From: an uncultured Chloroflexales bacterium
GTDB lineage: Bacteria > Chloroflexota > Chloroflexia > Chloroflexales > Chloroflexaceae
DNA: 64,000 nucleotides
Assembly: GCA_937918935.1 (NCBI GenBank)
Contig: CAKZSI010000025.1
Coordinates: forward strand, 1-64,000
Reading direction: 5' to 3'
The stretch's first letter is position 1, and each line of letters opens with the position of its first letter. The position numbers and the translations under genes were made by a program. The notes under the pieces were generated by a model. The model did no database searches, was not told where the DNA came from, and was given only the letters and a program-made list of their open reading frames with translations. Shown piece by piece: positions 1 through 64,000 of this stretch.

Positions 1-381
1 CTGGAACGAACCCATGGCCCTTCGCACCCGCCGGCGCGCGACGCCGCGACACACGCTGCATGCCTCCGCCGTACCAGCCGGCTCTACGCCGTGTTGAGCC
101 ACGTTGGGGAGGCGGTGTTCCGCGCTTCCGGCCCGGACGAGTTGTTTGAGACGGTCTGCCGGATCGCCGTTGAGCAGGGTGTGTTCCCACTGGTCTGGAT
201 CGGGATGGCCGACCCGGTCACGGGAGAGGTCAGACCGGCAACTGCCGCTGGTCTAGCCGTGGCCTCCCTCACTGAGGTCAGGATCACCGTTCGCCCTGAG
301 CCGGAAAGGGGCTGTCGGATGGGCCTTGCCCCTCCAGGACTCACCGATAAAGAAAAGCATCGCCAGAAACTGCTACAATAG
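1..381 (+). pseudogene. GAF-domain sensor fragment (truncated remnant)
   Basis: The frame is open from the window edge to a TAG at 379-381, so the 5' end lies outside. From about base 79 the translation reads as the linker and N-terminal half of a GAF sensor domain (RLYAVLSHVGEAVFRA, then LFETVCRIAVEQGVFPLVWI and DPVTGEVRPAT), a pattern common in GGDEF or histidine-kinase proteins. After about residue 107 (ITVRPEPERG) the similarity stops and about 20 unrelated residues run to the stop. The rest of the GAF domain and any output domain are missing. A GTG at 91 could start a 96-residue ORF, but it would lie inside the conserved linker, so I read this as the tail of a broken gene and not a small real one. 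Confidence 0.6.
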
Positions 382-431
382 AGGCAGGCGCCCGATAGGG
401 CGCGTGGATTCGCGTCGAGAGCCTGCCAGCG

Positions 432-1805
432 GTGTACGACGATACCATTGCCGCCATTGCAACCCCTCCCGGCGAGGGTGGGGTGGGGATCGTGCGCATC
501 AGCGGGGCCGAGGCCCGCGCCATTGCCGCGCGGATCTTCCGCCCGCTTCGCCCCGGTCCCCTGCGCCCCTATCGCCTGCGTTACGGCCACGTGGTCGATC
601 CCGCCACCAACACCGTCATTGACGAGGTGCTGGTGGCCTTTATGCGCGCGCCGCACAGTTTCACCCGCGAGGATGTAGTGGAGATCTCCTGCCACGGCGG
701 GCCGCAGCCGCTCCAGAGCGCCCTGGCGCTGGCGCTGGCCGCCGGGGCGCGCCTGGCCCGCCCCGGGGAGTTTACTCTGCGCGCCTTCCTCAACGGGCGC
801 ATCGATCTCTCACAGGCCGAGGCCACCCTCGACGTGATCCGCGCCCGCACCGCTGCCGGGTTGGCCCTGGCCCAGGCCCAACTGGGGGGCTGGCTCGCCG
901 GCGAGGTGCGCAGTGTCCGCGCCGCCCTGCTGGAATGCCTGGCCTACGTCACCGTGGTGGTGGATTTTCCCGAAGACGAGGTCGAACCGCAGGACCTCGG
1001 CCCTTCACTGCGCGCGGGCCTGGCCACGGTGGAGCGCCTGCTGGCCGGGGCCGAGCAGGGCATCATCTACCGCCAGGGGGCGCGGGTGGCCATCGTGGGC
1101 CGGCCCAATGTCGGCAAGTCCAGCCTGCTCAACGCCCTGCTGCGCGCCGATCGGGCCATCGTCACACCCGTTCCCGGCACCACTCGCGACACCCTGGAAG
1201 AGACCGCCAACCTGGAGGGCATTCCGGTGACCCTGGTGGACACCGCAGGTATCCACGAGAGCGCCGATCCGGTCGAGCAACTCGGCATCGAGCGGGCGCG
1301 AGCGGCCCTCGACAGCGCCGATCTGGCCCTGCTGGTGTTTGACGCCGCACAACCCTTCACCCCCGGCGATGCCCAGATCGCCAGGCTTACGCTGGAGAAG
1401 CCGACCATCCTGGTGTGGAACAAGATCGACGACCGTTCCGCGGAGGATGGGCCGCCCGCGGCGCCCTTCGCCCATCCACGGCTTCTGAGCACTGTGTGTA
1501 CCTCGGCGCGCACCGGCGCGGGCATCGCGGCGCTGGCTCGATCCGTGGCCGCCGCGCTCCTCGGCGGCGTACCGCCCGCCGCCGCCGAGGCCCGCCTGGT
1601 CAGCAACCCGCGCCACCGCGACGCCCTGCGCCGCGCCGAAGAGCACCTCCGCGCCGCCCTGGCCGGGTGGGAAGCCGGGCATCCCACTGACCTCATCGGC
1701 GGCGACCTGACCGCGGCCCTCAACGCCCTCGGCGAGATTACCGGCGAGACCGTCGGGGATGACCTGCTCGATGTGATTTTTTCGCGGTTCTGTATTGGGA
1801 AGTGA
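432..1805 (+). CDS. mnmE: tRNA uridine-5-carboxymethylaminomethyl GTPase MnmE
   Basis: MnmE works with MnmG to modify the wobble uridine (U34) of certain tRNAs, using GTP and a folate C1 donor. The 457-residue protein has the usual family length. The N-terminal folate domain opens with DTIAAIATPPGEGGVGIVRI. The inserted G domain shows G1 GRPNVGKS (about 223-230), the G3 motif DTAG and G4 NKID. The C-terminus is CIGK, carrying the family's catalytic Cys (454). The start is a GTG; no earlier in-frame start keeps the conserved N-terminus, and the Shine-Dalgarno is weak. It follows the GAF remnant by 50 bp and appears to be a single-gene unit. Confidence 0.97.
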   Translation: MYDDTIAAIATPPGEGGVGIVRISGAEARAIAARIFRPLRPGPLRPYRLRYGHVVDPATNTVIDEVLVAFMRAPHSFTREDVVEISCHGGPQPLQSALALALAAGARLARPGEFTLRAFLNGRIDLSQAEATLDVIRARTAAGLALAQAQLGGWLAGEVRSVRAALLECLAYVTVVVDFPEDEVEPQDLGPSLRAGLATVERLLAGAEQGIIYRQGARVAIVGRPNVGKSSLLNALLRADRAIVTPVPGTTRDTLEETANLEGIPVTLVDTAGIHESADPVEQLGIERARAALDSADLALLVFDAAQPFTPGDAQIARLTLEKPTILVWNKIDDRSAEDGPPAAPFAHPRLLSTVCTSARTGAGIAALARSVAAALLGGVPPAAAEARLVSNPRHRDALRRAEEHLRAALAGWEAGHPTDLIGGDLTAALNALGEITGETVGDDLLDVIFSRFCIGK

Positions 1806-1821
1806 TCTTCGATGTGAATAT

Positions 1822-1912
1822 GGGGGAACCCGGTTTGCCCCCGCCCCTGCCGCTGGGGACGCCATGCAACCCGCCTCGCCGGTTGGAGGAGGGCGGGGAA
1901 ACCGGGTTTCTC
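1822..1912. repeat. Two GGGGAACC-type intergenic palindromes
   Basis: Between the convergent ends of mnmE and the hydrolase lie two imperfect palindromes centred on GGTT/AACC: 1822-1842 and 1895-1912. They belong to the dispersed palindrome family seen all over this window. With no U-run they are not classical terminators, but they sit where one would be expected. Confidence 0.6.
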
Positions 1913-1950
1913 TGCGCCCCTTGCCTGCGGGAGCGCCTGGCGCTGCGCCT

Positions 1951-2688
1951 CTACAGGCGTTCCAGCCATGTGCGGAGGATCGCGGCCGTGGCTTCGGGCG
2001 CCTCGAGCATCGGCATGTGCCCGACGCCGGGCAGCAGGGTCAGTTCGGCGTCGAGCAGTGTGTGCAACTCGCGGGCCAGCTTCGGGGGCGTCATCCGGTC
2101 GGCCTCGCCGCAGATCACCAGTGCGGGGAGGCGCAGCGTTCCCAGGCGCGGGCGCGCGTCCCAGCCATCGCAGGCAATGAAATCGCCGCGCAGCACCGCC
2201 GGGTCGCACTGCCGGAACTCGGCGGCCGCCGGGGCGCGCAGGTGCGCCGCAGCCTCGGGGTAGATCCACTGGACCAGATGCTCAATGGCCACATCCGGGT
2301 TGGCGGCCAGCCCTTCGAGCAACTCCGGGGCCACCCGCAGGCGGGCGCTGGCGCCGATCAGCGCCAGTCCGCGCACCCGATCCGGCGCCGCCAGGGCCGC
2401 CTCCAGGGCCGCCGCCGCGCCCATCGAGTGACCGGCGAGCACGGCCCGGTCAAGCCCCAGCGCGTCAAGCAGGCGCAGGGCCAACTCGGCGTACCCGGCG
2501 ATGGTGGTGTACCCCGGCGGCGCTGAGCGCCCGTGGCCGGGCAGATCGAGGGCGATCAGCCGCGCCGTGGCGCTCAGGGGCGCAAACAGTTCACCCCAGT
2601 GGCGATGCGTGCCCCCGGCCCCGTGGAGCAAAATGGCCGGCGTTCCCTGCCCGCGTTGAGCGTAAAAGATTCCGTCAATTTCAGCCAT
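1951..2688 (-). CDS. alpha/beta hydrolase family protein
   Basis: A 245-residue alpha/beta-hydrolase fold protein. The oxyanion-hole HG motif LLHGAGGTHRHW, the nucleophile elbow GHSMG, the acid region ICGEADRMTPP and the C-terminal catalytic His in GVGHMPMLE are all visible, so the triad looks complete. The ORF can be read further upstream, but that part is the 62-bp tandem repeat. I therefore start at the ATG encoding MAEIDGIFYAQRG, where homology to the family begins. The substrate cannot be told; esterase, haloperoxidase-like and lactonase activities are all possible. No operon partner is evident. Confidence 0.88.
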   Translation of the reverse strand: MAEIDGIFYAQRGQGTPAILLHGAGGTHRHWGELFAPLSATARLIALDLPGHGRSAPPGYTTIAGYAELALRLLDALGLDRAVLAGHSMGAAAALEAALAAPDRVRGLALIGASARLRVAPELLEGLAANPDVAIEHLVQWIYPEAAAHLRAPAAAEFRQCDPAVLRGDFIACDGWDARPRLGTLRLPALVICGEADRMTPPKLARELHTLLDAELTLLPGVGHMPMLEAPEATAAILRTWLERL

Positions 2689-2698
2689 TTCACGTGAT

Positions 2699-2884
2699 CC
2701 TGCGGGTCTTCCCGGCGTGAGGGATATGGGGCACCCGGGGTTACCCACACCCCTGCAACCTGCGCGGGGCGTGCCGGCGTGAGGGGTATGGGGAACCCGG
2801 GGTTCCCCCCGCCCCTGCAACCTGCGCGGGTCTTCCCGGCGTGAGGGATATGGGGCACCCGGGGTTCCCCCCGCCCCTGCAACC
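2699..2884. repeat. 62-bp tandem repeat, three copies
   Basis: Three head-to-tail copies with exactly 62-bp spacing; the CGGCGTGAGG core occurs at 2713, 2775 and 2837. Each unit contains a member of the GGGG-AACCCGGGGTT-CCCC palindrome family followed by GCCCCTGCAACCTGCG. A degenerate fourth copy continues to about 2950. The array lies directly upstream of the hydrolase start. Confidence 0.85.
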
Positions 2885-2916
2885 TGCGCCAGCGGGTCTC
2901 GGCGGTTGGAGGCATG

Positions 2917-3122
2917 GCGGGGAAAGCAGCTTTCCCCGCGCCCCTGTCCCCGGGGCCATCTGGCCGCCAGATTGCCGCCTGGAGGGGTGCAGGGCAACCC
3001 GCTTGCCCTGCACCCCCTGCCGCCAGCGCGCCCGGCTGTCTCCACCCTGGCTGGGGATGGGGCAGGCGGCTTGTCCCGCGCCCCCGCCTCGTAAGAAAAT
3101 CTGGGAGGGCGACGCCCTCCCA
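2917..3122. repeat. Decayed palindrome cluster
   Basis: This continues the repeat tract. A near-perfect palindrome with GGGGAAAGC arms lies at 2917-2938, and a hairpin with TGGGAGGGCG arms at 3102-3122. No coding signal is supported, although open frames cross it because of the GC bias. Confidence 0.65.
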
Positions 3123-3153
3123 CGCCCCATCCCGCTGCGACAACGCCGGTTTC

Positions 3154-3435
3154 CTACCCCATCGCCTCATCGGCGGCGGCGGCCAGTTGGAAATCCTTCT
3201 CCGTCAACCCGCCGGCATCGTGGGTGGTTAACGCCAGCGTTACCTTGTTGTAGCGGATATCCACATCGGGATGATGGCCGGCAGCCTCGGCCAGAAAGCC
3301 GACCTGAACGACAAAGGCGATCGCCGCCGGGAAGGTCGGGAGTTTGTAGGTCTTGACAATCTCATCACCACGGCGCGTCCAGCCACTGAGTGTCTCCAGC
3401 CGCGCGGTAATCTCCGTCTCACTGAGCCGGGCCAT
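3154..3435 (-). CDS. pterin-4a-carbinolamine dehydratase (PCD/DCoH family)
   Basis: A 93-residue protein of normal family length. PCD dehydrates 4a-hydroxytetrahydrobiopterin to recycle the pterin cofactor; some bacterial members act in molybdopterin or other pathways. The signature is intact: KTYKL near residue 30, the catalytic AAGHHPD stretch with the His pair, then YNKVTLALTTHDAGGLTEKD. No aromatic amino acid hydroxylase gene is nearby, so the physiological substrate is open. An ATG start, with CACTCC on the plus strand (GGAGTG on the minus strand) just upstream, gives a good ribosome-binding site. Confidence 0.93.
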   Translation of the reverse strand: MARLSETEITARLETLSGWTRRGDEIVKTYKLPTFPAAIAFVVQVGFLAEAAGHHPDVDIRYNKVTLALTTHDAGGLTEKDFQLAAAADEAMG

Positions 3436-3818
3436 GCCTCACTCCTTCCAGATGCCAGCCACTCGCGCGGTCCCGCCGCGCACCACCAGCGTGAATGTGG
3501 GGAAAGGGGGATTCCTGACGCCCTGGCCCACCAGGGTGTCAGGAGCGCCCCGCCGGTTGAAAGACGGCAAATCTGGTTTCCCCCTACCCCTGCCTGACAG
3601 TTGGGAGGACTTCACTCTTCGCAGCCCTCCCACCACCTGGACCTGCCGGTACGTGGAGAGTATACACGACATGGCGGAAGATGTTGCGGCTAATCCGGCG
3701 GGTGTGCGCCGAAACCTGGCGTGGCCGCTGGCCCACGGGCGTGATGGCATCCGCGCCGCGCATCCGGGCAGGTGGCCCGGCGGGTGGGTGTAGAGACGGC
3801 CCGCCGGGTCGTCTCTGG

Positions 3819-5693
3819 CTACCGTTGCAACGTCGGCATGAAGACCCGGGACGACGGTGACGGTGACGGCGATGGTGATGGCAATGGTGACGGCGTCGTG
3901 CCATCTTGCGGTGGATTGCCCAGCCAGAGGCGCCCGTAACCGAAGAGGGTGTCCCGGCCAGGAGGCCCGATGTCGATCGCCCGACCGGTCAAGAAAGAAG
4001 TGATCTGCGCGGGGCCATAGCTCGGAAAGGCGCCCCGCACCAGCGCGGCGGCCCCGGCCACGTGCGGCGTGGCCGACGACGTGCCATTGAACTGCTGGCC
4101 CGCGGTTGTGCCATAGGCGCGCGTGTCAACATTGGCAAAGGCTGCCAGGTCCGGTTTGATCTGGCCGCCGTTGAGCGTACCGCCGGGGCCATTGGTTGGC
4201 CCTTCCGAACTGTAGGGCTCCTGGGGGAAGGGGCTGCGCGAATCCAGCGCGGCCACGGTGATCGCCCCCGGCGCGTCGGCGAGATCACTGAGGCTCCGAG
4301 GTGGAGAGTTCAGACGCAGGGCAGGGGCGCCATCCATAAACAGGTCAAAGTTCACATCGGCGCGGGTAGCATTATAACGCCTAATGACGACTCCATAAGC
4401 GGTTGCGGCGCCGGAGGTCTCGGCTATCGCCACTTCGGTCGGTCGCTGGTTAGCATCGCCATTTTGATAGGCGTTGCCGCCAGTGCTGACGCTCTGCCAC
4501 CCGCTACCGTTCCAGCGTACAATTGCGAAGTCATAATCCTGGTTCACCGGCGGGGTCCAGTTATCCCAGCGCAGAAAGGCCCTCAAGGCATAGCCGGAAG
4601 GAATCGCTGCACAGTCGCCCCCGGGTGTCGTTGCAATGCAGTTGATCTCGACGCCGGATGCAAACTCGTGGACCCCATTACTATTCGCGTCGGCGAAGAT
4701 CCCGCCCCAGTGCCGCCGGCGCTCATTGCCGGCGGCGGTCACCCAGGTAATCCCGGCGTTGCGTGCTCGCGCGACTTCATCGGCCAGAAAGCCCGTGCCA
4801 TCACCTGGCCCCAGGTTGTAGAAGCCGATTGAGCTAGAGATCACATTGATCCCGTTCTCGATGGCAAAGGTCACCGCGCGCTGCAGGTCGAGAGCCGTGT
4901 TAATACGCAGCAGGTACAGGCTGGCCTGAGGGGCCATATCGTACACGATCTCGGCGCAGGCGGTGCCGTGAGGAGTGCCGCCGCCGATATCGCCGGTCGA
5001 GGCGAAGTTCTGCGTCACCACACTTGCGGGCAGATCCGTGCCAAGTAGCGCAGTGTAGCCTTGAAAGCCGGCATCAATCACGGCGATGCGCACCCCGGCG
5101 CCGCGATAGCCGGCGTTGTGCCAGGGAGTGGCATTCGCGTGGGTCACGCCTACGGTGGTCAGTTGCCCGGCCTGCAGTTCGCTGGACGGCGTCAGGTAAT
5201 CGGGTTGGCGCACGTAGGCGATTGCCGGATCATCGGCGAGGGTGCGCAGGGCGGCAATCGGGACCATGGCCTGGATCTGGGTGTTGTCCAGGCCAGTATA
5301 GACCACCAATCCGCCGGCGGCTTCAATCGCTTGTCGGGCGGCAGCAACGTTCACCTCATCCACTTCAGCGATCACTTCGACCCGATCGCCGTCAACCTTC
5401 AGCCCGACGGCCTCGGCCATGCTCGCCAGGGCCGCCCCGCTGGCGTCCCGGTCGGCGAGCATCGCCAGCGCCGAGTCGAGAGAGGCGTGTTGCGCCGGTT
5501 TAGTCCCCAACGCCGCGGCGGGGTCAAACCTGAAATGCGCGGGCTCGACAGTTGCTATCCCGGTCATATCGAGTTGCCCGGTCTGCTGGCCACCCTGGGC
5601 CAGGAGCTGAGCCGCCAGCCCCAGAACGAGTGCGAAAACCACCACCAGCCCGATCACACGTCTCCTCATCACCACCAGCAAGCGTGTCATCAC
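3819..5693 (-). CDS. secreted subtilisin-like serine protease (peptidase S8)
   Basis: A 624-residue exported protease. Residues 1-32 form a signal peptide (basic n-region, hydrophobic VIGLVVVFALVLGLAAQLL). About 40-170 is a propeptide-like region ending LADDPAIAYVRQPDYL. The catalytic domain has Asp207 (AVIDAGF), His242 (GTPHGT), oxyanion Asn323 (TAAGNE) and Ser539 (FNGTSSATPHVAG). About 330-470 is a beta-rich insertion between Asn and Ser. The C-terminus is a short Pro-Ser repeat (about 600-614), coded by a degenerate six-base repeat at about 3855-3890, then SRVFMPTLQR. This may be a sorting or surface tail, but I do not recognise it. The start has two Met codons; the first is used here. Confidence 0.92.
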   Translation of the reverse strand: MMTRLLVVMRRRVIGLVVVFALVLGLAAQLLAQGGQQTGQLDMTGIATVEPAHFRFDPAAALGTKPAQHASLDSALAMLADRDASGAALASMAEAVGLKVDGDRVEVIAEVDEVNVAAARQAIEAAGGLVVYTGLDNTQIQAMVPIAALRTLADDPAIAYVRQPDYLTPSSELQAGQLTTVGVTHANATPWHNAGYRGAGVRIAVIDAGFQGYTALLGTDLPASVVTQNFASTGDIGGGTPHGTACAEIVYDMAPQASLYLLRINTALDLQRAVTFAIENGINVISSSIGFYNLGPGDGTGFLADEVARARNAGITWVTAAGNERRRHWGGIFADANSNGVHEFASGVEINCIATTPGGDCAAIPSGYALRAFLRWDNWTPPVNQDYDFAIVRWNGSGWQSVSTGGNAYQNGDANQRPTEVAIAETSGAATAYGVVIRRYNATRADVNFDLFMDGAPALRLNSPPRSLSDLADAPGAITVAALDSRSPFPQEPYSSEGPTNGPGGTLNGGQIKPDLAAFANVDTRAYGTTAGQQFNGTSSATPHVAGAAALVRGAFPSYGPAQITSFLTGRAIDIGPPGRDTLFGYGRLWLGNPPQDGTTPSPLPSPSPSPSPSSRVFMPTLQR

Positions 5694-6156
5694 CGTTCCT
5701 CCTCTTCTGGACGCTTATCGTAGATGTCTGGAGCACGGGGACCTCGGTAGGAGGGTATAGACTCTCATGCACATACACTACAGACGGGCACTGATGTTTT
5801 CGGGAGTGTTACCAGATTGCAAACGTCTATCGAGAGAGGGGCAAGAGGATTCGGAGGGTGTAGATTTGTCTGGCCCGTCCTGGCGCCAACACATCTGGAG
5901 CATTGGAACGTCGAACCATCTCTCAGGCACAGGAGATGGCAGCAGGGAGGCGAGGGGCCTGAGCCCATCATGATGCAGAAAACACCCTTCGCGCTTAAAA
6001 ACGCTACCCGTGAGGCGTAAGGGAAACTTATTCTCGCACGCCTTCGTCAAGCGGCAGGGTGTGGGCGGGCTTCGCACACCCCGGAGAACCCATTCTGATC
6101 ACGTCGTGCGGGACCTCCATGCTGCTGAGATAGCCGCTACACAAGGCTACGCCTCA
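5694..6156. other. Intergenic region, no gene recognised
   Basis: 463 bp between two minus-strand genes, with lower GC than the flanks. Short open frames exist on both strands, but none has a ribosome-binding site together with a recognisable protein. It should contain the promoter of the subtilase; I could not pick a convincing -35/-10 pair. Confidence 0.4.
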
Positions 6157-6618
6157 TTACCGTGCTGGCGCGGCCATGTCAGGGGGTCGCACGGCGGCAA
6201 CATTGGGGTCATTTGCCAGGCGGCAAAGCTCGTTCGGGGGTACGAGCGCCTGCGCCAGTTGATCGGTCTGTGCAGTCACAGTGGCTCCGTACTGGTCAAA
6301 GTCCACCGGGGCGCCAAAGGTCACGAAGACGAGCGCCCGGCCCTGCTCATAGGGGATATTCGCTGCTGCCGCGAAGGCGGCGGGATCGCTCGCCGTTGCG
6401 AGGGCGTAGAGGATCGGATCAAGCCGCGGACAGGCCGCCGGCCCGCCTTTGCCCGCATCGCCAGCGGGAACACCGGTGATCTGTTCGGCGCCGGTCGGCG
6501 CCGTTGGCGCAACTGACGGCGATGGTGCTGCCGGTGCGCCAGCTTGTGGAACGCCCCCGCAACCTGCGTGTGCAAAGATCACAATACAGAGTGAAATAGC
6601 AATAACTATAAAGCGCAT
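6157..6618 (-). CDS. putative lipoprotein resembling a subtilase propeptide
   Basis: 153 residues. An N-terminal hydrophobic segment is followed by AHAGC at 16-20, a lipobox-like site with an unusual His at -3. Next comes an Ala/Pro/Thr-rich linker (21-50) and a folded part. The last 40 residues align by eye with the propeptide of the neighbouring subtilase: LCRLANDPNVAAVRPPD here against LRTLADDPAIAYVRQPD there, with TDQLAQALVP before it matching NTQIQAMVP. Subtilase propeptides (inhibitor family I9) act as intramolecular chaperones and inhibitors. A free, lipid-anchored copy could inhibit or fold the protease, but that is inference. An ATG start follows an AT-rich leader with no clear Shine-Dalgarno. 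Confidence 0.65.
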   Translation of the reverse strand: MRFIVIAISLCIVIFAHAGCGGVPQAGAPAAPSPSVAPTAPTGAEQITGVPAGDAGKGGPAACPRLDPILYALATASDPAAFAAAANIPYEQGRALVFVTFGAPVDFDQYGATVTAQTDQLAQALVPPNELCRLANDPNVAAVRPPDMAAPAR

Positions 6619-6889
6619 GTAAAATATTTTTAAAAATGTATGATATTACATAAGTTTAAAATCCAACATGCATCTTTATTGTATCTCGATATTCATCTCT
6701 GTCAATAGGCAAGTAGCAGGGCGTCAGGCAAGGCTGCGTGACGCAGCCTGTTGCGGACCCGTTGGAGGGAGGGGAGAGGGCGCAGCCCTCGGCGATACAC
6801 TGGTTGCGCCCACCGCGCCTCCCCTCTCCTGGATACAGGAGGTTTCGCCCTCCCTGCGCCGCTCAACTCCACTGGCAAGCATGGGTGCT
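6619..6889. other. AT-rich leader and palindrome-containing spacer
   Basis: 6619-6700 is strikingly AT-rich for this genome and lies just upstream of the lipoprotein start, so it probably holds that gene's promoter. From 6720 the sequence is GC-rich again, with decayed palindromes (GAGGGCGCAGCCCTC at about 6776). No gene is seen. Confidence 0.45.
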
Positions 6890-6918
6890 TTGACGTGCCA
6901 CTTACCCTGAGCTATAAT
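6890..6918 (+). promoter_or_regulatory. sigma-70-type promoter of tRNA-Lys
   Basis: The -35 element TTGACG (6890-6895) and -10 element TATAAT (6913-6918) are separated by 17 bp. The -10 lies 6 bp before the tRNA 5' end, fitting transcription from close to the mature end. Confidence 0.85.
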
Positions 6919-6924
6919 GCTCAT

Positions 6925-6999
6925 GGGCCGGTAGCTCAGCGGTAGAGCACCTGACTTTTAATCAGAGGGTCGCGGGTTCGATCCCCGCCCGGCTCACCA
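6925..6999 (+). tRNA. tRNA-Lys (anticodon TTT)
   Basis: A complete cloverleaf. The 7-bp acceptor stem GGGCCGG pairs with CCGGCTC with one G-U pair. The D-arm is TAGCTCAGCGGTAGAGCA, the anticodon loop is CTTTTAA with TTT at 6957-6959, and the T-arm contains GGTTCGATCCC. The discriminator is A (6996) and CCA is encoded (6997-6999). It is followed 8 bp later by a strong terminator and preceded by its own promoter, so it is a monocistronic tRNA unit. Confidence 0.97.
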
Positions 7000-7007
7000 C
7001 TTGAGAA

Positions 7008-7042
7008 AGCCTGGTGTCGTTGCGGCACCAGGCTTCTTTTTT
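7008..7042 (+). terminator. rho-independent terminator of tRNA-Lys
   Basis: A 9-bp perfect stem (AGCCTGGTG 7008-7016 with CACCAGGCT 7026-7034) with a 9-nt loop runs directly into a T-rich tract ending at 7042. Confidence 0.92.
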
Positions 7043-7049
7043 GCCGTTG

Positions 7050-7480
7050 ACAGCCAGGTTGCCAGCCAGACTCCGGCTGACCGCCATGGACGACTGTGCA
7101 TACCCGGAGAAAACAGGCCGGGTAGTTCTGCTTCGTGAGCGAGTTCGACGCCCGGCTGCATCGGTTGTGGTGCCAGTACAATGATACCCGGGAGGCTCTG
7201 GTGGAAGTGATCGGCTGAGCGGTGCATAGCCCTGGAGGGTGGAGATGCCACGCGTGGAGTCTTTCTACGGCCGGTCTCACGACGCAGGCGCTCATCTTGT
7301 CGGACCAGGGCTTGCAGGAGCTCCAGCACTTCGCGCATACGGCGAGTTAGCGATACTACCGCATACACGGGCATGATACCAATTTCACTTGAAACCTCCG
7401 CACGGAGCGTGGCGTCAAAGCGCGCCTGGATGCCTTGTGCGACAATCTGCAATCCAAAATCTGCAATCTGAAATCGTAGC
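7050..7480. other. Spacer with a possible gene remnant and a CAATCTGCAATC repeat
   Basis: No intact gene is supported. On the minus strand a stretch translating as SLTRRMREVLELLQALVRQD (around 7300-7360) looks protein-like but is short and unrecognised. At about 7442-7475 the motif CAATCTGCAATC occurs twice; the same motif recurs in the sdhA-sdhB gap. Confidence 0.35.
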
Positions 7481-7888
7481 CTAGTCCTCGTGCGCACCCG
7501 TCGCGCCATCGCCTTGCGTCGGGGGCTGCCAGGGCCAGCGGTGCTCGAGCTCAACCACAATCGACCAGCTCAGGAAAGTACGAATGAGCATTAGAATTGC
7601 CAGGAAGGCCACGTTTGCGAGGGTCGGCTCCAGGGCCAACGTGCGGATAACATCGGCAGCCACCAGCATCTCCAGGCCCAGCAGCAGCCCACGCCCGAGC
7701 CGCAGCTTAAACTCTTCGTAAAGCAGTTTCGGCTGAGCGCCGGTGAAGAAGCCACGTATGAAGATTGCGGTGCTCATCAGGGCCGCAACCATGATGATCG
7801 TCACCGCGAGCAACTCGAGCGCAATTGCCGCAACTTTAATCCACGCCAGCAGCTCCGTGACGATTCCGGCGGTCTGATACTCACCCAT
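7481..7888 (-). CDS. DUF1622 family membrane protein
   Basis: 135 residues with about three hydrophobic helices. The C-terminal half, LGRGLLLGLEMLVAADVIRT to LIRTFLSWSIVVELEHRWPW, matches my memory of DUF1622, a family of small bacterial membrane proteins of unknown function. I start at the ATG at 7888, preceded by GGAGGG at the right distance; the longer frame would run back into the permease. The gene begins 17 bp after the stop of the SulP permease, so the two are probably co-transcribed and may act together, but no function is established. Confidence 0.82.
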   Translation of the reverse strand: MGEYQTAGIVTELLAWIKVAAIALELLAVTIIMVAALMSTAIFIRGFFTGAQPKLLYEEFKLRLGRGLLLGLEMLVAADVIRTLALEPTLANVAFLAILMLIRTFLSWSIVVELEHRWPWQPPTQGDGATGAHED

Positions 7889-7905
7889 CGCACACCCTCC
7901 AGGAA

Positions 7906-9582
7906 TCATGCCGTTGGTTGCCCGGCAATCCACTGCTCGGCCGCATCTAGCGCCGCCTGGAGCGCGTGGCCGACCCGGTCGTCCGCGATGAAGACATTGC
8001 GACGCCCCAGGGACTGCAACAGCCCCGTCCGCTCAAGCTGCACCTCGACCGAGGGTGCTACGCCTGACAGCATCAGGCGCCCCTCCTGTTGGCGCAACGC
8101 GTCTGCGTAGCGGGCGATCACCTCCAGAAAGGTGCTGCCCAGCTCGGTTTCGCCGCGCAGTACCAGGATCACCACGGCATTGCGTGAGCCGTCGGTCACT
8201 GCGGGGAGTTGGGCGTTGAACACCGGGGCGGCGGCAAAGAACAGGCTGCCGTAGGGCGCCAGAATGGTCACCTGGCGTCCGGGCAGCTCCGCCGGCGGAT
8301 CAACCTCGACCGGGTACTGCCCCGGCTCCATGCGCAGCGCTACCACGCGCACCCGGTTCGACTGTTGGAAGACGTACAGCAGCACTGCCAGGCCTACACC
8401 CATCAGCACGGCGTACTGGAGCGGAAACAGCAGGCCGGCGATGAAGGTCAGCAACATCACGGTCTGCTGCACTGTCCCGGTCTTCCAGACCGTCACCACC
8501 TGGCCGAGCCGGAGTGTACGAAAGCCGATGATGATCAGCAGCCCCGCCAGGGCGGGCATGGCCATCAGGCCGACCAGCCACCCGAAGAGCAGGATGCCCA
8601 GGCCGATCACCACGCCGGCAACCATGTTGGCCAGGCGTGAGCGGGCGCCCGACCCGATCACCAGCGCCGTGGCCGACATCGAGGCTCCGACCGGCATGCC
8701 TTGAAGTACGCCGGCGGCTATGCCCGCCGCGCCCTGGCCCACGAAGTCGCCCGAGACGTCGGGGTAGCTGCCGTCGGGATTGGCGACCGACGCACTGATG
8801 CTCGCGCCCTGCACCAGCCCCACAAAGGCCAGCGAGAGCGCGGGGATGAGCAGCGCGGGCACGAGTGCCAGCGACGGCAGCACCGGTGTGGGGAGGGAAC
8901 TGGGGATGGTAGCGATATCCCTGGCCAGGGCGATCTGGTCGGCGCCGACCAGCGGCACGATCAGCGAGACAAAGAACAGCGCGACCACCATGCCCAGCGC
9001 CTTAAGGCGGGTGCGTTCCAGGGTCAGGATCAGGATGACCGTGAGCATCCCCGCTGCCAGGGTGGGCACATGCACCTGATCCAGGTTGCGCAGCAGATCG
9101 AAGGTTCTGGCGACGCGGTTCGGCCCCGCGCTGTTGAAGCCGGTGAAGTTGTCGAGTTGGCCCAGGATAATCAGCAAGGCCACGGCGTTGACGAAGCCGA
9201 CCATGACCGATTTCGGTACGAAGCGCACCAGCCGGCCGAGCTTGAGCAGCCCCGCCACGAGCATGAGCACCCCGGTGAGCACTGCCAGGGTGAAGAGCGG
9301 GACGTTGGGGTCGGGGGCCTGGGTCACCAGGGGTTCGCTGGCGACGATCAGGGCCATGGCACTGGTAGCCTGGACCGACATAAAGACCGAGCTGGTGAAG
9401 AGCGCGCCCGTGAACACGCCGGTCATGTAGCTGTAGAGGCCGTAGACCGGGTTGACCAGCGCGAGCAGGCCTGAGGCCAGCCCGTCGGGGATACTCTGGA
9501 CGCCTAGCACCAGGCCGGCGCTGAGATCCTCACGCACGGTAGCACGGTTGAAGAACTGCCGGCGCAGGAAGGGGAGGTTCAT
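7906..9582 (-). CDS. SulP/SLC26 family anion (sulfate) permease with STAS domain
   Basis: 558 residues. About 20-420 is a membrane domain of roughly 12-14 helices, opening with the conserved DLSAGLVLGVQSIPDGLASGLLALVNPVYGLY. The C-terminal ~110 residues form a STAS domain (VTILAPYGSLFFAA to VFIADDRVGHALQAAL). Family members transport sulfate, bicarbonate or dicarboxylates; the arylsulfatase remnant nearby hints at sulfate but does not prove it. The start is the ATG at 9582 with GGAG eight bases upstream. A longer ORF back to 9723 would read through non-coding repeat sequence. Confidence 0.92.
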   Translation of the reverse strand: MNLPFLRRQFFNRATVREDLSAGLVLGVQSIPDGLASGLLALVNPVYGLYSYMTGVFTGALFTSSVFMSVQATSAMALIVASEPLVTQAPDPNVPLFTLAVLTGVLMLVAGLLKLGRLVRFVPKSVMVGFVNAVALLIILGQLDNFTGFNSAGPNRVARTFDLLRNLDQVHVPTLAAGMLTVILILTLERTRLKALGMVVALFFVSLIVPLVGADQIALARDIATIPSSLPTPVLPSLALVPALLIPALSLAFVGLVQGASISASVANPDGSYPDVSGDFVGQGAAGIAAGVLQGMPVGASMSATALVIGSGARSRLANMVAGVVIGLGILLFGWLVGLMAMPALAGLLIIIGFRTLRLGQVVTVWKTGTVQQTVMLLTFIAGLLFPLQYAVLMGVGLAVLLYVFQQSNRVRVVALRMEPGQYPVEVDPPAELPGRQVTILAPYGSLFFAAAPVFNAQLPAVTDGSRNAVVILVLRGETELGSTFLEVIARYADALRQQEGRLMLSGVAPSVEVQLERTGLLQSLGRRNVFIADDRVGHALQAALDAAEQWIAGQPTA

Positions 9583-9663
9583 GAGCGTCTCCGTGACAGG
9601 GGGGCTGGTAGTCGGTAAACGAAGTTTTTCGCTGAACCCCCAGCCCTTCCCCAACCCCTCACC

Positions 9664-9823
9664 GGTGTAGGGTTTTTCGAGGGAGGAGGGATTTCGGTAT
9701 TCCAATGCGCTTACGGTCCTCACTCCCCTGCCCCCTCTCTCGTGCAGGGAGAGGGGGCAGGGGGGCGTCCCAATGCCCTAGAAAGCGAATGCGACGCGAG
9801 GATGTGTCGGAAAACCCTACACC
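9664..9823. mobile_element. MITE-like element with terminal inverted repeats
   Basis: A 160-bp non-coding unit bounded by near-identical inverted arms: GGTGTAGGGTTTTTCGA (9664-9680), and the complement of TCGGAAAACCCTACACC (9807-9823), with one mismatch. A perfect inner hairpin of C/G-rich arms (CCCCTGCCCCCTCTC) sits at 9724-9762. The size and structure resemble a miniature inverted-repeat element. I see no obvious target-site duplication and no second copy in the window. Confidence 0.5.
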
Positions 9824-9882
9824 TGAGAAGGGAGGCTGGGCGGGGGGCGGAAATGCCAGGCAAACTTCGTTCACAGACAACA

Positions 9883-10830
9883 TTAGCCCCCAACGAGTTC
9901 CGGGAAAACCTGCCCCCAGTCGTGCTGCATACTCACCACCGTCCAGTCCTTGGCGCGGGCCATTTCCAGAGCCCGCTCGGCGCCGGCCGTGTAGGCGAAC
10001 TCGCGCGTGGCGTCGTCGTGCAGCAGAAGGAGGCGCAGCGCCGGTAGCGAGGGGCTGCCGGCGAACTGCAGCATGTGCAAGTCGCCATTGGAGTTGCCGC
10101 AGGCGAGGATGGGGCGGCGACCGACGACATCCCAGATCTGGATGGGTTTGCCCGGCCCGTCGTTTACCACGTCGAGCTCGCCGCGCTGCACGATAGTCCC
10201 CACGCCGTCGCGCAACTCGTAGGCGTAAGCTACGGTGCCGCCGATCACCCGCTCCCGGGGAATGCCGTAGAGCAGCTCCGCGATGCCGCGGAGAAACTCG
10301 CGCCCGCTCCCCGAGACGATGTAGCAGGTGAAGCTGTGGTCCTCGAGGTAGCGCAGCAGTTCGAGCATCGGCTGGTAGACAACCTCGGCGTAGGGCCGGC
10401 CAGGGGTAGGATGTCGCTCCTGAGCTACGAAGGCCGCAGCCTCGGCCTCGACGTCCTCGACGGCACGGCCGTCGGCGAGGGCGAGGACGCCAGCAAGCAC
10501 GAGTTGCACATCGGCGTCGTCGCCCTGGTAGTAGCGGGTGATCGCCCCACCCAGCCACGCATAATCCTTCTGGCACGCCGCCCGCCACGGTTGCCGCTCG
10601 CGCAGGGAGGGATCGTGCTCGGCCTGAGCTGCCAGCTTACGTAAGATGATGTCGAGTTGCGCGTATATTGGCTTCTCGCACCAGAGCGTGCCGTCATTGT
10701 CGAAGACGGCGATCCGCTCAGCGGGCGGCACGTAGCGCGGGCCAGCCTCGTCGGTGACGGCAGCTACGAAGGCGAGGATGGCCTGCCGGGTCGGTGTATC
10801 GTTCCAACTGGGGAGATGGTTAGCTTTCAT
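9883..10830 (-). CDS. HAD-superfamily phosphatase
   Basis: 315 residues. HAD motif I VFDNDGTLW gives the nucleophile and acid Asp pair, motif II is the Ser in IVSGSGREF, and motif IV is CGNSNGDLHML. The layout is like phosphoserine-phosphatase-type HAD enzymes with an alpha-helical cap inserted after motif I. Proteins like this are often seen next to arylsulfatases, and the stump of one lies just upstream here. The start is taken at ATG 10830 (MKANHLPSWN). A GTG at 10854 is in frame but lies inside an inverted repeat, so it is less likely. The substrate is unknown. Confidence 0.85.
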   Translation of the reverse strand: MKANHLPSWNDTPTRQAILAFVAAVTDEAGPRYVPPAERIAVFDNDGTLWCEKPIYAQLDIILRKLAAQAEHDPSLRERQPWRAACQKDYAWLGGAITRYYQGDDADVQLVLAGVLALADGRAVEDVEAEAAAFVAQERHPTPGRPYAEVVYQPMLELLRYLEDHSFTCYIVSGSGREFLRGIAELLYGIPRERVIGGTVAYAYELRDGVGTIVQRGELDVVNDGPGKPIQIWDVVGRRPILACGNSNGDLHMLQFAGSPSLPALRLLLLHDDATREFAYTAGAERALEMARAKDWTVVSMQHDWGQVFPELVGG

Positions 10831-10848
10831 GAGATGACGGTGGTGGAA

Positions 10849-10905
10849 TGACACGCCAATGCTGGTACGGACGCAGCGCGCTGCGTCCGTATCTTCAGCG
10901 TGTCA
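10849..10905. terminator. Nested inverted repeat, probable bidirectional terminator
   Basis: A 26-bp perfect palindrome at 10866-10891 (arms TACGGACGCAGCG) sits inside an outer 8-bp pair, TGACACGC/GCGTGTCA. It is placed directly after the arylsulfatase remnant and before the HAD gene. There is no T-run, so its terminator role is inferred from position. Confidence 0.5.
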
Positions 10906-10910
10906 TGCCG

Positions 10911-11045
10911 TTAGTTCTTGCTCAGCGCCTGCTCCATCTTCTCCATCACCTGGTCGATGCTGAAGCTGGCCGCCTTCATGCGCGGTGGGAACTCACGGAA
11001 GGTGGCGAGGAACTGCTGTACGATGAACTCGTCGCAGAACGTGGA
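10911..11045 (-). pseudogene. Arylsulfatase 3' remnant
   Basis: The last 44 codons read STFCDEFIVQQFLATFREFP followed by PRMKAASFSIDQVMEKM and a short tail. This is the typical C-terminal end of AslA-type arylsulfatases (xxFPPRxKPxSFxxDQ). Everything upstream, including the Cys/Ser formylglycine motif and the metal-binding core, is missing. On the same strand, at 11115, an ATG with an AGGAG site opens a different frame (MFALSASANTGTPVTAG), which may be the relic of another 5' end fused by deletion. No functional protein is expected. Confidence 0.6.
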
Positions 11046-11176
11046 GGGCTGTGGGCCACGGGCTGCCGGCCGTAACCGGCGTGCCCGTGTTGGCGCTCGC
11101 GCTGAGTGCGAACATGCGCGCTCCTTGTGAGGGCTGATACCAGTTCCCGTTGCCCTGCCCGGACCGCCTGACGCCC

Positions 11177-12004
11177 TCACCACTCCTGGCTGAGCTCGGC
11201 GATGGCGGCATCGGCGGCGGCGGTAGCCTGCTGAAAGGCCTCGGTGGTGATCAGGTCGGCGTCAACCAGGGCGTCAATGGCCGCGGGGGCGTCGGCGTCG
11301 GTGAGCAGCCCCGCGACCACCAGGGCGCGCACCGCCTCGGCAGCGATGGCTGTGCGGAAGGTGTCCACGGCCTCCACAGTGGCGGCGGCCTGGGCGATCG
11401 CTGCCTGCTCCAGCTCCGCCGCCGCCTCCAGGGTGCTCAGCGTGTCGAGCAGCGCCGCGCCCCGCAGCGCTGCGGCCCGCTCCACGGCCACCTCGGCCTC
11501 GACGATCGCGTTCAGCTCGCGGCCCACCGCCAGCAGCGCGTCGCGGGTCACGAAGCCCTGTGCCACCATGCGTCCCCCGGCCTCGCGGATAGCCGTTCCC
11601 AGACCGATGGCCCAGGCGTGCTCGAGCAGCACTACGGCCGCAGCCGTACCGGGCGCCAGGTCGGCGGCCGCGGCGCGAATATCGTCGAGAGTGAGGCCAG
11701 GCCCCTGCTGCGGGCTTAGCATTGCGTCAAGCGACGTGGCCGGCTCGGGCTGCGACTCGACGGTCGCCTCCAGGCCGAGCAGCGGGTCGATCAGCGCGCC
11801 GAAGGTGCTCACGCTCCCGTCGGCCATGTCCTGCTCCTGAAGGCCGTGAACGGTGCCGTCGGCCTCTTTCATCACGAAGCGCAGGTCGATGACCCGGATC
11901 AGGCCATGGGCGCGTAGCTCATCCAGCTCGCGCAGGATCTGCCCCTTAAACTGGTCTACTCGATCGAAGGCGAAGGCGATGATCTGGATTGGTCCCGTTT
12001 GCAT
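11177..12004 (-). CDS. DUF6325-like protein with repeated helical C-terminus
   Basis: 275 residues. The N-terminal ~60 residues (GPIQIIAFAFDRVDQFKGQI, LIRVIDLRFVMKEADG) resemble the DUF6325/DUF1269-like fold of small alpha/beta proteins. The remainder is Ala-rich and helical, with two copies of a motif near the C-terminus: VVAGLLTDADAPAAIDALVD and a LITTEAFQQA stretch that looks like a short SHOCT-type helix. I start at ATG 12004, which has GAGGGG upstream; an ATG five codons earlier is possible. The function is unknown. It sits between the sulfatase stump and a LURP-one gene, both on the same strand. Confidence 0.7.
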   Translation of the reverse strand: MQTGPIQIIAFAFDRVDQFKGQILRELDELRAHGLIRVIDLRFVMKEADGTVHGLQEQDMADGSVSTFGALIDPLLGLEATVESQPEPATSLDAMLSPQQGPGLTLDDIRAAAADLAPGTAAAVVLLEHAWAIGLGTAIREAGGRMVAQGFVTRDALLAVGRELNAIVEAEVAVERAAALRGAALLDTLSTLEAAAELEQAAIAQAAATVEAVDTFRTAIAAEAVRALVVAGLLTDADAPAAIDALVDADLITTEAFQQATAAADAAIAELSQEW

Positions 12005-12102
12005 TGGAATACCCCTCATTGTTCGAGAGTGAGAATCAGGCAGTAGGCCGGGCCGCGGCGTTGGCGCGCGTGGTGTCGTAGCGTGCTGTTGCGGCCTTCA
12101 TC

Positions 12103-12660
12103 CTACCGCCCGCCGTGGGCCATCATGTCGATCACGATCGTCACGGCCAGGATCAGCGCCTCGTTCTGGCCGGGCTCGACCGCCACGCCGTACATGTCGC
12201 GCACGCGGAACCACTTCTTCGAAACCTCGGCGATCTTGTGGTTGCCTTCGCCAATGATGTACTCGTGTTGGAGGATGTTGCCCTGCGCCTCGAGGTCGGG
12301 CCCGTCGCCGACCTTGACCGTCCAGCGGTCGCGCAGCGGCGTGATCAGCGCCTTGCGCACGATGGCCATGCGCTCGCCGTTCGGCCCCTCGATCTCCATC
12401 GTGTCACGCACGCGCAGCATGCGCTCCTGCACCCGGCACTGCACCTGGCCCTGGGCATCCTCGATGATCAGGGTACTGCGGATGCGCAGGGCCTTGCCGT
12501 CGACCTTGTAGGCGCGCCGGCCGTTGCTGTCCTCGATCCAGAAGTCGTCGCCGATGGCGACCATACGCTGGCGCACCTTGTAGCGCACCGCGTTGCCACG
12601 GCGGCCGAAGGTCTCCCGCTCATGCTGGCGCTGCTCGCGTGCCTGTTGTCGTTCCCGCAT
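12103..12660 (-). CDS. LURP-one-related (tubby-like fold) protein
   Basis: 185 residues matching the LURP-one-related family. Repeated beta-strand units of the form YKVRQRMVAIGDDFWIED, GRRAYKVDGKALRIRSTLII and ERMLRVRDTMEIEGPNGERM build the beta-barrel, ending with the central helix ALILAVTIVIDMM. The family resembles tubby and phospholipid-scramblase folds, and its bacterial role is not established. A charged N-terminus (MRERQQAREQRQHERETFGR) precedes the domain. ATG 12660 is preceded by AAAGGA; the upstream part of the frame is repeat-like and not coding. It is the first gene of a minus-strand pair with the DUF6325 gene (about 98 bp apart). Confidence 0.8.
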   Translation of the reverse strand: MRERQQAREQRQHERETFGRRGNAVRYKVRQRMVAIGDDFWIEDSNGRRAYKVDGKALRIRSTLIIEDAQGQVQCRVQERMLRVRDTMEIEGPNGERMAIVRKALITPLRDRWTVKVGDGPDLEAQGNILQHEYIIGEGNHKIAEVSKKWFRVRDMYGVAVEPGQNEALILAVTIVIDMMAHGGR

Positions 12661-12947
12661 CGTTGTGTGTCCTTTCACTGGAGGCAAGGCGCAGCCTTGC
12701 CGCTGTGTGCTTCTGTGCTCTGCTTTGTTCTTCATCGTACTTGCTCCTGCCGCACCGCACACGCACCCGAAGTATAGTTTCTGGCTGATGCGTGTGGTCA
12801 GGCAGCGCTGGGCGCCGGAGGATGCTCATCACCTGTCCACATGGACGATCCATCCGTTCCTGGATGCCCTATACTGAGGAGGCTATGAAGCGGATAAGCG
12901 CGCACCTGCTCAGCTAGAGTACTACGAAACTGTCGCAGTGCCTGAGT

Positions 12948-13274
12948 ATGACCTTCACCCGCGTGGTGCAGGGCGCGCTTGTCGGCACGATCCTGGCCGG
13001 CGGCGTGGCGGCAAGCGACGGCGGTTCGCCCGTGACCGCGACCATGAATCTGATGCTCGGCATGCTGCTCCGGATCGCCGCGTTCAAGAAATGGCACAGG
13101 GAAGCGGACCCTGACGAGCCATCGCTGAAGTGGATGCAGGCACTTGATCAGACCACGGCCCTTAAGGCCTCTGGCATGGGTGCATCAAAGCAGCCTGTTC
13201 AAGCGGCCCCGGCCTCAGCCGCGTTGAGGCCGGGGGGCTGCGCGGACGTCGCTGCGTTCGCTGGCATGAACTGA
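12948..13274 (+). CDS. Doubtful small ORF (108 residues)
   Basis: An open frame with one hydrophobic segment (VVQGALVGTILAGGVAAS) and a basic middle part (LLRIAAFKKWHREADP). It has no convincing ribosome-binding site and I do not recognise it. Just before it, at 12885-12917, a perfect GAGGAGG site precedes a ten-codon frame (MKRISAHLLS) that stops at once. The region 12769-13290 therefore looks like remains of a decayed plus-strand gene. Confidence 0.2.
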   Translation: MTFTRVVQGALVGTILAGGVAASDGGSPVTATMNLMLGMLLRIAAFKKWHREADPDEPSLKWMQALDQTTALKASGMGASKQPVQAAPASAALRPGGCADVAAFAGMN

Positions 13275-13341
13275 CCTGGCGGCCGCCTCTATGCCTTTGC
13301 CGGCAGATAGAAGCCGGCCTCCCGAAGGAGTTGTTGTTCGT

Positions 13342-14106
13342 ATGGCACTCTTGCGCAGAATCGCCGCCGGTGTTGTGTTTATCGTTGCGCTGATAACCTT
13401 CCTACTCTGTGTTACTGGTACGATCAGTGCCTGGATCGCCAAAGCCACCGTTGATGAAACGACGCTCGCACTGATCGATACTGTCACCGGCTACATCGAT
13501 CTGACGGTCCAAACGATAGAGACGATTGATAGTAATGTTGCCGATGTAGAACAGAAGCTCAACGCGCTGCAACGCGCCCTGCCAGCCCTCCGCGCCGATC
13601 GGGCCAATGGGCCAGTGGCGCAACAGATCGAGCAGATCGTGAGCGATGAACTGCAACCTGCACTGGAACAACTCACGATCCGGGGTCAGCGCCTCCGTGA
13701 CGGCCTGGAACGCTTAAACCAGGCAATCGAACAATTCAACCAGTTGCCCTTTCTGGAAATTCCGCCGCTTAGCGGTGCGCTGAACAGCCTTGACGAGCAA
13801 CTCGCTGGCGCGCGCACGCAAAGCCAGTTGGTGCGTACGGCGCTCGAGCGCCGCGATAACGTGGTGCTTCAGTCCGCTGGCGAACGGATGGAACAACGCC
13901 TGGTTCAGGCGCGTAGCATCCTGGCCGAGAGCAGCGCACGCGCCGAGGCAACCCGGGCCGCGCTGCTTGATATTCGCGGGGCACTGTCCTTCTGGTCAAC
14001 GGTGAGTACAACTGCCATCAGCGCACTGCTGGCAATCCTGGCCTTCGGCCAGCTCAGCCTGGCCGTCCACGCCTGGGGCTGGATGCGCGGCCGGCGAACC
14101 ACCTGA
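13342..14106 (+). CDS. Two-helix membrane protein with long coiled coil
   Basis: 254 residues from ATG 13342, with GAAGGAG 11 bases upstream; two TTG codons nearer that site are alternatives. An N-terminal membrane helix (AAGVVFIVALITFLLCVTG), about 170 residues of heptad-rich helix (from VDETTLALID to EATRAALLDI), and a C-terminal membrane helix (TTAISALLAILAFGQLSL) give a hairpin topology with a soluble coiled-coil domain. I know no named family for it. It lies alone on the plus strand and ends at strong hairpins. Confidence 0.72.
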   Translation: MALLRRIAAGVVFIVALITFLLCVTGTISAWIAKATVDETTLALIDTVTGYIDLTVQTIETIDSNVADVEQKLNALQRALPALRADRANGPVAQQIEQIVSDELQPALEQLTIRGQRLRDGLERLNQAIEQFNQLPFLEIPPLSGALNSLDEQLAGARTQSQLVRTALERRDNVVLQSAGERMEQRLVQARSILAESSARAEATRAALLDIRGALSFWSTVSTTAISALLAILAFGQLSLAVHAWGWMRGRRTT

Positions 14107-14127
14107 GCCACTGGCGGGCCTGGCGAC

Positions 14128-14197
14128 GGGGGAGGCTTCGCCTCCCCCGAAGGACTGTTTGTTCTGTTTTGGCGGCGAAGCCGCCAAAACAGAACAA
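14128..14197 (+). terminator. Double hairpin after the coiled-coil membrane gene
   Basis: Hairpin 1 is at 14128-14148, with 9-bp GGGGGAGGC arms. Hairpin 2 is at 14159-14197, an 18-bp perfect stem (TTGTTCTGTTTTGGCGGC) with a 3-nt loop. The second starts with a T-run on one strand and ends with A's, so it could work in both directions. Confidence 0.7.
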
Positions 14198-14581
14198 GAA
14201 ACTGGTACGCTGACCGGGGGTACGTCTATGCTAAACGGTGGTCGGGGCGCTACTGGTCGATGAGGGCCTGAAGAATCCTGGAACGACACCCCGCGCGAGT
14301 GTACCCGCACGAAGATCGTCCGGCGTGTGGCCCGGCGAGCGGGAAGTGCTGTCGAAGAACCGCCCTCTTGATCGGCACAAGCTGGATGATGGGGAGAGCT
14401 TGCCAGGCTGGGCAGACTACTTCTCGTGCGGGTGCAACCGCCTGAAGATGAGCCCTGACGCCCACGCTTCAACCGGGCATCCTCGCGCTCAGACCAGCCG
14501 TCAGTTGACAGCCAGGTGATGGCCCTCCCTTGAGCGGCAGTCCGTTAGCCTGCCACACAAGAGCGAAGCCTGAAGTTAGTG
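14198..14581. other. Spacer, no gene recognised
   Basis: 384 bp with short frames on both strands and no recognisable protein. It marks the boundary where base composition drops towards the AT-rich gene that follows. Confidence 0.35.
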
Positions 14582-15184
14582 ATGTTGTACGCTGCTGAAC
14601 TTTTCTACTTGCAAGATCAGCAAGACTTTCCCTTTCAAAAAGCTGTACTGGTTACGGCAAGAGCCGTGGCCCAGAAGTGTTCTCATTTTCAAGCAAGATC
14701 GCTTATCCCACCAGGAAGGCATATAGTGCCAATCGAAAAGCAAGGGTTATTGCCAATCGATTCATCGGAAAGAGAGGCGTTTGTCACGGAATTAGTAAGA
14801 TGGATTTTTGCTAACTCGATTGTTGAGGATCTGTTCTATTTGCTTCTGGATGACGGGCCTGTACCGCAAGAGAACAAAGTGGCCAGGTTCGACCACCACG
14901 ATGATACCTGTTGCTGGTTTCTCAATCTTAGTGAAAGTGAATTTGCTATTCTTCAGGACGTTTGGCGCAAGAATGATCTGCCTGCGAACCTTTTCTATCC
15001 AGAGCAGGAAACGGTCTGTGTTCCGTATCCTGGAAATAGCCTGAAATCAAGGGTGTTACGGCTATCAGGCGTGCAGAAATGTTATACACCTATGCAATGG
15101 CAGAACATAGTGAATGGACGCGCGAGCCGTCAGTCAGTGCCCGGAACGCGGTCCCAACCACACAGCAGGCGTGGGAAGACGTGA
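14582..15184 (+). CDS. AT-rich orphan protein of unknown function
   Basis: About 200 residues that I do not recognise. The codon use and base composition (roughly half A+T) differ sharply from neighbours, which are about two-thirds G+C; this points to recent acquisition. The protein is soluble-looking, with several aromatic and acidic stretches (FYLLLDDGPVPQEN, FDHHDDTCCWFLNLSESEF). From about residue 178 (after QWQNIVNG) the sequence switches to GC-rich, Arg/Ser-rich residues without structure. The natural C-terminus may therefore have been lost and replaced by read-through into host DNA. A GTG immediately precedes the ATG start; there is no clear Shine-Dalgarno. Confidence 0.5.
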   Translation: MLYAAELFYLQDQQDFPFQKAVLVTARAVAQKCSHFQARSLIPPGRHIVPIEKQGLLPIDSSEREAFVTELVRWIFANSIVEDLFYLLLDDGPVPQENKVARFDHHDDTCCWFLNLSESEFAILQDVWRKNDLPANLFYPEQETVCVPYPGNSLKSRVLRLSGVQKCYTPMQWQNIVNGRASRQSVPGTRSQPHSRRGKT

Positions 15185-15582
15185 AGGCCGCCGTTCGCCC
15201 AGTTGCGTTCGACGCTTGAACGCAGTACAGTCGCCACCGCCTCAAGCCTTGCGAAAGGCAAACCGGTGCGTTCAGGAATTGCCAGGGATGACCAGGTCAA
15301 TGATGATGAGCCGAGCCGGCGCAAGGGTCGTGTCAGGGCCTGGCTCAGGGTGGCGCTCGGCAGCCTGGCTACTCTGTTCATCATCCAGGCCGGCCACGGC
15401 AAGCGGCTGCTGGCACCTGCTCGGCGAGACGCTCCCGGGCATTGTGTGCTCCGACCGCGCGTGCGCCAGGCACAGCCTTCCACCGCTCGGGCGGAAGGTT
15501 ATGCCTGGCGCACCTGGTACGCAATCTGCGCGGGCGGGCCGAGGCCGCCGGCCTCCGGCAGGCCGAGGCGCTCGCGATCAGG
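15185..15582. other. Spacer with a 53-nt imperfect hairpin
   Basis: No gene is supported. 15461-15513 folds as an imperfect inverted repeat: perfect 12-bp outer arms (GTGCGCCAGGCA with TGCCTGGCGCAC) and an inner CCTTCC/GGAAGG stem, separated by small bulges. It could be a REP-type or recombination-site-like element. Confidence 0.45.
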
Positions 15583-15930
15583 TCATGATCCGTTCGACGT
15601 GGCGGGGTTCGCTTTGAGCCATGCCAGCGCCTCAGCGACGGTGTCGGTCACGGTGGCCATTTTCATCAACCGGGCGACGAGGATCGCCTCGACGATTTCA
15701 TCGTCGCTGACCCCGGCCTGGCGCGCCTGCTTCACCCACATCAGGGTACATGTCTCTGACTGTAGTACGGACGCGACGCCGATGCCGATCAGCAGCTTGT
15801 ACTTGAGCGGCACTGCCTGGAGAGCCTGATTGTCCATCGTCGCGTTCCGGATATCCATGTACATCCGGGCGCCCTCAGGCGAAATAGCCTGGAGGATCTG
15901 CATCGGACTCAACGTTGATTCCGCCTGCAT
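15583..15930 (-). CDS. Carboxymuconolactone decarboxylase (AhpD-like) family protein
   Basis: 115 residues with the CMD helical core: LKYKLLIGIGVASVLQSETC then VKQARQAGVSDDEIVEAILVARLM. In AhpD-like peroxidases the active site is CxxC followed by His. Here the first Cys is replaced by Ser (SETC) and the His by Trp, so classical disulfide peroxidase chemistry is unlikely. It starts 30 bp after the other CMD gene and is probably last in the sigma-factor operon. It could be a partner subunit, as CMD proteins form homo- or hetero-oligomers. Confidence 0.85.
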   Translation of the reverse strand: MQAESTLSPMQILQAISPEGARMYMDIRNATMDNQALQAVPLKYKLLIGIGVASVLQSETCTLMWVKQARQAGVSDDEIVEAILVARLMKMATVTDTVAEALAWLKANPATSNGS

Positions 15931-15960
15931 TATGTTCTCCTTCGCTAATGTCCGTGACTG

Positions 15961-16341
15961 CTAACAACATGCTGGCGACGACGACGGCGCCATTTCTTCC
16001 TGAGTCGTCTCGCAGCCGCATGCGGGTTGAGCGGGGGTCAGTTCAATCCCAGCATCCGGTGCGGTGGTACATCCACATGACGTTTCTCCCGCGTCTGATG
16101 TCGCGAGGTTGGTTGGTGCCGGGGCCGGCTGCCGCAGGTACCGCTCTGCCAGCGCCAGCACCGAGCGTGCAGGCGATTCTTTGACCTGTTGCGCGATCTG
16201 TACTGCACGGTACATGTCCTCGTTTGACACCCCCAGCCGCCGTGCTTTGTCATAGTGAAAACGAAAACACGCTTCACAATTCGATGCAATCGCGGCGCCG
16301 ATGGCGATCAGCTCTTCAACCTGCTCAGTAACCAGTTGCAT
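15961..16341 (-). CDS. CMD/AhpD-family protein with Cys-rich tail
   Basis: 126 residues. The N-terminal 70 residues are a minimal CMD domain with an intact redox site (ASNCEACFRFHYDKARRLGV: CxxC plus His). The C-terminal ~55 residues are a disordered-looking extension with six cysteines arranged as CGC, CGC and a final CC. That arrangement suggests metal binding or extra thiol chemistry. ATG 16341 has AAGGAG eight bases upstream; the longer frame is not needed. It lies between the sigma factor and the second CMD gene in one operon. Confidence 0.83.
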   Translation of the reverse strand: MQLVTEQVEELIAIGAAIASNCEACFRFHYDKARRLGVSNEDMYRAVQIAQQVKESPARSVLALAERYLRQPAPAPTNLATSDAGETSCGCTTAPDAGIELTPAQPACGCETTQEEMAPSSSPACC

Positions 16342-16420
16342 GGTGCGTCTCCTTGCTACACGCCGTCCACGAATCTCCCTCATAGTATAAAGACGGAACA
16401 GGCAAACAAAAGACGCAACT

Positions 16421-16981
16421 TCAGCCACCCATGTCGCAGGAATCGGTCTGACATGTGTAATCGCTGAGCTGCCCACGATGGTCGAAGGTCAGCTCACAGC
16501 AGTCGTTGAGCAGCTTGCGCAATCGTTCACGCCCGCGCTGGATGCGAGATTTCGCACCAGAAAGAGATATCCCGTGCTTCCGGGCGACTTCAATCTGCGG
16601 GGTGTTCTGCAGGTCTGCAAGGATGATGGCTTCCCGATACGGCGCCGGCAGCCGTTCAAGCTGGCGCAACAGGCAGACCGACAGACTCGCACGGGTTTGC
16701 CGCACCACATCCGGTTCAGGCAGGGGCAGCCCTTCAGGTAGCACGGCACTCGGACGTATGGCCCGCACATGATCAAGAGCGACGTTGTGCGTGATCCGAT
16801 AGACCCAGCTACGAACTTTACGTCCATCGTTGAGGGTGGGCAGCCCGACGTGGATCTTCAGGAACACCTCTTGCAGCAGATCGTCAATGGTCGCTTCATC
16901 AAAACCTCTACGCCTGAGAAAACGCCGCAACTCAGGGGCGTATGCCTGCCAGATAGACTCACTCGTATGTTCTAGATGCAT
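16421..16981 (-). CDS. ECF sigma factor, SigZ-like
   Basis: 186 residues. Region 2 (LRRFLRRRGFDEATIDDLLQ, WVYRITHNVALDHVRA) and region 4 (LERLPAPYREAIILADLQ, HGISLSGAKSRIQRGRERLR) are both present, as in extracytoplasmic-function sigma factors. After region 4 comes a Cys-containing tail (LNDCCELTFDHRGQLSDY, then CQTDSCDMGG) like that of SigZ-type factors, which may sense thiol state or bind metal. I chose ATG 16981, preceded by GGTGGAG; a GTG at 16996 is possible. No classical anti-sigma factor is adjacent; the gene just upstream encodes a tiny CxxC membrane protein. Confidence 0.9.
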   Translation of the reverse strand: MHLEHTSESIWQAYAPELRRFLRRRGFDEATIDDLLQEVFLKIHVGLPTLNDGRKVRSWVYRITHNVALDHVRAIRPSAVLPEGLPLPEPDVVRQTRASLSVCLLRQLERLPAPYREAIILADLQNTPQIEVARKHGISLSGAKSRIQRGRERLRKLLNDCCELTFDHRGQLSDYTCQTDSCDMGG

Positions 16982-17000
16982 TTGGCATAACTCCACCTAA

Positions 17001-17189
17001 TTACATGTGCGGCGCGGAGACATAACTCTCCTGACCGCACACAGTACACGCGAACTGAATTGTGAGTTGAATGAGACGGCCCGGAGTGGTATTCCAGATA
17101 CCTGAGACCAACCCGGCAATCACCGCTATGATGATAATAGTCTGGTAGTGAGTGCGGACAAACGCTGCGCCACGTTGGAGGTGTTGCAT
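17001..17189 (-). CDS. Small membrane protein with CxxC motif
   Basis: 62 residues: a short N-terminus, one membrane helix (TIIIIAVIAGLVSGIW), a spacer and then the CTVC motif in FACTVCGQESYVSAPHM. ATG 17189 is preceded by a good GGAAAGGA site, and a strong promoter lies about 60 bp upstream, so translation is likely despite the size. It is the first gene of the operon with the SigZ-like factor (19 bp before its start). A role as redox-sensing partner or anti-sigma for that factor is a guess from position and the CxxC motif. Confidence 0.62.
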   Translation of the reverse strand: MQHLQRGAAFVRTHYQTIIIIAVIAGLVSGIWNTTPGRLIQLTIQFACTVCGQESYVSAPHM

Positions 17190-17251
17190 GTGTCCTTTCC
17201 AATCCGTTTGCACGTTTTAGCACAAATGTACGCTCGCAACACTCTGCCCAG

Positions 17252-17280
17252 ATTATACTGGATGCAGATCTGCAGGACAA
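17252..17280 (-). promoter_or_regulatory. Promoter of the CxxC-sigZ-CMD operon
   Basis: Read on the minus strand: -35 TTGTCC (17280-17275), a 17-bp spacer containing the palindrome TGCAGATCTGCA, and a perfect -10 TATAAT (17257-17252). The palindrome between the two elements could be an operator. Confidence 0.72.
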
Positions 17281-17544
17281 GGAGCGTGCGGGGTGATGGT
17301 TTGCACGCAACCTATGCGCTCGCGCCCCCGCTGGTAACGGTCGTGCACCTCCGGCGCCTGTGACGACGTTCGCGCTATGGCGGGCGCGGTAGCGGGCCGA
17401 CGGGCCACCGCCACCGCGCGGGGTTGCGCTCCCGCGCCATCATGGGGGTGCCGGTGGGCAGAGGCGCGTGCTCTCTCGCACTATTCTTCCCCTATGTTAT
17501 ACTGACCTCGCTTTGCCCCAGTAGCTCAGCGGAGAGAGACGCCT

Positions 17545-18600
17545 GTGAAGATTTACAAAGCCCGCGCTCCGATGCGCATTGGCTTCTTTGGCGGCGGAAC
17601 CGATGTCAGCCCCTACGCCGAGGAGTACGGCGGCAAGGTCCTCAACTGCACCATTAACCTCTACGTGCGCTGCATGCTCAGCCCGAGCGCCGAGCCGGGC
17701 CTGATCATCCGCTCGCTCGACCTGCAAGAGGTCAGCCGGCAGGTCAGTGGACGCGCCTGGGACGGGCGGCTGCCCCTGCCCCAGGCGGTGCTTGACGCCA
17801 TACCCCACCTGCGCCCGGCCTTCACTCCCGAGCGCCCTGGCTACAAGATCACCATGTTCAGCGACGCGCCCCCCGGCAGCGGACTGGGCTCCTCGTCGGC
17901 CCTGGTGGTGAGCATGCTCAAACTGCTCTACGCCGTCGCCGGCGAGAGCTACGATCCCCACGAACTGGCCGAACTGGCCTACCGCATCGAACGCGCCGAC
18001 CTGGGCATCCCCGGCGGGCGTCAGGACCAGTACGCCGCCGTCTTCGGCGGCATGTGCGTCTACCACTTCAGCGCCGGGCGAGTGATTGTCGAGCCGGTAG
18101 TGATGGATCCCACCGCCCTGCTCGAACTGGAGAGCTGCCTGATCATCGGCTACATCGGCGACCGGCAACTGCTACGCCGGCACCTGATGGAGGACCAGGT
18201 GCAGCGCCTGGTGAAAGGCGACACCCTGCGCTACCACGACGAGACCAAAGCTTTCGTCGACCAGGCCGCGCGCTACCTGCGCGAACTACGCATCGCCGAT
18301 TTCGGGCGCCTGCTCCACGACGCCTGGGAGGTGAAGAAGGCCTTCTCGCCCCATATCGCCCCGCCGATCGTCGAAGAGGTCTACGCCCTGGCGTTGCGTC
18401 ACGGCGCCTGGGGCGGCAAGATCACCGGCGCGGGCGGCGGGGGCTTCATGGTCTTCGCCTGCCCCTTTGACCGGCGGCTGGAGCTGGAGCGGGCCCTGAC
18501 CGCCGCGGGAGTGGTGGTGCGGCCCTTCTCCTTCGTGTCCCACGGGGTGCAATCCTGGGCCGTCGAAGCCGCCCCCTCGGAGCGCGCCCTCACCAGTTGA
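17545..18600 (+). CDS. GHMP-family sugar kinase (heptose-7-phosphate kinase-like)
   Basis: 351 residues of the GHMP kinase superfamily. The N-terminus KARAPMRIGFFGGGTDVSPY, the ATP-binding loop PPGSGLGSSSA (109-119), GIPGGRQDQYAAVFGG and the C-terminal KITGAGGGGFM are the classical motifs. This form, with FGGGTD and RQDQYA, is typical of D-glycero-alpha-D-manno-heptose-7-phosphate kinases and L-fucose-type kinases. It would feed an activated sugar into glycan synthesis. The start is GTG 17545, the first codon that gives the conserved N-terminus. TTATACT at about 17500 may be the -10. It stands alone, with no other sugar-nucleotide genes adjacent. Confidence 0.88.
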   Translation: MKIYKARAPMRIGFFGGGTDVSPYAEEYGGKVLNCTINLYVRCMLSPSAEPGLIIRSLDLQEVSRQVSGRAWDGRLPLPQAVLDAIPHLRPAFTPERPGYKITMFSDAPPGSGLGSSSALVVSMLKLLYAVAGESYDPHELAELAYRIERADLGIPGGRQDQYAAVFGGMCVYHFSAGRVIVEPVVMDPTALLELESCLIIGYIGDRQLLRRHLMEDQVQRLVKGDTLRYHDETKAFVDQAARYLRELRIADFGRLLHDAWEVKKAFSPHIAPPIVEEVYALALRHGAWGGKITGAGGGGFMVFACPFDRRLELERALTAAGVVVRPFSFVSHGVQSWAVEAAPSERALTS

Positions 18601-18999
18601 AGTCTGGTTGATGCGCGGCTTGCATGCATTCGTTTGAGAGGGTACGTGTTTACCTTGCTCCCGGCAGCGTGGGCGGCGCGCTCGCACACCTCCACGAGGC
18701 AGCGCGGGCAACGTGCCCCCCACACCCTGAGGGTGGGGCTCGCTCCGCCCGGGAGCGCCGGCAGCCGGCCCGCGAACCCTTGCCGAGGATCAGGATGCCG
18801 GCGCTCCCAGGTTTGCGGAGTTACCCTCTTTTCACGGATCAACAGGGCCGTCTCAATTCGTGTGCGCCTGCATCCGGCCATCCTGGCTGACCGCGGCGGA
18901 CAGCAGTTCAAGGATCGGGCGATTCAGGAAAACGTCCTGCCGATCTGGTTTAACTACGGAGCTGTCCTTACGCATCGCGCCCTGACCCTCGACGCGCCC
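18601..18999. other. Spacer between convergent genes, no gene recognised
   Basis: 399 bp, GC-rich, with a decayed inverted repeat around GCGCCGGCAGCCGGCCCGCG (about 18756) and CCGGCGCTCCC (about 18797). Open frames crossing it look like composition effects. Confidence 0.4.
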
Positions 19000-21900
19000 T
19001 TACCCCGTCACTCCCTCCAGGCGGTCCTCCAGGTCGGCGTAGATGCCGCGCAGCCGTTCGAGGGTCTCTTCATCGGCCTCCCAGAAGCCCCGTTCGCAGG
19101 CTTCGAGCAGTCGGCGGGCCATCCCCGCCGTGGCGTGGGGGTTAAGCCGGGCCAGCCGCTCGCGCATGGCCTCGTCGAGCAGGTAGGTCTCGGCGACGCC
19201 CTGGTACACCCAGCCATCCACGGCGCTGGCAGTGGCGCTCCAGCCGTAGGTGTTGCTGACACGCACTTCGATCTCGTGTACGCCTTCGTAGCCATGGGCG
19301 AGCATGCCCTCGAACCACTTCGGGTTGAGTAGCTTGGCGCGGCTCTCCAGGCGCACCATCTGCTCCAGTGAGCGCACCCGCCCGCCGCTGGCCCCGCTGA
19401 GAGCCTCGACTTCGGCGACCATCACCGTAGGCCGCGCGCCGCGCAGGCGCTCCACGCTCTTGGTGACGCCGCCCAGGTATTCGTAGTAGTGATCAACGTC
19501 GGAGATGCCGGTCTCGACGCTGTCCACGTTCTGGAAGGTGGCTTCGACGGTGGCCAGTACCCCCTCCAGCAGGGGCCGCGCCTCGCGCCATTCGCCGCCG
19601 GGGGTCATCGCGAAGCCTTTGCGGTTCATGAAGACCTCGCCCAGCTCCTGGTCGTCCTGCCAGGTGCTTTGTTCGACCATGTGGTTGACGTTGGCTCCGT
19701 AGGAGCCAGGGGCGTTGGAGAAGACCCGCGCCGCGGCTTCTTCGAGGCGCACGCCCAGCGTCTCCGCCAGCGCCAGGGCGTGCTTGCGCACGAAGTTGGC
19801 CTCGCTCGGCTCATCGGCGCAGGCAGCGAGCCGGGCGGCCCTGTCAATGAGCATGGCCTGGTGGGCCATCAGGTCGCGGAAGATGCCGCTCACGGTGCAG
19901 ATCACGTCCACCCGCGGGCGACCCAGTTCGGCCAGGGGGATGAGGGCGACATCGGCGATCTTGCCGAGTTCGTCGGTGACGGCGCGGGCGCCGATCAGGG
20001 CGAGGGCCTGGGCCACCCCTTCGCCGCTGGTCTTGATGTTGTCGGTGCCCCAGAGCACCATGGCCACCGTTTCGGGTAGCGCGCCCTGCTCGGCAGTGAG
20101 ACGAGCCAGCAGTTCGCGCACGCAGGCGGCGCCTTCCGCCTGCGCGGCTTCGTTCGGCATGCGGTAGGGGTCGAGGCCGTGGAGGTTGCGCCCGGTGGGG
20201 ACCACCGAGGGGTCGCGCACCACGTCGTTCCCGCCGGAGGGCGGGGTATAGCCGCCGGCGAGGGCGTTGAGCAGCCCGCGCACCTCGTTGTCGGTGCGCA
20301 GCCGGGCGAGCAGGTCTTGCAGGAAGTTCGCCAGGGGGGACAGTTCACCCGCGTCCACCCCCTCCAGTTCCAGTGGCCCGCCCTCCACCATGCGGCGCAC
20401 AGCGGCGCGGCAGCGATCCTCGATCGCCCGCCACTGCTCCTGGGCCCGGGGGTCGCTGGCGATGGCGCGGCGCAGGGCGGCGTAGTCCAGGCCCATACTG
20501 GCGGCGACGCGCTCGGGGAGGGTCGGCGCACCGGCGACGGGGCGCTGGAAGGCCGCCACCAGGGTGAGAATGTCGGTCAACTCGTCGGCCTCGGGTGGCC
20601 GCCCCAGCACATGCAACCCGACCGGAATGAGACGCTGCTCGATCTCCAGGAGTGCGTGGCTCAGGCGGGCCAGGTGGGCCTCGGCGTCCTGGTTCCCGGT
20701 CTCGGCGCCGCTGGCGGCGCCCAGGCCCACCTGTTCTGCCAGGGCGTCAATGGTCTCCAGCAGGCCGGGATCGGGGCGCTGGCGGTACTGTTCGATGCTG
20801 TCCTTCAACTGGCGCAGACCCCTGTACAGCCCGGCGTGCTGCACCGGGGGCACCAGGTAACTGACCAGGGTGGCCGCGCCGCGCCGCTTGGCGATGGTGC
20901 CCTCGCTGGGGTTGTTGACGCAGTAGTAGTAGATGTTGGGCAGGCCGCCGAGGAGCCGGGCCGGCCAGCACGTCGGCCCCAGGCCGGCCTGTTTGCCGGG
21001 CATAAACTCCAGCGCGCCGTGCGTGCCGATGTGCACCACGGCATCGGCGGCGAAGACCCGGTCGATCCAGGTGTAGAACGCGGCGAAGCCATGGTGCGGG
21101 GCGGCGTCGCGGGCCATGAGCAGGCGCATGGGGTCGCGCTCGTAGCCGAAGGTGGGTTGTACGCCGATGAACACGTTGCCCAACTGGCGCCCCAGGATCT
21201 GGAAGCGCCGACCATCGCTCAACAGTTCGCCCGGCGCCGGTCCCCAGAAGGGTTCGATCTCGGTGTAGGCGGGGAAGAGCCGGCGGTACTCTTCGACGCT
21301 CAGATGGGCGGCGACGTTGGCGTCGGTGCCGTTGATCAGCGCGTTGCCTTCGACTACCATCTGGCGCAGGGCCTCGGCGCTGGCCGGCAGTTCGACCTGG
21401 TAGCCGGCGGCCTTCAGTTCGCCAAGCAGGCGATAGACGCTGGCGAACACGTCCAGGTAGGCGGCGGTGCCGATGCTGCCCATATTGGGGGGAAAGTTGA
21501 AGAGCACCAGGGCGATACGCTTCTCGGCGTTGGCCTTGCGGCGCAGGGCCACGCGGCGGGCCATGCGGTCAGCCAGGCGCTCGATCTGCTCGGGCACGGG
21601 CACGGCCACTCCGCTATCGCCCGAAGGTCCGCCATAAACCAGCGGTTCGGCGGCGCCTTCGAGTTCGGCCAGGGCCACGTTCATAGCAATGTGCAGCGGG
21701 TTCAGGCCGCGCTCATCGCGCCGCCACTCCTCGATGCGCTGGAAGACCAGAGGAATGGCCTGGAGGAAGGGAACATTGAGCACCTCGAGGGCCGCGCGGG
21801 CCTCCTCGGGGCGACTCTGGGCCATGCCGCCGGCCATGGCGAAGCCCGACGTCGTGAGCAGCAGATCGATCGTCGGCCTGCCGTGGGCATCCTTGAAGAA

Positions 21901-22743
21901 CTCGAGGGCGGGCCGGTTATCCAGGGTGGCGGTGTAGGCAACGCGCGCCTCCAGCCCGCGCGCCTCCAGCGCGTGGACGAGGGCGCCCAGGTGGGCCACA
22001 TTGTTGCTTAGGGTGATCACCCGCAGCGAGAGCAGCCCCACCACCCCCCGGTCGAGCCGCAGGCGGCGTTTGCGCTGCCACTTCTCGTAGCTCTTCAGGT
22101 CGGCGAAGGGCGCCGGCGCGTCGGGATGCCAGAGGGCCACGTCAGGGTAGAGATCGGCGTCGCGGACAGGCAGGCGGCCGTGCAGTTCGGGCACGTAGCG
22201 CTCGCCGATCATGCAAAGCATGCGTTGCAGGTTCTCGGGGCTGTTGTTGACCCAGTACTGGTGCAGGCTGATGAAGCTGTGCAGGTCGCGGAAGCGCCCG
22301 GGCAGAAACTTCAGGATCTTCGTCAGCCCCTTGACCATGGCAAGCTGGCGCGACACCTCGCCGTGGCCGTGCTTCGGCTTGAGGGCCTGCATGATCCCAT
22401 CGTGACCGCCTTCGGCGCTCTGGCTGCCAAGGGTGAACTTACCCATGCGCGTCAGCCGCGCCAGGGTGGGATTGCTCATAATCACGGCGACCGGGCAGGT
22501 GGCACTGGCCAGGATAGGCTCCAGCGGGCGCACATAGGCCTCGCCGAAGAGCATCGCGCCGAGCACAAAATCGGCGCGGGCCACTTCGTCTTTCACCTCG
22601 GCGAGCCGGGCCGGGTCGGCCAGATCTGCGCCGGTGTAGACGTTGATGGTGACCGGCACGCCATGGTCGCGCTGAATGGCGGCGGCGGCCGCCCGCAGCC
22701 CGACGGTGTAATTATCCTGGGTCGTGAGCACGACGATTCGCAT
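19000..22743 (-). CDS. bchH: Magnesium chelatase subunit H (BchH)
   Basis: The large porphyrin-binding subunit of magnesium chelatase. With BchI and BchD it inserts Mg2+ into protoporphyrin IX, the first committed step of bacteriochlorophyll synthesis. At 1247 residues it has the usual length. The N-terminal DUF3479-like domain begins MRIVVLTTQDNYTVGLRAA, and the CobN/Mg-chelatase domain follows (VVHIGTHGALEFMPGKQAGLG in the middle; NPKWFEGMLAHGYEGVHEI near the end). I start at ATG 22743, with a strong AAGGAGG site; upstream is non-coding. Green phototrophs often carry several H paralogs (BchH, BchS, BchT), so the exact paralog needs a tree. The gene is divergent from trxB. Confidence 0.93.
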   Translation of the reverse strand: MRIVVLTTQDNYTVGLRAAAAAIQRDHGVPVTINVYTGADLADPARLAEVKDEVARADFVLGAMLFGEAYVRPLEPILASATCPVAVIMSNPTLARLTRMGKFTLGSQSAEGGHDGIMQALKPKHGHGEVSRQLAMVKGLTKILKFLPGRFRDLHSFISLHQYWVNNSPENLQRMLCMIGERYVPELHGRLPVRDADLYPDVALWHPDAPAPFADLKSYEKWQRKRRLRLDRGVVGLLSLRVITLSNNVAHLGALVHALEARGLEARVAYTATLDNRPALEFFKDAHGRPTIDLLLTTSGFAMAGGMAQSRPEEARAALEVLNVPFLQAIPLVFQRIEEWRRDERGLNPLHIAMNVALAELEGAAEPLVYGGPSGDSGVAVPVPEQIERLADRMARRVALRRKANAEKRIALVLFNFPPNMGSIGTAAYLDVFASVYRLLGELKAAGYQVELPASAEALRQMVVEGNALINGTDANVAAHLSVEEYRRLFPAYTEIEPFWGPAPGELLSDGRRFQILGRQLGNVFIGVQPTFGYERDPMRLLMARDAAPHHGFAAFYTWIDRVFAADAVVHIGTHGALEFMPGKQAGLGPTCWPARLLGGLPNIYYYCVNNPSEGTIAKRRGAATLVSYLVPPVQHAGLYRGLRQLKDSIEQYRQRPDPGLLETIDALAEQVGLGAASGAETGNQDAEAHLARLSHALLEIEQRLIPVGLHVLGRPPEADELTDILTLVAAFQRPVAGAPTLPERVAASMGLDYAALRRAIASDPRAQEQWRAIEDRCRAAVRRMVEGGPLELEGVDAGELSPLANFLQDLLARLRTDNEVRGLLNALAGGYTPPSGGNDVVRDPSVVPTGRNLHGLDPYRMPNEAAQAEGAACVRELLARLTAEQGALPETVAMVLWGTDNIKTSGEGVAQALALIGARAVTDELGKIADVALIPLAELGRPRVDVICTVSGIFRDLMAHQAMLIDRAARLAACADEPSEANFVRKHALALAETLGVRLEEAAARVFSNAPGSYGANVNHMVEQSTWQDDQELGEVFMNRKGFAMTPGGEWREARPLLEGVLATVEATFQNVDSVETGISDVDHYYEYLGGVTKSVERLRGARPTVMVAEVEALSGASGGRVRSLEQMVRLESRAKLLNPKWFEGMLAHGYEGVHEIEVRVSNTYGWSATASAVDGWVYQGVAETYLLDEAMRERLARLNPHATAGMARRLLEACERGFWEADEETLERLRGIYADLEDRLEGVTG

Positions 22744-23253
22744 TGCTGCCTCCTTGCCTGCGCAGCGAGCCGGCATTCGGGGCCGGATACCGGCGATCGT
22801 ACACCCGTGCCGCGCCGCGTCGGGGGAGGGTGTCTTCACGCCGGGTAAGAAAAGCGCAACCACAGGGCGGGCACGGGCCAGCGGGGGGCTGCGCCGCGCC
22901 CCGCGCGGGGAGGTTGCTCCCGAGGACGGCGGGGGGTGGGTGTCGCCGCAGGGCGGATTAATCGGCGTTGTCGGGTCACCCCGGTCAGATGTGCCCTTGC
23001 GAAGAAGCCCCTGCGGGCCTTCCATGGACTCAGCCAGGGCTTCAGCCGCAGTGTTCGACTACAATGATCCTTGCGGCGGCATCGCGCGCTGCAGGCCAAG
23101 GTTGCGCCATTCGGCGGCCTCCTGCCGGGGTGTTTGCATATACCCGCAGGGGGTACCTTTCATCACGTATCGCTCTTGTGCGGTATGGTATACTATCTTT
23201 GTGCCATCTGTAGGGGGGTATGTCCCGCTGCGTGTTTGCGAGGAGGGGTTTGC
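22744..23253. other. Divergent regulatory region between bchH and trxB
   Basis: About 510 bp holding the promoters of two divergent genes. A TATACT element at about 23188 and the GAGGAGGGG ribosome-binding site of trxB are visible. I see no reliable -35 and no gene. Shared control of a pigment gene and a redox gene is possible but unproven. Confidence 0.45.
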
Positions 23254-24216
23254 ATGCACAACAAGGTTGTCATTATCGGCTCGGGTCCCGCGGGCCTGAC
23301 CGCCGCTCTGTATGCCGCGCGCGCCAATCTGGAGCCGCTGGTGGTGCGCGGGTTGCAGCCCGGCGGTCTGATCGCCACCACCGCTGAAGTCGAGAATTAT
23401 CCGGGCTTCGTTGAGGGCATCGGTGGCTTTGAACTCGCCGACAACATGGAGAAGCAGGCCGCCCGCTTCGGGGCCCGCTTTCTGGATACCCTGGTGACAC
23501 GGGTTGACGCCGGGCGGCGCCCCTTCGTCCTCACCACTGACGATGGTCAGCAGCTCACCGCCGATACGCTCATCGTCTCCACCGGCGCCTCGCCGCGCAA
23601 ACTCGGCGTCCCCGGCGAGGAGCGCCTGGCCAACCGCGGCGTGAGCTACTGCGCCACCTGTGACGGCTTCTTCTTCCGCGGCAAGAAGGTGGTGGTGGTC
23701 GGCGGCGGCAATAGCGCCCTTGACGAGGGCCTGTTCCTCACCCGCTACGTCAGCGAGTTGATCATCGTCCACCGCCGCGACGCGCTCCGCGCCGATCCCA
23801 TTTTGCAGGAGCGCGCCTTCAGTAATGAGAAGATCCGTTTTATCTGGGACAGCACCGTCGAGGAGATCCTTGGCGAGGACCGGGTGAGCGCCGTGCGCAT
23901 CCGCAACCTCAAGACCGGCGAGACCAGCGAACTGGCCGCCGATGGAGTCTTCCCCTACATTGGCCACGTGCCCAACACGAAGCTCTTCGAGGGCATTCTG
24001 ACGCTGGACGAGCAGGGCTACATTGTGACCGACGGGCGGCAGCGCACCAATGTGCCCGGCATTTTCGCCGCTGGCGACGTGGTGGACCATATCTACCGCC
24101 AGGCGATCACTGCCGCCGGCGAGGGCTGCAAGGCGGCCATGGAGGCCACCTGGTACCTCGCCGAGCAGGAGCATGCCGCGAAGAAGGCCGCCCACGCCGA
24201 GACCGTCTCGTCGTAA
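23254..24216 (+). CDS. trxB: Thioredoxin reductase (NADPH)
   Basis: 320 residues. The FAD-binding motif is GSGPAGLTAALYAARA (9-24), the redox-active disulfide is CATC (Cys133 and Cys136), the NADPH-binding motif is VVGGGNSALDEG, and the C-terminal FAD motif is GIFAAGDVVD. The enzyme passes electrons from NADPH to thioredoxin. ATG 23254 is preceded by GAGGAGGGG; the longer frame upstream is not coding. The length and motif order are typical of low-molecular-weight bacterial TrxB. Confidence 0.96.
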   Translation: MHNKVVIIGSGPAGLTAALYAARANLEPLVVRGLQPGGLIATTAEVENYPGFVEGIGGFELADNMEKQAARFGARFLDTLVTRVDAGRRPFVLTTDDGQQLTADTLIVSTGASPRKLGVPGEERLANRGVSYCATCDGFFFRGKKVVVVGGGNSALDEGLFLTRYVSELIIVHRRDALRADPILQERAFSNEKIRFIWDSTVEEILGEDRVSAVRIRNLKTGETSELAADGVFPYIGHVPNTKLFEGILTLDEQGYIVTDGRQRTNVPGIFAAGDVVDHIYRQAITAAGEGCKAAMEATWYLAEQEHAAKKAAHAETVSS

Positions 24217-24253
24217 CGAGCCGGTAGGGAACTTAAGGCTTGTAGCGGAGGGG

Positions 24254-24276
24254 CTGGGAGGGCGTGGCCCTCCCAG
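24254..24276. terminator. GGGAGGGC-type hairpin between trxB and nuoN
   Basis: A 10-bp perfect stem (arms CTGGGAGGGC) with a 3-nt loop lies between the convergent ends of trxB and the nuo operon. It is a member of the second dispersed palindrome family and a plausible bidirectional terminator, without a T-run. Confidence 0.6.
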
Positions 24277-24331
24277 AAACACACCTTCTTGCCCCCGAAG
24301 GGGTGTGGGCACACCCGGTTCCCCCAGATCC

Positions 24332-25960
24332 CTACATCCCCGCCACCGTCTGCACCCGGCTGATCACCCCCAGGATGAGGTTCGGAAACAGCCCCACGAC
24401 GATCAGCGGCACGACCGCCACCACCACCGCGGCCATGATGGCCGGTGGCGCCGGCAGGGGTGTTTCGCTCGGCGGTGGAGCGATGAACATGGCCCTGAGC
24501 AGCCGCAGGTAGTAGTACAGGCTGATCAGCGTGGTGATCACCGCCACTACCACCAGCCAGCGCGCCCCCCCCTGCCAGGCGGCCATGAAGACGTAGAACT
24601 TGGCGAAGAAGCCTGCCAGGGGTGGGATGCCCGCCAGCGAGAGGATGCACAGCGTGAACAGGGTGGCCAGGCCCAGGTTCCGCCGCGCCAGGCCGTTGAG
24701 ATCGGCGATTTCGTCGCCCCCGACGATCAGGTTGATCGCCGCCAGCGCCCCGAAGGCCCCCAGGTTGGTGAGGGTATAGACCACCAGGTAGTACAGCAGC
24801 GCCGCCGCGCCCTGGTCGCGGTCGAAGGGCTGCGGCGCCGCCCAGGCCACCAGCGCCAGCAGCACGAAGCCGGCGTGGGCCACGCTCGACCAGGCCAGCA
24901 GGCGCTTGGCGTTCGTCTGCGGCAGGGCCGCCAGGTTGCCCACTACCACCGTGAGCAGCGCCAGGAAGGCCACCAGACTCGTCCAGCCTCCCAGGTCGGC
25001 CAGGCTGGCTCCGCCGCTGAGCGCGGGGAAGGCCGTGGTGAGCAGACGCAGGAGCAGGATGAAGCCGGCCGCTTTTGAGGCCGTGGAGATAAAGGCCGTG
25101 ATCGGCGTCGGCGCGCCCTGGTACACGTCGGGCGCCCAGCCGTGGAACGGCACCGCCGCCACTTTGTAGCCCACCCCGGCAATCACAAAGACCATCCCCA
25201 GCGTCAGCAGCGTGGAGCCGGCGCCGGCGTCGCTGGCCAGTTGGGCGACGCGCCCGAACTGCGTCAGGTCATTGGCCGTCACATTGCCCGCCAGGGCGCT
25301 GGCCGCGTAACCGTAGGCCAGGCTCATCCCGTAGAGCAGGATGCCCGATGACATCGCCCCGAAGAGAAAGTACTTCATCCCCGCCTCGGACGAGCGCGCG
25401 TCGTTGCGGAAGTAGCCCGCCAGAATGTAAAGTGGAATGCTCGTAAGTTCCACCGCCAGGTAGGCCATGATGAACTCGGTGGCCCCGGCCATCAGGCACA
25501 TGCCCAGGGTAGAGAAGAGGATCAAAGCGTAGAACTCGGCCGGATGGGCGCTCGGGCGGTAGTCCAGGCACAGCAAGCTGGCGATGAAGGCCGCGCCGAT
25601 GAAGGTCAGCCGGGCGATCATGGTCAGGTGGTCGGTGGCGAAGGCGCCGGTGACCGGCTCGCCGCCGGGGCCGCCGCTCTGCAGGTTGCGCAGGATGGTG
25701 AGTAGCCAGTCGAGCACCGCGTTGCCGACCGGCCCCTGCGGGGCGCGGGTGCCGGGCACATAGGCGCTCTGCAACAGGGCGATGACGAACACCAGCCCCA
25801 GCCCGATCGCCGTCAGCGAGGCCGAGGAGCGTACTCGCTCCAGTTGCGCCTCGGGGGTGCGGCCCCATTTCTCGAAGATGTCCGAGCCCAGCACCAGCAG
25901 CGCCAGCACCAGCAGCAGGATCTCCGGCAGCAGCCGCGGGATGTCGGTGATCTGAAACAC
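24332..25960 (-). CDS. nuoN: NADH-quinone oxidoreductase subunit N
   Basis: An antiporter-like proton-pumping membrane subunit of complex I, 542 residues with about 14 helices. Family motifs are visible: FEKWGRTP near the N-terminus, [35 protein letters not shown] and, for the proton channel, [20 protein letters not shown]. The GTG start is preceded by AAGGAGTG. It is the last gene of the operon. Bases 25961-26144 upstream hold only palindromes. Confidence 0.95.
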
Positions 25961-26144
25961 CGGTCACTCCTTAGGATAACCTCTTCGGGAGGTTCTGGGA
26001 GGGCGCGGACCTCCACGAGGAACGCTTGTGCCCTGCTCATCTGGGGGCGGGTGGGGAACCCGGGTGTCCCACCCGCCTCTGCCTGCCGGGAGGGCGTGGC
26101 CCTTCCAGAACGGCATCGGACACCCAGAGTATCCGGACAGGCGC
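25961..26144. repeat. Palindrome-rich gap between nuoM and nuoN
   Basis: It contains GGGAGGGC-type hairpins near 25992 and 26088 and a GGTGGGGAACCCGG-type palindrome near 26050-26073. They lie inside the operon, so if they act as terminators they would reduce nuoN expression. Confidence 0.6.
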
Positions 26145-27656
26145 CTATCGCCCCGCCACCACCACCCCCGTCAATTGTGCCACCACCGGCTCCACCCCGG
26201 TGCTGATCAACTCGGTGAGGATGGCCGGGTAGATGCCCACCACCACCAGGATCACCGCCAGGATGATCGCGCCAGTTCGCTCCTGCCAGGTGAGCGCAGG
26301 CAGTTTGAAGAACTCGGGGTTCTTCACCTCCCCATCGAAGGTGGCCCAGACCGCGCGGAGAATGTACGCTCCGGTGACGGGGATGGAGATGGCGGCGATC
26401 ACCGCGATCAGCGGGTAGCGTTCCCACACGCCCAGGAAGATGGTGAACTCCGCCCAGAAGCCGGCCAGCCCGGGCATACCCATGGACGACAGGCCGCCGA
26501 GGATGAACATCCACGCCGCGAAGGGCATCACCTTGCGCAGGCCGCCGAGTTCGGGCAACTGGCGCGTGTGGGTGCGTTCGTAGATCATGCGCCCGACCAC
26601 GGCAAAGAACAGCGCCGTCATGATGCCGTGGGCGAACATCTGCAACACCGCGCCGGTCATCGCCAACTGGGTGGCCGCGGCCAGGCCCATCAGCACCAGG
26701 CCCATGTGGCTCACCGACGAGTAGCCGATGATGAACTTGGCGTCACGCTGGGCCATGGCGATCGTCGCCCCGTACACGACGTTGAAGATGGTCAGCACGG
26801 CGATAATCGGCAGCCAGAGATTCGCCCCCACCGGCATCAGCCACATCGCCGCGCGAATGCAGCCATAGGCCCCCAGCTTCATCAGCACGCCGGCGTGGAG
26901 CATGCTCACCGCCGTGGGCGCCGCCACGTGTCCGGTGGGGCTCCAGGTGTGGAAGGGGAACATGCCCGCCAGCACAGCGAAACCCGCGAACATCGGCAGG
27001 AAGAAGATGCGCTGCAGGTCGCCCGCCAGGGTCACGCTACGCGAGAGGACGATCATGTCGAAGGTGCGCAGCCCCGAGCCGAAGTACAGCCCGAGCATGC
27101 CGATGATCGCCAGGGCGCTCCCGGCCATGAGGAACAGGGTGAGCTTCATCGCCCCGTACTCTTTGCGCGTGCTGCCCCAGACGCCGATCAGCAAATACAT
27201 CGGCAGCACCGCCAGTTCGTAGAAGACGAAGAAGAGGAACAGGTCGAGAGCGACGAACACCCCGTACACTCCGGTGGTCAGCAACAGCAGCAGCACCCAG
27301 TACTCTTTGACCCGCTCCTCGATGTTCCAGCTCATCAGCGCGCCGGTAAAGATCACCACGCCGTTGAGCACCAGCATCGGCAGGCTGATCCCGTCCACTC
27401 CCAGCAGATAGGAGATGCCCAGTTGCGGCATCCACTCCAGCCGCTCGATGAACTGGAAGCCGCCCCGGATCGGGTCGTAGGCCAGCCAGACCAGCAGGGA
27501 GAGCACGAGAGAGAGCAGGGCGAAGATCGCCCCCGTCCAGCGCATGGCCTCGGCGTGGCGTCTGGGGGTGAGCGCGATGATGGCGGCAGGCACGACCGTG
27601 CTGAGCCAGATCAGGCTCAACCAGGGGATGGTGGTCGGAAGCGTGAACAGGCCCAT
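26145..27656 (-). CDS. nuoM: NADH-quinone oxidoreductase subunit M (copy 1)
   Basis: 503 residues and about 14 membrane helices. Typical NuoM motifs are QLGISYLLGVDGISLPMLVL, LFLFFVFYELAVLPMYLLIG, AGFAVLAGMFPFHTWSPTGH and IGYSSVSHMGLVLMG. The subunit is one of the antiporter-like pumps in the membrane arm. ATG 27656 is used; a TTG four codons upstream is possible. It lies 58 bp after the second nuoM gene. The two copies differ substantially in sequence (503 against 555 residues), so this is an old duplication or two specialised subunits, not a recent copy. Confidence 0.95.
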   Translation of the reverse strand: MGLFTLPTTIPWLSLIWLSTVVPAAIIALTPRRHAEAMRWTGAIFALLSLVLSLLVWLAYDPIRGGFQFIERLEWMPQLGISYLLGVDGISLPMLVLNGVVIFTGALMSWNIEERVKEYWVLLLLLTTGVYGVFVALDLFLFFVFYELAVLPMYLLIGVWGSTRKEYGAMKLTLFLMAGSALAIIGMLGLYFGSGLRTFDMIVLSRSVTLAGDLQRIFFLPMFAGFAVLAGMFPFHTWSPTGHVAAPTAVSMLHAGVLMKLGAYGCIRAAMWLMPVGANLWLPIIAVLTIFNVVYGATIAMAQRDAKFIIGYSSVSHMGLVLMGLAAATQLAMTGAVLQMFAHGIMTALFFAVVGRMIYERTHTRQLPELGGLRKVMPFAAWMFILGGLSSMGMPGLAGFWAEFTIFLGVWERYPLIAVIAAISIPVTGAYILRAVWATFDGEVKNPEFFKLPALTWQERTGAIILAVILVVVGIYPAILTELISTGVEPVVAQLTGVVVAGR

Positions 27657-27714
27657 AACTGCTTTCAAGGGAGCGCGCGCTCCCGCTATGGGCGCGGCGC
27701 GCCCGCGCCTACGG

Positions 27715-29382
27715 TCAACTCAGCACCCGCTGAAACACGGCGACGAGCTGGGTGGCGGTGGTGTTCGCCAGGCTCATCAACGGCCCGGGATAGACGCCGA
27801 TCAGCAGCAGCAGCGACAGCAGCGGCATCATCGTCCAGAACTCGGCTGGCCGCAGGTCGGTTAGGCCCTTCCAGCGCTCGTTCAGCGGCCCCAGGAAGAG
27901 GCGCTGGAACATCAACAGCAGCGCCAGGGCGGTGACGATCAGCCCGATGGTCGCCAGGGCAGTGAAGAACGGCAGGGTTGCCCATGCCCCGCGGAAGATG
28001 AAGAACTCCCCCACGAAGCCGGCCAGCCCCGGCAGGCCCAGGTTGGCGAACATGGCCGTGCCCATCACCCCGGCGAAGGTCGGCGCGATCACCCGCAGCC
28101 CGCCGAAATCGTTGAGGCTCCAGGTGTCTGTCCGGGCGTGCAGCGCGCCGGCGAGGTAGAACAGGGCCGCTGTGGAGAGGCCGTGGGCCACCAGTTGCAC
28201 CATCACGCCGTTGAGGGCGATGGCGCGGCTGTCCTGGGCTGCGCCGCCGGGCAGCGCCGCGGCGGCGGCGATGCCGAGCATGACGTAGCCCATGTGGTTG
28301 ATGGAGGTGTAGGCGATCAGCCGCTTGAGGTCGCCGCCCACGTTGGCCAGGGCGCCAAATGCGCCGGCAACGATCCCCACCAGGGCCAGGGCGCCCATCA
28401 CCGGCGCGAAGTACTGGCTGGCGTCGGGTACGAAGGGCAGCATGATCCGCAGCATGCCATAGGCCCCCATCTTGCTCATCACTGCGCTGAGAAGGATGCT
28501 GCCTGCCACGGGGGCCTCGGCGTAGGCGTCGGGCAGCCAGGTGTGGAAGGGCCACACCGCCAGTTTGATGGCGAAGGCGATGAAGATCGCCCAGAAGGCG
28601 ATGCTGGTGTAGAGCAGCGGGTAGCGCCCCAGCGCGTTTGCCACGCCGAGTTGCTCCATGTAGGCGAAGAGGATGTCGCGGAACGTGCCCGTCACTCCCT
28701 CCACCGGCAGGCCCAGGCCCAGCCGCCCCAGGGCGATCAGGTCAAAGGTGGGAAAGCCTGCCTGCCGCACTGACAGGTAAATGACCTGGAAGAGGAGCAG
28801 CATGCCGATTGAGCCGGCCATGGTGTAAACAAAAAACTTGAATGCGGCATAGCGCCGGTTCTCTCGCCCCCAGAGCTGGATGAGGAAGTAGGCCGGCACC
28901 AGGCTGAACTCCCAGAAGATGAAGAAGAAGAAAAAGTCCAGGGCCACGAAGAAGCCCAGCATCGCCGTCTGGAGCAGCAGCAGCAGGGCGTAGTGGGCCT
29001 TCACCCGGTCGCTGAGCCGCCACGAGGCCAGCATGGCCACCGGGGCGATTACCGTCGTCAGCAGTACCAGGGGCAGGCTCAACCCGTCCACCCCCAGGAA
29101 GTAGTCCACTCGGATGGCCTGGATCCAGGGGATCTTCTCTACCAGTTGCACCGCCCCCTGGCCCCCGGCGCTGGCCGTGGGGTCAAAGCGCGACCAGACC
29201 ACCAGGGCGATCGCCAGAGGCACGCCCGTCCACGCCGTCGCGCCCAGGCGCACCACCCGGTCGTCCAGACGCAGGGCGGCGGACAGTCCCACCAGCAGGA
29301 TGCCCACCAGTGGCGAGAGCACCAGCAGCGTCAGCCACGGTACGCCATCGGGTGAAGGGATCAGGTATGCGGGCAGATCCAT
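27715..29382 (-). CDS. nuoM: NADH-quinone oxidoreductase subunit M (copy 2)
   Basis: 555 residues and about 14 helices: AIRVDYFLGVDGLSLPLVLL, FFFIFWEFSLVPAYFLIQLW, IKLAVWPFHTWLPDAYAEAP and YTSINHMGYVMLGI are NuoM signatures. It begins directly downstream of nuoL, with ATG 29382 and an AGGA site. Two tandem nuoM genes and the absence of nuoE, nuoF and nuoG from this cluster are the main peculiarities of the operon. Complex I variants with an extra NuoM have been described in other phyla; whether this copy is built into one complex is inference. Confidence 0.95.
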   Translation of the reverse strand: MDLPAYLIPSPDGVPWLTLLVLSPLVGILLVGLSAALRLDDRVVRLGATAWTGVPLAIALVVWSRFDPTASAGGQGAVQLVEKIPWIQAIRVDYFLGVDGLSLPLVLLTTVIAPVAMLASWRLSDRVKAHYALLLLLQTAMLGFFVALDFFFFFIFWEFSLVPAYFLIQLWGRENRRYAAFKFFVYTMAGSIGMLLLFQVIYLSVRQAGFPTFDLIALGRLGLGLPVEGVTGTFRDILFAYMEQLGVANALGRYPLLYTSIAFWAIFIAFAIKLAVWPFHTWLPDAYAEAPVAGSILLSAVMSKMGAYGMLRIMLPFVPDASQYFAPVMGALALVGIVAGAFGALANVGGDLKRLIAYTSINHMGYVMLGIAAAAALPGGAAQDSRAIALNGVMVQLVAHGLSTAALFYLAGALHARTDTWSLNDFGGLRVIAPTFAGVMGTAMFANLGLPGLAGFVGEFFIFRGAWATLPFFTALATIGLIVTALALLLMFQRLFLGPLNERWKGLTDLRPAEFWTMMPLLSLLLLIGVYPGPLMSLANTTATQLVAVFQRVLS

Positions 29383-29405
29383 AGATGCGTTCCTGCTATG
29401 AAGAT

Positions 29406-29424
29406 GGGGAAACCGGGTTTCCCC
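29406..29424. repeat. GGGGAAACC palindrome between nuoL and nuoM
   Basis: A perfect palindrome with 9-bp arms and a one-base centre. It is the clearest consensus copy of the first dispersed palindrome family in the window. A decayed second copy follows at about 29454-29476. Confidence 0.75.
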
Positions 29425-29484
29425 GCGACCCTGCCTGCCAGGGTGGAGAGAGGACGGGGACCCTGGCTTTCCCCGTCACCCATC

Positions 29485-31725
29485 TTACCGCCGCAACACA
29501 TACAGATAAAACACCGCCAGCACCACTACCCCGGCGAAGACGTAGCCTACATAATCCTGGGCCTTGCCGGTCTGCGCGCGGCGGGTATTTTTGCCCGTCG
29601 CCACCGTGCCGCCGGCCAGGGCGTCGGGGCCGTCGTTGAACAGCGTATCGTCCACGATGAAGTTGAAGCGCCCCACGAACAGGGTGATCTGGCCGATGCC
29701 GTCAATGACGCGGTTGAGGATCTGGTCAATGAAGGCCCAGAACAGGGCCAGCACCGCCACCAGGCGCCCAAAACTGGCCTGGTAGAATTCGTCCATCCGG
29801 TACTTCTCGTGGAGCAAGCGGAACAGCCCCGGCGCGCGCGTTGCCAGGGGGTCGCCGTCGCTGGCGCGGGCGAAGGCCCCGGCGTAGAACGTCCACCCCG
29901 CTGCGATGCCGCCCAGGGCCACCAGCAACGAGATGCCCGCCACCAGCGGGCTGAAGGGCAGCGCCTCCTGGCCCCACAGCTCGCTCAACCAGTGGCCGCC
30001 GGGGATGGCGAAGGGCAGATTGAAGAAGCCTGCTGTCACCGCGAAGGCGGCCAGCACCACCAGCGCGGCGGTCATCGTCGGATCCTCGTGCCAGTGGATG
30101 CCATGGCGCTTCTCGTGTTCATCGTGGTGCTCATCGGCGTGATGCGTGGCCTTGCGGGGCGCCTCGGGGTTGTGGAACACCACTGGCTGTTCGCCGCGAA
30201 AGTTCCCGAAGAACACCAGGCGCCACTGGCGGGTCATGTAGAAGGCGGTGAGGAACGCCGCGACAACCAGTACGCTGAAGACGATCCAGTGCCCGCCCTT
30301 GAAGGCATCGGCCAGGATCTCGTCCTTGCTCCAGAACCCGGCGAAGGGAACCACGCCGGCCAGGGCCAGGTAGCCCGCGGTGTAGGTCCAGAAGGTCCAG
30401 GGCAAATGGGCGCGCAGCCCGCCCATGTTGCGAATGTCCTGGGCGGTCTGCTGGGCGGCGTACTCGTCCTGGTGATGGAGGCGCTCGATGGCCGGGGTGG
30501 CTTCCATGGCGTGGATGACCGAGCCGGAGCCGAGGAACAGCAGGGCCTTGAAGAAGGCGTGGGTCAGGAGGTGGAACAGCGCGGCGACCCAGCCGCCAAT
30601 GCCCAGGGCCGCAACCATAAAGCCCAGTTGCGAGAGCGTCGAGTAGGCCAGAATGCGCTTGATGTCGTACTGTGCCACGGCGATGGTCGCGGCGAAGAAG
30701 GCCGTGAAGGCTCCGATGAAGGCCACCACCGCCAGGGCCGCGCCGCCGTCGGCCAGGAAGATCGGGTAGGTGCGCGCCACCAGGAACACGCCCGCTGCCA
30801 CCATCGTGGCCGCGTGGATCAGCGCCGACACCGGCGTCGGACCTTCCATCGCGTCGGGCAGCCAGACGTGCAGAGGGAACTGGGCCGATTTGCCGATGGT
30901 GCCGCAGAAGAGCAGCAGGGCGATGCCCGTGGCGTGGCTCAGGCCGAAGAAGCCCCGCTCGGCGCCGATGCGCTCCAGAAACGCCGGGTTGAAGATCTCC
31001 CCCTCCTTGACCCCCAGGGTCAGACTGCCGGCCTGTGTATAGAGGTAAACCAGGCCCAGTAGCATCAGCACATCGCCGATGCGGGTGACGATGAAGGCCT
31101 TGACCGCCGCGCGGTAGGCCTGCGGGCGTTCGTAGAGGAAGCCGATCAGCAGGTAGGAGCAGAGGCCCATGATCTCCCAGGCCATAAAGAAGAGCAGGAG
31201 ATTATCGGCCATGCTCATCAGCAGCATCGCCGCGGTGAAGAGCGAGATGAAGCTGAAGAAGCGGCTCTGGCGGGCATTGGCGGCCATGTAGCCCAGGGAG
31301 AAGAGGTGGATGCAGGTCGAGGTGATCGTCACCATCGCCAGTATGGCCGCCACGGGGGTGTCCACGTAGAGGCCCATCGTGAACACGCTGCTCCCGGTGG
31401 GCGCCCAGGTAATGCGTTGCACCAGGTTCGGCTCGGGAAAGGCGAAGGCCCCGTGCTTCTCCCCCATGCCGTGCTCTTTAGCGGCGCCGTGCTCCTCCGC
31501 GCCGTGGCTTTCGGCCAGGCTCACCACCTGCCCCTCGCGCAGCGCCAGCCCCTGGGCCGTCGCGGCGAGCAGTCCCACCGCCAGGACCGTCGCCAGCAGC
31601 ATAAGAGCGATGGCCGTCCAGCCGCTGGCGGGCTTGCTGTGGCGCAGGGGCGTAAAGGTGATCAACGCGCAGCCGAGCAACGGCAGCGCCGGGATGAGCC
31701 AGGCCAGTTGGAGAAAGAGAGCCAT
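29485..31725 (-). CDS. nuoL: NADH-quinone oxidoreductase subunit L
   Basis: 746 residues, clearly longer than the ~610 of the E. coli protein. The core is canonical: SRFFSFISLFTAAMLLMSMA, WEIMGLCSYLLIGFLYERP, SAQFPLHVWLPDAMEGPTPV, ALIHAATMVAAGVFLVAR and AFFKALLFLGSGSVIHA. Extra length lies in a His/Glu-rich loop near the N-terminus (71-92), a second His-rich loop (about 528-547, around ten His) and a long C-terminal stretch before the final helix. That last part would contain the lateral helix that spans the membrane arm. An extended lateral helix would be expected if the complex holds both NuoM copies. The His-rich loops could bind metal. Confidence 0.95.
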   Translation of the reverse strand: MALFLQLAWLIPALPLLGCALITFTPLRHSKPASGWTAIALMLLATVLAVGLLAATAQGLALREGQVVSLAESHGAEEHGAAKEHGMGEKHGAFAFPEPNLVQRITWAPTGSSVFTMGLYVDTPVAAILAMVTITSTCIHLFSLGYMAANARQSRFFSFISLFTAAMLLMSMADNLLLFFMAWEIMGLCSYLLIGFLYERPQAYRAAVKAFIVTRIGDVLMLLGLVYLYTQAGSLTLGVKEGEIFNPAFLERIGAERGFFGLSHATGIALLLFCGTIGKSAQFPLHVWLPDAMEGPTPVSALIHAATMVAAGVFLVARTYPIFLADGGAALAVVAFIGAFTAFFAATIAVAQYDIKRILAYSTLSQLGFMVAALGIGGWVAALFHLLTHAFFKALLFLGSGSVIHAMEATPAIERLHHQDEYAAQQTAQDIRNMGGLRAHLPWTFWTYTAGYLALAGVVPFAGFWSKDEILADAFKGGHWIVFSVLVVAAFLTAFYMTRQWRLVFFGNFRGEQPVVFHNPEAPRKATHHADEHHDEHEKRHGIHWHEDPTMTAALVVLAAFAVTAGFFNLPFAIPGGHWLSELWGQEALPFSPLVAGISLLVALGGIAAGWTFYAGAFARASDGDPLATRAPGLFRLLHEKYRMDEFYQASFGRLVAVLALFWAFIDQILNRVIDGIGQITLFVGRFNFIVDDTLFNDGPDALAGGTVATGKNTRRAQTGKAQDYVGYVFAGVVVLAVFYLYVLRR

Positions 31726-31834
31726 GCGCCATCCTCACATCGGTTCAACGGGTACGTGTTCAGATCTACTGGTCTGTAAAGCAAGTTTCCTGGCATGTCC
31801 GCCCCCCTCCCGGCGGGAGGGGGTTGGTTACGCC

Positions 31835-32152
31835 TCACCCCTTCAACGAATCCACCGCATCGGCATTGACGGTGAGCCAGTTGCGGTAAATGGCGATGAC
31901 CATCGCCAGGCCCACGGCAGCTTCGGCGGCGGCGACGCAGATGATGAAGATGGCGAAGGTCTGCCCGGTGATGAAGCGCGGTTCCAGGTAGCGCCAGAAG
32001 GCCACCAGATTGATATTCACCGCGTTGAGCATCAGTTCGACGCCCATGAGCACCCCGACCAGGTTGCGCCGTGAAAGGGCCCCAAACAGACCGATGCAGA
32101 ACAGGGCCCCGGCGACGACGAGCACCGCCTCGAGTGGAACTGCGGCCGTCAT
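31835..32152 (-). CDS. nuoK: NADH-quinone oxidoreductase subunit K
   Basis: 105 residues and three membrane helices, the normal length. [20 protein letters not shown] then [12 protein letters not shown] carries the conserved membrane Glu, and [20 protein letters not shown] carries the second. It overlaps the 3' end of nuoJ by 4 bp (ATGA), so translation is coupled. It is followed by a 109-bp gap before nuoL. Confidence 0.96.
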
Positions 32153-32817
32153 TGCTGCACCTCCCCTTCACTGATCGGCGTGGCCCGGGGCGCGGGCGCC
32201 GGTTCGCCCACCGGGGCCTCTACCGGGGGCGGTTGGGCCAGGCGCTTGCGAAGTTCGTGCTCCTCGGCCAGGGTAAGCACGCGGCGGCGCCGGGCGCGCT
32301 CCTCGAAGGCGATCACGATCGCCCCGATCAGCGCCACAGTGAGCAGCACGCCGGCCACCTGGAACTGCAACAGAAACTCGTAGACGAAGGCCCGCCCCAG
32401 TTCGGCCACCCCGGCCAGCGGCTCAGGCGTGCCGGGAGGTCCGGGCGGCGCGGGGAGGTTCCAGGAATGCGAGATGACAGTTGGGACGATGGCGACGGCG
32501 AAGAGCAGCGCGCTGATCGCCGCGGTGAGCCAGAGGCGCCAGCCGCCCACCAGTTGCCGCACCCCCTCGCCGGTCACCTGCCGCGTCAGCATGATCGCGA
32601 ACAGAATGAGAATGGAGATTGCCCCGACGTACACCAGCACCTGCACGACAGCCAGGAACTCCGCCTCGAGCAGCAGGTACAGCGCGCCGACGCCGAAGAA
32701 GCAGGCGATCAGCCACAGGGCCGCGTGAATGACGTTGCGCACCGTCACCACCATCACCGCCGCGCCAACGACCAGGGCCGCGATCAGCCCGAAGATGATC
32801 TGGATGACCGTTGCCAT
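32149..32817 (-). CDS. nuoJ: NADH-quinone oxidoreductase subunit J
   Basis: 222 residues: five membrane helices in the first ~165 residues ([40 protein letters not shown]), then a charged tail of about 50 residues rich in Arg, Glu and Pro. The tail is cytoplasmic and not part of the usual core. Tightly coupled on both sides: 7 bp from the nuoH stop and a 4-bp overlap with nuoK. Confidence 0.95.
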
Positions 32818-32824
32818 AGCCCCC

Positions 32825-34162
32825 CTACCGCAGCGTGGCGGTCAGCGTGTCGCGGTACTCATCGAGGTCAATCCGGCCCTGCTCGGCCTGCGCGGCGGTA
32901 AAGATGCGCGCGAGCGCGATGTAGGCGCCGACGTTCACCGCCAGGGTCACGACGAAAGCTACCCCCCAGCGCAGGATGGGCGCCCAGTTCTGGGTAAAGG
33001 TGATGCCCTGCTCCGGTCCCCAGCGCAGCAGCGCCACCCAGATCGCCGCGCTCACAATGTTCACCAGGGTGAGCGGAATGAGGAACTTCCAGCCAAAGTC
33101 CATCAACTGGTCCACCCGCAGCCGTGGAAAGGCCCCCCGCACCCACACCATCACAAAGAAGAAGGCGTAGGTCTTGGCCAGCAGGTAAAACACCCCCAGG
33201 AAACCGGCCAGGACGTTGAACACCCAGTTGCCGTCGGGGTTGGCCGGCGAGATGGCCTGGGCGTACAGCCAGCCAACCCCGGGACCCTGCCAGCCCCCGA
33301 AGAAGATCACCGCGGCGATGGCGCAGAGCAGGAAGTTGAGCACGTACTGGGCCAGGTAGAACAGGCCGAACTTCATGCCGCTGTACTCAGTCATGTAGCC
33401 GGCGACGATCTCCGAGTCGGCCTCAGGAATGTCGAAGGGCGTGCGTTCACCTTCGGCCAGGGCGGCGATGAAGAAGACGATGAAGGCCAGGAAGCCCACC
33501 GGCGTGAAAATGAACCAGCCCAGGCCCAGATCGGGGATGCCGGGCACGTCGGCAGTGCTGATGAACAGGCCTGCCTGGGCCTCGATCAGTTGCACAACCG
33601 AGAGCGTGCTCGTCAGCATCACCACCGCCAGCAGGCTGAGTACGGCGGGGATTTCGTAGCTTACCATCTGGGCCACGGCGCGCATGGCTCCCAGGAGGGC
33701 GAACTTGTTGCTCGACGCCAGGCCGGCCATCAGCAGCCCCACCGCGCTGATCGACGAAATGGCAAAGAAGAACAGTAACCCTACACTGAGATCCGCCGGT
33801 ACCATCCCCGGACCCCAGGGCAGCACGGCAAACATCAGCATGGTCGGGGCGACCACCACGCAGGGCGCCAGAAAATGCACCCACTTATCGGCGGCGGTGG
33901 GAACGATGTCCTCTTTGGTGAACATCTTCACACCATCGGCGATGGGCTGGAACAAGCCCGCCGGGCCGACCCGGTTCGGGCCGATGCGGTCCTGCATGCG
34001 CGCGATGGCGCGCCGCTCGTAGTAGGTCAGGAAGAGCATCTGAAACGGCGCGATCGCGAACAGCAGGGTGGTGACGGCCAGGTGGCTGATCAGCGCGATG
34101 ACCCAGCCGGGCCAGCCCCAGCCGAAGGCTACATTAATCAGGCTATTGACGATATCATACAT
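32825..34162 (-). CDS. nuoH: NADH-quinone oxidoreductase subunit H
   Basis: The membrane subunit that forms the quinone site together with NuoB and NuoD. 445 residues, longer than the ~325 of E. coli. Canonical motifs are YYERRAIARMQDRIGPNRVG, GLFQPIADGVKMFTKED, then ERTPFDIPEADSEIVAGYMT and EYSGMKFGLFYLAQY. The extra residues are C-terminal, with a soluble tail ending DEYRDTLTATLR. It follows the broken small membrane gene by about 107 bp. Confidence 0.96.
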   Translation of the reverse strand: MYDIVNSLINVAFGWGWPGWVIALISHLAVTTLLFAIAPFQMLFLTYYERRAIARMQDRIGPNRVGPAGLFQPIADGVKMFTKEDIVPTAADKWVHFLAPCVVVAPTMLMFAVLPWGPGMVPADLSVGLLFFFAISSISAVGLLMAGLASSNKFALLGAMRAVAQMVSYEIPAVLSLLAVVMLTSTLSVVQLIEAQAGLFISTADVPGIPDLGLGWFIFTPVGFLAFIVFFIAALAEGERTPFDIPEADSEIVAGYMTEYSGMKFGLFYLAQYVLNFLLCAIAAVIFFGGWQGPGVGWLYAQAISPANPDGNWVFNVLAGFLGVFYLLAKTYAFFFVMVWVRGAFPRLRVDQLMDFGWKFLIPLTLVNIVSAAIWVALLRWGPEQGITFTQNWAPILRWGVAFVVTLAVNVGAYIALARIFTAAQAEQGRIDLDEYRDTLTATLR

Positions 34163-34269
34163 ACGGATCTCCGGGACCGACCCTTGCGGGTCGAAAGCTG
34201 TAACCCGCGCCAGTTAGCTGTGTCTCGGCTACGACTACCCGCGCTGTGGGTGTTTCGCTGAACGTGGCA

Positions 34270-34556
34270 TCACCGCCAGAAAAAGGTCGCCCCACCAGAG
34301 GCCACGTAGACCAGCAGGGCGAGCAGGCCGACCAGATTGCCCCGCTATGCCATACTCGGGTTGCCGAAAGCCTTTAGTGAGCACATAAGGGCCAACAACA
34401 CCCAGGCGAGGCTGTGCCCTCGGCGCACGAACAGGAAGCGCAGCGGTCCAGCGCCCCTACCCGGTCTGATGGCCAGATAAAAGCGTAGACCGCGGCGATG
34501 GACAGGCAAAGTATGGCCCGGACGATGAAGGGCAGATTGAACCAGCCTCGCTCCAT
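34270..34556 (-). pseudogene. Broken small three-helix membrane protein gene in the nuo operon
   Basis: Reading on the minus strand, ATG 34556 opens MERGWFNLPFIVRAILCLSI then AAVYAFIWPSDRVG. The reading then continues sensibly only in another frame (GPLRFLFVRRGHSLAWVLLA, LMCSLKAFGNPSMA). That frame meets an in-frame TAG at 34347-34345 and resumes as RGNLVGLLALLVYVASGGAT before a TGA at 34272-34270. Restoring one base near 34450 and ignoring the amber codon would give a protein of about 95 residues with three membrane helices. It starts 2 bp after the nuoI stop, so it was translated with nuoI. Two independent lesions argue for a true pseudogene, though sequencing error is possible. Confidence 0.65.
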
Positions 34557-34558
34557 GG

Positions 34559-35746
34559 TCAGCTTCCCTCGGCGTCGTGGCCTTCAGCCGCCTTTTTGGC
34601 GGCATTCTTCGCCCGGATGGCGGCGAGGCGGGCGGCCTTCTCATCGGCGGGCGCCGCCCCTGCCACCGTGGCGGCCTCCCCAGCGGGCGCGGCGGTTCCG
34701 GCGGCAGGGGGGTGTTCGGCGGCGGCCTCGGGCGCCGGTGCGCCCTCAGCACCTTTTTTGGCGGCGTTCTTCGCCCGGATGGCGGCGAGGCGGGCGGCCT
34801 TCTCATCGGCGGGCGCCGCTTCGGGCGCGGGCGCGGCGGCGATGGCCTCGCCCGCCTGTCTGGCGGCGTTCTTCGCCCGGATGGCGGCGAGGCGGGCGGC
34901 CTTCTCATCGGCGGGCGCCGCTTCCGTGGGGGGCGCCGCGGGCTCCACCGTGCTGCCGCCCTTCTTCGCCGCATTGGCCGCCTTGATCGCTGCCAGTTTC
35001 GCCGCCTTCTCCTCGGGAGTCAGCTTGCGACCCTCGGCGGGCGCGGCGGCGGGCGCTTCCGGCGCCGCCGTGGCGGCCTCGAGTTCGCGTCGGCGCGCGG
35101 CGATCTTCTCGGCGAGGTTGGGCGCCATGCCGATCACGTCGGGGCGGCGCTTGATGTTACCCTGCAGCTTCTTCATCGCCCCCTCGCGCACCTCGGCCCA
35201 CATCGTCGGCGCGATGCGCTCGTAGTACGAGATCGGGCGGTTCAACTGCTCCTTGAAGACCGTCAGGCCTCGGTGTTCGGCGGTGGAAAGCTCGAACTCG
35301 TGGTCCATCTTGATCGCGTCGAAGGGGCAGACCTCCGCGCAGAAGCCGCAGCTCATACAGGCGTCGTACTCGATCACGAACTCGGCCACGGCCGGCACCG
35401 GCTTGCCAGTGGCCGGATCCCTGGCCTGGGTCATATGAATGACCTGAGGCGGGCAGATGCGTTCGCACTGGAAGCACGAGGTGCAGAGTTCATGTCCCGT
35501 TTCCTCGTCGTAGAGCAGGATGGGCATGTTGCGATAGGCCTCGGGCAGCTTCGGGCGTTCCTCGGGATACTCAAACGTAAAGACCCCGTGAATATCGTTA
35601 AAGCCCTGGTTCTTACGGAACGACCCGGCCCAGTGCTTCCAGACCACCGCCATGCCGTCGAGCAGGCCCAGGCCGGGGATCCGGCGTGCCGCTCGCTGCC
35701 CGCGCTCGACCGTCACAATCTGGCCGCGTTCGATCTTGACCGTCAT
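34559..35746 (-). CDS. nuoI: NADH-quinone oxidoreductase subunit I with repetitive C-terminal tail
   Basis: The iron-sulfur subunit of the peripheral arm. The first ~215 residues are normal NuoI with two [4Fe-4S] motifs: Cys88-91-94-98 (ELCTSCFQCERICPP) and Cys130-133-136-140 (ACMSCGFCAEVCPF). From about 220 a 175-residue Ala/Lys/Pro/Glu-rich tail follows, built from four units of the type EKAARLAAIRAKNAAKK at about 246, 281, 314 and 369, separated by Pro/Ala linkers. Such units resemble the amphipathic, basic tail helices of nucleic-acid-binding or membrane-associated proteins, and their role here is unknown. Bacterial NuoI is usually 150-200 residues long, so this is a large addition. Confidence 0.95.
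   Translation of the reverse strand: MTVKIERGQIVTVERGQRAARRIPGLGLLDGMAVVWKHWAGSFRKNQGFNDIHGVFTFEYPEERPKLPEAYRNMPILLYDEETGHELCTSCFQCERICPPQVIHMTQARDPATGKPVPAVAEFVIEYDACMSCGFCAEVCPFDAIKMDHEFELSTAEHRGLTVFKEQLNRPISYYERIAPTMWAEVREGAMKKLQGNIKRRPDVIGMAPNLAEKIAARRRELEAATAAPEAPAAAPAEGRKLTPEEKAAKLAAIKAANAAKKGGSTVEPAAPPTEAAPADEKAARLAAIRAKNAARQAGEAIAAAPAPEAAPADEKAARLAAIRAKNAAKKGAEGAPAPEAAAEHPPAAGTAAPAGEAATVAGAAPADEKAARLAAIRAKNAAKKAAEGHDAEGS
34597..34921. repeat. Three 61-bp direct repeats inside nuoI
   Basis: Near-identical 61-bp copies at 34597-34657, 34759-34819 and 34861-34921 encode the last three tail units of NuoI. The first, at the protein level (about residue 246), is more diverged. The near identity at DNA level suggests recent expansion or ongoing recombination. 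Confidence 0.85.
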
Positions 35747-35808
35747 GGCACGCTATTTCTAGTGCAGTTGCAGGCGCCAGTTGCCTGACGCTAACCGCCG
35801 GCAGGGGG

Positions 35809-35925
35809 CGGGGAAACCAGGTTTCCCCGCCTTCGTCACCGTTTGCAGCGTTCTTCCCCTTCCCAGCCTCACCCCGCCGGGGGGGGAGGAGCCCGGTCGC
35901 CTCCTCCGGCGGGGGAAGGTTCAGA
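35809..35925. repeat. Palindrome pair between nuoD and nuoI
   Basis: A perfect GGGGAAACC-type palindrome lies at 35809-35829. A larger hairpin around 35871-35925 has CCCCGCCGG and CCGGCGGGGG arms. Both are within the operon, in the 220-bp gap before nuoI. Confidence 0.7.
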
Positions 35926-35966
35926 GAGGGGACGGGTCGGTAAAAGAATGGAATGCAGGATTGGAC

Positions 35967-37076
35967 TTAGCGATCAACCTCCCCCATCACAATATCAATG
36001 CTACCCAGGATAACCACCACATCGGCCACCTTGTAGCCCCGGCACATATCGCCGAGGGGGGTAAGGTTGATGAACGAGGGCGCGCGCACCTTGTAGCGAT
36101 AGGGCCTTGGACTGCCGTCGCTCACCAGGTAGAAGCCCAGTTCACCCTTGGGCGACTCGATCCGCGCATAGGCGTCGCCGACGGGAGGACGCACGTTCTG
36201 GCGCGCTTTGGGGTTGATATGGCCGCCTCTGGCATCGGGCAGTTGCTCCACAATCTGTTCGATAATGCGCTTGCTCTGGCGCATCTCCTCGATGCGCACC
36301 AGAAAGCGATCGTAGACATCGCCGACGGAGCCGACGGGGATGTCGAAGTCGAAGCGGTCGTAGACGCTGTACGGCTCGGCCTTGCGAATGTCGTAGGGAA
36401 CCCCCGAACCGCGCAGCACCGGGCCGGTGACGCTGTAGGCCAGGGCCAGTTCTCTGGGAAGCACGCCGATGCCCTCGGCCCGTTGCATCAGGATCTCATT
36501 CTCGCGCAGGAGCCGTTCGAGTTCGTCCACGAAGGCCGGCATGGCCACCAGCAGTTCCTTCAATTTCGGCATAAACTCGGGCGGCAGGTCGCGCACCACT
36601 CCGCCGAAGCGGAAGTAGTTGCACATCATGCGCGCGCCGGAGGCCATCTCGAAGAGATCGAGGATCTTCTCGCGTTCGCGCATCCCGAAGGCGAGCTGGG
36701 TCTGCCACATCCCCATATCGTTGATCAGGAAGCCCAGGGCGCCGGCGTGGTTGAGGATGCGCGTCAATTCGACCATCAGCACGCGAATGTACTCGGCTCG
36801 CTCGGGCACCTCGATGCCGGCCAGTTTTTCCACCGCCATCGCGTAGGCCTGGTTGTTGGCCATCGAGTTGAAATAATCGAGCCGGTCGGTGTAGGGCATG
36901 TTCTGCAGATAGGTGTTCTGCTCGGCAATCTGCTCGTGATTGCGGTGAAGATAGCCAAATACCGGCTTGAGGTCGATGATCGTCTCACCGTCAACCGTCA
37001 CGAGCATGCGGAACACGCCATGGGTGGACGGGTGTTGCGGGCCGATGTTGATCTGGAGTTCTTCGGTCTTGAACAT
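35967..37076 (-). CDS. nuoD: NADH-quinone oxidoreductase subunit D
   Basis: The 49-kDa-type subunit forming the quinone-reduction site with NuoB. 369 residues, the size of unfused NuoD. The N-terminal loop [19 protein letters not shown] carries the quinone-site His, [20 protein letters not shown] follows, and the C-terminus [20 protein letters not shown] with [12 protein letters not shown] is typical. It is separate from NuoC (18-bp gap), unlike the CD fusion of enterobacteria. Confidence 0.97.
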
Positions 37077-37094
37077 GGCGCTAGTTCCACACCC

Positions 37095-37616
37095 TCACTC
37101 ATCCGCGCCAATATACTTGTCGCCCTGCTTGGGAAAATCTTTGCGCATCGGCCAACCCTCGAACTCGTCCCACATATAGATGCGCCGGAGGAAGGGATGG
37201 TCGGTGAAGATAATGCCGAAAAGATCGAAGGCCTCGCGTTCGTGCAGGTTGGCCCCCGGCCAGTAGGGCGTCAGCGAGGGCGCCTCCGGCGCCTCGCGCG
37301 GGACGCGCACCTTCAGCACCAGGCCATCGCCCCCCTCGATGGTGTAGAAACGATAGACCAGTTCAAAGACCCCATCGGCCAGGTAGTCAACCACAGCGAT
37401 ATCGGAGAGAAAGGCGTACCCGAGCGTATCGCGGAGGTAGAGCGCCGCCTGGACCAGTTGCTCGGCTGCCACCACCGTATCGGTGGTGACGAAGGGCGCC
37501 GGTTGCGGGCCGTGGGCCGGGGGCGGGGTGACGCGCAGCGGTGTGGGTTCCAGCACTGTGCCGGGCAGATCGCGAGCCATGCGTTCGCGCAGTTCCTCGG
37601 GGCTAAGCCTGGGCAT
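37095..37616 (-). CDS. nuoC: NADH-quinone oxidoreductase subunit C
   Basis: The 30-kDa-type peripheral subunit, 173 residues. The signature [20 protein letters not shown] then [16 protein letters not shown] is intact. I use ATG 37616, which overlaps the end of nuoB by 14 bp; a TTG two codons earlier is the alternative. The N-terminal ~45 residues are Pro-rich and not conserved. Confidence 0.95.
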
Positions 37617-38400
37617 CGCCAACCTCGTTCCGCTTCAGATCATCCACGGCGATCTCCGGGGCTACCCCTCGCGCCTTGAGGATGTTCTCCAGTTCGACCG
37701 TCGCGTCCATAATCGGGAACGTGCGCACAATCTCGGGGTGTTCGATCTGCCCGCTGCGCTGTTCGCCGTATTCGGGCGAGGTATACGGGCTGACGAGCGG
37801 CAACCCGCCCACCGGGTCGATCAACTTCCCGTCCACCTCGAGCCCGTGCGCGCCGAAGGCGGGCACGGGAAAATCGCTGGTTTGCGGCTTCTCGCCCTCG
37901 CCATACCAGCGCACGCGCCCGAGTTTCTGACGGTCGATCTGCTCCTGAAGCGTCATCAGCGCGTGCAGCAGGGCCTCGGGGCGCGGCGGGCAGCCAGGCA
38001 CATAGACATCCACGGGGATGAGCAGGTCAATGCCGCGCAGCACATTGTAGCCATCACGAAAGGGACCACCCGAGGTGGCGCAGGCGCCCATCGAAATCAC
38101 GTAGCGCGGCTCGGCCATCTGGTTGTAGAGCCGCACCACCTGGGGCGCCATCTTCTTAGTGACCGTACCGGCGACAATCATCAGGTCGGCCTGCCGCGGC
38201 GACGCGCGGAACAACTCGGCCCCGAAGCGGGCCACATCGTAGCGGCTCAGCCCGAAGGCCATCATCTCGATGGCGCAGCATGCCAGTCCGAAGGCCATTG
38301 GCCAGATTGATGAGCGCCGGCCCCAGTTGTAAAAGCGATTGAGCGTGGAGAGGAAGATGCCCTGCCGCTCCAGATCAAGCTGAATCTCGTGCTCACTCAT
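37603..38400 (-). CDS. nuoB: NADH-quinone oxidoreductase subunit B
   Basis: The PSST subunit carrying the terminal [4Fe-4S] cluster N2, 265 residues. Ligands are visible in [20 protein letters not shown] and [11 protein letters not shown]. Beyond the ~165-residue core it has a C-terminal extension of about 90 residues (from [10 protein letters not shown] on) that is absent from E. coli NuoB. ATG 38400 is chosen because the upstream 20 codons of the frame are not conserved. Confidence 0.96.
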
Positions 38401-38490
38401 AGCTGATAACGGACCGGAGGGCTGCGTATTGCGCGTCAGGACAGCCGCGTGGTGCGGCACCTGTCGATCTGGGATCGTCCTCCTCCGATC

Positions 38491-38847
38491 CTATACCCAT
38501 TCTAGGGCGCCTTTGCGCCATTCATAGATCAGCCCGGCAGTCAGAATAATCAGGAACACCGCCGCGGCCGTGAAGCCGTAGAGCCCGAGTTGGTTGAAGG
38601 CGACCGCCCAGGGGTAGAGGAAGACAACCTCGATGTCGAAGATTACGAAGGCCAGGGCGTAGAGATAGTACTGCACTTTGAACTGCACCCGCAGATCGCC
38701 GATGGCCTCCAGGCCGCATTCGTAGGTTGATTGCTTGATCGGCGTCGGCCGTTTGGGGCGCAGAAAGTAGGCCAGTACCAGTGGCGCCAGGGGGAACATC
38801 ACCGCAGCGACGAAAAAGATGGCAATGAAGGCGTAGTTCGCGAGCAT
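38491..38847 (-). CDS. nuoA: NADH-quinone oxidoreductase subunit A
   Basis: 118 residues with three membrane helices: [20 protein letters not shown] then [20 protein letters not shown] is the family hallmark, with the acidic residues of the membrane loop. It is the first gene of the operon. ATG 38847 is used; the frame upstream is the leader containing the promoter. Confidence 0.96.
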
Positions 38848-38892
38848 GGCCGTCCGTACCTCTCTGGCGCGGTCACCGTGTGGAACGGCGCA

Positions 38893-38922
38893 AGTATAGC
38901 ATAGTTTTGAACTTACGCGCAA
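38893..38922 (-). promoter_or_regulatory. nuoA: Probable nuo operon promoter
   Basis: On the minus strand, -35 TTGCGC (38922-38917) and -10 TATACT (38898-38893) are separated by 18 bp, about 45 bp before the nuoA start. The leader upstream is locally AT-rich. Confidence 0.55.
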
Positions 38923-39052
38923 ACGTCACCTTTGCGAAAATCCGCATCACAAAGAGATGCGCGTCTTTTTGCGATCTATATCACAAGGGAATTACATCAT
39001 TGCCTTTAGGGAATTGCCGCAGCGGAGCCGAAGTATTAGCGCAGCCAGTGCT

Positions 39053-39505
39053 TCAATCGGTCAGCAACTTCAACTCCACCCGCCCTACGCGGATCACGTC
39101 GCCGTCGTGCGCCTCGGCGCTGGCGCGGACTTCGAAGCCGTTCAGGTAGGTGCCGTTGGTGCTGTTGAGGTCCTCGATCTGCCACACCCCGTCGCGCCAT
39201 TGCAGCCGGGCGTGTTCAGCGGAGAGGAAGGTGTCGTTGAGCGAGATGTCGGCCTCGGTGCTGCGACCGATCACGGTGATGGGCGCCAGCGGGAAGCTCT
39301 TGCCCACGGGAATGCCCGTCTGCCCGGCGGAGACGACCACCAGTTGCCCGTACTGGCTCGCGGGCGCCTGCGCGGGGCCGGCCACGCGCACGTCGCGGGC
39401 CACCACACGCAGCACCTGCCAGAGGAAAAAGTAGAGCAGGAACACCACCGCCACGCGCAGCAGGAGGAGGAGAACACCGATGGAGAGATTCGCGATGTCG
39501 AACAT
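39053..39505 (-). CDS. Membrane-anchored FHA-domain protein
   Basis: 150 residues: one N-terminal membrane helix (VLLLLLRVAVVFLLYFFLWQ), a short linker and a C-terminal FHA domain with the phosphothreonine-binding signatures VIGRSTEADISLND, SAEHARL and DLNSTNGTYLNG. This layout is that of FhaB/FipA-type proteins, which read Thr phosphorylation by Ser/Thr kinases at the cell envelope. It starts immediately after the stop of the FhaA-like gene, so the two are coupled. No kinase gene is in the window. Confidence 0.9.
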   Translation of the reverse strand: MFDIANLSIGVLLLLLRVAVVFLLYFFLWQVLRVVARDVRVAGPAQAPASQYGQLVVVSAGQTGIPVGKSFPLAPITVIGRSTEADISLNDTFLSAEHARLQWRDGVWQIEDLNSTNGTYLNGFEVRASAEAHDGDVIRVGRVELKLLTD

Positions 39506-40222
39506 CTAGCTATCTCGAAAGGTCAACTCCAGGCCGCCGAGGGAGATGGTGTCGCCGTCACGAAGGGCAGTTTCGCTGACGCGCGCGCCGTTGACGAAGG
39601 TGCCATTTGTGCTGCCCAGGTCGGTGATCCAGAAGCGCCGTTGCCGGTAGCGCAACTGGGCGTGGTGGCGCGAAACACGGCTGTCTTCCACGATCACGTC
39701 GTTGCTGAGGCCGCGCCCGATGCTGATGGCAGTGCTTTCCAGGGGGATCGAGCGTGGGCCTTCGGGCGTCTGGAGCAGCAGCAGGGCGTGGTTCTTGCGC
39801 GGCGACGGTGCGGCGCCGGCGGGCGGGATCACCTGGGTGGTCTCCGCGCCCTGGCTGCTGGTCATCTCCGCGACGACCTGGATGGAGCGTCTGGGCACCG
39901 CGGCGTCTTCGGCCAGCACGACCCGGGGGTGCTCGAGCATGGCAAAGCCACGCTCCTGGGCCAGTTCGCTCAGGTAGGTGGCCATTTCCTGTTCGAGTTG
40001 CCCCCGCACCGGCTCAAAGGCGGCGAAATCCTGCGGGTTGAGGTAGGCGCGGTAGAAGCTCGGCACGATCACGCGCCTGACACTGATCGATTGCTGGCTC
40101 TCCATGGCCCGCTCCAGACGCCGGGCGATCTCCACCGGCTGCACCGGGCTGCGGAAGAGCCGCGCCACCGACCCCTCCACCAGTTGCTCCATAAACTGTT
40201 CAAAGCGGCTCAGCGCCGACAT
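39506..40222 (-). CDS. FhaA-like protein (DUF3662 plus FHA domain)
   Basis: 238 residues. The N-terminal DUF3662-type domain (FEQFMEQLVEGSVARLFRSP, VQPVEIARRLERAME, PSFYRAYLNPQDFAAFE) is followed by a linker and a C-terminal FHA domain (ISIGRGLSNDVIVEDSRVSR and GSTNGTFVNGARV). Homologues in Actinobacteria regulate cell-wall synthesis through phosphothreonine binding. ATG 40222 has GAGGAG upstream. It pairs with the membrane FHA protein downstream. Confidence 0.92.
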   Translation of the reverse strand: MSALSRFEQFMEQLVEGSVARLFRSPVQPVEIARRLERAMESQQSISVRRVIVPSFYRAYLNPQDFAAFEPVRGQLEQEMATYLSELAQERGFAMLEHPRVVLAEDAAVPRRSIQVVAEMTSSQGAETTQVIPPAGAAPSPRKNHALLLLQTPEGPRSIPLESTAISIGRGLSNDVIVEDSRVSRHHAQLRYRQRRFWITDLGSTNGTFVNGARVSETALRDGDTISLGGLELTFRDS

Positions 40223-40288
40223 GGCTGTCACTCCTCGGATGCGCCGGTGCAGGCGGCTTCTCCGCGCCCCTGCCTGATGGGAGGGTCT

Positions 40289-40307
40289 GGGAGGGCTTCG
40301 CCCTCCC
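40289..40307. terminator. GGGAGGGC hairpin between tsaB and fhaA
   Basis: An 8-bp perfect stem (GGGAGGGC with GCCCTCCC) with a 3-nt TTC loop, in a 102-bp gap. A family-2 palindrome. Confidence 0.55.
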
Positions 40308-40324
40308 GGAAACCGTGCGCCCGG

Positions 40325-40993
40325 TCACGGGCGGGGCTTCACCGGCTCGCCCAGGTAGATCGGCTCCAGGCTCACCAGATCATCACGCTCCCCGTTGACC
40401 AGGCGCTGCCAGGCCAGTTCGGCCAGAAAGGCTGGCCGGCGCAGGTTGGCCGCCGGGCGTGGAAAAAGCGCCCGCGGGCCAAGCGCCCGTTGGATCCGGG
40501 CCGTGGCGTCCTCGTCCAGATCGCCGCAGAACAGGCCCCGGTCCTCGACCTCGGCGCAGAGTTCGTCCAGGGTCAGGTTGCGATCCGGCTCGCGGCGCGC
40601 CGGGTCGGAGTCAAATTGAAACATCGCCGTCGCAAAACGGTCGCGCCCCAGGCGGATCAACGGGTAGATCGGCGCCCCGGCCCGGGCGTGCTGGTAGGCC
40701 AGGGCTTCCAGGGTGCTGATCCCCAGCAGGGCCAGCCCCCCCGCCAGGGCCAGGCCCTTGGCGACGCTCATACCCACCCGCAGGCCGCTCCAACTGCCGG
40801 GCCCCAGGGCTACCCCGACCGCCCGCAGCGACCCCCGCTCCACCCCGGCGTAGCCGAGCAGCCGGTCGAGTTGCGGCAACAACTGGGCGGTGTGGTTGCG
40901 CCCCGATTCCCAGACGCACTCCGCCAGCGGTCCGCGCCCATCGTACAGCGCGATCCCCGTGAGACTGGTCGCTGTGTCTATCGCCAGCAGCAT
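40325..40993 (-). CDS. tsaB: tRNA threonylcarbamoyladenosine biosynthesis protein TsaB
   Basis: 222 residues of the ASKHA fold. The N-terminus LLAIDTATSLTGIALYDGRG, the region NHTAQLLPQLDRLL and the glycine-rich VALGPGSWSGLRVGMSVAKG then LALAG match TsaB. TsaB is the scaffold that binds TsaD and TsaE to make the t6A modification of ANN-decoding tRNAs. I start at ATG 40993. It lies 84 bp after tsaE, on the same strand. Confidence 0.93.
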   Translation of the reverse strand: MLLAIDTATSLTGIALYDGRGPLAECVWESGRNHTAQLLPQLDRLLGYAGVERGSLRAVGVALGPGSWSGLRVGMSVAKGLALAGGLALLGISTLEALAYQHARAGAPIYPLIRLGRDRFATAMFQFDSDPARREPDRNLTLDELCAEVEDRGLFCGDLDEDATARIQRALGPRALFPRPAANLRRPAFLAELAWQRLVNGERDDLVSLEPIYLGEPVKPRP

Positions 40994-41077
40994 TTCTGTA
41001 TCTCGGCAGGGCAGCGGGGAAACCACGTTATTTCCACCTGTGGCCTCTCCTGTTCAATAACGTGCCGGATGTGCCGG

Positions 41078-41602
41078 TTACCCGTGGAACGCCGTCTCCT
41101 TAAACGCCGTGACCAGTTCGACGTAGCGCCGGCCGTGGGGCACGAAGCGCAGCCGGCGCTTGGTTTCGCTGACGTGCTGCATGTAGATCGCCAGATGGTC
41201 GGCGGGAACGCGTTCCAGCGCCCGCTCGGGCCACTCGATCAGACAGACGCCCTCGCCGGACCAGAGTTCGTCAAGGCCGATGGTCGCCAGTTCACGCTCC
41301 TCGGCGATACGGTACAGGTCGATGTGATAAATCGGGATGCGCCGGTGGCGCGGGCCGGCGCGGTACTCATTCACCAGCACAAAACTGGGGCTGGTGACCG
41401 GATCGGGCGAATCGAGACCCCGCGCCACTCCGCGCACAAACCGGGTTTTTCCCACGCCAAACGTCCCCACCAGCAGCACCAGATCCCCCGCGCGCAGGTG
41501 CTCGCCGAGCCGCTGGCCGACGCGCTCGGTTTGCGCGGGGCTATGACTGATGAAATCAAGCTCGTGGGCGGTCTGGGCCGCCGGCAGGCGCTGGTCGCTC
41601 AT
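41078..41602 (-). CDS. tsaE: tRNA threonylcarbamoyladenosine ATPase TsaE
   Basis: 174 residues. The Walker A loop is VGTFGVGKTRFVRG, followed by the family features SPSFVLVNEY, IYHIDLYRI, IGLDELW and VCLIEWPERA. The ATPase resets the TsaBD complex after each t6A reaction. ATG 41602 lies inside the 3' end of the upstream membrane gene (47-bp overlap), so the genes are translationally coupled. Confidence 0.94.
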   Translation of the reverse strand: MSDQRLPAAQTAHELDFISHSPAQTERVGQRLGEHLRAGDLVLLVGTFGVGKTRFVRGVARGLDSPDPVTSPSFVLVNEYRAGPRHRRIPIYHIDLYRIAEERELATIGLDELWSGEGVCLIEWPERALERVPADHLAIYMQHVSETKRRLRFVPHGRRYVELVTAFKETAFHG

Positions 41603-42578
41603 TGGCTGTATTGTAGCACGGCGGGGCATGGCCGCGGAACCAGGGGAAGGGCAGGCGCGGCAGCAGCCCGGCGAGGAGGCCCGTGGCGATGATTGCCTGG
41701 GTCAGCCCGGCAATCGTATCCGGGGTACGCTCGCCGAGGATAAATACGGCGGGGATGAGCCAGCTCAGCACGAGTGGGTACCAGGGCCAGGCCGGGCGCC
41801 AGCGGATGACCACGAAGGCGACACCGACGGCGATGTAGATCACCGAGAGGGGGTAGAGCAGCGTATTCAGCAGCACCAGGGCGCCGAAGGGGTCGTGGCG
41901 CCCGTGGCGCCACCAGAGGGCTGCGGCGAGCAGCCCCAGCGCGGGGCCGAAGGGCAGCGCGAGGAGCGGCCGGTCGGGCAGGGCTACACGGTAAGCGTTG
42001 AGGCCATCGTACCACTGCGCGTAGATCTGCGGACCGGCGATGAGCGCCACGCCCCCCCAGAGCAGCGCGCAGATACCGGCAAAGAGGCCCAGCAATTGCC
42101 AGCGGCGCTCGCGCAGCGCCAGCCACAGCAGCCACGCCGCCCCCAGGATGGTTGCCTGGGGTTTGAGCAGGCAGAGTGCCAGCAGCAGCGCCACGCGACG
42201 GTCGCGGCCGGCGCGCAGGGCCTGTTCGGCGAGCATCAGGCCCACCAGGGCCAGCAGCGTGGTCTGGCCGATCACCAGTCCCTGCATCAACGGCAGCCAG
42301 AGCAGCAGCCAGGGCAGGGCTATCCGTCCGCTCGCCCGCCTGGCCCAGCGTTCAAAGCCGACGATCGAGAGGAGTTGGACCAGCACCCCGCTGACCTGCC
42401 AGGGCAACAATGCCAGCGGCGCGACCAGCAGCAACGTGGCCGGCGGGTACGCGTACCAGCCGGCCTCATAGGCCGTCCCGTCGGGCATGGTGAACGCGCC
42501 ATACGGGTCGCCACCGGCCAGCCAGTGTAACACGGCCCCCATTAACGAACGCCAATCCGATAGCCAGAATTGCTCCAT
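41556..42578 (-). CDS. GT87-like (DUF2029) membrane glycosyltransferase
   Basis: 340 residues with about nine hydrophobic helices. The arrangement, with GGDPYGAFTMPDG near the N-terminus, WYAYPPATLLLVAPLALLPW, then GQTTLLALVGLMLAEQALRA and LKPQATILGAAWLLW, fits the GT87/DUF2029 polyprenol-linked mannosyltransferase-type family. The expected acidic catalytic residue would be the Asp in GGDPYG. The substrate is unknown. ATG 42578 is chosen over a longer frame crossing repeat sequence. Confidence 0.75.
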   Translation of the reverse strand: MEQFWLSDWRSLMGAVLHWLAGGDPYGAFTMPDGTAYEAGWYAYPPATLLLVAPLALLPWQVSGVLVQLLSIVGFERWARRASGRIALPWLLLWLPLMQGLVIGQTTLLALVGLMLAEQALRAGRDRRVALLLALCLLKPQATILGAAWLLWLALRERRWQLLGLFAGICALLWGGVALIAGPQIYAQWYDGLNAYRVALPDRPLLALPFGPALGLLAAALWWRHGRHDPFGALVLLNTLLYPLSVIYIAVGVAFVVIRWRPAWPWYPLVLSWLIPAVFILGERTPDTIAGLTQAIIATGLLAGLLPRLPFPWFRGHAPPCYNTANERPAPAGGPDRPRA

Positions 42579-42912
42579 CCGCAAACCTCTCTGTGGTTGC
42601 GGGGAGGCGCAGCCTCGCCGCGCCCCTCCCAGTGGTATCCTCACCCCGGGTATCTACAGTAGCACACAACCATTACGACCATTGCCTTCCGCCGCGCGGT
42701 AACGGCGTGGTAAGCGGGTTGGGCGAGGAAGCGCCCCGGCAGTATCAGACCACCTCGGTACCGGCGCGCTATAGGCGTTTATCCGTCCAGCCGCTATACT
42801 ATACACTGCCGTGCAGGTGCACGCCTCGTTGGAAAAAATATAAAGAGTTTTCCAGCGAGGCCTTCCCAAACCCTCCTGTGCATGGCCTGTTTTCACTGTA
42901 GACTGGAGACGT
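42579..42912. other. Divergent promoter region with palindromes
   Basis: About 330 bp. A GGGGAGGCGCAGCCTCGCC-type hairpin near 42601 and TATACT elements near 42795 and 42800 on the plus strand are visible. No gene is supported. Confidence 0.4.
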
Positions 42913-44536
42913 ATGCGCTACCTGCTCGATCAGCAATCCTACGACGACATGCTCCGCCGCAAGAGCCACTCGCGCGATTGCTACGTTCGCGATACCGAAT
43001 ACCTCCACCATCTGTCATCTGTATATTGACGGGGTCAAATACACCCTAGCGCGCGCGGTCTATGCTTGCTTGAAAGAGGCCCAGGCAAGGAATGACACCG
43101 ATGCCATTCTTCACCTTCAGATGCACGTGCAGGATCTCGAGCAGTTGATTGCCGAGGCGCGGGCGCGAGGCGAGAACATCGCCAGTCTGCGCGCCATTGG
43201 CGACCCGCCCCCGTCGGAGGATGAGGCGCGCCCGCAACTGAACAACAGCTTTCTGCCGGCCACGCCCCAGACCCTGGCGGAGACTGGCCTCAACCGCACC
43301 TTTCTGACCGAGCACCTCCTGCGCGTGCTCTACAACCGCGGTCGCATGACCGGCCGCGAACTGGCCGATACGTTGTGTCTCTACTACCGGATCGTTGAGG
43401 AGTTGATCCAGGATTTGCGGCGGGTCGAACAGATTGACATCATCGGGCAAAAAGGCTTCGGCGACATCAACTACGAGTATGTGCTTACCCCCCGCGGGCA
43501 GGAGGCCGCCCAGGCCGCTCTGCTGAAGACCCAGTACGCCGGGGCGGCCCCCGTGCCGATTGACGACTGGATTGCCTCGGTCAAGGCCCAGACCGTCAAG
43601 AACGTCAGGGTGACGCGCAAAAACATCCGTGACGCCTTCCACGGCCTCGTCATTGATGATTCGATCCTGAACTCGGTGGGCCCGGCGGTGAACTCGGGCG
43701 CCTCGGTCATGCTCTTCGGCTATCCTGGCAATGGCAAGACCACCATCGCCGAGCGCATTACCCACCTGATGGGCGATGATATCTTCATTCCGCAGACGAT
43801 CTATGCCGACGGCGCGATTATCAAAATGTACGACGCGATTGTGCATGAACCGCCAAAGCGTCCGTGGGATGACCAGCAAGAGTACGACAGGCGCTGGGTG
43901 CGCATCAGTCGCCCGGTGGTGATTGTCGGCGGTGAGTTGACCCTGGAGCAGTTGAACCTGATTTACAACGAGGCTTCAAAGATCTACGAGGCGCCGTTCC
44001 AGATGAAGGCCAACTGCGGCATCTTCCTGATTGACGACTTCGGGCGGCAGCAGGTGCGGGTCTTCGACCTGCTCAACCGCTGGATCGTGCCCCTGGAGAA
44101 GCGCTTCGATTACCTCAACACCGTCACCGGCCAGAAGATCCAGATCCCCTTCGACCAGTTGATCATGTTCTCGACCAACCTTGACCCAAAGGATCTCGGC
44201 GATGAGGCCCTGTTGCGGCGCATCAAGTTCAAGTTCGAGATCATCGATCCCACCGAGGAGCAGTGGCGCGAGATCTGGAAGATCATGTGCAAGGTGCGGG
44301 GCGTGCGTTACGACGATCGGGCGCTCGATTACCTGGTCAGTAAATGGTATAAACCGGACAACCGCCCCTTCCGCATGTGCCAGCCGCGCGACATCCTCGA
44401 CCAGTTGATTTCAATCGCCAGGTACAATATGGAGCAACCGGCGCTCACCGCCGACCTGCTCGATGCGGCCTGTCTGACCTACTTCCCCAGCAAGGAAAAG
44501 AAGAACTTCGGGGCCAGGGTGCGGCTGGATCTTTAG
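42913..44536 (+). CDS. AAA-family ATPase, frame broken by a 7-bp duplication
   Basis: The restored protein would have about 538 residues: a short N-terminal domain, a winged-helix-like region (LLRVLYNRGRMTGRELADTL, IVEELIQDLRRVEQIDIIG) and an AAA ATPase domain with Walker A FGYPGNGKTT (from about 43715) and Walker B GIFLIDDFGR. The ATG at 42913 with GGAG upstream opens MRYLLDQQSYDDMLRRKSHS, but this frame ends at 43029. From 43016 the coding continues in the next frame (HLYIDGVKYTLARAVYACLK). Between them CATCTGT is present twice in tandem (43009-43022), and removing one copy joins the frames perfectly. The ORF from TTG 43070 would lack the N-terminus. Function unknown; the ATPase core itself is intact. 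Confidence 0.8.
43009..43022. repeat. 7-bp tandem duplication causing a frameshift
   Basis: CATCTGT at 43009-43015 is repeated at 43016-43022. One unit gives the in-frame reading LHHLYIDG; two units shift the frame. Confidence 0.85.
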
Positions 44537-44674
44537 ATATGGTTTACCCGTATACTGGACGGGTACAGGCAGGCTCACGGATGGTACAACGTCCGCCCAC
44601 GGCGGTGGGGGTCGGGGCTTGCCCCAAAGAGGTTCACTGGCTATACCAGCGGGCGTCGCCTCCTTGCATCCCAT

Positions 44675-46441
44675 ATGTGCTGCCTTCACATCGTGAGCGG
44701 ATCAGTGACCCCATCAGCGAACCAGCCCCTCTCTACAGACAATCGTCCGGCCGTAAGGCTGCGCCTGTCACTGCCCATAGCGTTGCTGGCACTGCTGTAC
44801 CTGGGGTTGCGCCTGCCCGCGCTGCTGGCCCTGCCGCTGTTCAACGATGAGGCGGTCTATCTGGTGCGGGCGCGGTTCTTTCCGGCCATGCTTGGCACAC
44901 CGGGGGTTGCCGGTGCGACGCTGCCGGATGGCAAGCTCCTGCACGAACTGGCTCTGGCGCTCCTGGCGCTCTTGCCGGTAGATCCGCTGATCCCGGCGCG
45001 CCTCCTGTCGGTGGCCTGCGGCCTTGCCACGGTGCTGGCGCTGGCCGCGATGGGACGGGCACTCGACCATCTGCGGGCTGGCGTGCTGGCCGGCGTGCTG
45101 TATGCTCTCGCTCCTCTCGCCGGCCTGCACGACGTGCTGGGCTTGCCCGACAGCATGCTTACTCTGGCCAGCACACTGCTGCTGTGGGCCAGCATCAGCT
45201 TTGCGGTGCGCCCGGCGGCAGGCAGACGTGAAGCGCTGCTGGTGGGGGCGCTGCTGTTGGCGGCAAGTCTGATCAAGCTCTCAGGGCTGTTCCTGTTCGC
45301 CATACCGGTGCTGGCCGTTCTGCTGCTAACCGCCTCCCCTACCGAACGCTGGCGGCGCCTGGGCCTGCTGCGCACGACCCTGATCGTAGCCCTGCTCGGC
45401 CTCGCCTGCCTGGCGCCGTTTCACTACGGCGCCGCCGAGCGGCACAAGCTCGGCACACAGGAGTCGCGTAGCATCGTTATGCAGCAGCATACGACCGCCG
45501 TCGGTGACTGGCTGGTGCGCTACCTGCCGGGACCGCTGCTGCTCGCCCCGATGCTGGTGTTGGCCCTACACGGCTCGCGTCGAGCGGCGCCCGCTGGCTC
45601 GCCCAGTAATGACCCTGCGCGTCACGCGGCCGATCATGCAGGAAGCGACGATGACTTCACCCCCCTCACGGCGAGCGTGGAGAACCGGGCGGCTTCGGCA
45701 ACGTTGTCAGTCGTCGCTGACCGGGCCGCGCCCACGCTCCGGGTCATTGAAGCCGCAGATGGGAGCGCAAACGGCGCCGCGCCCGGAATGGCCCGTCTGA
45801 CGGCGTTCCTGCTGTTGGCGGGATTGGCGGTGATTGCCTGCTTCGTGGTGATCGGAAACGCGCTCTACTCGCGCTACCTGTTGCCCGCGTGGCCGCCACT
45901 GCTGCTCGCCGCCGCGCTGGGAACGACCTCTCTCTGGTCATCCGGGCGCGCCCCGCGGGTCGTGGCGTTGCTGGCGCTAGGAGCGGCGGGCGGGTGGGGA
46001 TTGCTCTGGATGGGATGGTTCGCAATGGCGCCGTTGACCGCGCCGCTGGCACGCCAGGATCGAGCACAGTATCTGGAAACGTGGAGTGCGGGCCATAACC
46101 TGGACGCCCTGCTGGCCGACGTGCGTGCTGCTGCCACGGTGCATAGCCATGTAACGCTGGTGAACCACCATCAGCCGCGCCTGGTCCATCTCGCCACGCT
46201 ACTCTATTTGTCGGACGTGCCTGCCGTTCGCCTGGCGGAAGTGGACCTGTCTGCGCCAGACGCGTCCGCGCGCCTGGCAGATCTCGTTCGCAAAGAACCG
46301 GTGCTAGTGGTCATTGATAAGCAGGAAGCGGAGGCTTTTGCCTTCAACGAACGATTTCCCGATCTCCGGCTCCTGCAGCGCTATCCCCACCCCGGTGGGC
46401 GCATGGCCTTTCTGCTCTTCGAGCAGGACCAGGCGCCCTGA
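44675..46441 (+). CDS. GT39-like membrane glycosyltransferase (PMT/ArnT type)
   Basis: 588 residues with about ten membrane helices. The first extracytoplasmic loop carries LPLFNDEAVYLVRARFFPAM, with the DE pair typical of GT-C enzymes that use lipid-linked sugars, followed by LLHELALALLAL and the DVLGLPDSMLTLASTLL helix. A long hydrophilic insertion (about 300-375, rich in Ala, Asp, Ser) separates two groups of helices. The C-terminal ~150 residues are soluble. ATG 44675 lacks a clear Shine-Dalgarno; a GTG at about 44693 is possible. Substrate unknown. Confidence 0.78.
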   Translation: MCCLHIVSGSVTPSANQPLSTDNRPAVRLRLSLPIALLALLYLGLRLPALLALPLFNDEAVYLVRARFFPAMLGTPGVAGATLPDGKLLHELALALLALLPVDPLIPARLLSVACGLATVLALAAMGRALDHLRAGVLAGVLYALAPLAGLHDVLGLPDSMLTLASTLLLWASISFAVRPAAGRREALLVGALLLAASLIKLSGLFLFAIPVLAVLLLTASPTERWRRLGLLRTTLIVALLGLACLAPFHYGAAERHKLGTQESRSIVMQQHTTAVGDWLVRYLPGPLLLAPMLVLALHGSRRAAPAGSPSNDPARHAADHAGSDDDFTPLTASVENRAASATLSVVADRAAPTLRVIEAADGSANGAAPGMARLTAFLLLAGLAVIACFVVIGNALYSRYLLPAWPPLLLAAALGTTSLWSSGRAPRVVALLALGAAGGWGLLWMGWFAMAPLTAPLARQDRAQYLETWSAGHNLDALLADVRAAATVHSHVTLVNHHQPRLVHLATLLYLSDVPAVRLAEVDLSAPDASARLADLVRKEPVLVVIDKQEAEAFAFNERFPDLRLLQRYPHPGGRMAFLLFEQDQAP

Positions 46442-46767
46442 CGGGTTTCCCCGCCGCTTCGCTCTGGATACAGCGCGGCCCGTTCCTGCCGTTCGGCGAG
46501 GTGCGGCCAGGCTGGATCAACGTCCTGAGGGCAGGCCCCAGACTGCCATGATGCCCCTATCGGGCGGTGTAGCCGCCCGACCTCCGCGTGGTGTAGCGTC
46601 GCCTTCTTAAACCCTCCCTGCTGGCGGGCTTGCGGCCGGCCCGCAATTTCTCGTGTGCGAAAAGACAAGTTTGGCATTGCTTCAAGATCGCGCGGTTCTG
46701 GAGCGTCTTTTCCGCGTCCATACGCCCTGTGCGCTTTGTCACAATTTCGCGCGGATTTTGCACAGGT
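46442..46767. other. Spacer before sdh promoter
   Basis: A TCGGGCGG hairpin near 46558 (a family-2 variant) lies in this region. From about 46640 the composition becomes AT-richer towards the sdh promoter. No gene seen. Confidence 0.4.
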
Positions 46768-46796
46768 TAGACAAGCCGATCACGTTAGGATATAAT
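46768..46796 (+). promoter_or_regulatory. sdhC: sigma-70-type promoter of sdhCAB
   Basis: -35 TAGACA (46768-46773, one mismatch to TTGACA), a 17-bp spacer and a perfect -10 TATAAT (46791-46796). It leaves a leader of roughly 140 nt before sdhC. Confidence 0.8.
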
Positions 46797-46944
46797 TCCT
46801 TAAGCAAGCACGTGGCGTCTAACGCATCTGCCTTGAACTCAACCCCCGCCGTGACAGGGTGGCAAGCCGTTCACAACCTGTTGTGACGGTCTACCATAGA
46901 GTTCTGTTCCGATTGCGCGAGCATTGCAAGGGAAGGAAGCGACG

Positions 46945-47673
46945 ATGACAGGGGTCCTCACGCTTTACCGGACGTCGGTCGGCAAAAAGGTGATCATGGC
47001 GGTCACGGGATTTATCCTTGTCGGTTTCGTAGTCTTCCACATGTACGGCAACCTGAAGATGTACCAGGGGCCAGAGGTATTCAATGCCTATGCGGCGGGG
47101 CTGCGTGAACTGGGCTATCCTGTCTTCGGGCATGAGCATCTGCTGTGGGTGGCGCGCGTTGTCTTGCTGGCCTCGGTGGTGCTGCACATCTGGTCGGCCA
47201 CTATGCTGACGATGCAGAGCCAGAAGAATACCTTCGCCAATGCCGTGGGAGGACTGAAACGTTACGGCGAAAAGAAACGCCAGACGGGCTATGCTGCCTA
47301 CACTATGCGCTTTGGCGGCGTTCTGATTTTCCTCTTCATCATTTATCATCTGCTGCACCTGACCTTCGGGGTCGTTGGGTATGGGCCTGGTGAGTTCAGA
47401 CACCCGCACGGCGGTGAGTTCCAGGTGTACAGCAATGTGGTAATTGGCTTTCAGAACCCGCTGATCTCGGGCTTCTACATCTTTACGATGATTTTCCTGG
47501 GGCTCCACCTGTACCATGGCGTGTGGAGCATGTTTCAGACCCTCGGCCTCAATAGCGCCGTTTATACGCGATTGCTGCGCGGTCTGGCAATTCTGGTGGC
47601 TCTGGCGGTGGTGATCGGCAACATTTCGTTCCCGATCGCGGTGATGGCCGGGATTGTCGGCCCGGCAGCGTAA
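46945..47673 (+). CDS. sdhC: Succinate dehydrogenase cytochrome b558 subunit
   Basis: The membrane anchor of succinate:quinone oxidoreductase, 242 residues with five helices, belonging to the single-anchor b558 type that binds two hemes. Conserved His residues are in VVFHMYGNLKMYQG, VVLHIWSA, FIIYHLLHLTFG and LGLHLYHGVW. One protein replaces separate SdhC and SdhD. ATG 46945 follows GGAAGGAAG; an ATG seven codons earlier is less likely. It is the first gene of sdhCAB. Confidence 0.94.
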   Translation: MTGVLTLYRTSVGKKVIMAVTGFILVGFVVFHMYGNLKMYQGPEVFNAYAAGLRELGYPVFGHEHLLWVARVVLLASVVLHIWSATMLTMQSQKNTFANAVGGLKRYGEKKRQTGYAAYTMRFGGVLIFLFIIYHLLHLTFGVVGYGPGEFRHPHGGEFQVYSNVVIGFQNPLISGFYIFTMIFLGLHLYHGVWSMFQTLGLNSAVYTRLLRGLAILVALAVVIGNISFPIAVMAGIVGPAA

Positions 47674-47694
47674 CTGGTGAGGAGCAGTTGAGCG

Positions 47695-49668
<1,974 letters not shown>

Positions 49669-49672
49669 TTTT

Positions 49673-49730
49673 AGATTGTAGATTGTAGATTGTAGATTTT
49701 GTACAATCTGCAATCTACAATCTCCAATGG
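49673..49730 (+). repeat. TAGATTGTAGATT repeat forming a hairpin between sdhA and sdhB
   Basis: Three-and-a-half tandem copies of GATTGTA are followed by their near-complement (AATCTGCAATCTACAATC), giving a stem of about 18 bp with a 6-nt loop. The CAATCTGCAATC part recurs at about 7447. Its position inside the operon suggests an effect on sdhB expression or mRNA stability. Confidence 0.7.
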
Positions 49731-49745
49731 GGAGCGATAGTAACT

Positions 49746-50528
49746 ATGAAGCTCACTCTCAAGGTCTGGCGACAGAAAAATGGCAAGACGCCGGGCGAGT
49801 TCAAGACCTACCAGGCCGATCATGTTAGCCCTGATATGTCGTTCCTGGAGATGCTTGATGTGGTCAATCAAGATCTTATCATAAAGGGTGAAGAGCCGAT
49901 CGCCTTCGACCATGACTGCCGTGAGGGCATCTGCGGTATGTGCTCGCTGATGATCAACGGCGTCGCCCATGGTCCCAAGCAGGCCATCACTACCTGCCAG
50001 TTGCACATGCGCAGCTTCAACGATGGCGATACAATCACCATCGAGCCGTGGCGCGCCCTGCCCTTCCCGATCATTAAGGACCTGGTGGTGGACCGGTCGA
50101 GCTTCGACCGGATCATCCAGGCCGGCGGCTACATCAGCGTCTCCACCGGCTCGGCCCCCGATGCTAACACCATCCCGGTGCCTAAGCCCGACGCCGACAA
50201 GGCCATGGACGCCGCCACCTGTATCGGCTGCGGGGCCTGCGTTGCGGCCTGCCCCAACGGCTCGGCGATGCTCTTCGTGGCTGCCAAGGCTGCGCACCTT
50301 AGCTTCTTGCCCCAGGGCCAGACGGAGCGCCATCAGCGGGCGGTAAACATGGTGATGCAGCAGGATCTCGAGGGCTTCGGCAACTGCACCAACATCGGCG
50401 AGTGCTCCGCCGTCTGCCCGAAGGAGATTAGTATGGATACCATCGCCCGGCTCAACCGCGATCTGATCGTCGCCTCTCTCAAAGGCATCGAGCCGACGGT
50501 GCAACCAGCCAAGGCGAAGGCCAGCTAA
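49746..50528 (+). CDS. sdhB: Succinate dehydrogenase iron-sulfur subunit
   Basis: 260 residues with all three clusters. The [2Fe-2S] ligands are Cys58, 63, 66 and 84 ([10 protein letters not shown] and TTC). The [4Fe-4S] motif is Cys159-162-165-169 ([12 protein letters not shown]), with the last ligand(s) for it and the [3Fe-4S] cluster among Cys214, 220 and 224 ([15 protein letters not shown]). It carries electrons from SdhA to the b558 subunit. The ATG is preceded by GGGGAG. Confidence 0.96.
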
Positions 50529-50554
50529 ACGTCAGCCGGTCCCCTTCCTGTCCG

Positions 50555-50582
50555 GAAGCCGTGCCCCACGGGGCGCGGCTTC
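50555..50582 (+). terminator. Hairpin after sdhB
   Basis: A GC-rich stem (GAAGCCG-GCCCC paired with GGGGC-CGGCTTC, one bulge each side) with a 3-nt loop, 26 bp after the sdhB stop. No T-run, so it is likely a weak or rho-assisted terminator. Confidence 0.6.
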
Positions 50583-50823
50583 TGCATCCGGGGCGCAAGC
50601 GATGACTTCGCCCCCCGTCTCTGCGGCTGGGAGGTTCCGGGAGGGCCGATCACCGTTTTCACGTTCGGGTGCGCTCGTTCACGCCATAAGACCTGGTTTC
50701 GTTGCCCGGCTGTTACAAGAGGGTGCAACGCTCCTGAGTCGCGGTAGGAGGAGTTGCGGGCGCCTGTGGCCCCGCAGGATGTTCTGTGCTCAGTCTTGTT
50801 CCGAGAGCGTCACGCTCACGTAT

Positions 50824-51981
50824 TTATCCCCCCATTGAACCGACCCGTTCCAACACGTGCAGCGTTTCCTCTGCGACCTTGCGATACGAGAAGAGGGACG
50901 CACGGGCCAGGCCCTGGGCGCGCAATTCGGCCTGCAGGCGCGCGTCGGCCAATACGCGCCCCAGCGCGGCGGCCCAGCCCACCACGTCGTCCGGCGCGAC
51001 ACGCAGCGCCGCTGTGCCGACCACCTCGGGCAGACTGCTGGCGTCGCTACTCACCACCGGCGCGCCGCAGGCCATCGCCTCCAGCGGCGGCAGCCCGAAG
51101 CCTTCGTAGCGCGAAGGAAAAGCAAAGACAGTACAGGCCCGGTAGAACAGTGGCCCGTCTTCTATGGGCACATCGACCCGATGCACGGCGGTAGCCAGTT
51201 CCAGTTCGGCAATCAGCGCATTGAGGTCGGGGAAGAGCCGTGGGTCGCGGCCAGGCGCCCGTCCGGCAATGACCAGTTGCGCCTGCACCCCACGCAAGCG
51301 CAGCAGGGCGAACGCGCGCACCAGCGTCGCGACGTTCTTGCGGGCGTCGAGACCGCCGACGTAGTAGATGAATGGTGCGCTGATGCCGTAGCGCCGGGCC
51401 ACCTCCTCACGGGCGGCCTGCGTGTTGCCGGGGGTGAATTGCTCACCCGCGGCGAGGGGCACGACGCTGATCCGTTCGGGCGGCAGGTCGAGATGGGTGA
51501 TAATATCGGCGCGACTGTGGGCCGAGAAGGTCAGCACGTGAGCGCTGCGGCGCACGGCCCGGCGCGCCAGGGCCATATAGGCGCGAACGCGCGCGTCGCC
51601 GCGGTACTCGGGCAACACCAGGGGAATGATGTCGCCAACGGTGGTCACCACGGGCAGCCGGCAGCGCAGCGGTGGTGCGAAGTACGGCACCAGCGCCACT
51701 GTAGCATTGTGGTTCGCCACCCGGGCCGCCATGCGGGGGAAGGCCGCCTGCTCGAACCACAGCTTGGCCAGATTGTCGTTGAACCGGTCGAAAGGCGTCG
51801 CCAGGCACGCCCCGTCCACACCGGGAGGCAGCCCGGGGCCGGCAGGCAGATAGGCGGGGGTAAGCAACAGGTAGCGATGCTCCGCGGCCACCTGGGGCAG
51901 GCAGCGCAGCAACCCATGGAGATACTGCCCGCTCCCAACCGTCGGCTGGGACCAGAAACTCCCGCTGATGACTACTCGCAC
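50824..51981 (-). CDS. GT4-family glycosyltransferase
   Basis: 385 residues in the GT-B fold. The N-terminal domain has GSGQYLHGLL and a GDIIPLVLPEYRGD stretch. The C-terminal domain has the nucleotide-sugar motif FPSRYEGFGLPPLEAMACGA then PVVSSDASSLPEVVG, with the EGFGLPPLE signature of GT4 enzymes, and YYVGGLDARKNVATLVRAFA. It adds sugars to an envelope glycan or glycolipid; the donor is unknown. The GTG start at 51981 is used because the nearby ATG is in another frame and stops at once. Confidence 0.9.
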   Translation of the reverse strand: MRVVISGSFWSQPTVGSGQYLHGLLRCLPQVAAEHRYLLLTPAYLPAGPGLPPGVDGACLATPFDRFNDNLAKLWFEQAAFPRMAARVANHNATVALVPYFAPPLRCRLPVVTTVGDIIPLVLPEYRGDARVRAYMALARRAVRRSAHVLTFSAHSRADIITHLDLPPERISVVPLAAGEQFTPGNTQAAREEVARRYGISAPFIYYVGGLDARKNVATLVRAFALLRLRGVQAQLVIAGRAPGRDPRLFPDLNALIAELELATAVHRVDVPIEDGPLFYRACTVFAFPSRYEGFGLPPLEAMACGAPVVSSDASSLPEVVGTAALRVAPDDVVGWAAALGRVLADARLQAELRAQGLARASLFSYRKVAEETLHVLERVGSMGG

Positions 51982-52271
51982 ATGCGCTCCCTGGCGCTAT
52001 GAGTTGCGTTGGCGCGTATAAGCGTATAGTACCACTCTTACGCAAATGGCGGGTATACTACAGTCATACGTTCGTACCTCAGGCGCGCACCACGGGATGC
52101 AAACCTGCCCCGTGGCAGAGGCAAGGGGCAGGCAGATTACCCCCGTTCCGCGATCAGCGCCGGTCACGCCAGTAGACAGGAACTGCCGAAATCTCCGGTT
52201 TTCCGAATGGTCACGGTCAGGCACAGGCTGTTGCACCCTTGCCAGTAAGCCCCAGATAATGAGGAGGCGTC

Positions 52272-52841
52272 ATGGACGATCGCGCAGTTGCGATCCTCGC
52301 TGAATTACAGATCCGTCTGCAGACCCTCAAGCTGCTGCCGCGCACAGGCTGGTTGCAGCGTGGGTTGGGCGATGTCGAGAGCGTTGCCGAGCACAGTTTT
52401 GGAGTGGCCATTCTGGCGCTGATCATTGGTGATCAGCACCCGGAGATGGACCGGGAACGGCTTCTCGCCACGGCGTTGATCCACGACATGGCCGAGACGC
52501 TCATCGGCGATCTCCCGGCTTCGGCCCGACGGCTCTTCGGCGCAGCAGCCAAGCAGGAAGCGGAACGCAAGGCCCTGCTCGAATTGGTCAACGGTCTTCC
52601 TCAGGCCGAACGCTATCTGGCGCTCTGGGAAGATTACAGCCAGGGGGCCACGCCTGAGGCCCGGTTGGTGAAGGCGCTCGATCGATTGGAGATGCTTGGC
52701 CAGGCGCTGGCGTACGAGCGGGCCGGCGCTCGCACGCTCGATGAGTTCTGGGAGGATCGCAACGGATGGTTCGATGAGTTTCCCCTGGTGCGCGCCCTGG
52801 CCGACCGCCTGTACGCCGAACACGACCGGCACGTCGTGTAG
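52272..52841 (+). CDS. HD-domain phosphohydrolase (5'-deoxynucleotidase YfbR-like)
   Basis: 189 residues. The metal-binding HD signature is complete: VAEHSFGVAILALI (first His), LIHDMAETLIGDLP (His-Asp) and VKALDRLEMLGQ (final Asp). GDVESVAEHS near the N-terminus is typical of the YfbR/dCMP-phosphatase-like group that dephosphorylates deoxynucleoside monophosphates. ATG 52272 has a strong GAGGAGG site six bases upstream. It is monocistronic and divergent from the GT4 gene. Confidence 0.88.
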   Translation: MDDRAVAILAELQIRLQTLKLLPRTGWLQRGLGDVESVAEHSFGVAILALIIGDQHPEMDRERLLATALIHDMAETLIGDLPASARRLFGAAAKQEAERKALLELVNGLPQAERYLALWEDYSQGATPEARLVKALDRLEMLGQALAYERAGARTLDEFWEDRNGWFDEFPLVRALADRLYAEHDRHVV

Positions 52842-53027
52842 GGAAGCGAAGGGTTCTGGGAGAGCCCGGCCCGCCTGGAACCTCCTGCTGGGCAGGGGTG
52901 CGGGGAACGCTGGTTTCCCCCTGCCCGCGTCAGTCGGCCATGCGCTGGCCTCGCACACCAGAGGGACGGAGAAGGATGGGCCTGGAAGGAAAAAGCCCTC
53001 CCGGACCCTCCTGTGCGAGGCCGATGG
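52842..53027. repeat. Palindromes between HD gene and mutM
   Basis: Convergent gene ends separated by decayed family-1 and family-2 palindromes (CGGGGAACGCTGGTTTCCCC near 52901; TTCTGGGAG near 52854). Confidence 0.5.
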
Positions 53028-53861
53028 TCACGTCGGTGGGGATGGCTGGCACACGGGACAGAAAAAGGTGCTGCGCTGGCCCACCACGATGCGTTCGATC
53101 GGCGTGCCGCAGCGCTGACAGGGATGCCCGTCGCGGTCGTAGGCCGCGAAGTGTTCCTGATTCTGGCCGCGCAGGCCGTAGCCATTGCGGTAGTTGCGCA
53201 ACGAACTGCCCTCGTGTGCGATGGCGCTGGTCAGCGTCTGGCGAATGGCGGCGTGGAGCGCAGTTACCCCCTCCGCCTCGATGGCGCAGGCCGGTGTCAG
53301 CGGGTGGATGCCGGCCAACCAGAGGGCTTCGCTGGCGTAGATGTTGCCTATGCCGGCAATCACGCGCTGGTCGAGCAGCAGCGGCTTGATCCGGGTGCGC
53401 CGCCCCCGCAGGATGCGCTCCAGTTCGGCGGCAGTGAAACGGTCGTCGAGTGGCTCCGGGCCATAGGCCGCTTCAAGAGCGTCCAACCCCGCAGTATCGA
53501 GGAGTCGCACCCGGCCAAACTTGCGCTCGTCGTCGAAGAACAGTCGTCGCTGGTCGTCCAGGCGAAGGATGAGATGCACGTGGGCACGGGCCTTATCATC
53601 GGGGGAGTGGACCTCCAGGCGCCCCGACATACGCAGGTGGAGCGCCAGGGTCAGGCCGGCGTCAAGGTCGATCAGCAGCCATTTGGCCCGTCGCCGAACG
53701 GCCAGGATGCGGCGACCGGCGATCTCGCGGCGAAAGGTGTCAATCGCAGGGGTCTCGACCATGCGTTCCCAGTCGAGACGCTCAACGCACAGAATGGCGC
53801 GTCCAACCAGTTGCTGAGCCAGCGAACGGGCAGTGATTTCGACTTCGGGTAGCTCGGGCAT
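53028..53861 (-). CDS. mutM: Formamidopyrimidine-DNA glycosylase (Fpg/MutM)
   Basis: 277 residues. The catalytic N-terminus is [20 protein letters not shown]: Pro1 after Met removal and Glu2. The beta-hairpin Lys lies in [12 protein letters not shown], and [20 protein letters not shown] then [11 protein letters not shown] is the helix-two-turn-helix. The C-terminal zinc finger has four Cys (CQRCG and FFCPVC). The enzyme excises 8-oxoguanine and other oxidised bases. It is followed by moaE on the same strand, 12 bp upstream. Confidence 0.96.
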
Positions 53862-53873
53862 AGGAGGGGGCGC

Positions 53874-54293
53874 TCACTCGCGCCACTCGGCTGCGCCGTC
53901 GGCCCAGTGCTCTTTCTTCCAGATCGGGGCGATTTCCTTGATCCGGTCCATAATGTAGGCGGCGGCCTGGAAGGCTTCCTGGCGGTGCGGCGCGGCAACG
54001 ACCACGAGCACAGCGGTCTCGCCGATCTCCAGTGTGCCGATGCGGTGATGCACCGCCACCCGGCCAATCGGCCAGCGGGCGCGAGCCTCTTCGGCGATCT
54101 GGGCCAGCACCGGCGTGGCCATCTCGGTGTAGGCTTCGTAGCTGAGGAACGCCGTGGGACGGCCGCCAAAGTGATTGCGCGCCACGCCGGCGAAGGTCAC
54201 GACGGCGCCATCACCCGGCGTCTGCACATAGGCAACCAGGGGCGCCGGGTCGAGCGGCGCTTCGGTGATCACAAAGGGTTCGATGCCTTGCAT
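53874..54293 (-). CDS. moaE: Molybdopterin synthase catalytic subunit MoaE
   Basis: 139 residues from ATG 54293; a GTG at 54338 would add 15 residues that are not conserved. The family features are ITEAPLDPAPLVAYV, GAVVTFAGVARNHFGGR, LSYEAYTEMA, VAVHHRIGTLEIGETAVLVV and APIWKKEHWADG, with the active-site Lys pair. It transfers sulfur from the MoaD thiocarboxylate to precursor Z. The moaD gene is 99 bp upstream. Confidence 0.94.
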   Translation of the reverse strand: MQGIEPFVITEAPLDPAPLVAYVQTPGDGAVVTFAGVARNHFGGRPTAFLSYEAYTEMATPVLAQIAEEARARWPIGRVAVHHRIGTLEIGETAVLVVVAAPHRQEAFQAAAYIMDRIKEIAPIWKKEHWADGAAEWRE

Positions 54294-54392
54294 AGCTAAC
54301 CAGCGTGTATGCGATTCAGTGACTTGTTTCAGACGCACCTGACTATCTGAACGTCACCCCCCCACCGGCTGTAAGGTGCGACGCAGCAACGC

Positions 54393-54677
54393 TCACACTG
54401 AGACGTTCGGGTCGGAACCATGCCAATCTACTCCACCACTGACGGGCGGTATGATCGCTACTTCGTCGCCATCGCGGAGGATGGCGTCTGGCTCGGCAAA
54501 CTGCTGGTTGACGGCGTAGAGGAGCCGGCCAGTGTACCGGCCCAGGGGCGGATACTCGGCGACCAGGTGTTCCCAGACCGCGCCGACCGTTGCGCCTGGA
54601 TCCGTCTGTACGGTCACTTCTGGCCGGCCAACGATGTCGCGGTGGGCCGCAAACAGTCTGATGTATATGGTAATCAT
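54393..54677 (-). CDS. moaD: MoaD-like sulfur carrier with C-terminal extension
   Basis: 94 residues, beta-grasp fold. ITIYIRLFAAHRDIVGRPEV, VWEHLVAEYP and LRDGDEVAIIPPVSGG match MoaD. A functional MoaD must end in Gly-Gly so that the terminal carboxylate can be adenylated and thiolated. Here 12 more residues (VDWHGSDPNVSV) follow SGG before the stop. Either a protease trims the tail, the stop was lost by mutation, or the protein is not a classical MoaD. The neighbouring moaE supports the molybdopterin role. Confidence 0.85.
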   Translation of the reverse strand: MITIYIRLFAAHRDIVGRPEVTVQTDPGATVGAVWEHLVAEYPPLGRYTGRLLYAVNQQFAEPDAILRDGDEVAIIPPVSGGVDWHGSDPNVSV

Positions 54678-54789
54678 TGGGTTCCAGCGCCACGCTGTGT
54701 CAGCTACAAACGCGCCTGTTCACTCGCGACCAGAGCAAGGGCGCGGCTGGTCATCGTCCTTGCTCCGACGCGATCGCTACCGTTACCCG

Positions 54790-55188
54790 CTACACTGAGC
54801 GAGCCATGTCGCGCGACTGATCGGCGGCGACCTGTCTACGCGCCTTGTGCTCCAGCCACCACCAGCGCAGGCGACGGTGCTGACGCGAGATCTGTTGTGC
54901 CGAACGCCGGGCCAGACGGCCGGTACCCCCGATCAGCGGGAAGGGGTGGAGAGCCCACTCCTTGAGAACCAGCTTCAGATGTACCCGGCTCCAGCGGATC
55001 AGCCGGTTGCGTGGCCCGACGAGCGCCAGCCCGATCAGCAGAAAGATCAGGCCGTTGACGATCGGCATAGGCATGCCGATTAACCCGATGACAATAAAGA
55101 ACCAGCCCAATACCGGCTTCAGCACGAGCCAGGTGGCGAGCAGTGTGGTGCGCAGCAAGGCAATCATGAGTGCAGGGCCTATCGTCAT
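54790..55188 (-). CDS. Small membrane protein (PGPGW-like)
   Basis: 132 residues with two membrane helices (LLATWLVLKPVLGWFFIVIG, PMPIVNGLIFLLIGLALVG), then a basic Arg/His-rich cytoplasmic tail. The helical hairpin with LGWFFIVIGLIGMPMP resembles the PGPGW transmembrane family, of unknown function. ATG 55188 is used; an upstream ATG five codons earlier is possible. No operon partner. Confidence 0.65.
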   Translation of the reverse strand: MTIGPALMIALLRTTLLATWLVLKPVLGWFFIVIGLIGMPMPIVNGLIFLLIGLALVGPRNRLIRWSRVHLKLVLKEWALHPFPLIGGTGRLARRSAQQISRQHRRLRWWWLEHKARRQVAADQSRDMARSV

Positions 55189-55603
55189 TCTGGTACAATA
55201 CACTTCTCAGCAGACAGGTCGCGTTGGCTGTATGGACCCCGGTGGGGACCATGCATGGAGTATACCATGTTCCCGGCACGTTACCAGGGAAATGCATCAC
55301 GATATTTCCTCACGAACTGGAGGGGAGGAAACCCGGGGCCTTCCTCGGGGCTGAAACAACGTCGCTGGGGCCTGCCCCAAACCCGGGATGTGGCGTTGGT
55401 GGTGGAGGTTGCGCCGCCAGAACCAATGCAGCATGATCATGTGGGGCGGCGTAGCCGCCCCACATTCCGCCACCGGAGGCGGACGTTGCATCGGCCTCCG
55501 GGGCATTCCTACATCTGGTCGCACCACGGTTGATCTTATGTGTATAATGGCTATGCTCGCCGCCTCGCTCAGGGCGAAGCGTGTCGCAAGGAGAGCATCA
55601 CAG
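55189..55603. other. Spacer with family-2 hairpin and -10 element
   Basis: About 415 bp. A perfect hairpin with TGTGGGGCGGC arms lies at 55440-55464, and a TATAAT at 55543-55548 is placed to drive the first Roadblock gene. No good -35 and no gene seen. Confidence 0.5.
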
Positions 55604-55969
55604 ATGAGTGGCAAGTTGCAACATTTGTTGGGTCGCTTCCGCAGCGTTGAAAGCGTGGAACTGGCCGCGGTCGTTGCCACCGATGGGTTGCTGATCGAGA
55701 GTGTTGCCAGTCCCGATGTGGATGTAGACGCCGTGTGCGCGGTGGCCTCGAATGGCCTGGCAATGGCTGAGGCGCTCGGGCGCGAGATTGACAAGGGTGA
55801 CGCCATTCAGACCTTACTGGAGTACGAGAACGGTATCGTGTTAATCGAGCCGATCAACGGGGATGCTATGCTGCTGTTACTTGCCAGCGCCCGCGAAGAT
55901 CTCGGTTATGTGCGCTTTCTGGTGGCGAAGCACCGTGATGACGTGCTCGATGCACTGAGCGCCATCTGA
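55604..55969 (+). CDS. Roadblock/LC7-domain protein (copy 1)
   Basis: 121 residues forming one Roadblock/LC7 domain: LLGRFRSVESVELAAVVATD then GLLIESVAS, NGLAMAEALGREI and LLLLASAREDLGYVRFLVAK. Such domains bind small GTPases, MglB being the GTPase-activating protein of MglA. AAGGAG lies 11 bases before the ATG. It heads a plus-strand set of four genes (Roadblock, Roadblock, MglA, DUF4388) spaced 80-130 bp apart. Confidence 0.88.
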   Translation: MSGKLQHLLGRFRSVESVELAAVVATDGLLIESVASPDVDVDAVCAVASNGLAMAEALGREIDKGDAIQTLLEYENGIVLIEPINGDAMLLLLASAREDLGYVRFLVAKHRDDVLDALSAI

Positions 55970-56100
55970 AGCCAATCTGGCGCGGAGAACCGTCGCAGCT
56001 AGTTTCTGGTCGTTCCCGGGTTGTTACCGTCTCTGTGCTATAATTTTGGGGAGCAAGCGTCTGGCGGTTCCCCGCACTAGCTTCAATAAGGTAGGCCGCG

Positions 56101-56595
56101 ATGGATCCACAGCTGACAAGTATCATCGTTCCTTCAGAGGAGTTGGTCCAGATAGAGGAGTGCCTCGGCCGACTGGTCGAAGATACGTCCAGCGATTATG
56201 CCCTGCTCCTCGATAAGAGCGGCCAGGTAATCTCCTCCAAGGGTGACGCTGATCGGCAGGATATCACCGCTCTGGGTGCGCTGATTGCGGGCGTCTTTGC
56301 TTCATCCCGGGAGGTGGCCAAGCTGCTGCGCGAGCGGGATTTCCGGAACACCTTTCAACAGGGTGTGCGCGAGAACATTTTTATTGCTCTGATTGAAGAG
56401 CAGTGGATTCTGTGCATCATTTTCAATAAAGGCACCCATATCGGTCTGGTCAAGGTGTTGACGAAAAAAGCCACTGATGAACTGGCCGCGGTGCTTGAGC
56501 GCGTTCGGCAACAGCATAAGGCCCGTGATGAGGTGCTCGGTTCATCCTTCCGTACCTCGATGGAAGATACGATCGACCTGCTGTTCCGCGATTAA
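56101..56595 (+). CDS. Roadblock/LC7-domain protein (copy 2)
   Basis: 164 residues: a longer Roadblock domain (YALLLDKSGQVISSKGDADR, ALGALIAGVFASSREVAKLL, ENIFIALIEEQWILCIIFNK, GLVKVLTKKATDELAAVLER) with a C-terminal helix of about 30 residues ending MEDTIDLLFRD. A TATAAT at 56039-56044 may give it its own promoter. It is likely the MglB-type regulator of the GTPase downstream. Confidence 0.87.
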   Translation: MDPQLTSIIVPSEELVQIEECLGRLVEDTSSDYALLLDKSGQVISSKGDADRQDITALGALIAGVFASSREVAKLLRERDFRNTFQQGVRENIFIALIEEQWILCIIFNKGTHIGLVKVLTKKATDELAAVLERVRQQHKARDEVLGSSFRTSMEDTIDLLFRD

Positions 56596-56700
56596 CTGGC
56601 GGCGGTTTTCGGTGATCGCTCGGCGTCGCCCTGTGCGGCCGCCGGGACGATTGCGGGTTGATCCGCCGTACTCCCAATCAACAGGCATGCGAGCGAACCT

Positions 56701-57288
56701 ATGGCGCTAATCAATGTTGCGGCACGCGAAATTCACTGCAAGATCGTCTATTATGGTCCCGGTATGTGCGGGAAGACGACGAACCTGCAGTACATTCACA
56801 GCCAGGTGCCAAAAGAGATTAAGGGAGACCTGCTGTCAATCGCCACAGAGACCGAACGGACCCTGTTCTTCGACTTCTTGCCCCTTGATCTTGGGAAGGT
56901 TCGTGGGTTTCAGACCCGCTTCCATCTGTATACCGTGCCCGGTCAGGTATTGTACGAACGCACCCGCGTAGCCGTGCTTAACGGCGCCGATGGGGTGGTC
57001 TTCGTCGCCGACTCGCATAAGAAGAAGATGCAGGAGAATGTCAATAGTCTCCGCGAACTGGCGCAGAATGTGACGCGACAGAACAAGAAGTTTTCTGAAT
57101 TTCCGATTGTGGTGCAATATAATAAGCGTGATCTGCCCGAGGATGTGCTGGTCTCGGTGCAGACAATGGACCATTACCTGGGCGTAACTCGGATGAACTG
57201 GCCACGCATTGAAGCCGTTGCGACGACGGGCGCAGGGGTATTTGAGACGCTGCGGGCCATCAGTCGGGCGGTGATCAGCAAACTTTAG
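56701..57288 (+). CDS. mglA: MglA-like small Ras-family GTPase
   Basis: 195 residues. The P-loop is YYGPGMCGKTTNLQYIH (about 17-33), the switch region contains ERTLFFDFLPLDLG, and the G3-like motif is TVPGQVLYERTR (Pro-Gly-Gln where most GTPases have DxxG). G4 is VVQYNKRDLPED and G5 EAVATTGAGVFETL. Prokaryotic MglA GTPases set cell polarity and control gliding or pili. In a filamentous phototroph with gliding motility this would fit, but no motility gene is in the window. It follows its likely Roadblock partners. Confidence 0.94.
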   Translation: MALINVAAREIHCKIVYYGPGMCGKTTNLQYIHSQVPKEIKGDLLSIATETERTLFFDFLPLDLGKVRGFQTRFHLYTVPGQVLYERTRVAVLNGADGVVFVADSHKKKMQENVNSLRELAQNVTRQNKKFSEFPIVVQYNKRDLPEDVLVSVQTMDHYLGVTRMNWPRIEAVATTGAGVFETLRAISRAVISKL

Positions 57289-57370
57289 GCGGGTAACGGT
57301 TCGCAGGAGCGACGGCTGGCGCTGCGCGGCGCGCCTCTGGCCGCGCGGCTCCCAAGCCTGCGGTGAAGCC

Positions 57371-58210
57371 ATGGCCCTCTCCGGCGATTTGAGCGAGTTT
57401 CCGCTGACGGACATTATTCAACTCGTCGCCCTGAGCAAGAAGACCGGCGGGGTGCATATCCGTGGGCAACGCGCCGGGCAGACGATCGAGGGCTGGTTGT
57501 ATTTCCGCGATGGCCAGATCATCGGCGCAACTGTGCCCGGCATGCGTCCGCTCGATGCTGTCTTTACGTTCTTTACCCTCGCTTCCGGCCCCTTCCGCTT
57601 CTACGACGATCGGCGCCTGGATACGCCCACGATAACCCTCTCCAATGAGGCGATCATTATGGAGGGGATCTTGCGTCAGGAGAGTTGGGTCGCCCTCCAA
57701 CAACACGTTCCGTCATTGACGCTGGTGCCGCGCCTGGTGCCGAACCCGACCACTGGCTCGGGGGAGATCAATCTAGAGGCGGAGGAGTGGCGCGTGCTGA
57801 CGATGGTCAATGGCAAGAATACCGTCGCCCAGATCGCGCAGCGCAGTGGCCTTGGCGAGTTTCGTACCTGTGAGATTGTCGGGCAATTGCTGCAGAATGG
57901 CCTGGTTGAACTGCGTGAGCCGAGTCTCGGGGAGATCCTTGCTCCTGAACTTGAACGCATCGCCGCCATGTTTGTCGGCGCGGGGGCCTCGGCGTTGCTC
58001 GAAGCAGCCTACCGGCATACCGGAATTGCTGATGTGAGCCGTGCCACTGTGGCACAGATGCTCGCGGCCATCGACCGCTTTGAACTGAGCGCCACGCGGG
58101 TGATCGGCTCCGAACGCGCCCGCGCCGCCACTACTGCCCTCCGCGCCCGCGCCGAAGAATTGCGCGCCACCACAACGTTGCGCGAGTCTCCCCCAGGTGT
58201 GATAGAATAA
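57371..58210 (+). CDS. DUF4388 (PATAN-like) domain protein
   Basis: 279 residues. The N-terminal ~110 residues match DUF4388: MALSGDLSEFPLTDIIQLVA, then LSKKTGGVHIRG, IEGWLYFRDGQIIGATVPGM and FRFYDDRR. The middle contains a winged-helix-like segment (VLTMVNGKNTVAQIAQRSGL then GEFRTCEIVGQLLQNGLVEL). DUF4388 is thought to be a partner-binding domain in two-component and GTPase systems. It closes the MglA gene set. Confidence 0.85.
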   Translation: MALSGDLSEFPLTDIIQLVALSKKTGGVHIRGQRAGQTIEGWLYFRDGQIIGATVPGMRPLDAVFTFFTLASGPFRFYDDRRLDTPTITLSNEAIIMEGILRQESWVALQQHVPSLTLVPRLVPNPTTGSGEINLEAEEWRVLTMVNGKNTVAQIAQRSGLGEFRTCEIVGQLLQNGLVELREPSLGEILAPELERIAAMFVGAGASALLEAAYRHTGIADVSRATVAQMLAAIDRFELSATRVIGSERARAATTALRARAEELRATTTLRESPPGVIE

Positions 58211-58344
58211 GCACCGGTTGCGACCCTGCCTGTCGCCCGGTCAGGGGTTTCTTTGTCGTAAGGCCCGTCGAGGTTCCCTGAACCTTGTCTACGCGCAGTT
58301 CGGCTTTCCCGGCGCTGTCTCGGGTCGTGGCAGAGGGGGTGCAC

Positions 58345-59862
58345 GTGCGCGCATTGCTCAGTGTGTACGATAAGTCGGGCGTGCTTGACCTGGCGCGCGA
58401 GTTGCTGGATCTCGGCTTCACACTGGTTTCGACCGGCAATACTCAGCGCCTCCTGGTTGAAGCCGGGCTTCCCGCTCTGCCAGTCAGCGAAGTCACCGGT
58501 TTTCCCGAGATTCTCGATGGTCGCGTCAAGACCCTGCATCCGGCTATCCACGCCGGTCTGCTCGCCCGCCGTGATCGGCCCGCCCATATGACCCAGCTGG
58601 CCGAGTATGGCCTCGCGCCGATAGACCTCCTGGTCGTTAATCTGTACCCCTTCCAGCAAACCATCGCTTGCCCCGAAACGACGCTCGATGAGGCCATCGA
58701 GCAGATCGATATTGGCGGCGTCGCTCTGCTTCGCGCCGCTGCCAAGAATTTCGCCCACGTCGTATCCCTGGTCGACCCGGCCGATTACCCTACGACCCTC
58801 GCCGAGTTGCGCGCGGGCACGGTAAGCCTGGAGACGCGCCGGCGCCTGGCCGCGAAGACCTTTGCCCATACTGCTGCCTATGATGCCGCCATCGCCGCCT
58901 ACCTGGCCGCCGATCCCTTCCCCGAGACGCTCGTCACCGCCTGGCCCCGCGTTCAGTCGCTGCGGTACGGCGAGAACCCCCACCAGCGGGCGGCCCTCTA
59001 CGGCGAGTTCCAGCGCCTGTTCGAGCAGTTGCACGGCAAAGAGCTTTCGTACAATAACATCCTCGACACGGGCGCCGCCGCAGAGTTGATTGGCGAGTTC
59101 CCCGCCGCCGAGGGCGCCGCCGTGGCGATTATCAAGCATACCAATCCCTGCGGCCTCGGTGTCGCCCCCACCCTGCTGGAGGCATGGGAGAAGGCCTTTG
59201 CTACCGACCGTGAGGCGCCTTTCGGCGGAATCATCGCCGTCAATCAGCCCCTCGACCTGGCCCTGGCCCGGGCGATCGGCGAGATTTTTACCGAGATTAT
59301 CATCGCTCCTGCGTTCGCCCCCGCTGCCCTGGAGCATCTGCGAAAGAAGAAGAACTTGCGCCTGCTCCGGGCGTTGCAACCGGTCGGCACAACCCCTGAA
59401 ATCGTGCTGCGGAGCGTGCCTGGCGGCGTGCTGGCCCAGGAGGCCGACCGCGCCCCCCTGGCCGGCGAGGAGTGGCGCGTGGTGACGCGGCGCGCCCCGA
59501 CCCCTGATGAGGAACGCGCCCTGCGCTTCGCCTGGCGCGTGGTCAAGCACGTGAAGTCCAACGCAATTGTCTATGCCGGCCCCGATCGCACCCTCGGCAT
59601 CGGTGCCGGGCAGATGAGCCGGGTGGACAGTTCGCGCCTGGCCGTCTGGAAGGCCCAGCAGGCCGGTCTGTCGCTCGCGGGCAGCGTGGTGGCCAGCGAT
59701 GCGCTGTTTCCCTTCGCCGATGGTGTGGAGACGGCCCTGCGCGCCGGCGCCACGGCGGTGATCCAGCCCGGAGGCTCGGTGCGTGATGCGGAGGTGATCG
59801 CCGCCGCTGACGCTGCCGACGCCGCAATGGTCTTTACCGGTCGCCGGCATTTTCGGCATTGA
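58345..59862 (+). CDS. purH: Bifunctional purine biosynthesis protein PurH
   Basis: 505 residues from GTG 58345 ([20 protein letters not shown]), preceded by GAGGGGG. A TTG at 58285 would add 20 non-conserved residues. The N-terminal IMP cyclohydrolase domain shows [29 protein letters not shown] and [17 protein letters not shown]. The C-terminal AICAR transformylase domain shows [26 protein letters not shown] and [14 protein letters not shown]. It carries out the last two steps of IMP synthesis. hisIE follows after 8 bp, so they share a transcript. Confidence 0.96.
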
Positions 59863-59870
59863 GAGCCTGT

Positions 59871-60488
59871 ATGGAGATACATTTCGACCTGCAGGGCCTT
59901 GCGCCTGCAATTGTGCAGCACGTGCGCACCGGCGAAGTACTGATGCTGGGCTACATGAACGCCGAGTCGCTGGAGTTGACCCGCACTACGGGCCTGGTGA
60001 CGTTCTGGAGCCGTTCCCGGCAGGCCCTGTGGCGCAAAGGCGCGACGAGCGGCAATGTGTTGCGCCTGGTTGACCTGCGGGTTGACTGCGACGGCGATGC
60101 GTTGCTGGTGCTGGCCGAACCCGCCGGGCCTACCTGTCACACCGGTGAGCGCAGTTGCTTCCACCGTGATGCCACTGGAACGCTGACCCGCCGTCCTACC
60201 CCGCCTGGCGCCGTGCTCGGCCGGCTGGCCGATGCTGTGCGTGAACGGCGTGCCGCAGCGCCCGAAACGTCCTACACCGCGCGCCTGCTCCAGGATGGTG
60301 TGGATCGGATCGCCAAGAAAGTTGGCGAGGAAGCGGTGGAAGTGGTTATCGCGGCGAAAAACGGCTCCCACACCGAACTGGCCTATGAACTGGCTGACCT
60401 GCTGTACCATATCGTGGTCCTGCTCGAGGAGCAACGCCTGCCCCTCGAGGCCGTCTGGCAGGAGCTTGAACGGCGGATGAAGTCGTGA
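59871..60488 (+). CDS. hisIE: Histidine biosynthesis bifunctional protein HisIE
   Basis: 205 residues: the phosphoribosyl-AMP cyclohydrolase domain (about 1-110: [44 protein letters not shown] and [11 protein letters not shown]) fused to the phosphoribosyl-ATP pyrophosphatase domain (about 118-205: [20 protein letters not shown] then EAVEVVIAA and [14 protein letters not shown]). It performs steps 2 and 3 of histidine synthesis. ATG 59871. It overlaps the start of the histidine kinase gene by 4 bp. Confidence 0.95.
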
Positions 60489-62548
60489 GCGGCATAGAGG
60501 GTTCGCCCCTATCACGCTTGCCGTACCCTATGAATTACCATTCTGGGCACGCTCTGGTGATCGATAGCGACCCGATCACCCGTGAAGCCTGTGCGGCGAC
60601 GCTGCGAGAGGCCGGTTTTGTCGTCCGGGCCATGGACGCGCCCGCCGCTGCTCGCGAGGCCCTCCTGGCTTCTGCCTATGACCTGGTGCTGCTCGATGGC
60701 GCTGCTCCCAATGGCGATGGGTTGGCCTTGCTGCGGCAGTTGCGCGAGCAACAGGTGCGGGTGCCCATTCTTCTGATGTGCAGCGGCGCTTCGGTCGAGT
60801 TTATCGCCCAGGCGATGCGTCTGGGGGCGCGGGGGCTGTTGCTCAAACCCTTCAGCGCCGACGATCTGCGCGCCACGGCCCTCGAGGTCGCCAGTGAGCG
60901 CCGCGCGGCCCGTTCGCGCGATCGGGTGGCCGCCCTGCGTCCAGTGGTGCGCATCGGCCAGCGCCTGCTCGGTGAACTCGATCTGCAACGTCTGCAAGAC
61001 TTGATCATCGAGACGGTGCGCACCGAGCTTGATGCCGACCGTGCCTCGCTCATGCTCTTCGAGGACGATGGGCAGTCGCTGCGCATCGTGGCCTGTTCCG
61101 GCCTTCCCGCCCAGGTGCGCGTGGGCCACCGTGTGGCGGCCGAGCGCAGTCTGGCGGGTTGGGTGGCGATGCGTCGCCAGCCGGTGCGCCTTGACTTCAG
61201 CGGTGATCTGGCGCTCCCCGTGGACGAACTGCGCGGCGTGTTTTTGACCGAAGAGATCGGCTCGGCCCTGTCGGTGCCGGTGCTGGCCGGCGAGCGCGTC
61301 CTGGGGGTGCTCAATGCGGCGAAGTCTCACGCGCGGCAGCCCTTCACCGAGGATGACCAGGAACTGTTGATGCTGCTGGCAGCCCAGGCCGCGATCGCCA
61401 TCGAGAATGCGCGCCTCTACACCCGCGTCGCCTCCTCCGAGGGCCGCTATCGTGCCCTGCTCCAGCACGCCAGCGATGCGGTGCTGCTGGTTGATGCCAC
61501 CGGACGAACGATACTCGATGCCAATCTGGCCCTGGAACAGTTGAGCGGCTATAGCCACGCCGAGCTCCTGTCCATGCCCCTCGACCAGCTCTTGCCGGCC
61601 CTGGCCGAACTGGTGCAGCGGGCCGCTGAGGGCCACAATGGTGTGGCCGTGCGTGAAGGACCGGAAATCGAGATGGATCTGCACACCCGGCAGGAGCAGA
61701 CGACGCCGGTTGCGGTCAGTCTCAGCGCCGTATCGCACGCTGGCGAGCGCCTGATCCTCGTGATCGCCCGCGATGTGAGCGAGCGTCAACGTATTGCCAA
61801 GCAGTTGGTGCAGGCGGAGAAACTCGCGGCCCTGGGTCGTCTGTCGGCGTCGCTGGCCCATGAGATCAACAACCCCCTCCAGGCCATTCACAACTCGGTG
61901 TATTTGCTGTTGACCCGGTCGCTTACTGAGGAGAAGCGGCAACGCTACCTGAAAATGACCCGGGAGGAGATCGAACGGCTGATCAGTATCGTGCAGCGCA
62001 TGCTCGACTTCTACCGCCCCAGCCGGGAGGGGATGCGCCCGGCGGACGTCGATGAGATCCTCGATGCAGTGCTGACCCTGACCGAGACGCAGATGGCCGA
62101 GCAGGGGGTGCGGTTGATCCGCCAGCGAGCAGGTCAACTGCCCCGCGTCTTCGCCATCAGCAACCATCTCAAACAGGTGTGTTTCAACCTGATCTTTAAC
62201 GCGCTCGAGGCCATGCCTGACGGTGGCGAACTCCGCGTAAAAACCGCCGTGCTCGAAGATGGCGCGGAGCCTGACATCGAGGGCTTCGTCACCGTTTTGG
62301 CGGGCGGGACGGCGGAGCGGGCGGGCCGGGCGATGGTGCTGATCGAGATCAGCGATACCGGCGGCGGTATCCCGACCCAGGATCTGCCGAAGATCTTTGA
62401 ACCCTTTTTCACTACGCGCACCAAGGGCACGGGGCTGGGCCTGGCGGTGAGTTACAGTATCATCGAGCAGCACCACGGCGATCTGGCGGTGCGCTCGGTG
62501 GTCGGCGAAGGGACCACCTTCCGGATTGCGCTGCCCGTGGCGCAGTAA
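60485..62548 (+). CDS. Hybrid sensor histidine kinase (REC-GAF-PAS-HisKA-HATPase)
   Basis: 687 residues. The receiver domain (about 20-135) has acidic residues at DSD (27-29), phospho-acceptor Asp71 and Lys121. A GAF domain follows (about 165-310, [13 protein letters not shown] to [11 protein letters not shown]), then PAS (about 320-440), HisKA with phospho-accepting His459 in [18 protein letters not shown], and HATPase with [15 protein letters not shown] and [10 protein letters not shown]. No membrane segment, so it is a cytoplasmic sensor. The GTG start overlaps the hisIE stop by 4 bp (GTGA), an unusual translational coupling of a signalling gene to a biosynthetic gene. Confidence 0.92.
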
Positions 62549-62608
62549 TGCGAGGATATGGGGCAACCAGGTTTTCTTTTCCCCCTGCCGGATTCGGAGG
62601 GTAGAGGC

Positions 62609-63130
62609 TTAGAGGAGGCCCTCGATCGGGCGAATGATAATGCGCCCGTTGGCAATATCGAGGGTGAGGATAAAGTCGCGCACCATAGGTACCAGCGCAT
62701 CGGTATGGCCGGGACGGGAAATGACCAGCACCTGTCCGGCGCCGGTTTCGAGCACTTCGCGCACCTGGCCAATCGACTGGCCATCCTCGGTGCTGGCGCG
62801 CAAGCCGATCAACTGGTGAAGGAAATACTCGTCTTCGGCCAGTGGGGCCGCCTCGCTGGCCCGGATGTAGATCTCGGCGCCGCGCAGCGCGTCGGCGGCC
62901 TCGCGGCTGGTGATTTCGCGCAGGGTCACGACAAGAATGCCAGGTTTGTGTTCAATCACCCCGGTCAACGTCAGGGGCGTGTGCTGATCACCCAGATAGA
63001 CCGTGCGTACGTTGCGGCTGAGATGGTCGGGGCGATCGGTATAGGATTTTACCTTGATCTGGCCACGCACTCCGAAGGGCGCAGCGATCTGGCCGATCAG
63101 CAGAAACTCGTCAGGTGAAAGATCGGTCAT
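62609..63130 (-). CDS. rimM: Ribosome maturation factor RimM
   Basis: 173 residues. The N-terminal domain begins LLIGQIAAPFGVRGQIKVKS and the PRC-barrel domain carries EDEYFLHQLIGLRASTEDGQ then SIGQVREVLETGAGQVLVI and LVPMVRDFILTLD. It helps mature the 30S head and binds S19. The ATG start is used. It belongs to the rpsP-khpA-rimM set on the minus strand, but 277 bp separate it from khpA, so it may have its own promoter. trmD does not follow here. Confidence 0.95.
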   Translation of the reverse strand: MTDLSPDEFLLIGQIAAPFGVRGQIKVKSYTDRPDHLSRNVRTVYLGDQHTPLTLTGVIEHKPGILVVTLREITSREAADALRGAEIYIRASEAAPLAEDEYFLHQLIGLRASTEDGQSIGQVREVLETGAGQVLVISRPGHTDALVPMVRDFILTLDIANGRIIIRPIEGLL

Positions 63131-63407
63131 GGCACCAGAGGGAGGGATTGTCTCCCTTCAGGCCTCCCCTCACGGAAAGGATCCAGGAGGGCGCGGCCCT
63201 CTCAAGAACTAATGCAACAACGAGACTTCGTCTCGGCGGAGGTGGCGGGGGGCGCGGGTCCCCGCAGGCTTTCCCTTTCCAGTGCGGTGCGGCCATGCCC
63301 CGCCGCACCGGAAAGGGGCGGTTGGGAGCGACGTCACCCCTCCGAACCGCCCCTCTGAATAGAAGGCTCGTCGTTGTACCAGGATGCGCTAAGATGCGGT
63401 GTGGCCG
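63131..63407. repeat. Palindrome-rich gap between rimM and khpA
   Basis: It contains AGGAGGGCGCGGCCCTCT near 63186 (family 2), a CGGTGCGGCC-type stem near 63284-63310, and a GGGGCGGTT stem with AACCGCCCC near 63314-63352 that could stop transcription from khpA. Confidence 0.55.
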
Positions 63408-63635
63408 CTACTCAATATCTACGTGGACCCGTTTGTTCTGGCGCGCGGCGGCGACGCCCATCAGGTCACGGATCGCCTTGGCCACGCGCCCGCTGCGCCC
63501 GATTACCTTCCCCGTCTCATCCGGGGCGACGGAGAGCTCATAGGTCACGGTAAAACGACCTACCCGTTCCTTGATCTGCACCGCCTCGTGGTTATCCACG
63601 AGGTTCAGGGCGATATACTCGAGCAACGCTTTCAT
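63408..63635 (-). CDS. khpA: KH-domain RNA-binding protein KhpA
   Basis: 75 residues, a single KH domain. The signature GKVIGRSGRVAKAIRDLM contains the GxxG loop (GRSG). ATG 63635 gives the usual short protein (MKALLEYIALNLVD). KhpA binds small RNAs with KhpB and influences cell-division genes in several bacteria. It is adjacent to rpsP, the normal arrangement. Confidence 0.93.
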   Translation of the reverse strand: MKALLEYIALNLVDNHEAVQIKERVGRFTVTYELSVAPDETGKVIGRSGRVAKAIRDLMGVAAARQNKRVHVDIE

Positions 63636-63676
63636 AGGATACCGCAGACACAGAGGCCCGGAGCGAGGCGCGCCGT

Positions 63677-63955
63677 TCACCCCTCCGCCGGGGCGGGAGT
63701 CGGGCGGCCTTGCTCATCGAGCACGTTGACGCGCTGGAGCAGTTTGACCACGGTTTCCGTGGGTTGGGCGCCGACGCTGAGCCAGTAACGGGCGCGATCG
63801 GCCTTGATTTCCAGCACCTTGGGCTGGCGAATCGGGTTATAGTGGCCGATAATCTCGATAAACTTGCCATCGCGGGGCGAGCGCGAGTCGGCGACCACCA
63901 CGCGGTAACTGGGCTGTTTGGTCTTGCCGGTGCGGCGAAGACGGATCTTTACCAT
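63677..63955 (-). CDS. rpsP: 30S ribosomal protein S16
   Basis: 92 residues. [20 protein letters not shown] then [20 protein letters not shown] is the universal S16 signature, and [20 protein letters not shown]-type residues (here [20 protein letters not shown]) follow. ATG 63955 is preceded by a GGAGG site. It is the first gene of the rpsP-khpA-rimM group; the upstream region runs off the window. Confidence 0.97.
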
Positions 63956-64000
63956 ACGCGAATTTTACCTCCGGTAACCAGATCTAAACACCTGAAGAAC

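Follow-up and report, generated by a model that had tools for sequence, protein, structure and literature searches.

A tandem CATCTGT duplication in the N-terminal frame of an AAA ATPase gene linked to succinate dehydrogenase genes in a Chloroflexaceae genome

The window analyzed here is a stretch of 64,000 nucleotides from the genome of an uncultured Chloroflexales bacterium. This genome (G000) is Chloroflexaceae-like, measures 4.6 Mb, and is 99.99% complete. A gene encoding an AAA ATPase lies upstream of sdhC-sdhA-sdhB (42913-50528), and all the features of the gene described below are on the forward strand. ATPase and sdhA genes share a contig and lie no more than a few kb apart in at least 25 Chloroflexaceae genomes; their proximity suggests that the ATPase has a function connected with succinate dehydrogenase, for instance in its assembly or regulation. 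A gene for a mannosyltransferase-like membrane protein (44675-46441) resides between the ATPase and sdhC in the window, as in G003 and G004, two genomes of the same genus, and is missing at this place in G002, a further member of the genus. At 49672-49728, between sdhA and sdhB, nearly four copies of the heptamer TAGATTG are followed by an inverted TACAATC-like array, and variant heptamer arrays (AAAATCC-like) occupy the same place in G002 and G003. A GC-rich 62-bp tandem repeat, made of three copies with an 89% match, is located at 2702-2889.

The ATPase gene features a Shine-Dalgarno-like GGAG a few bases 5' of ATG 42913 (42903-42912). The stretch around this motif, agactggagacgt, is shared unchanged by G002 and G003, and TGGAGACGT directly precedes the ATG. 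The first 34 codons read from here, MRYLLDQQSYDDMLRRKSHSRDCYVRDTEYLHHL, correspond to the conserved N-terminus of the family, the consensus start of which is MR-LLDQ-SY-EM in the orthologue alignment. The sequence CATCTGTCATCTGT, found once in the window, at 43009-43022, consists of two adjacent CATCTGT units, as the first-pass annotation had noticed. Unit 1 spans 43009-43015; unit 2, at 43016-43022, is a 7-base insertion relative to all relatives, placed at codons 33-35. The frame shift falls after codon 34: unit 2 appends the residues SSVY, and TGA 43027-43029 closes a broken N-terminal frame of 38 codons (42913-43029), which bears out the earlier claim that two copies break the frame. Beyond the insertion, the ATPase continues in a frame displaced by 7 bases, the stop of which ends at 44536. 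Judged from the sequence, the two-unit allele has no N-terminal domain that is both intact and in frame with the ATPase body.

The remainder of the ATPase frame (43025-44536) is intact. It measures 503 codons plus the stop, and includes a winged-helix-like stretch, a Walker A motif (GYPGNGKT), and a Walker B motif (GIFLIDD). The 488-aa ORF listed at 43070-44536 begins at a TTG, a start imposed by the ORF caller; 56 open codons precede TTG 43070 in the ATPase frame, with no ATG, GTG or TTG among them. This TTG has no Shine-Dalgarno sequence and is not kept as a start codon in relatives, which carry CTC, CTG, ATG, TAC or ATC at the same position, which rules out a family-wide start further downstream. 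The possibility that relatives begin at the downstream TTG, raised by the first-pass annotation, is likewise excluded by the orthologue N-termini. An ATT codon of the ATPase frame overlaps the premature TGA (ATTGA, 43025-43029), and may be a candidate weak restart. The gene had been described as switched off. The wording is too strong, since 503 codons of the ATPase frame are open, and poor synthesis from a weak internal start is possible.

By body similarity and by its Walker A and B motifs, the window gene can be assigned to the same orthologous group as the genes with which it was compared. Sixty Chloroflexales orthologues, window included, were read at the N-terminus. The duplication was found in none of the 59 others covering the start (0/59), all four same-genus genomes included, and in 55 of the 59 the frame opened by ATG is uninterrupted over the first 50 codons. 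The genes of G001-G004, the same-genus genomes, align with that of the window over their whole length, with a single 7-base gap at the duplication and no other indel; all four have one unit, which settles the comparison with close relatives that had been proposed. Over residues 26-538, the window ATPase is 95-96% identical to those of G002 and G003. Residues R21, D22, C23, Y24, R26, Y30, H32, H33, Y35, D37, G38, V39 and Y41 are invariant in 20 aligned orthologues. Because N-termini are one-unit, in-frame and conserved across orthologues, ATG 42913 is taken as the ancestral start, and the ancestral protein, as deduced from the alignments, measures 538 aa. Single-unit relatives read through in frame, in agreement with the earlier claim that one copy lets ATG 42913 read into the ATPase, and the ancestral gene carried one unit. 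The insertion is regarded as real because relatives show one 7-base gap and the in-frame N-terminus is conserved order-wide. The repeat alone is not unusual, as perfect 7+7 tandems are at chance level in the window (5, vs a mean of 4.8 expected from first-order Markov sequences). The gene should be annotated as frame-broken, and its start placed at 42913, the true one for the family, instead of at TTG 43070. G037, which is 99% complete and assembled in 4 contigs, has no orthologue, and the gene is therefore dispensable in the order. G012 and G062 were not scored as losses, since sdhA lies about 1.3 kb from the contig end and the ATPase gene would be cut off.

Residues 1-94 make up a conserved, confidently folding N-terminal domain. 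Modeled alone, residues 1-98 form a single folded module (pLDDT 88, pTM 0.80), in which a strand (2-4), a helix (7-15), two further strands (33-36 and 39-43) and two helices (44-56 and 60-82) are predicted. The full-length model is poor (pLDDT 49), and no conclusion on the ATPase part was drawn from it. In the predicted module, the second strand is where the frameshift lies; TTG 43070 corresponds to residue 51, inside one of the helices, and a product initiated there would be without the sheet. No Pfam family matched the N-terminus beyond a marginal match in 1-2 of 19 members, no solved structure related in sequence to the module was found, and fold matches are unconvincing (E 2.9 for the top Foldseek match; Z 3.4 for the top VIA match, at 4.7 A rmsd over 63 residues). 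Such absence of a family or fold match does not make the module a new fold. The ATPase body, Walker motifs included, scores below every curated Pfam and NCBIfam cut-off. Identity with the IetA/IteA anti-phage ATPase was considered and rejected: the NCBIfam IteA model gives 25.7 bits vs a cut-off of 510, in the P-loop region only, and the PADLOC IetA model 27 bits, at the P-loop only, with no full-length match. No second intact copy of the gene was found in the G000 genome, where the only other match is a paralogue of 46% identity (G000:C30:183035-184357) without this N-terminus. This paralogue and its relatives (about 460 aa) align from about residue 92 onward only, and the core ATPase can therefore exist without the N-terminal module.

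Frame breaks were surveyed by comparing translated ORFs of the syntenic contigs of G001-G004 with the window, over about 35 comparable genes (roughly 23-63 kb). The ATPase gene alone shows such a break in isolation; the handful of further differences flagged in the comparison comprise an ORF reaching upstream of a gene and one in antisense orientation. The dN/dS of the ATPase body, calculated for the window against G002-G004, is 0.046-0.049, as against 0.040-0.052 among those relatives. Values thus fall within or close to the range of the relatives, and relaxed selection on the window branch was not seen. The local assembly is of good quality, and the gene body is not decayed. Since dN/dS of the body is normal and no other isolated frame break was found, the break may be recent, the body may have stayed in use, or the second unit may be a rare local error.

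Among the three options offered by the first-pass annotation (phase variation, recent mutation, assembly error), a recent mutation fits best, as relatives are all one-unit and the body evolves at a normal dN/dS. A recent tandem duplication has probably broken the frame, leaving the ATPase absent or scarce, and N-terminally short. We infer that the duplication exists in the living population, where the second unit may be a minority allele, and that it arose by replication slippage, the simplest route by which a second CATCTGT would be inserted at codons 33-35 of the 538-aa gene. Ribosomes starting at ATG 42913 would terminate at TGA 43027 after a peptide of 38 residues. The ATPase part could be produced only from a weak internal start, either TTG 43070 or ATT 43025, which overlaps the stop. 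The product would be absent or scarce, and would lack the beta-strands and the first helix of the conserved N-terminal domain, with presumable effects on protein level and function. Loss of one unit could revert the insertion; signs of frequent reversion were not seen. If real, the allele is a natural test of the purpose of the N-terminal domain in the sdh-linked ATPase of Chloroflexales.

Assembly or sequencing may have created the second unit, living cells having one unit and a normal gene. G000 is a draft genome in 85 contigs, the body is under normal constraint, and unbroken purifying selection also fits a sequence that is unbroken in nature; moreover, the N-terminal codons show few substitutions and no further decay. 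An artefact is nonetheless unlikely. Usual sequencing errors are of the homopolymer type, and a clean 7-base tandem copy does not resemble them; the finding that about 35 syntenic genes contain no further isolated frame break lowers the odds of an assembly error. Alternatively, the ATPase may be switched reversibly by slippage, being on with one unit and off with two. A tandem copy within a reading frame can be lost precisely, and reversible frameshift indels and variable repeat copy number have been reported from Mycobacterium tuberculosis (PMC8339072, PMC12817950). However, the locus has just two units, not a hypermutable tract of several to many, heptamer tandems occur at chance frequency in the window, and unit number does not vary among close genomes, the second unit being confined to the window gene. 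In addition, this gene beside the succinate dehydrogenase genes is not of the surface or defence kind usual for contingency loci. The phase variation suggested in the first-pass annotation thus finds no positive support, and we regard such a switch as very unlikely. Programmed frameshifting was tried as a further candidate and rejected. RNA folding at the site is not stronger than in shuffled sequences (z -0.07), the window needs a shift opposite in direction to that needed in G024 and G020 (see below), and the stop context, UAU UGA C, matches that of prfB in UGAC only, the P-site codon being expected to re-pair badly.

Lesions at the N-terminus have been identified in other orthologues. G024 (L046/L098) and G020 (L099) miss the same single G after GCGCGCG, at codons 46-47, which results in a -1 frame break. 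ACG replaces the ATG start in G004 (L004/L055), and ATA replaces it in Chloroflexus islandicus G036 (L038/L097), the Shine-Dalgarno-like sequence being kept in both. These cases, the continued constraint on the body in G000 and G004, and the alignment of the 460-aa paralogues from about residue 92 only, are what would be expected if the N-terminus were dispensable, several lineages having lost or weakened it and using a shorter ATPase, like the paralogue family. Against this stands the strong conservation of the N-terminus in most genomes. G020 was discounted as an error-prone assembly because its sdhA and nuoH are frame-broken too, whereas G024 does not look error-prone; in C. islandicus, ATA may act as a start, and in-frame TTG and GTG codons are found upstream. 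Frame breaks in the first 50 codons were compared with those in the ATPase body, sdhA and nuoH, using approximate denominators and leaving out the abnormal start codons of G004 and C. islandicus. The N-terminal excess has a p value of about 0.001 when every case is counted, about 0.005 when G020 is dropped, and 0.085 once the window, from which the question arose, is dropped as well. The excess is suggestive, and tolerance of N-terminal loss is a lead rather than a result; dispensability of the N-terminus appears distinctly improbable. A more far-reaching idea, to which we give hardly any credence, is that the N-terminal domain acts as an on/off or dosage knob in evolution, its translation start and first 50 codons having been broken or weakened time and again, perhaps reversibly, by different lesions in Chloroflexales lineages, with a core ATPase left beside the succinate dehydrogenase genes.

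A recent ordinary duplication remains the preferred reading. The case on its own brings no new mechanism to light, is a further instance of an already known kind of event, and is of low interest unless mixed unit states appear or the other N-terminal lesions prove real. Contingency loci, in which simple sequence repeats vary by slipped-strand mispairing, similarly feature tandem copies within a coding frame, the number of which sets the frame. In contrast to the window locus, which has two units and no observed variation in any relative, they carry many units and vary between or within strains. Reversible frameshift indels and frameshift scars have been described in M. tuberculosis (PMC8339072), in which phase-variable repeat copy number has also been proposed (PMC12817950). 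The indels resemble the one described here, as a small frame-breaking change hits a non-essential gene, leaves the rest intact, and is reversible in principle. They differ in that thousands of genomes and checked reads were available, while the present case comes from one assembly, and no restored or mixed state was seen. Neither precedent makes the window locus a switch. ATPases encoded beside sdhCAB in Chloroflexaceae (e.g. L052 and L032) are products of the same gene, with 72-96% protein identity and the same neighbourhood in at least 25 genomes. In these relatives, the 538-aa frame is intact and holds a single CATCTGT-equivalent unit, whereas the window gene has two units.
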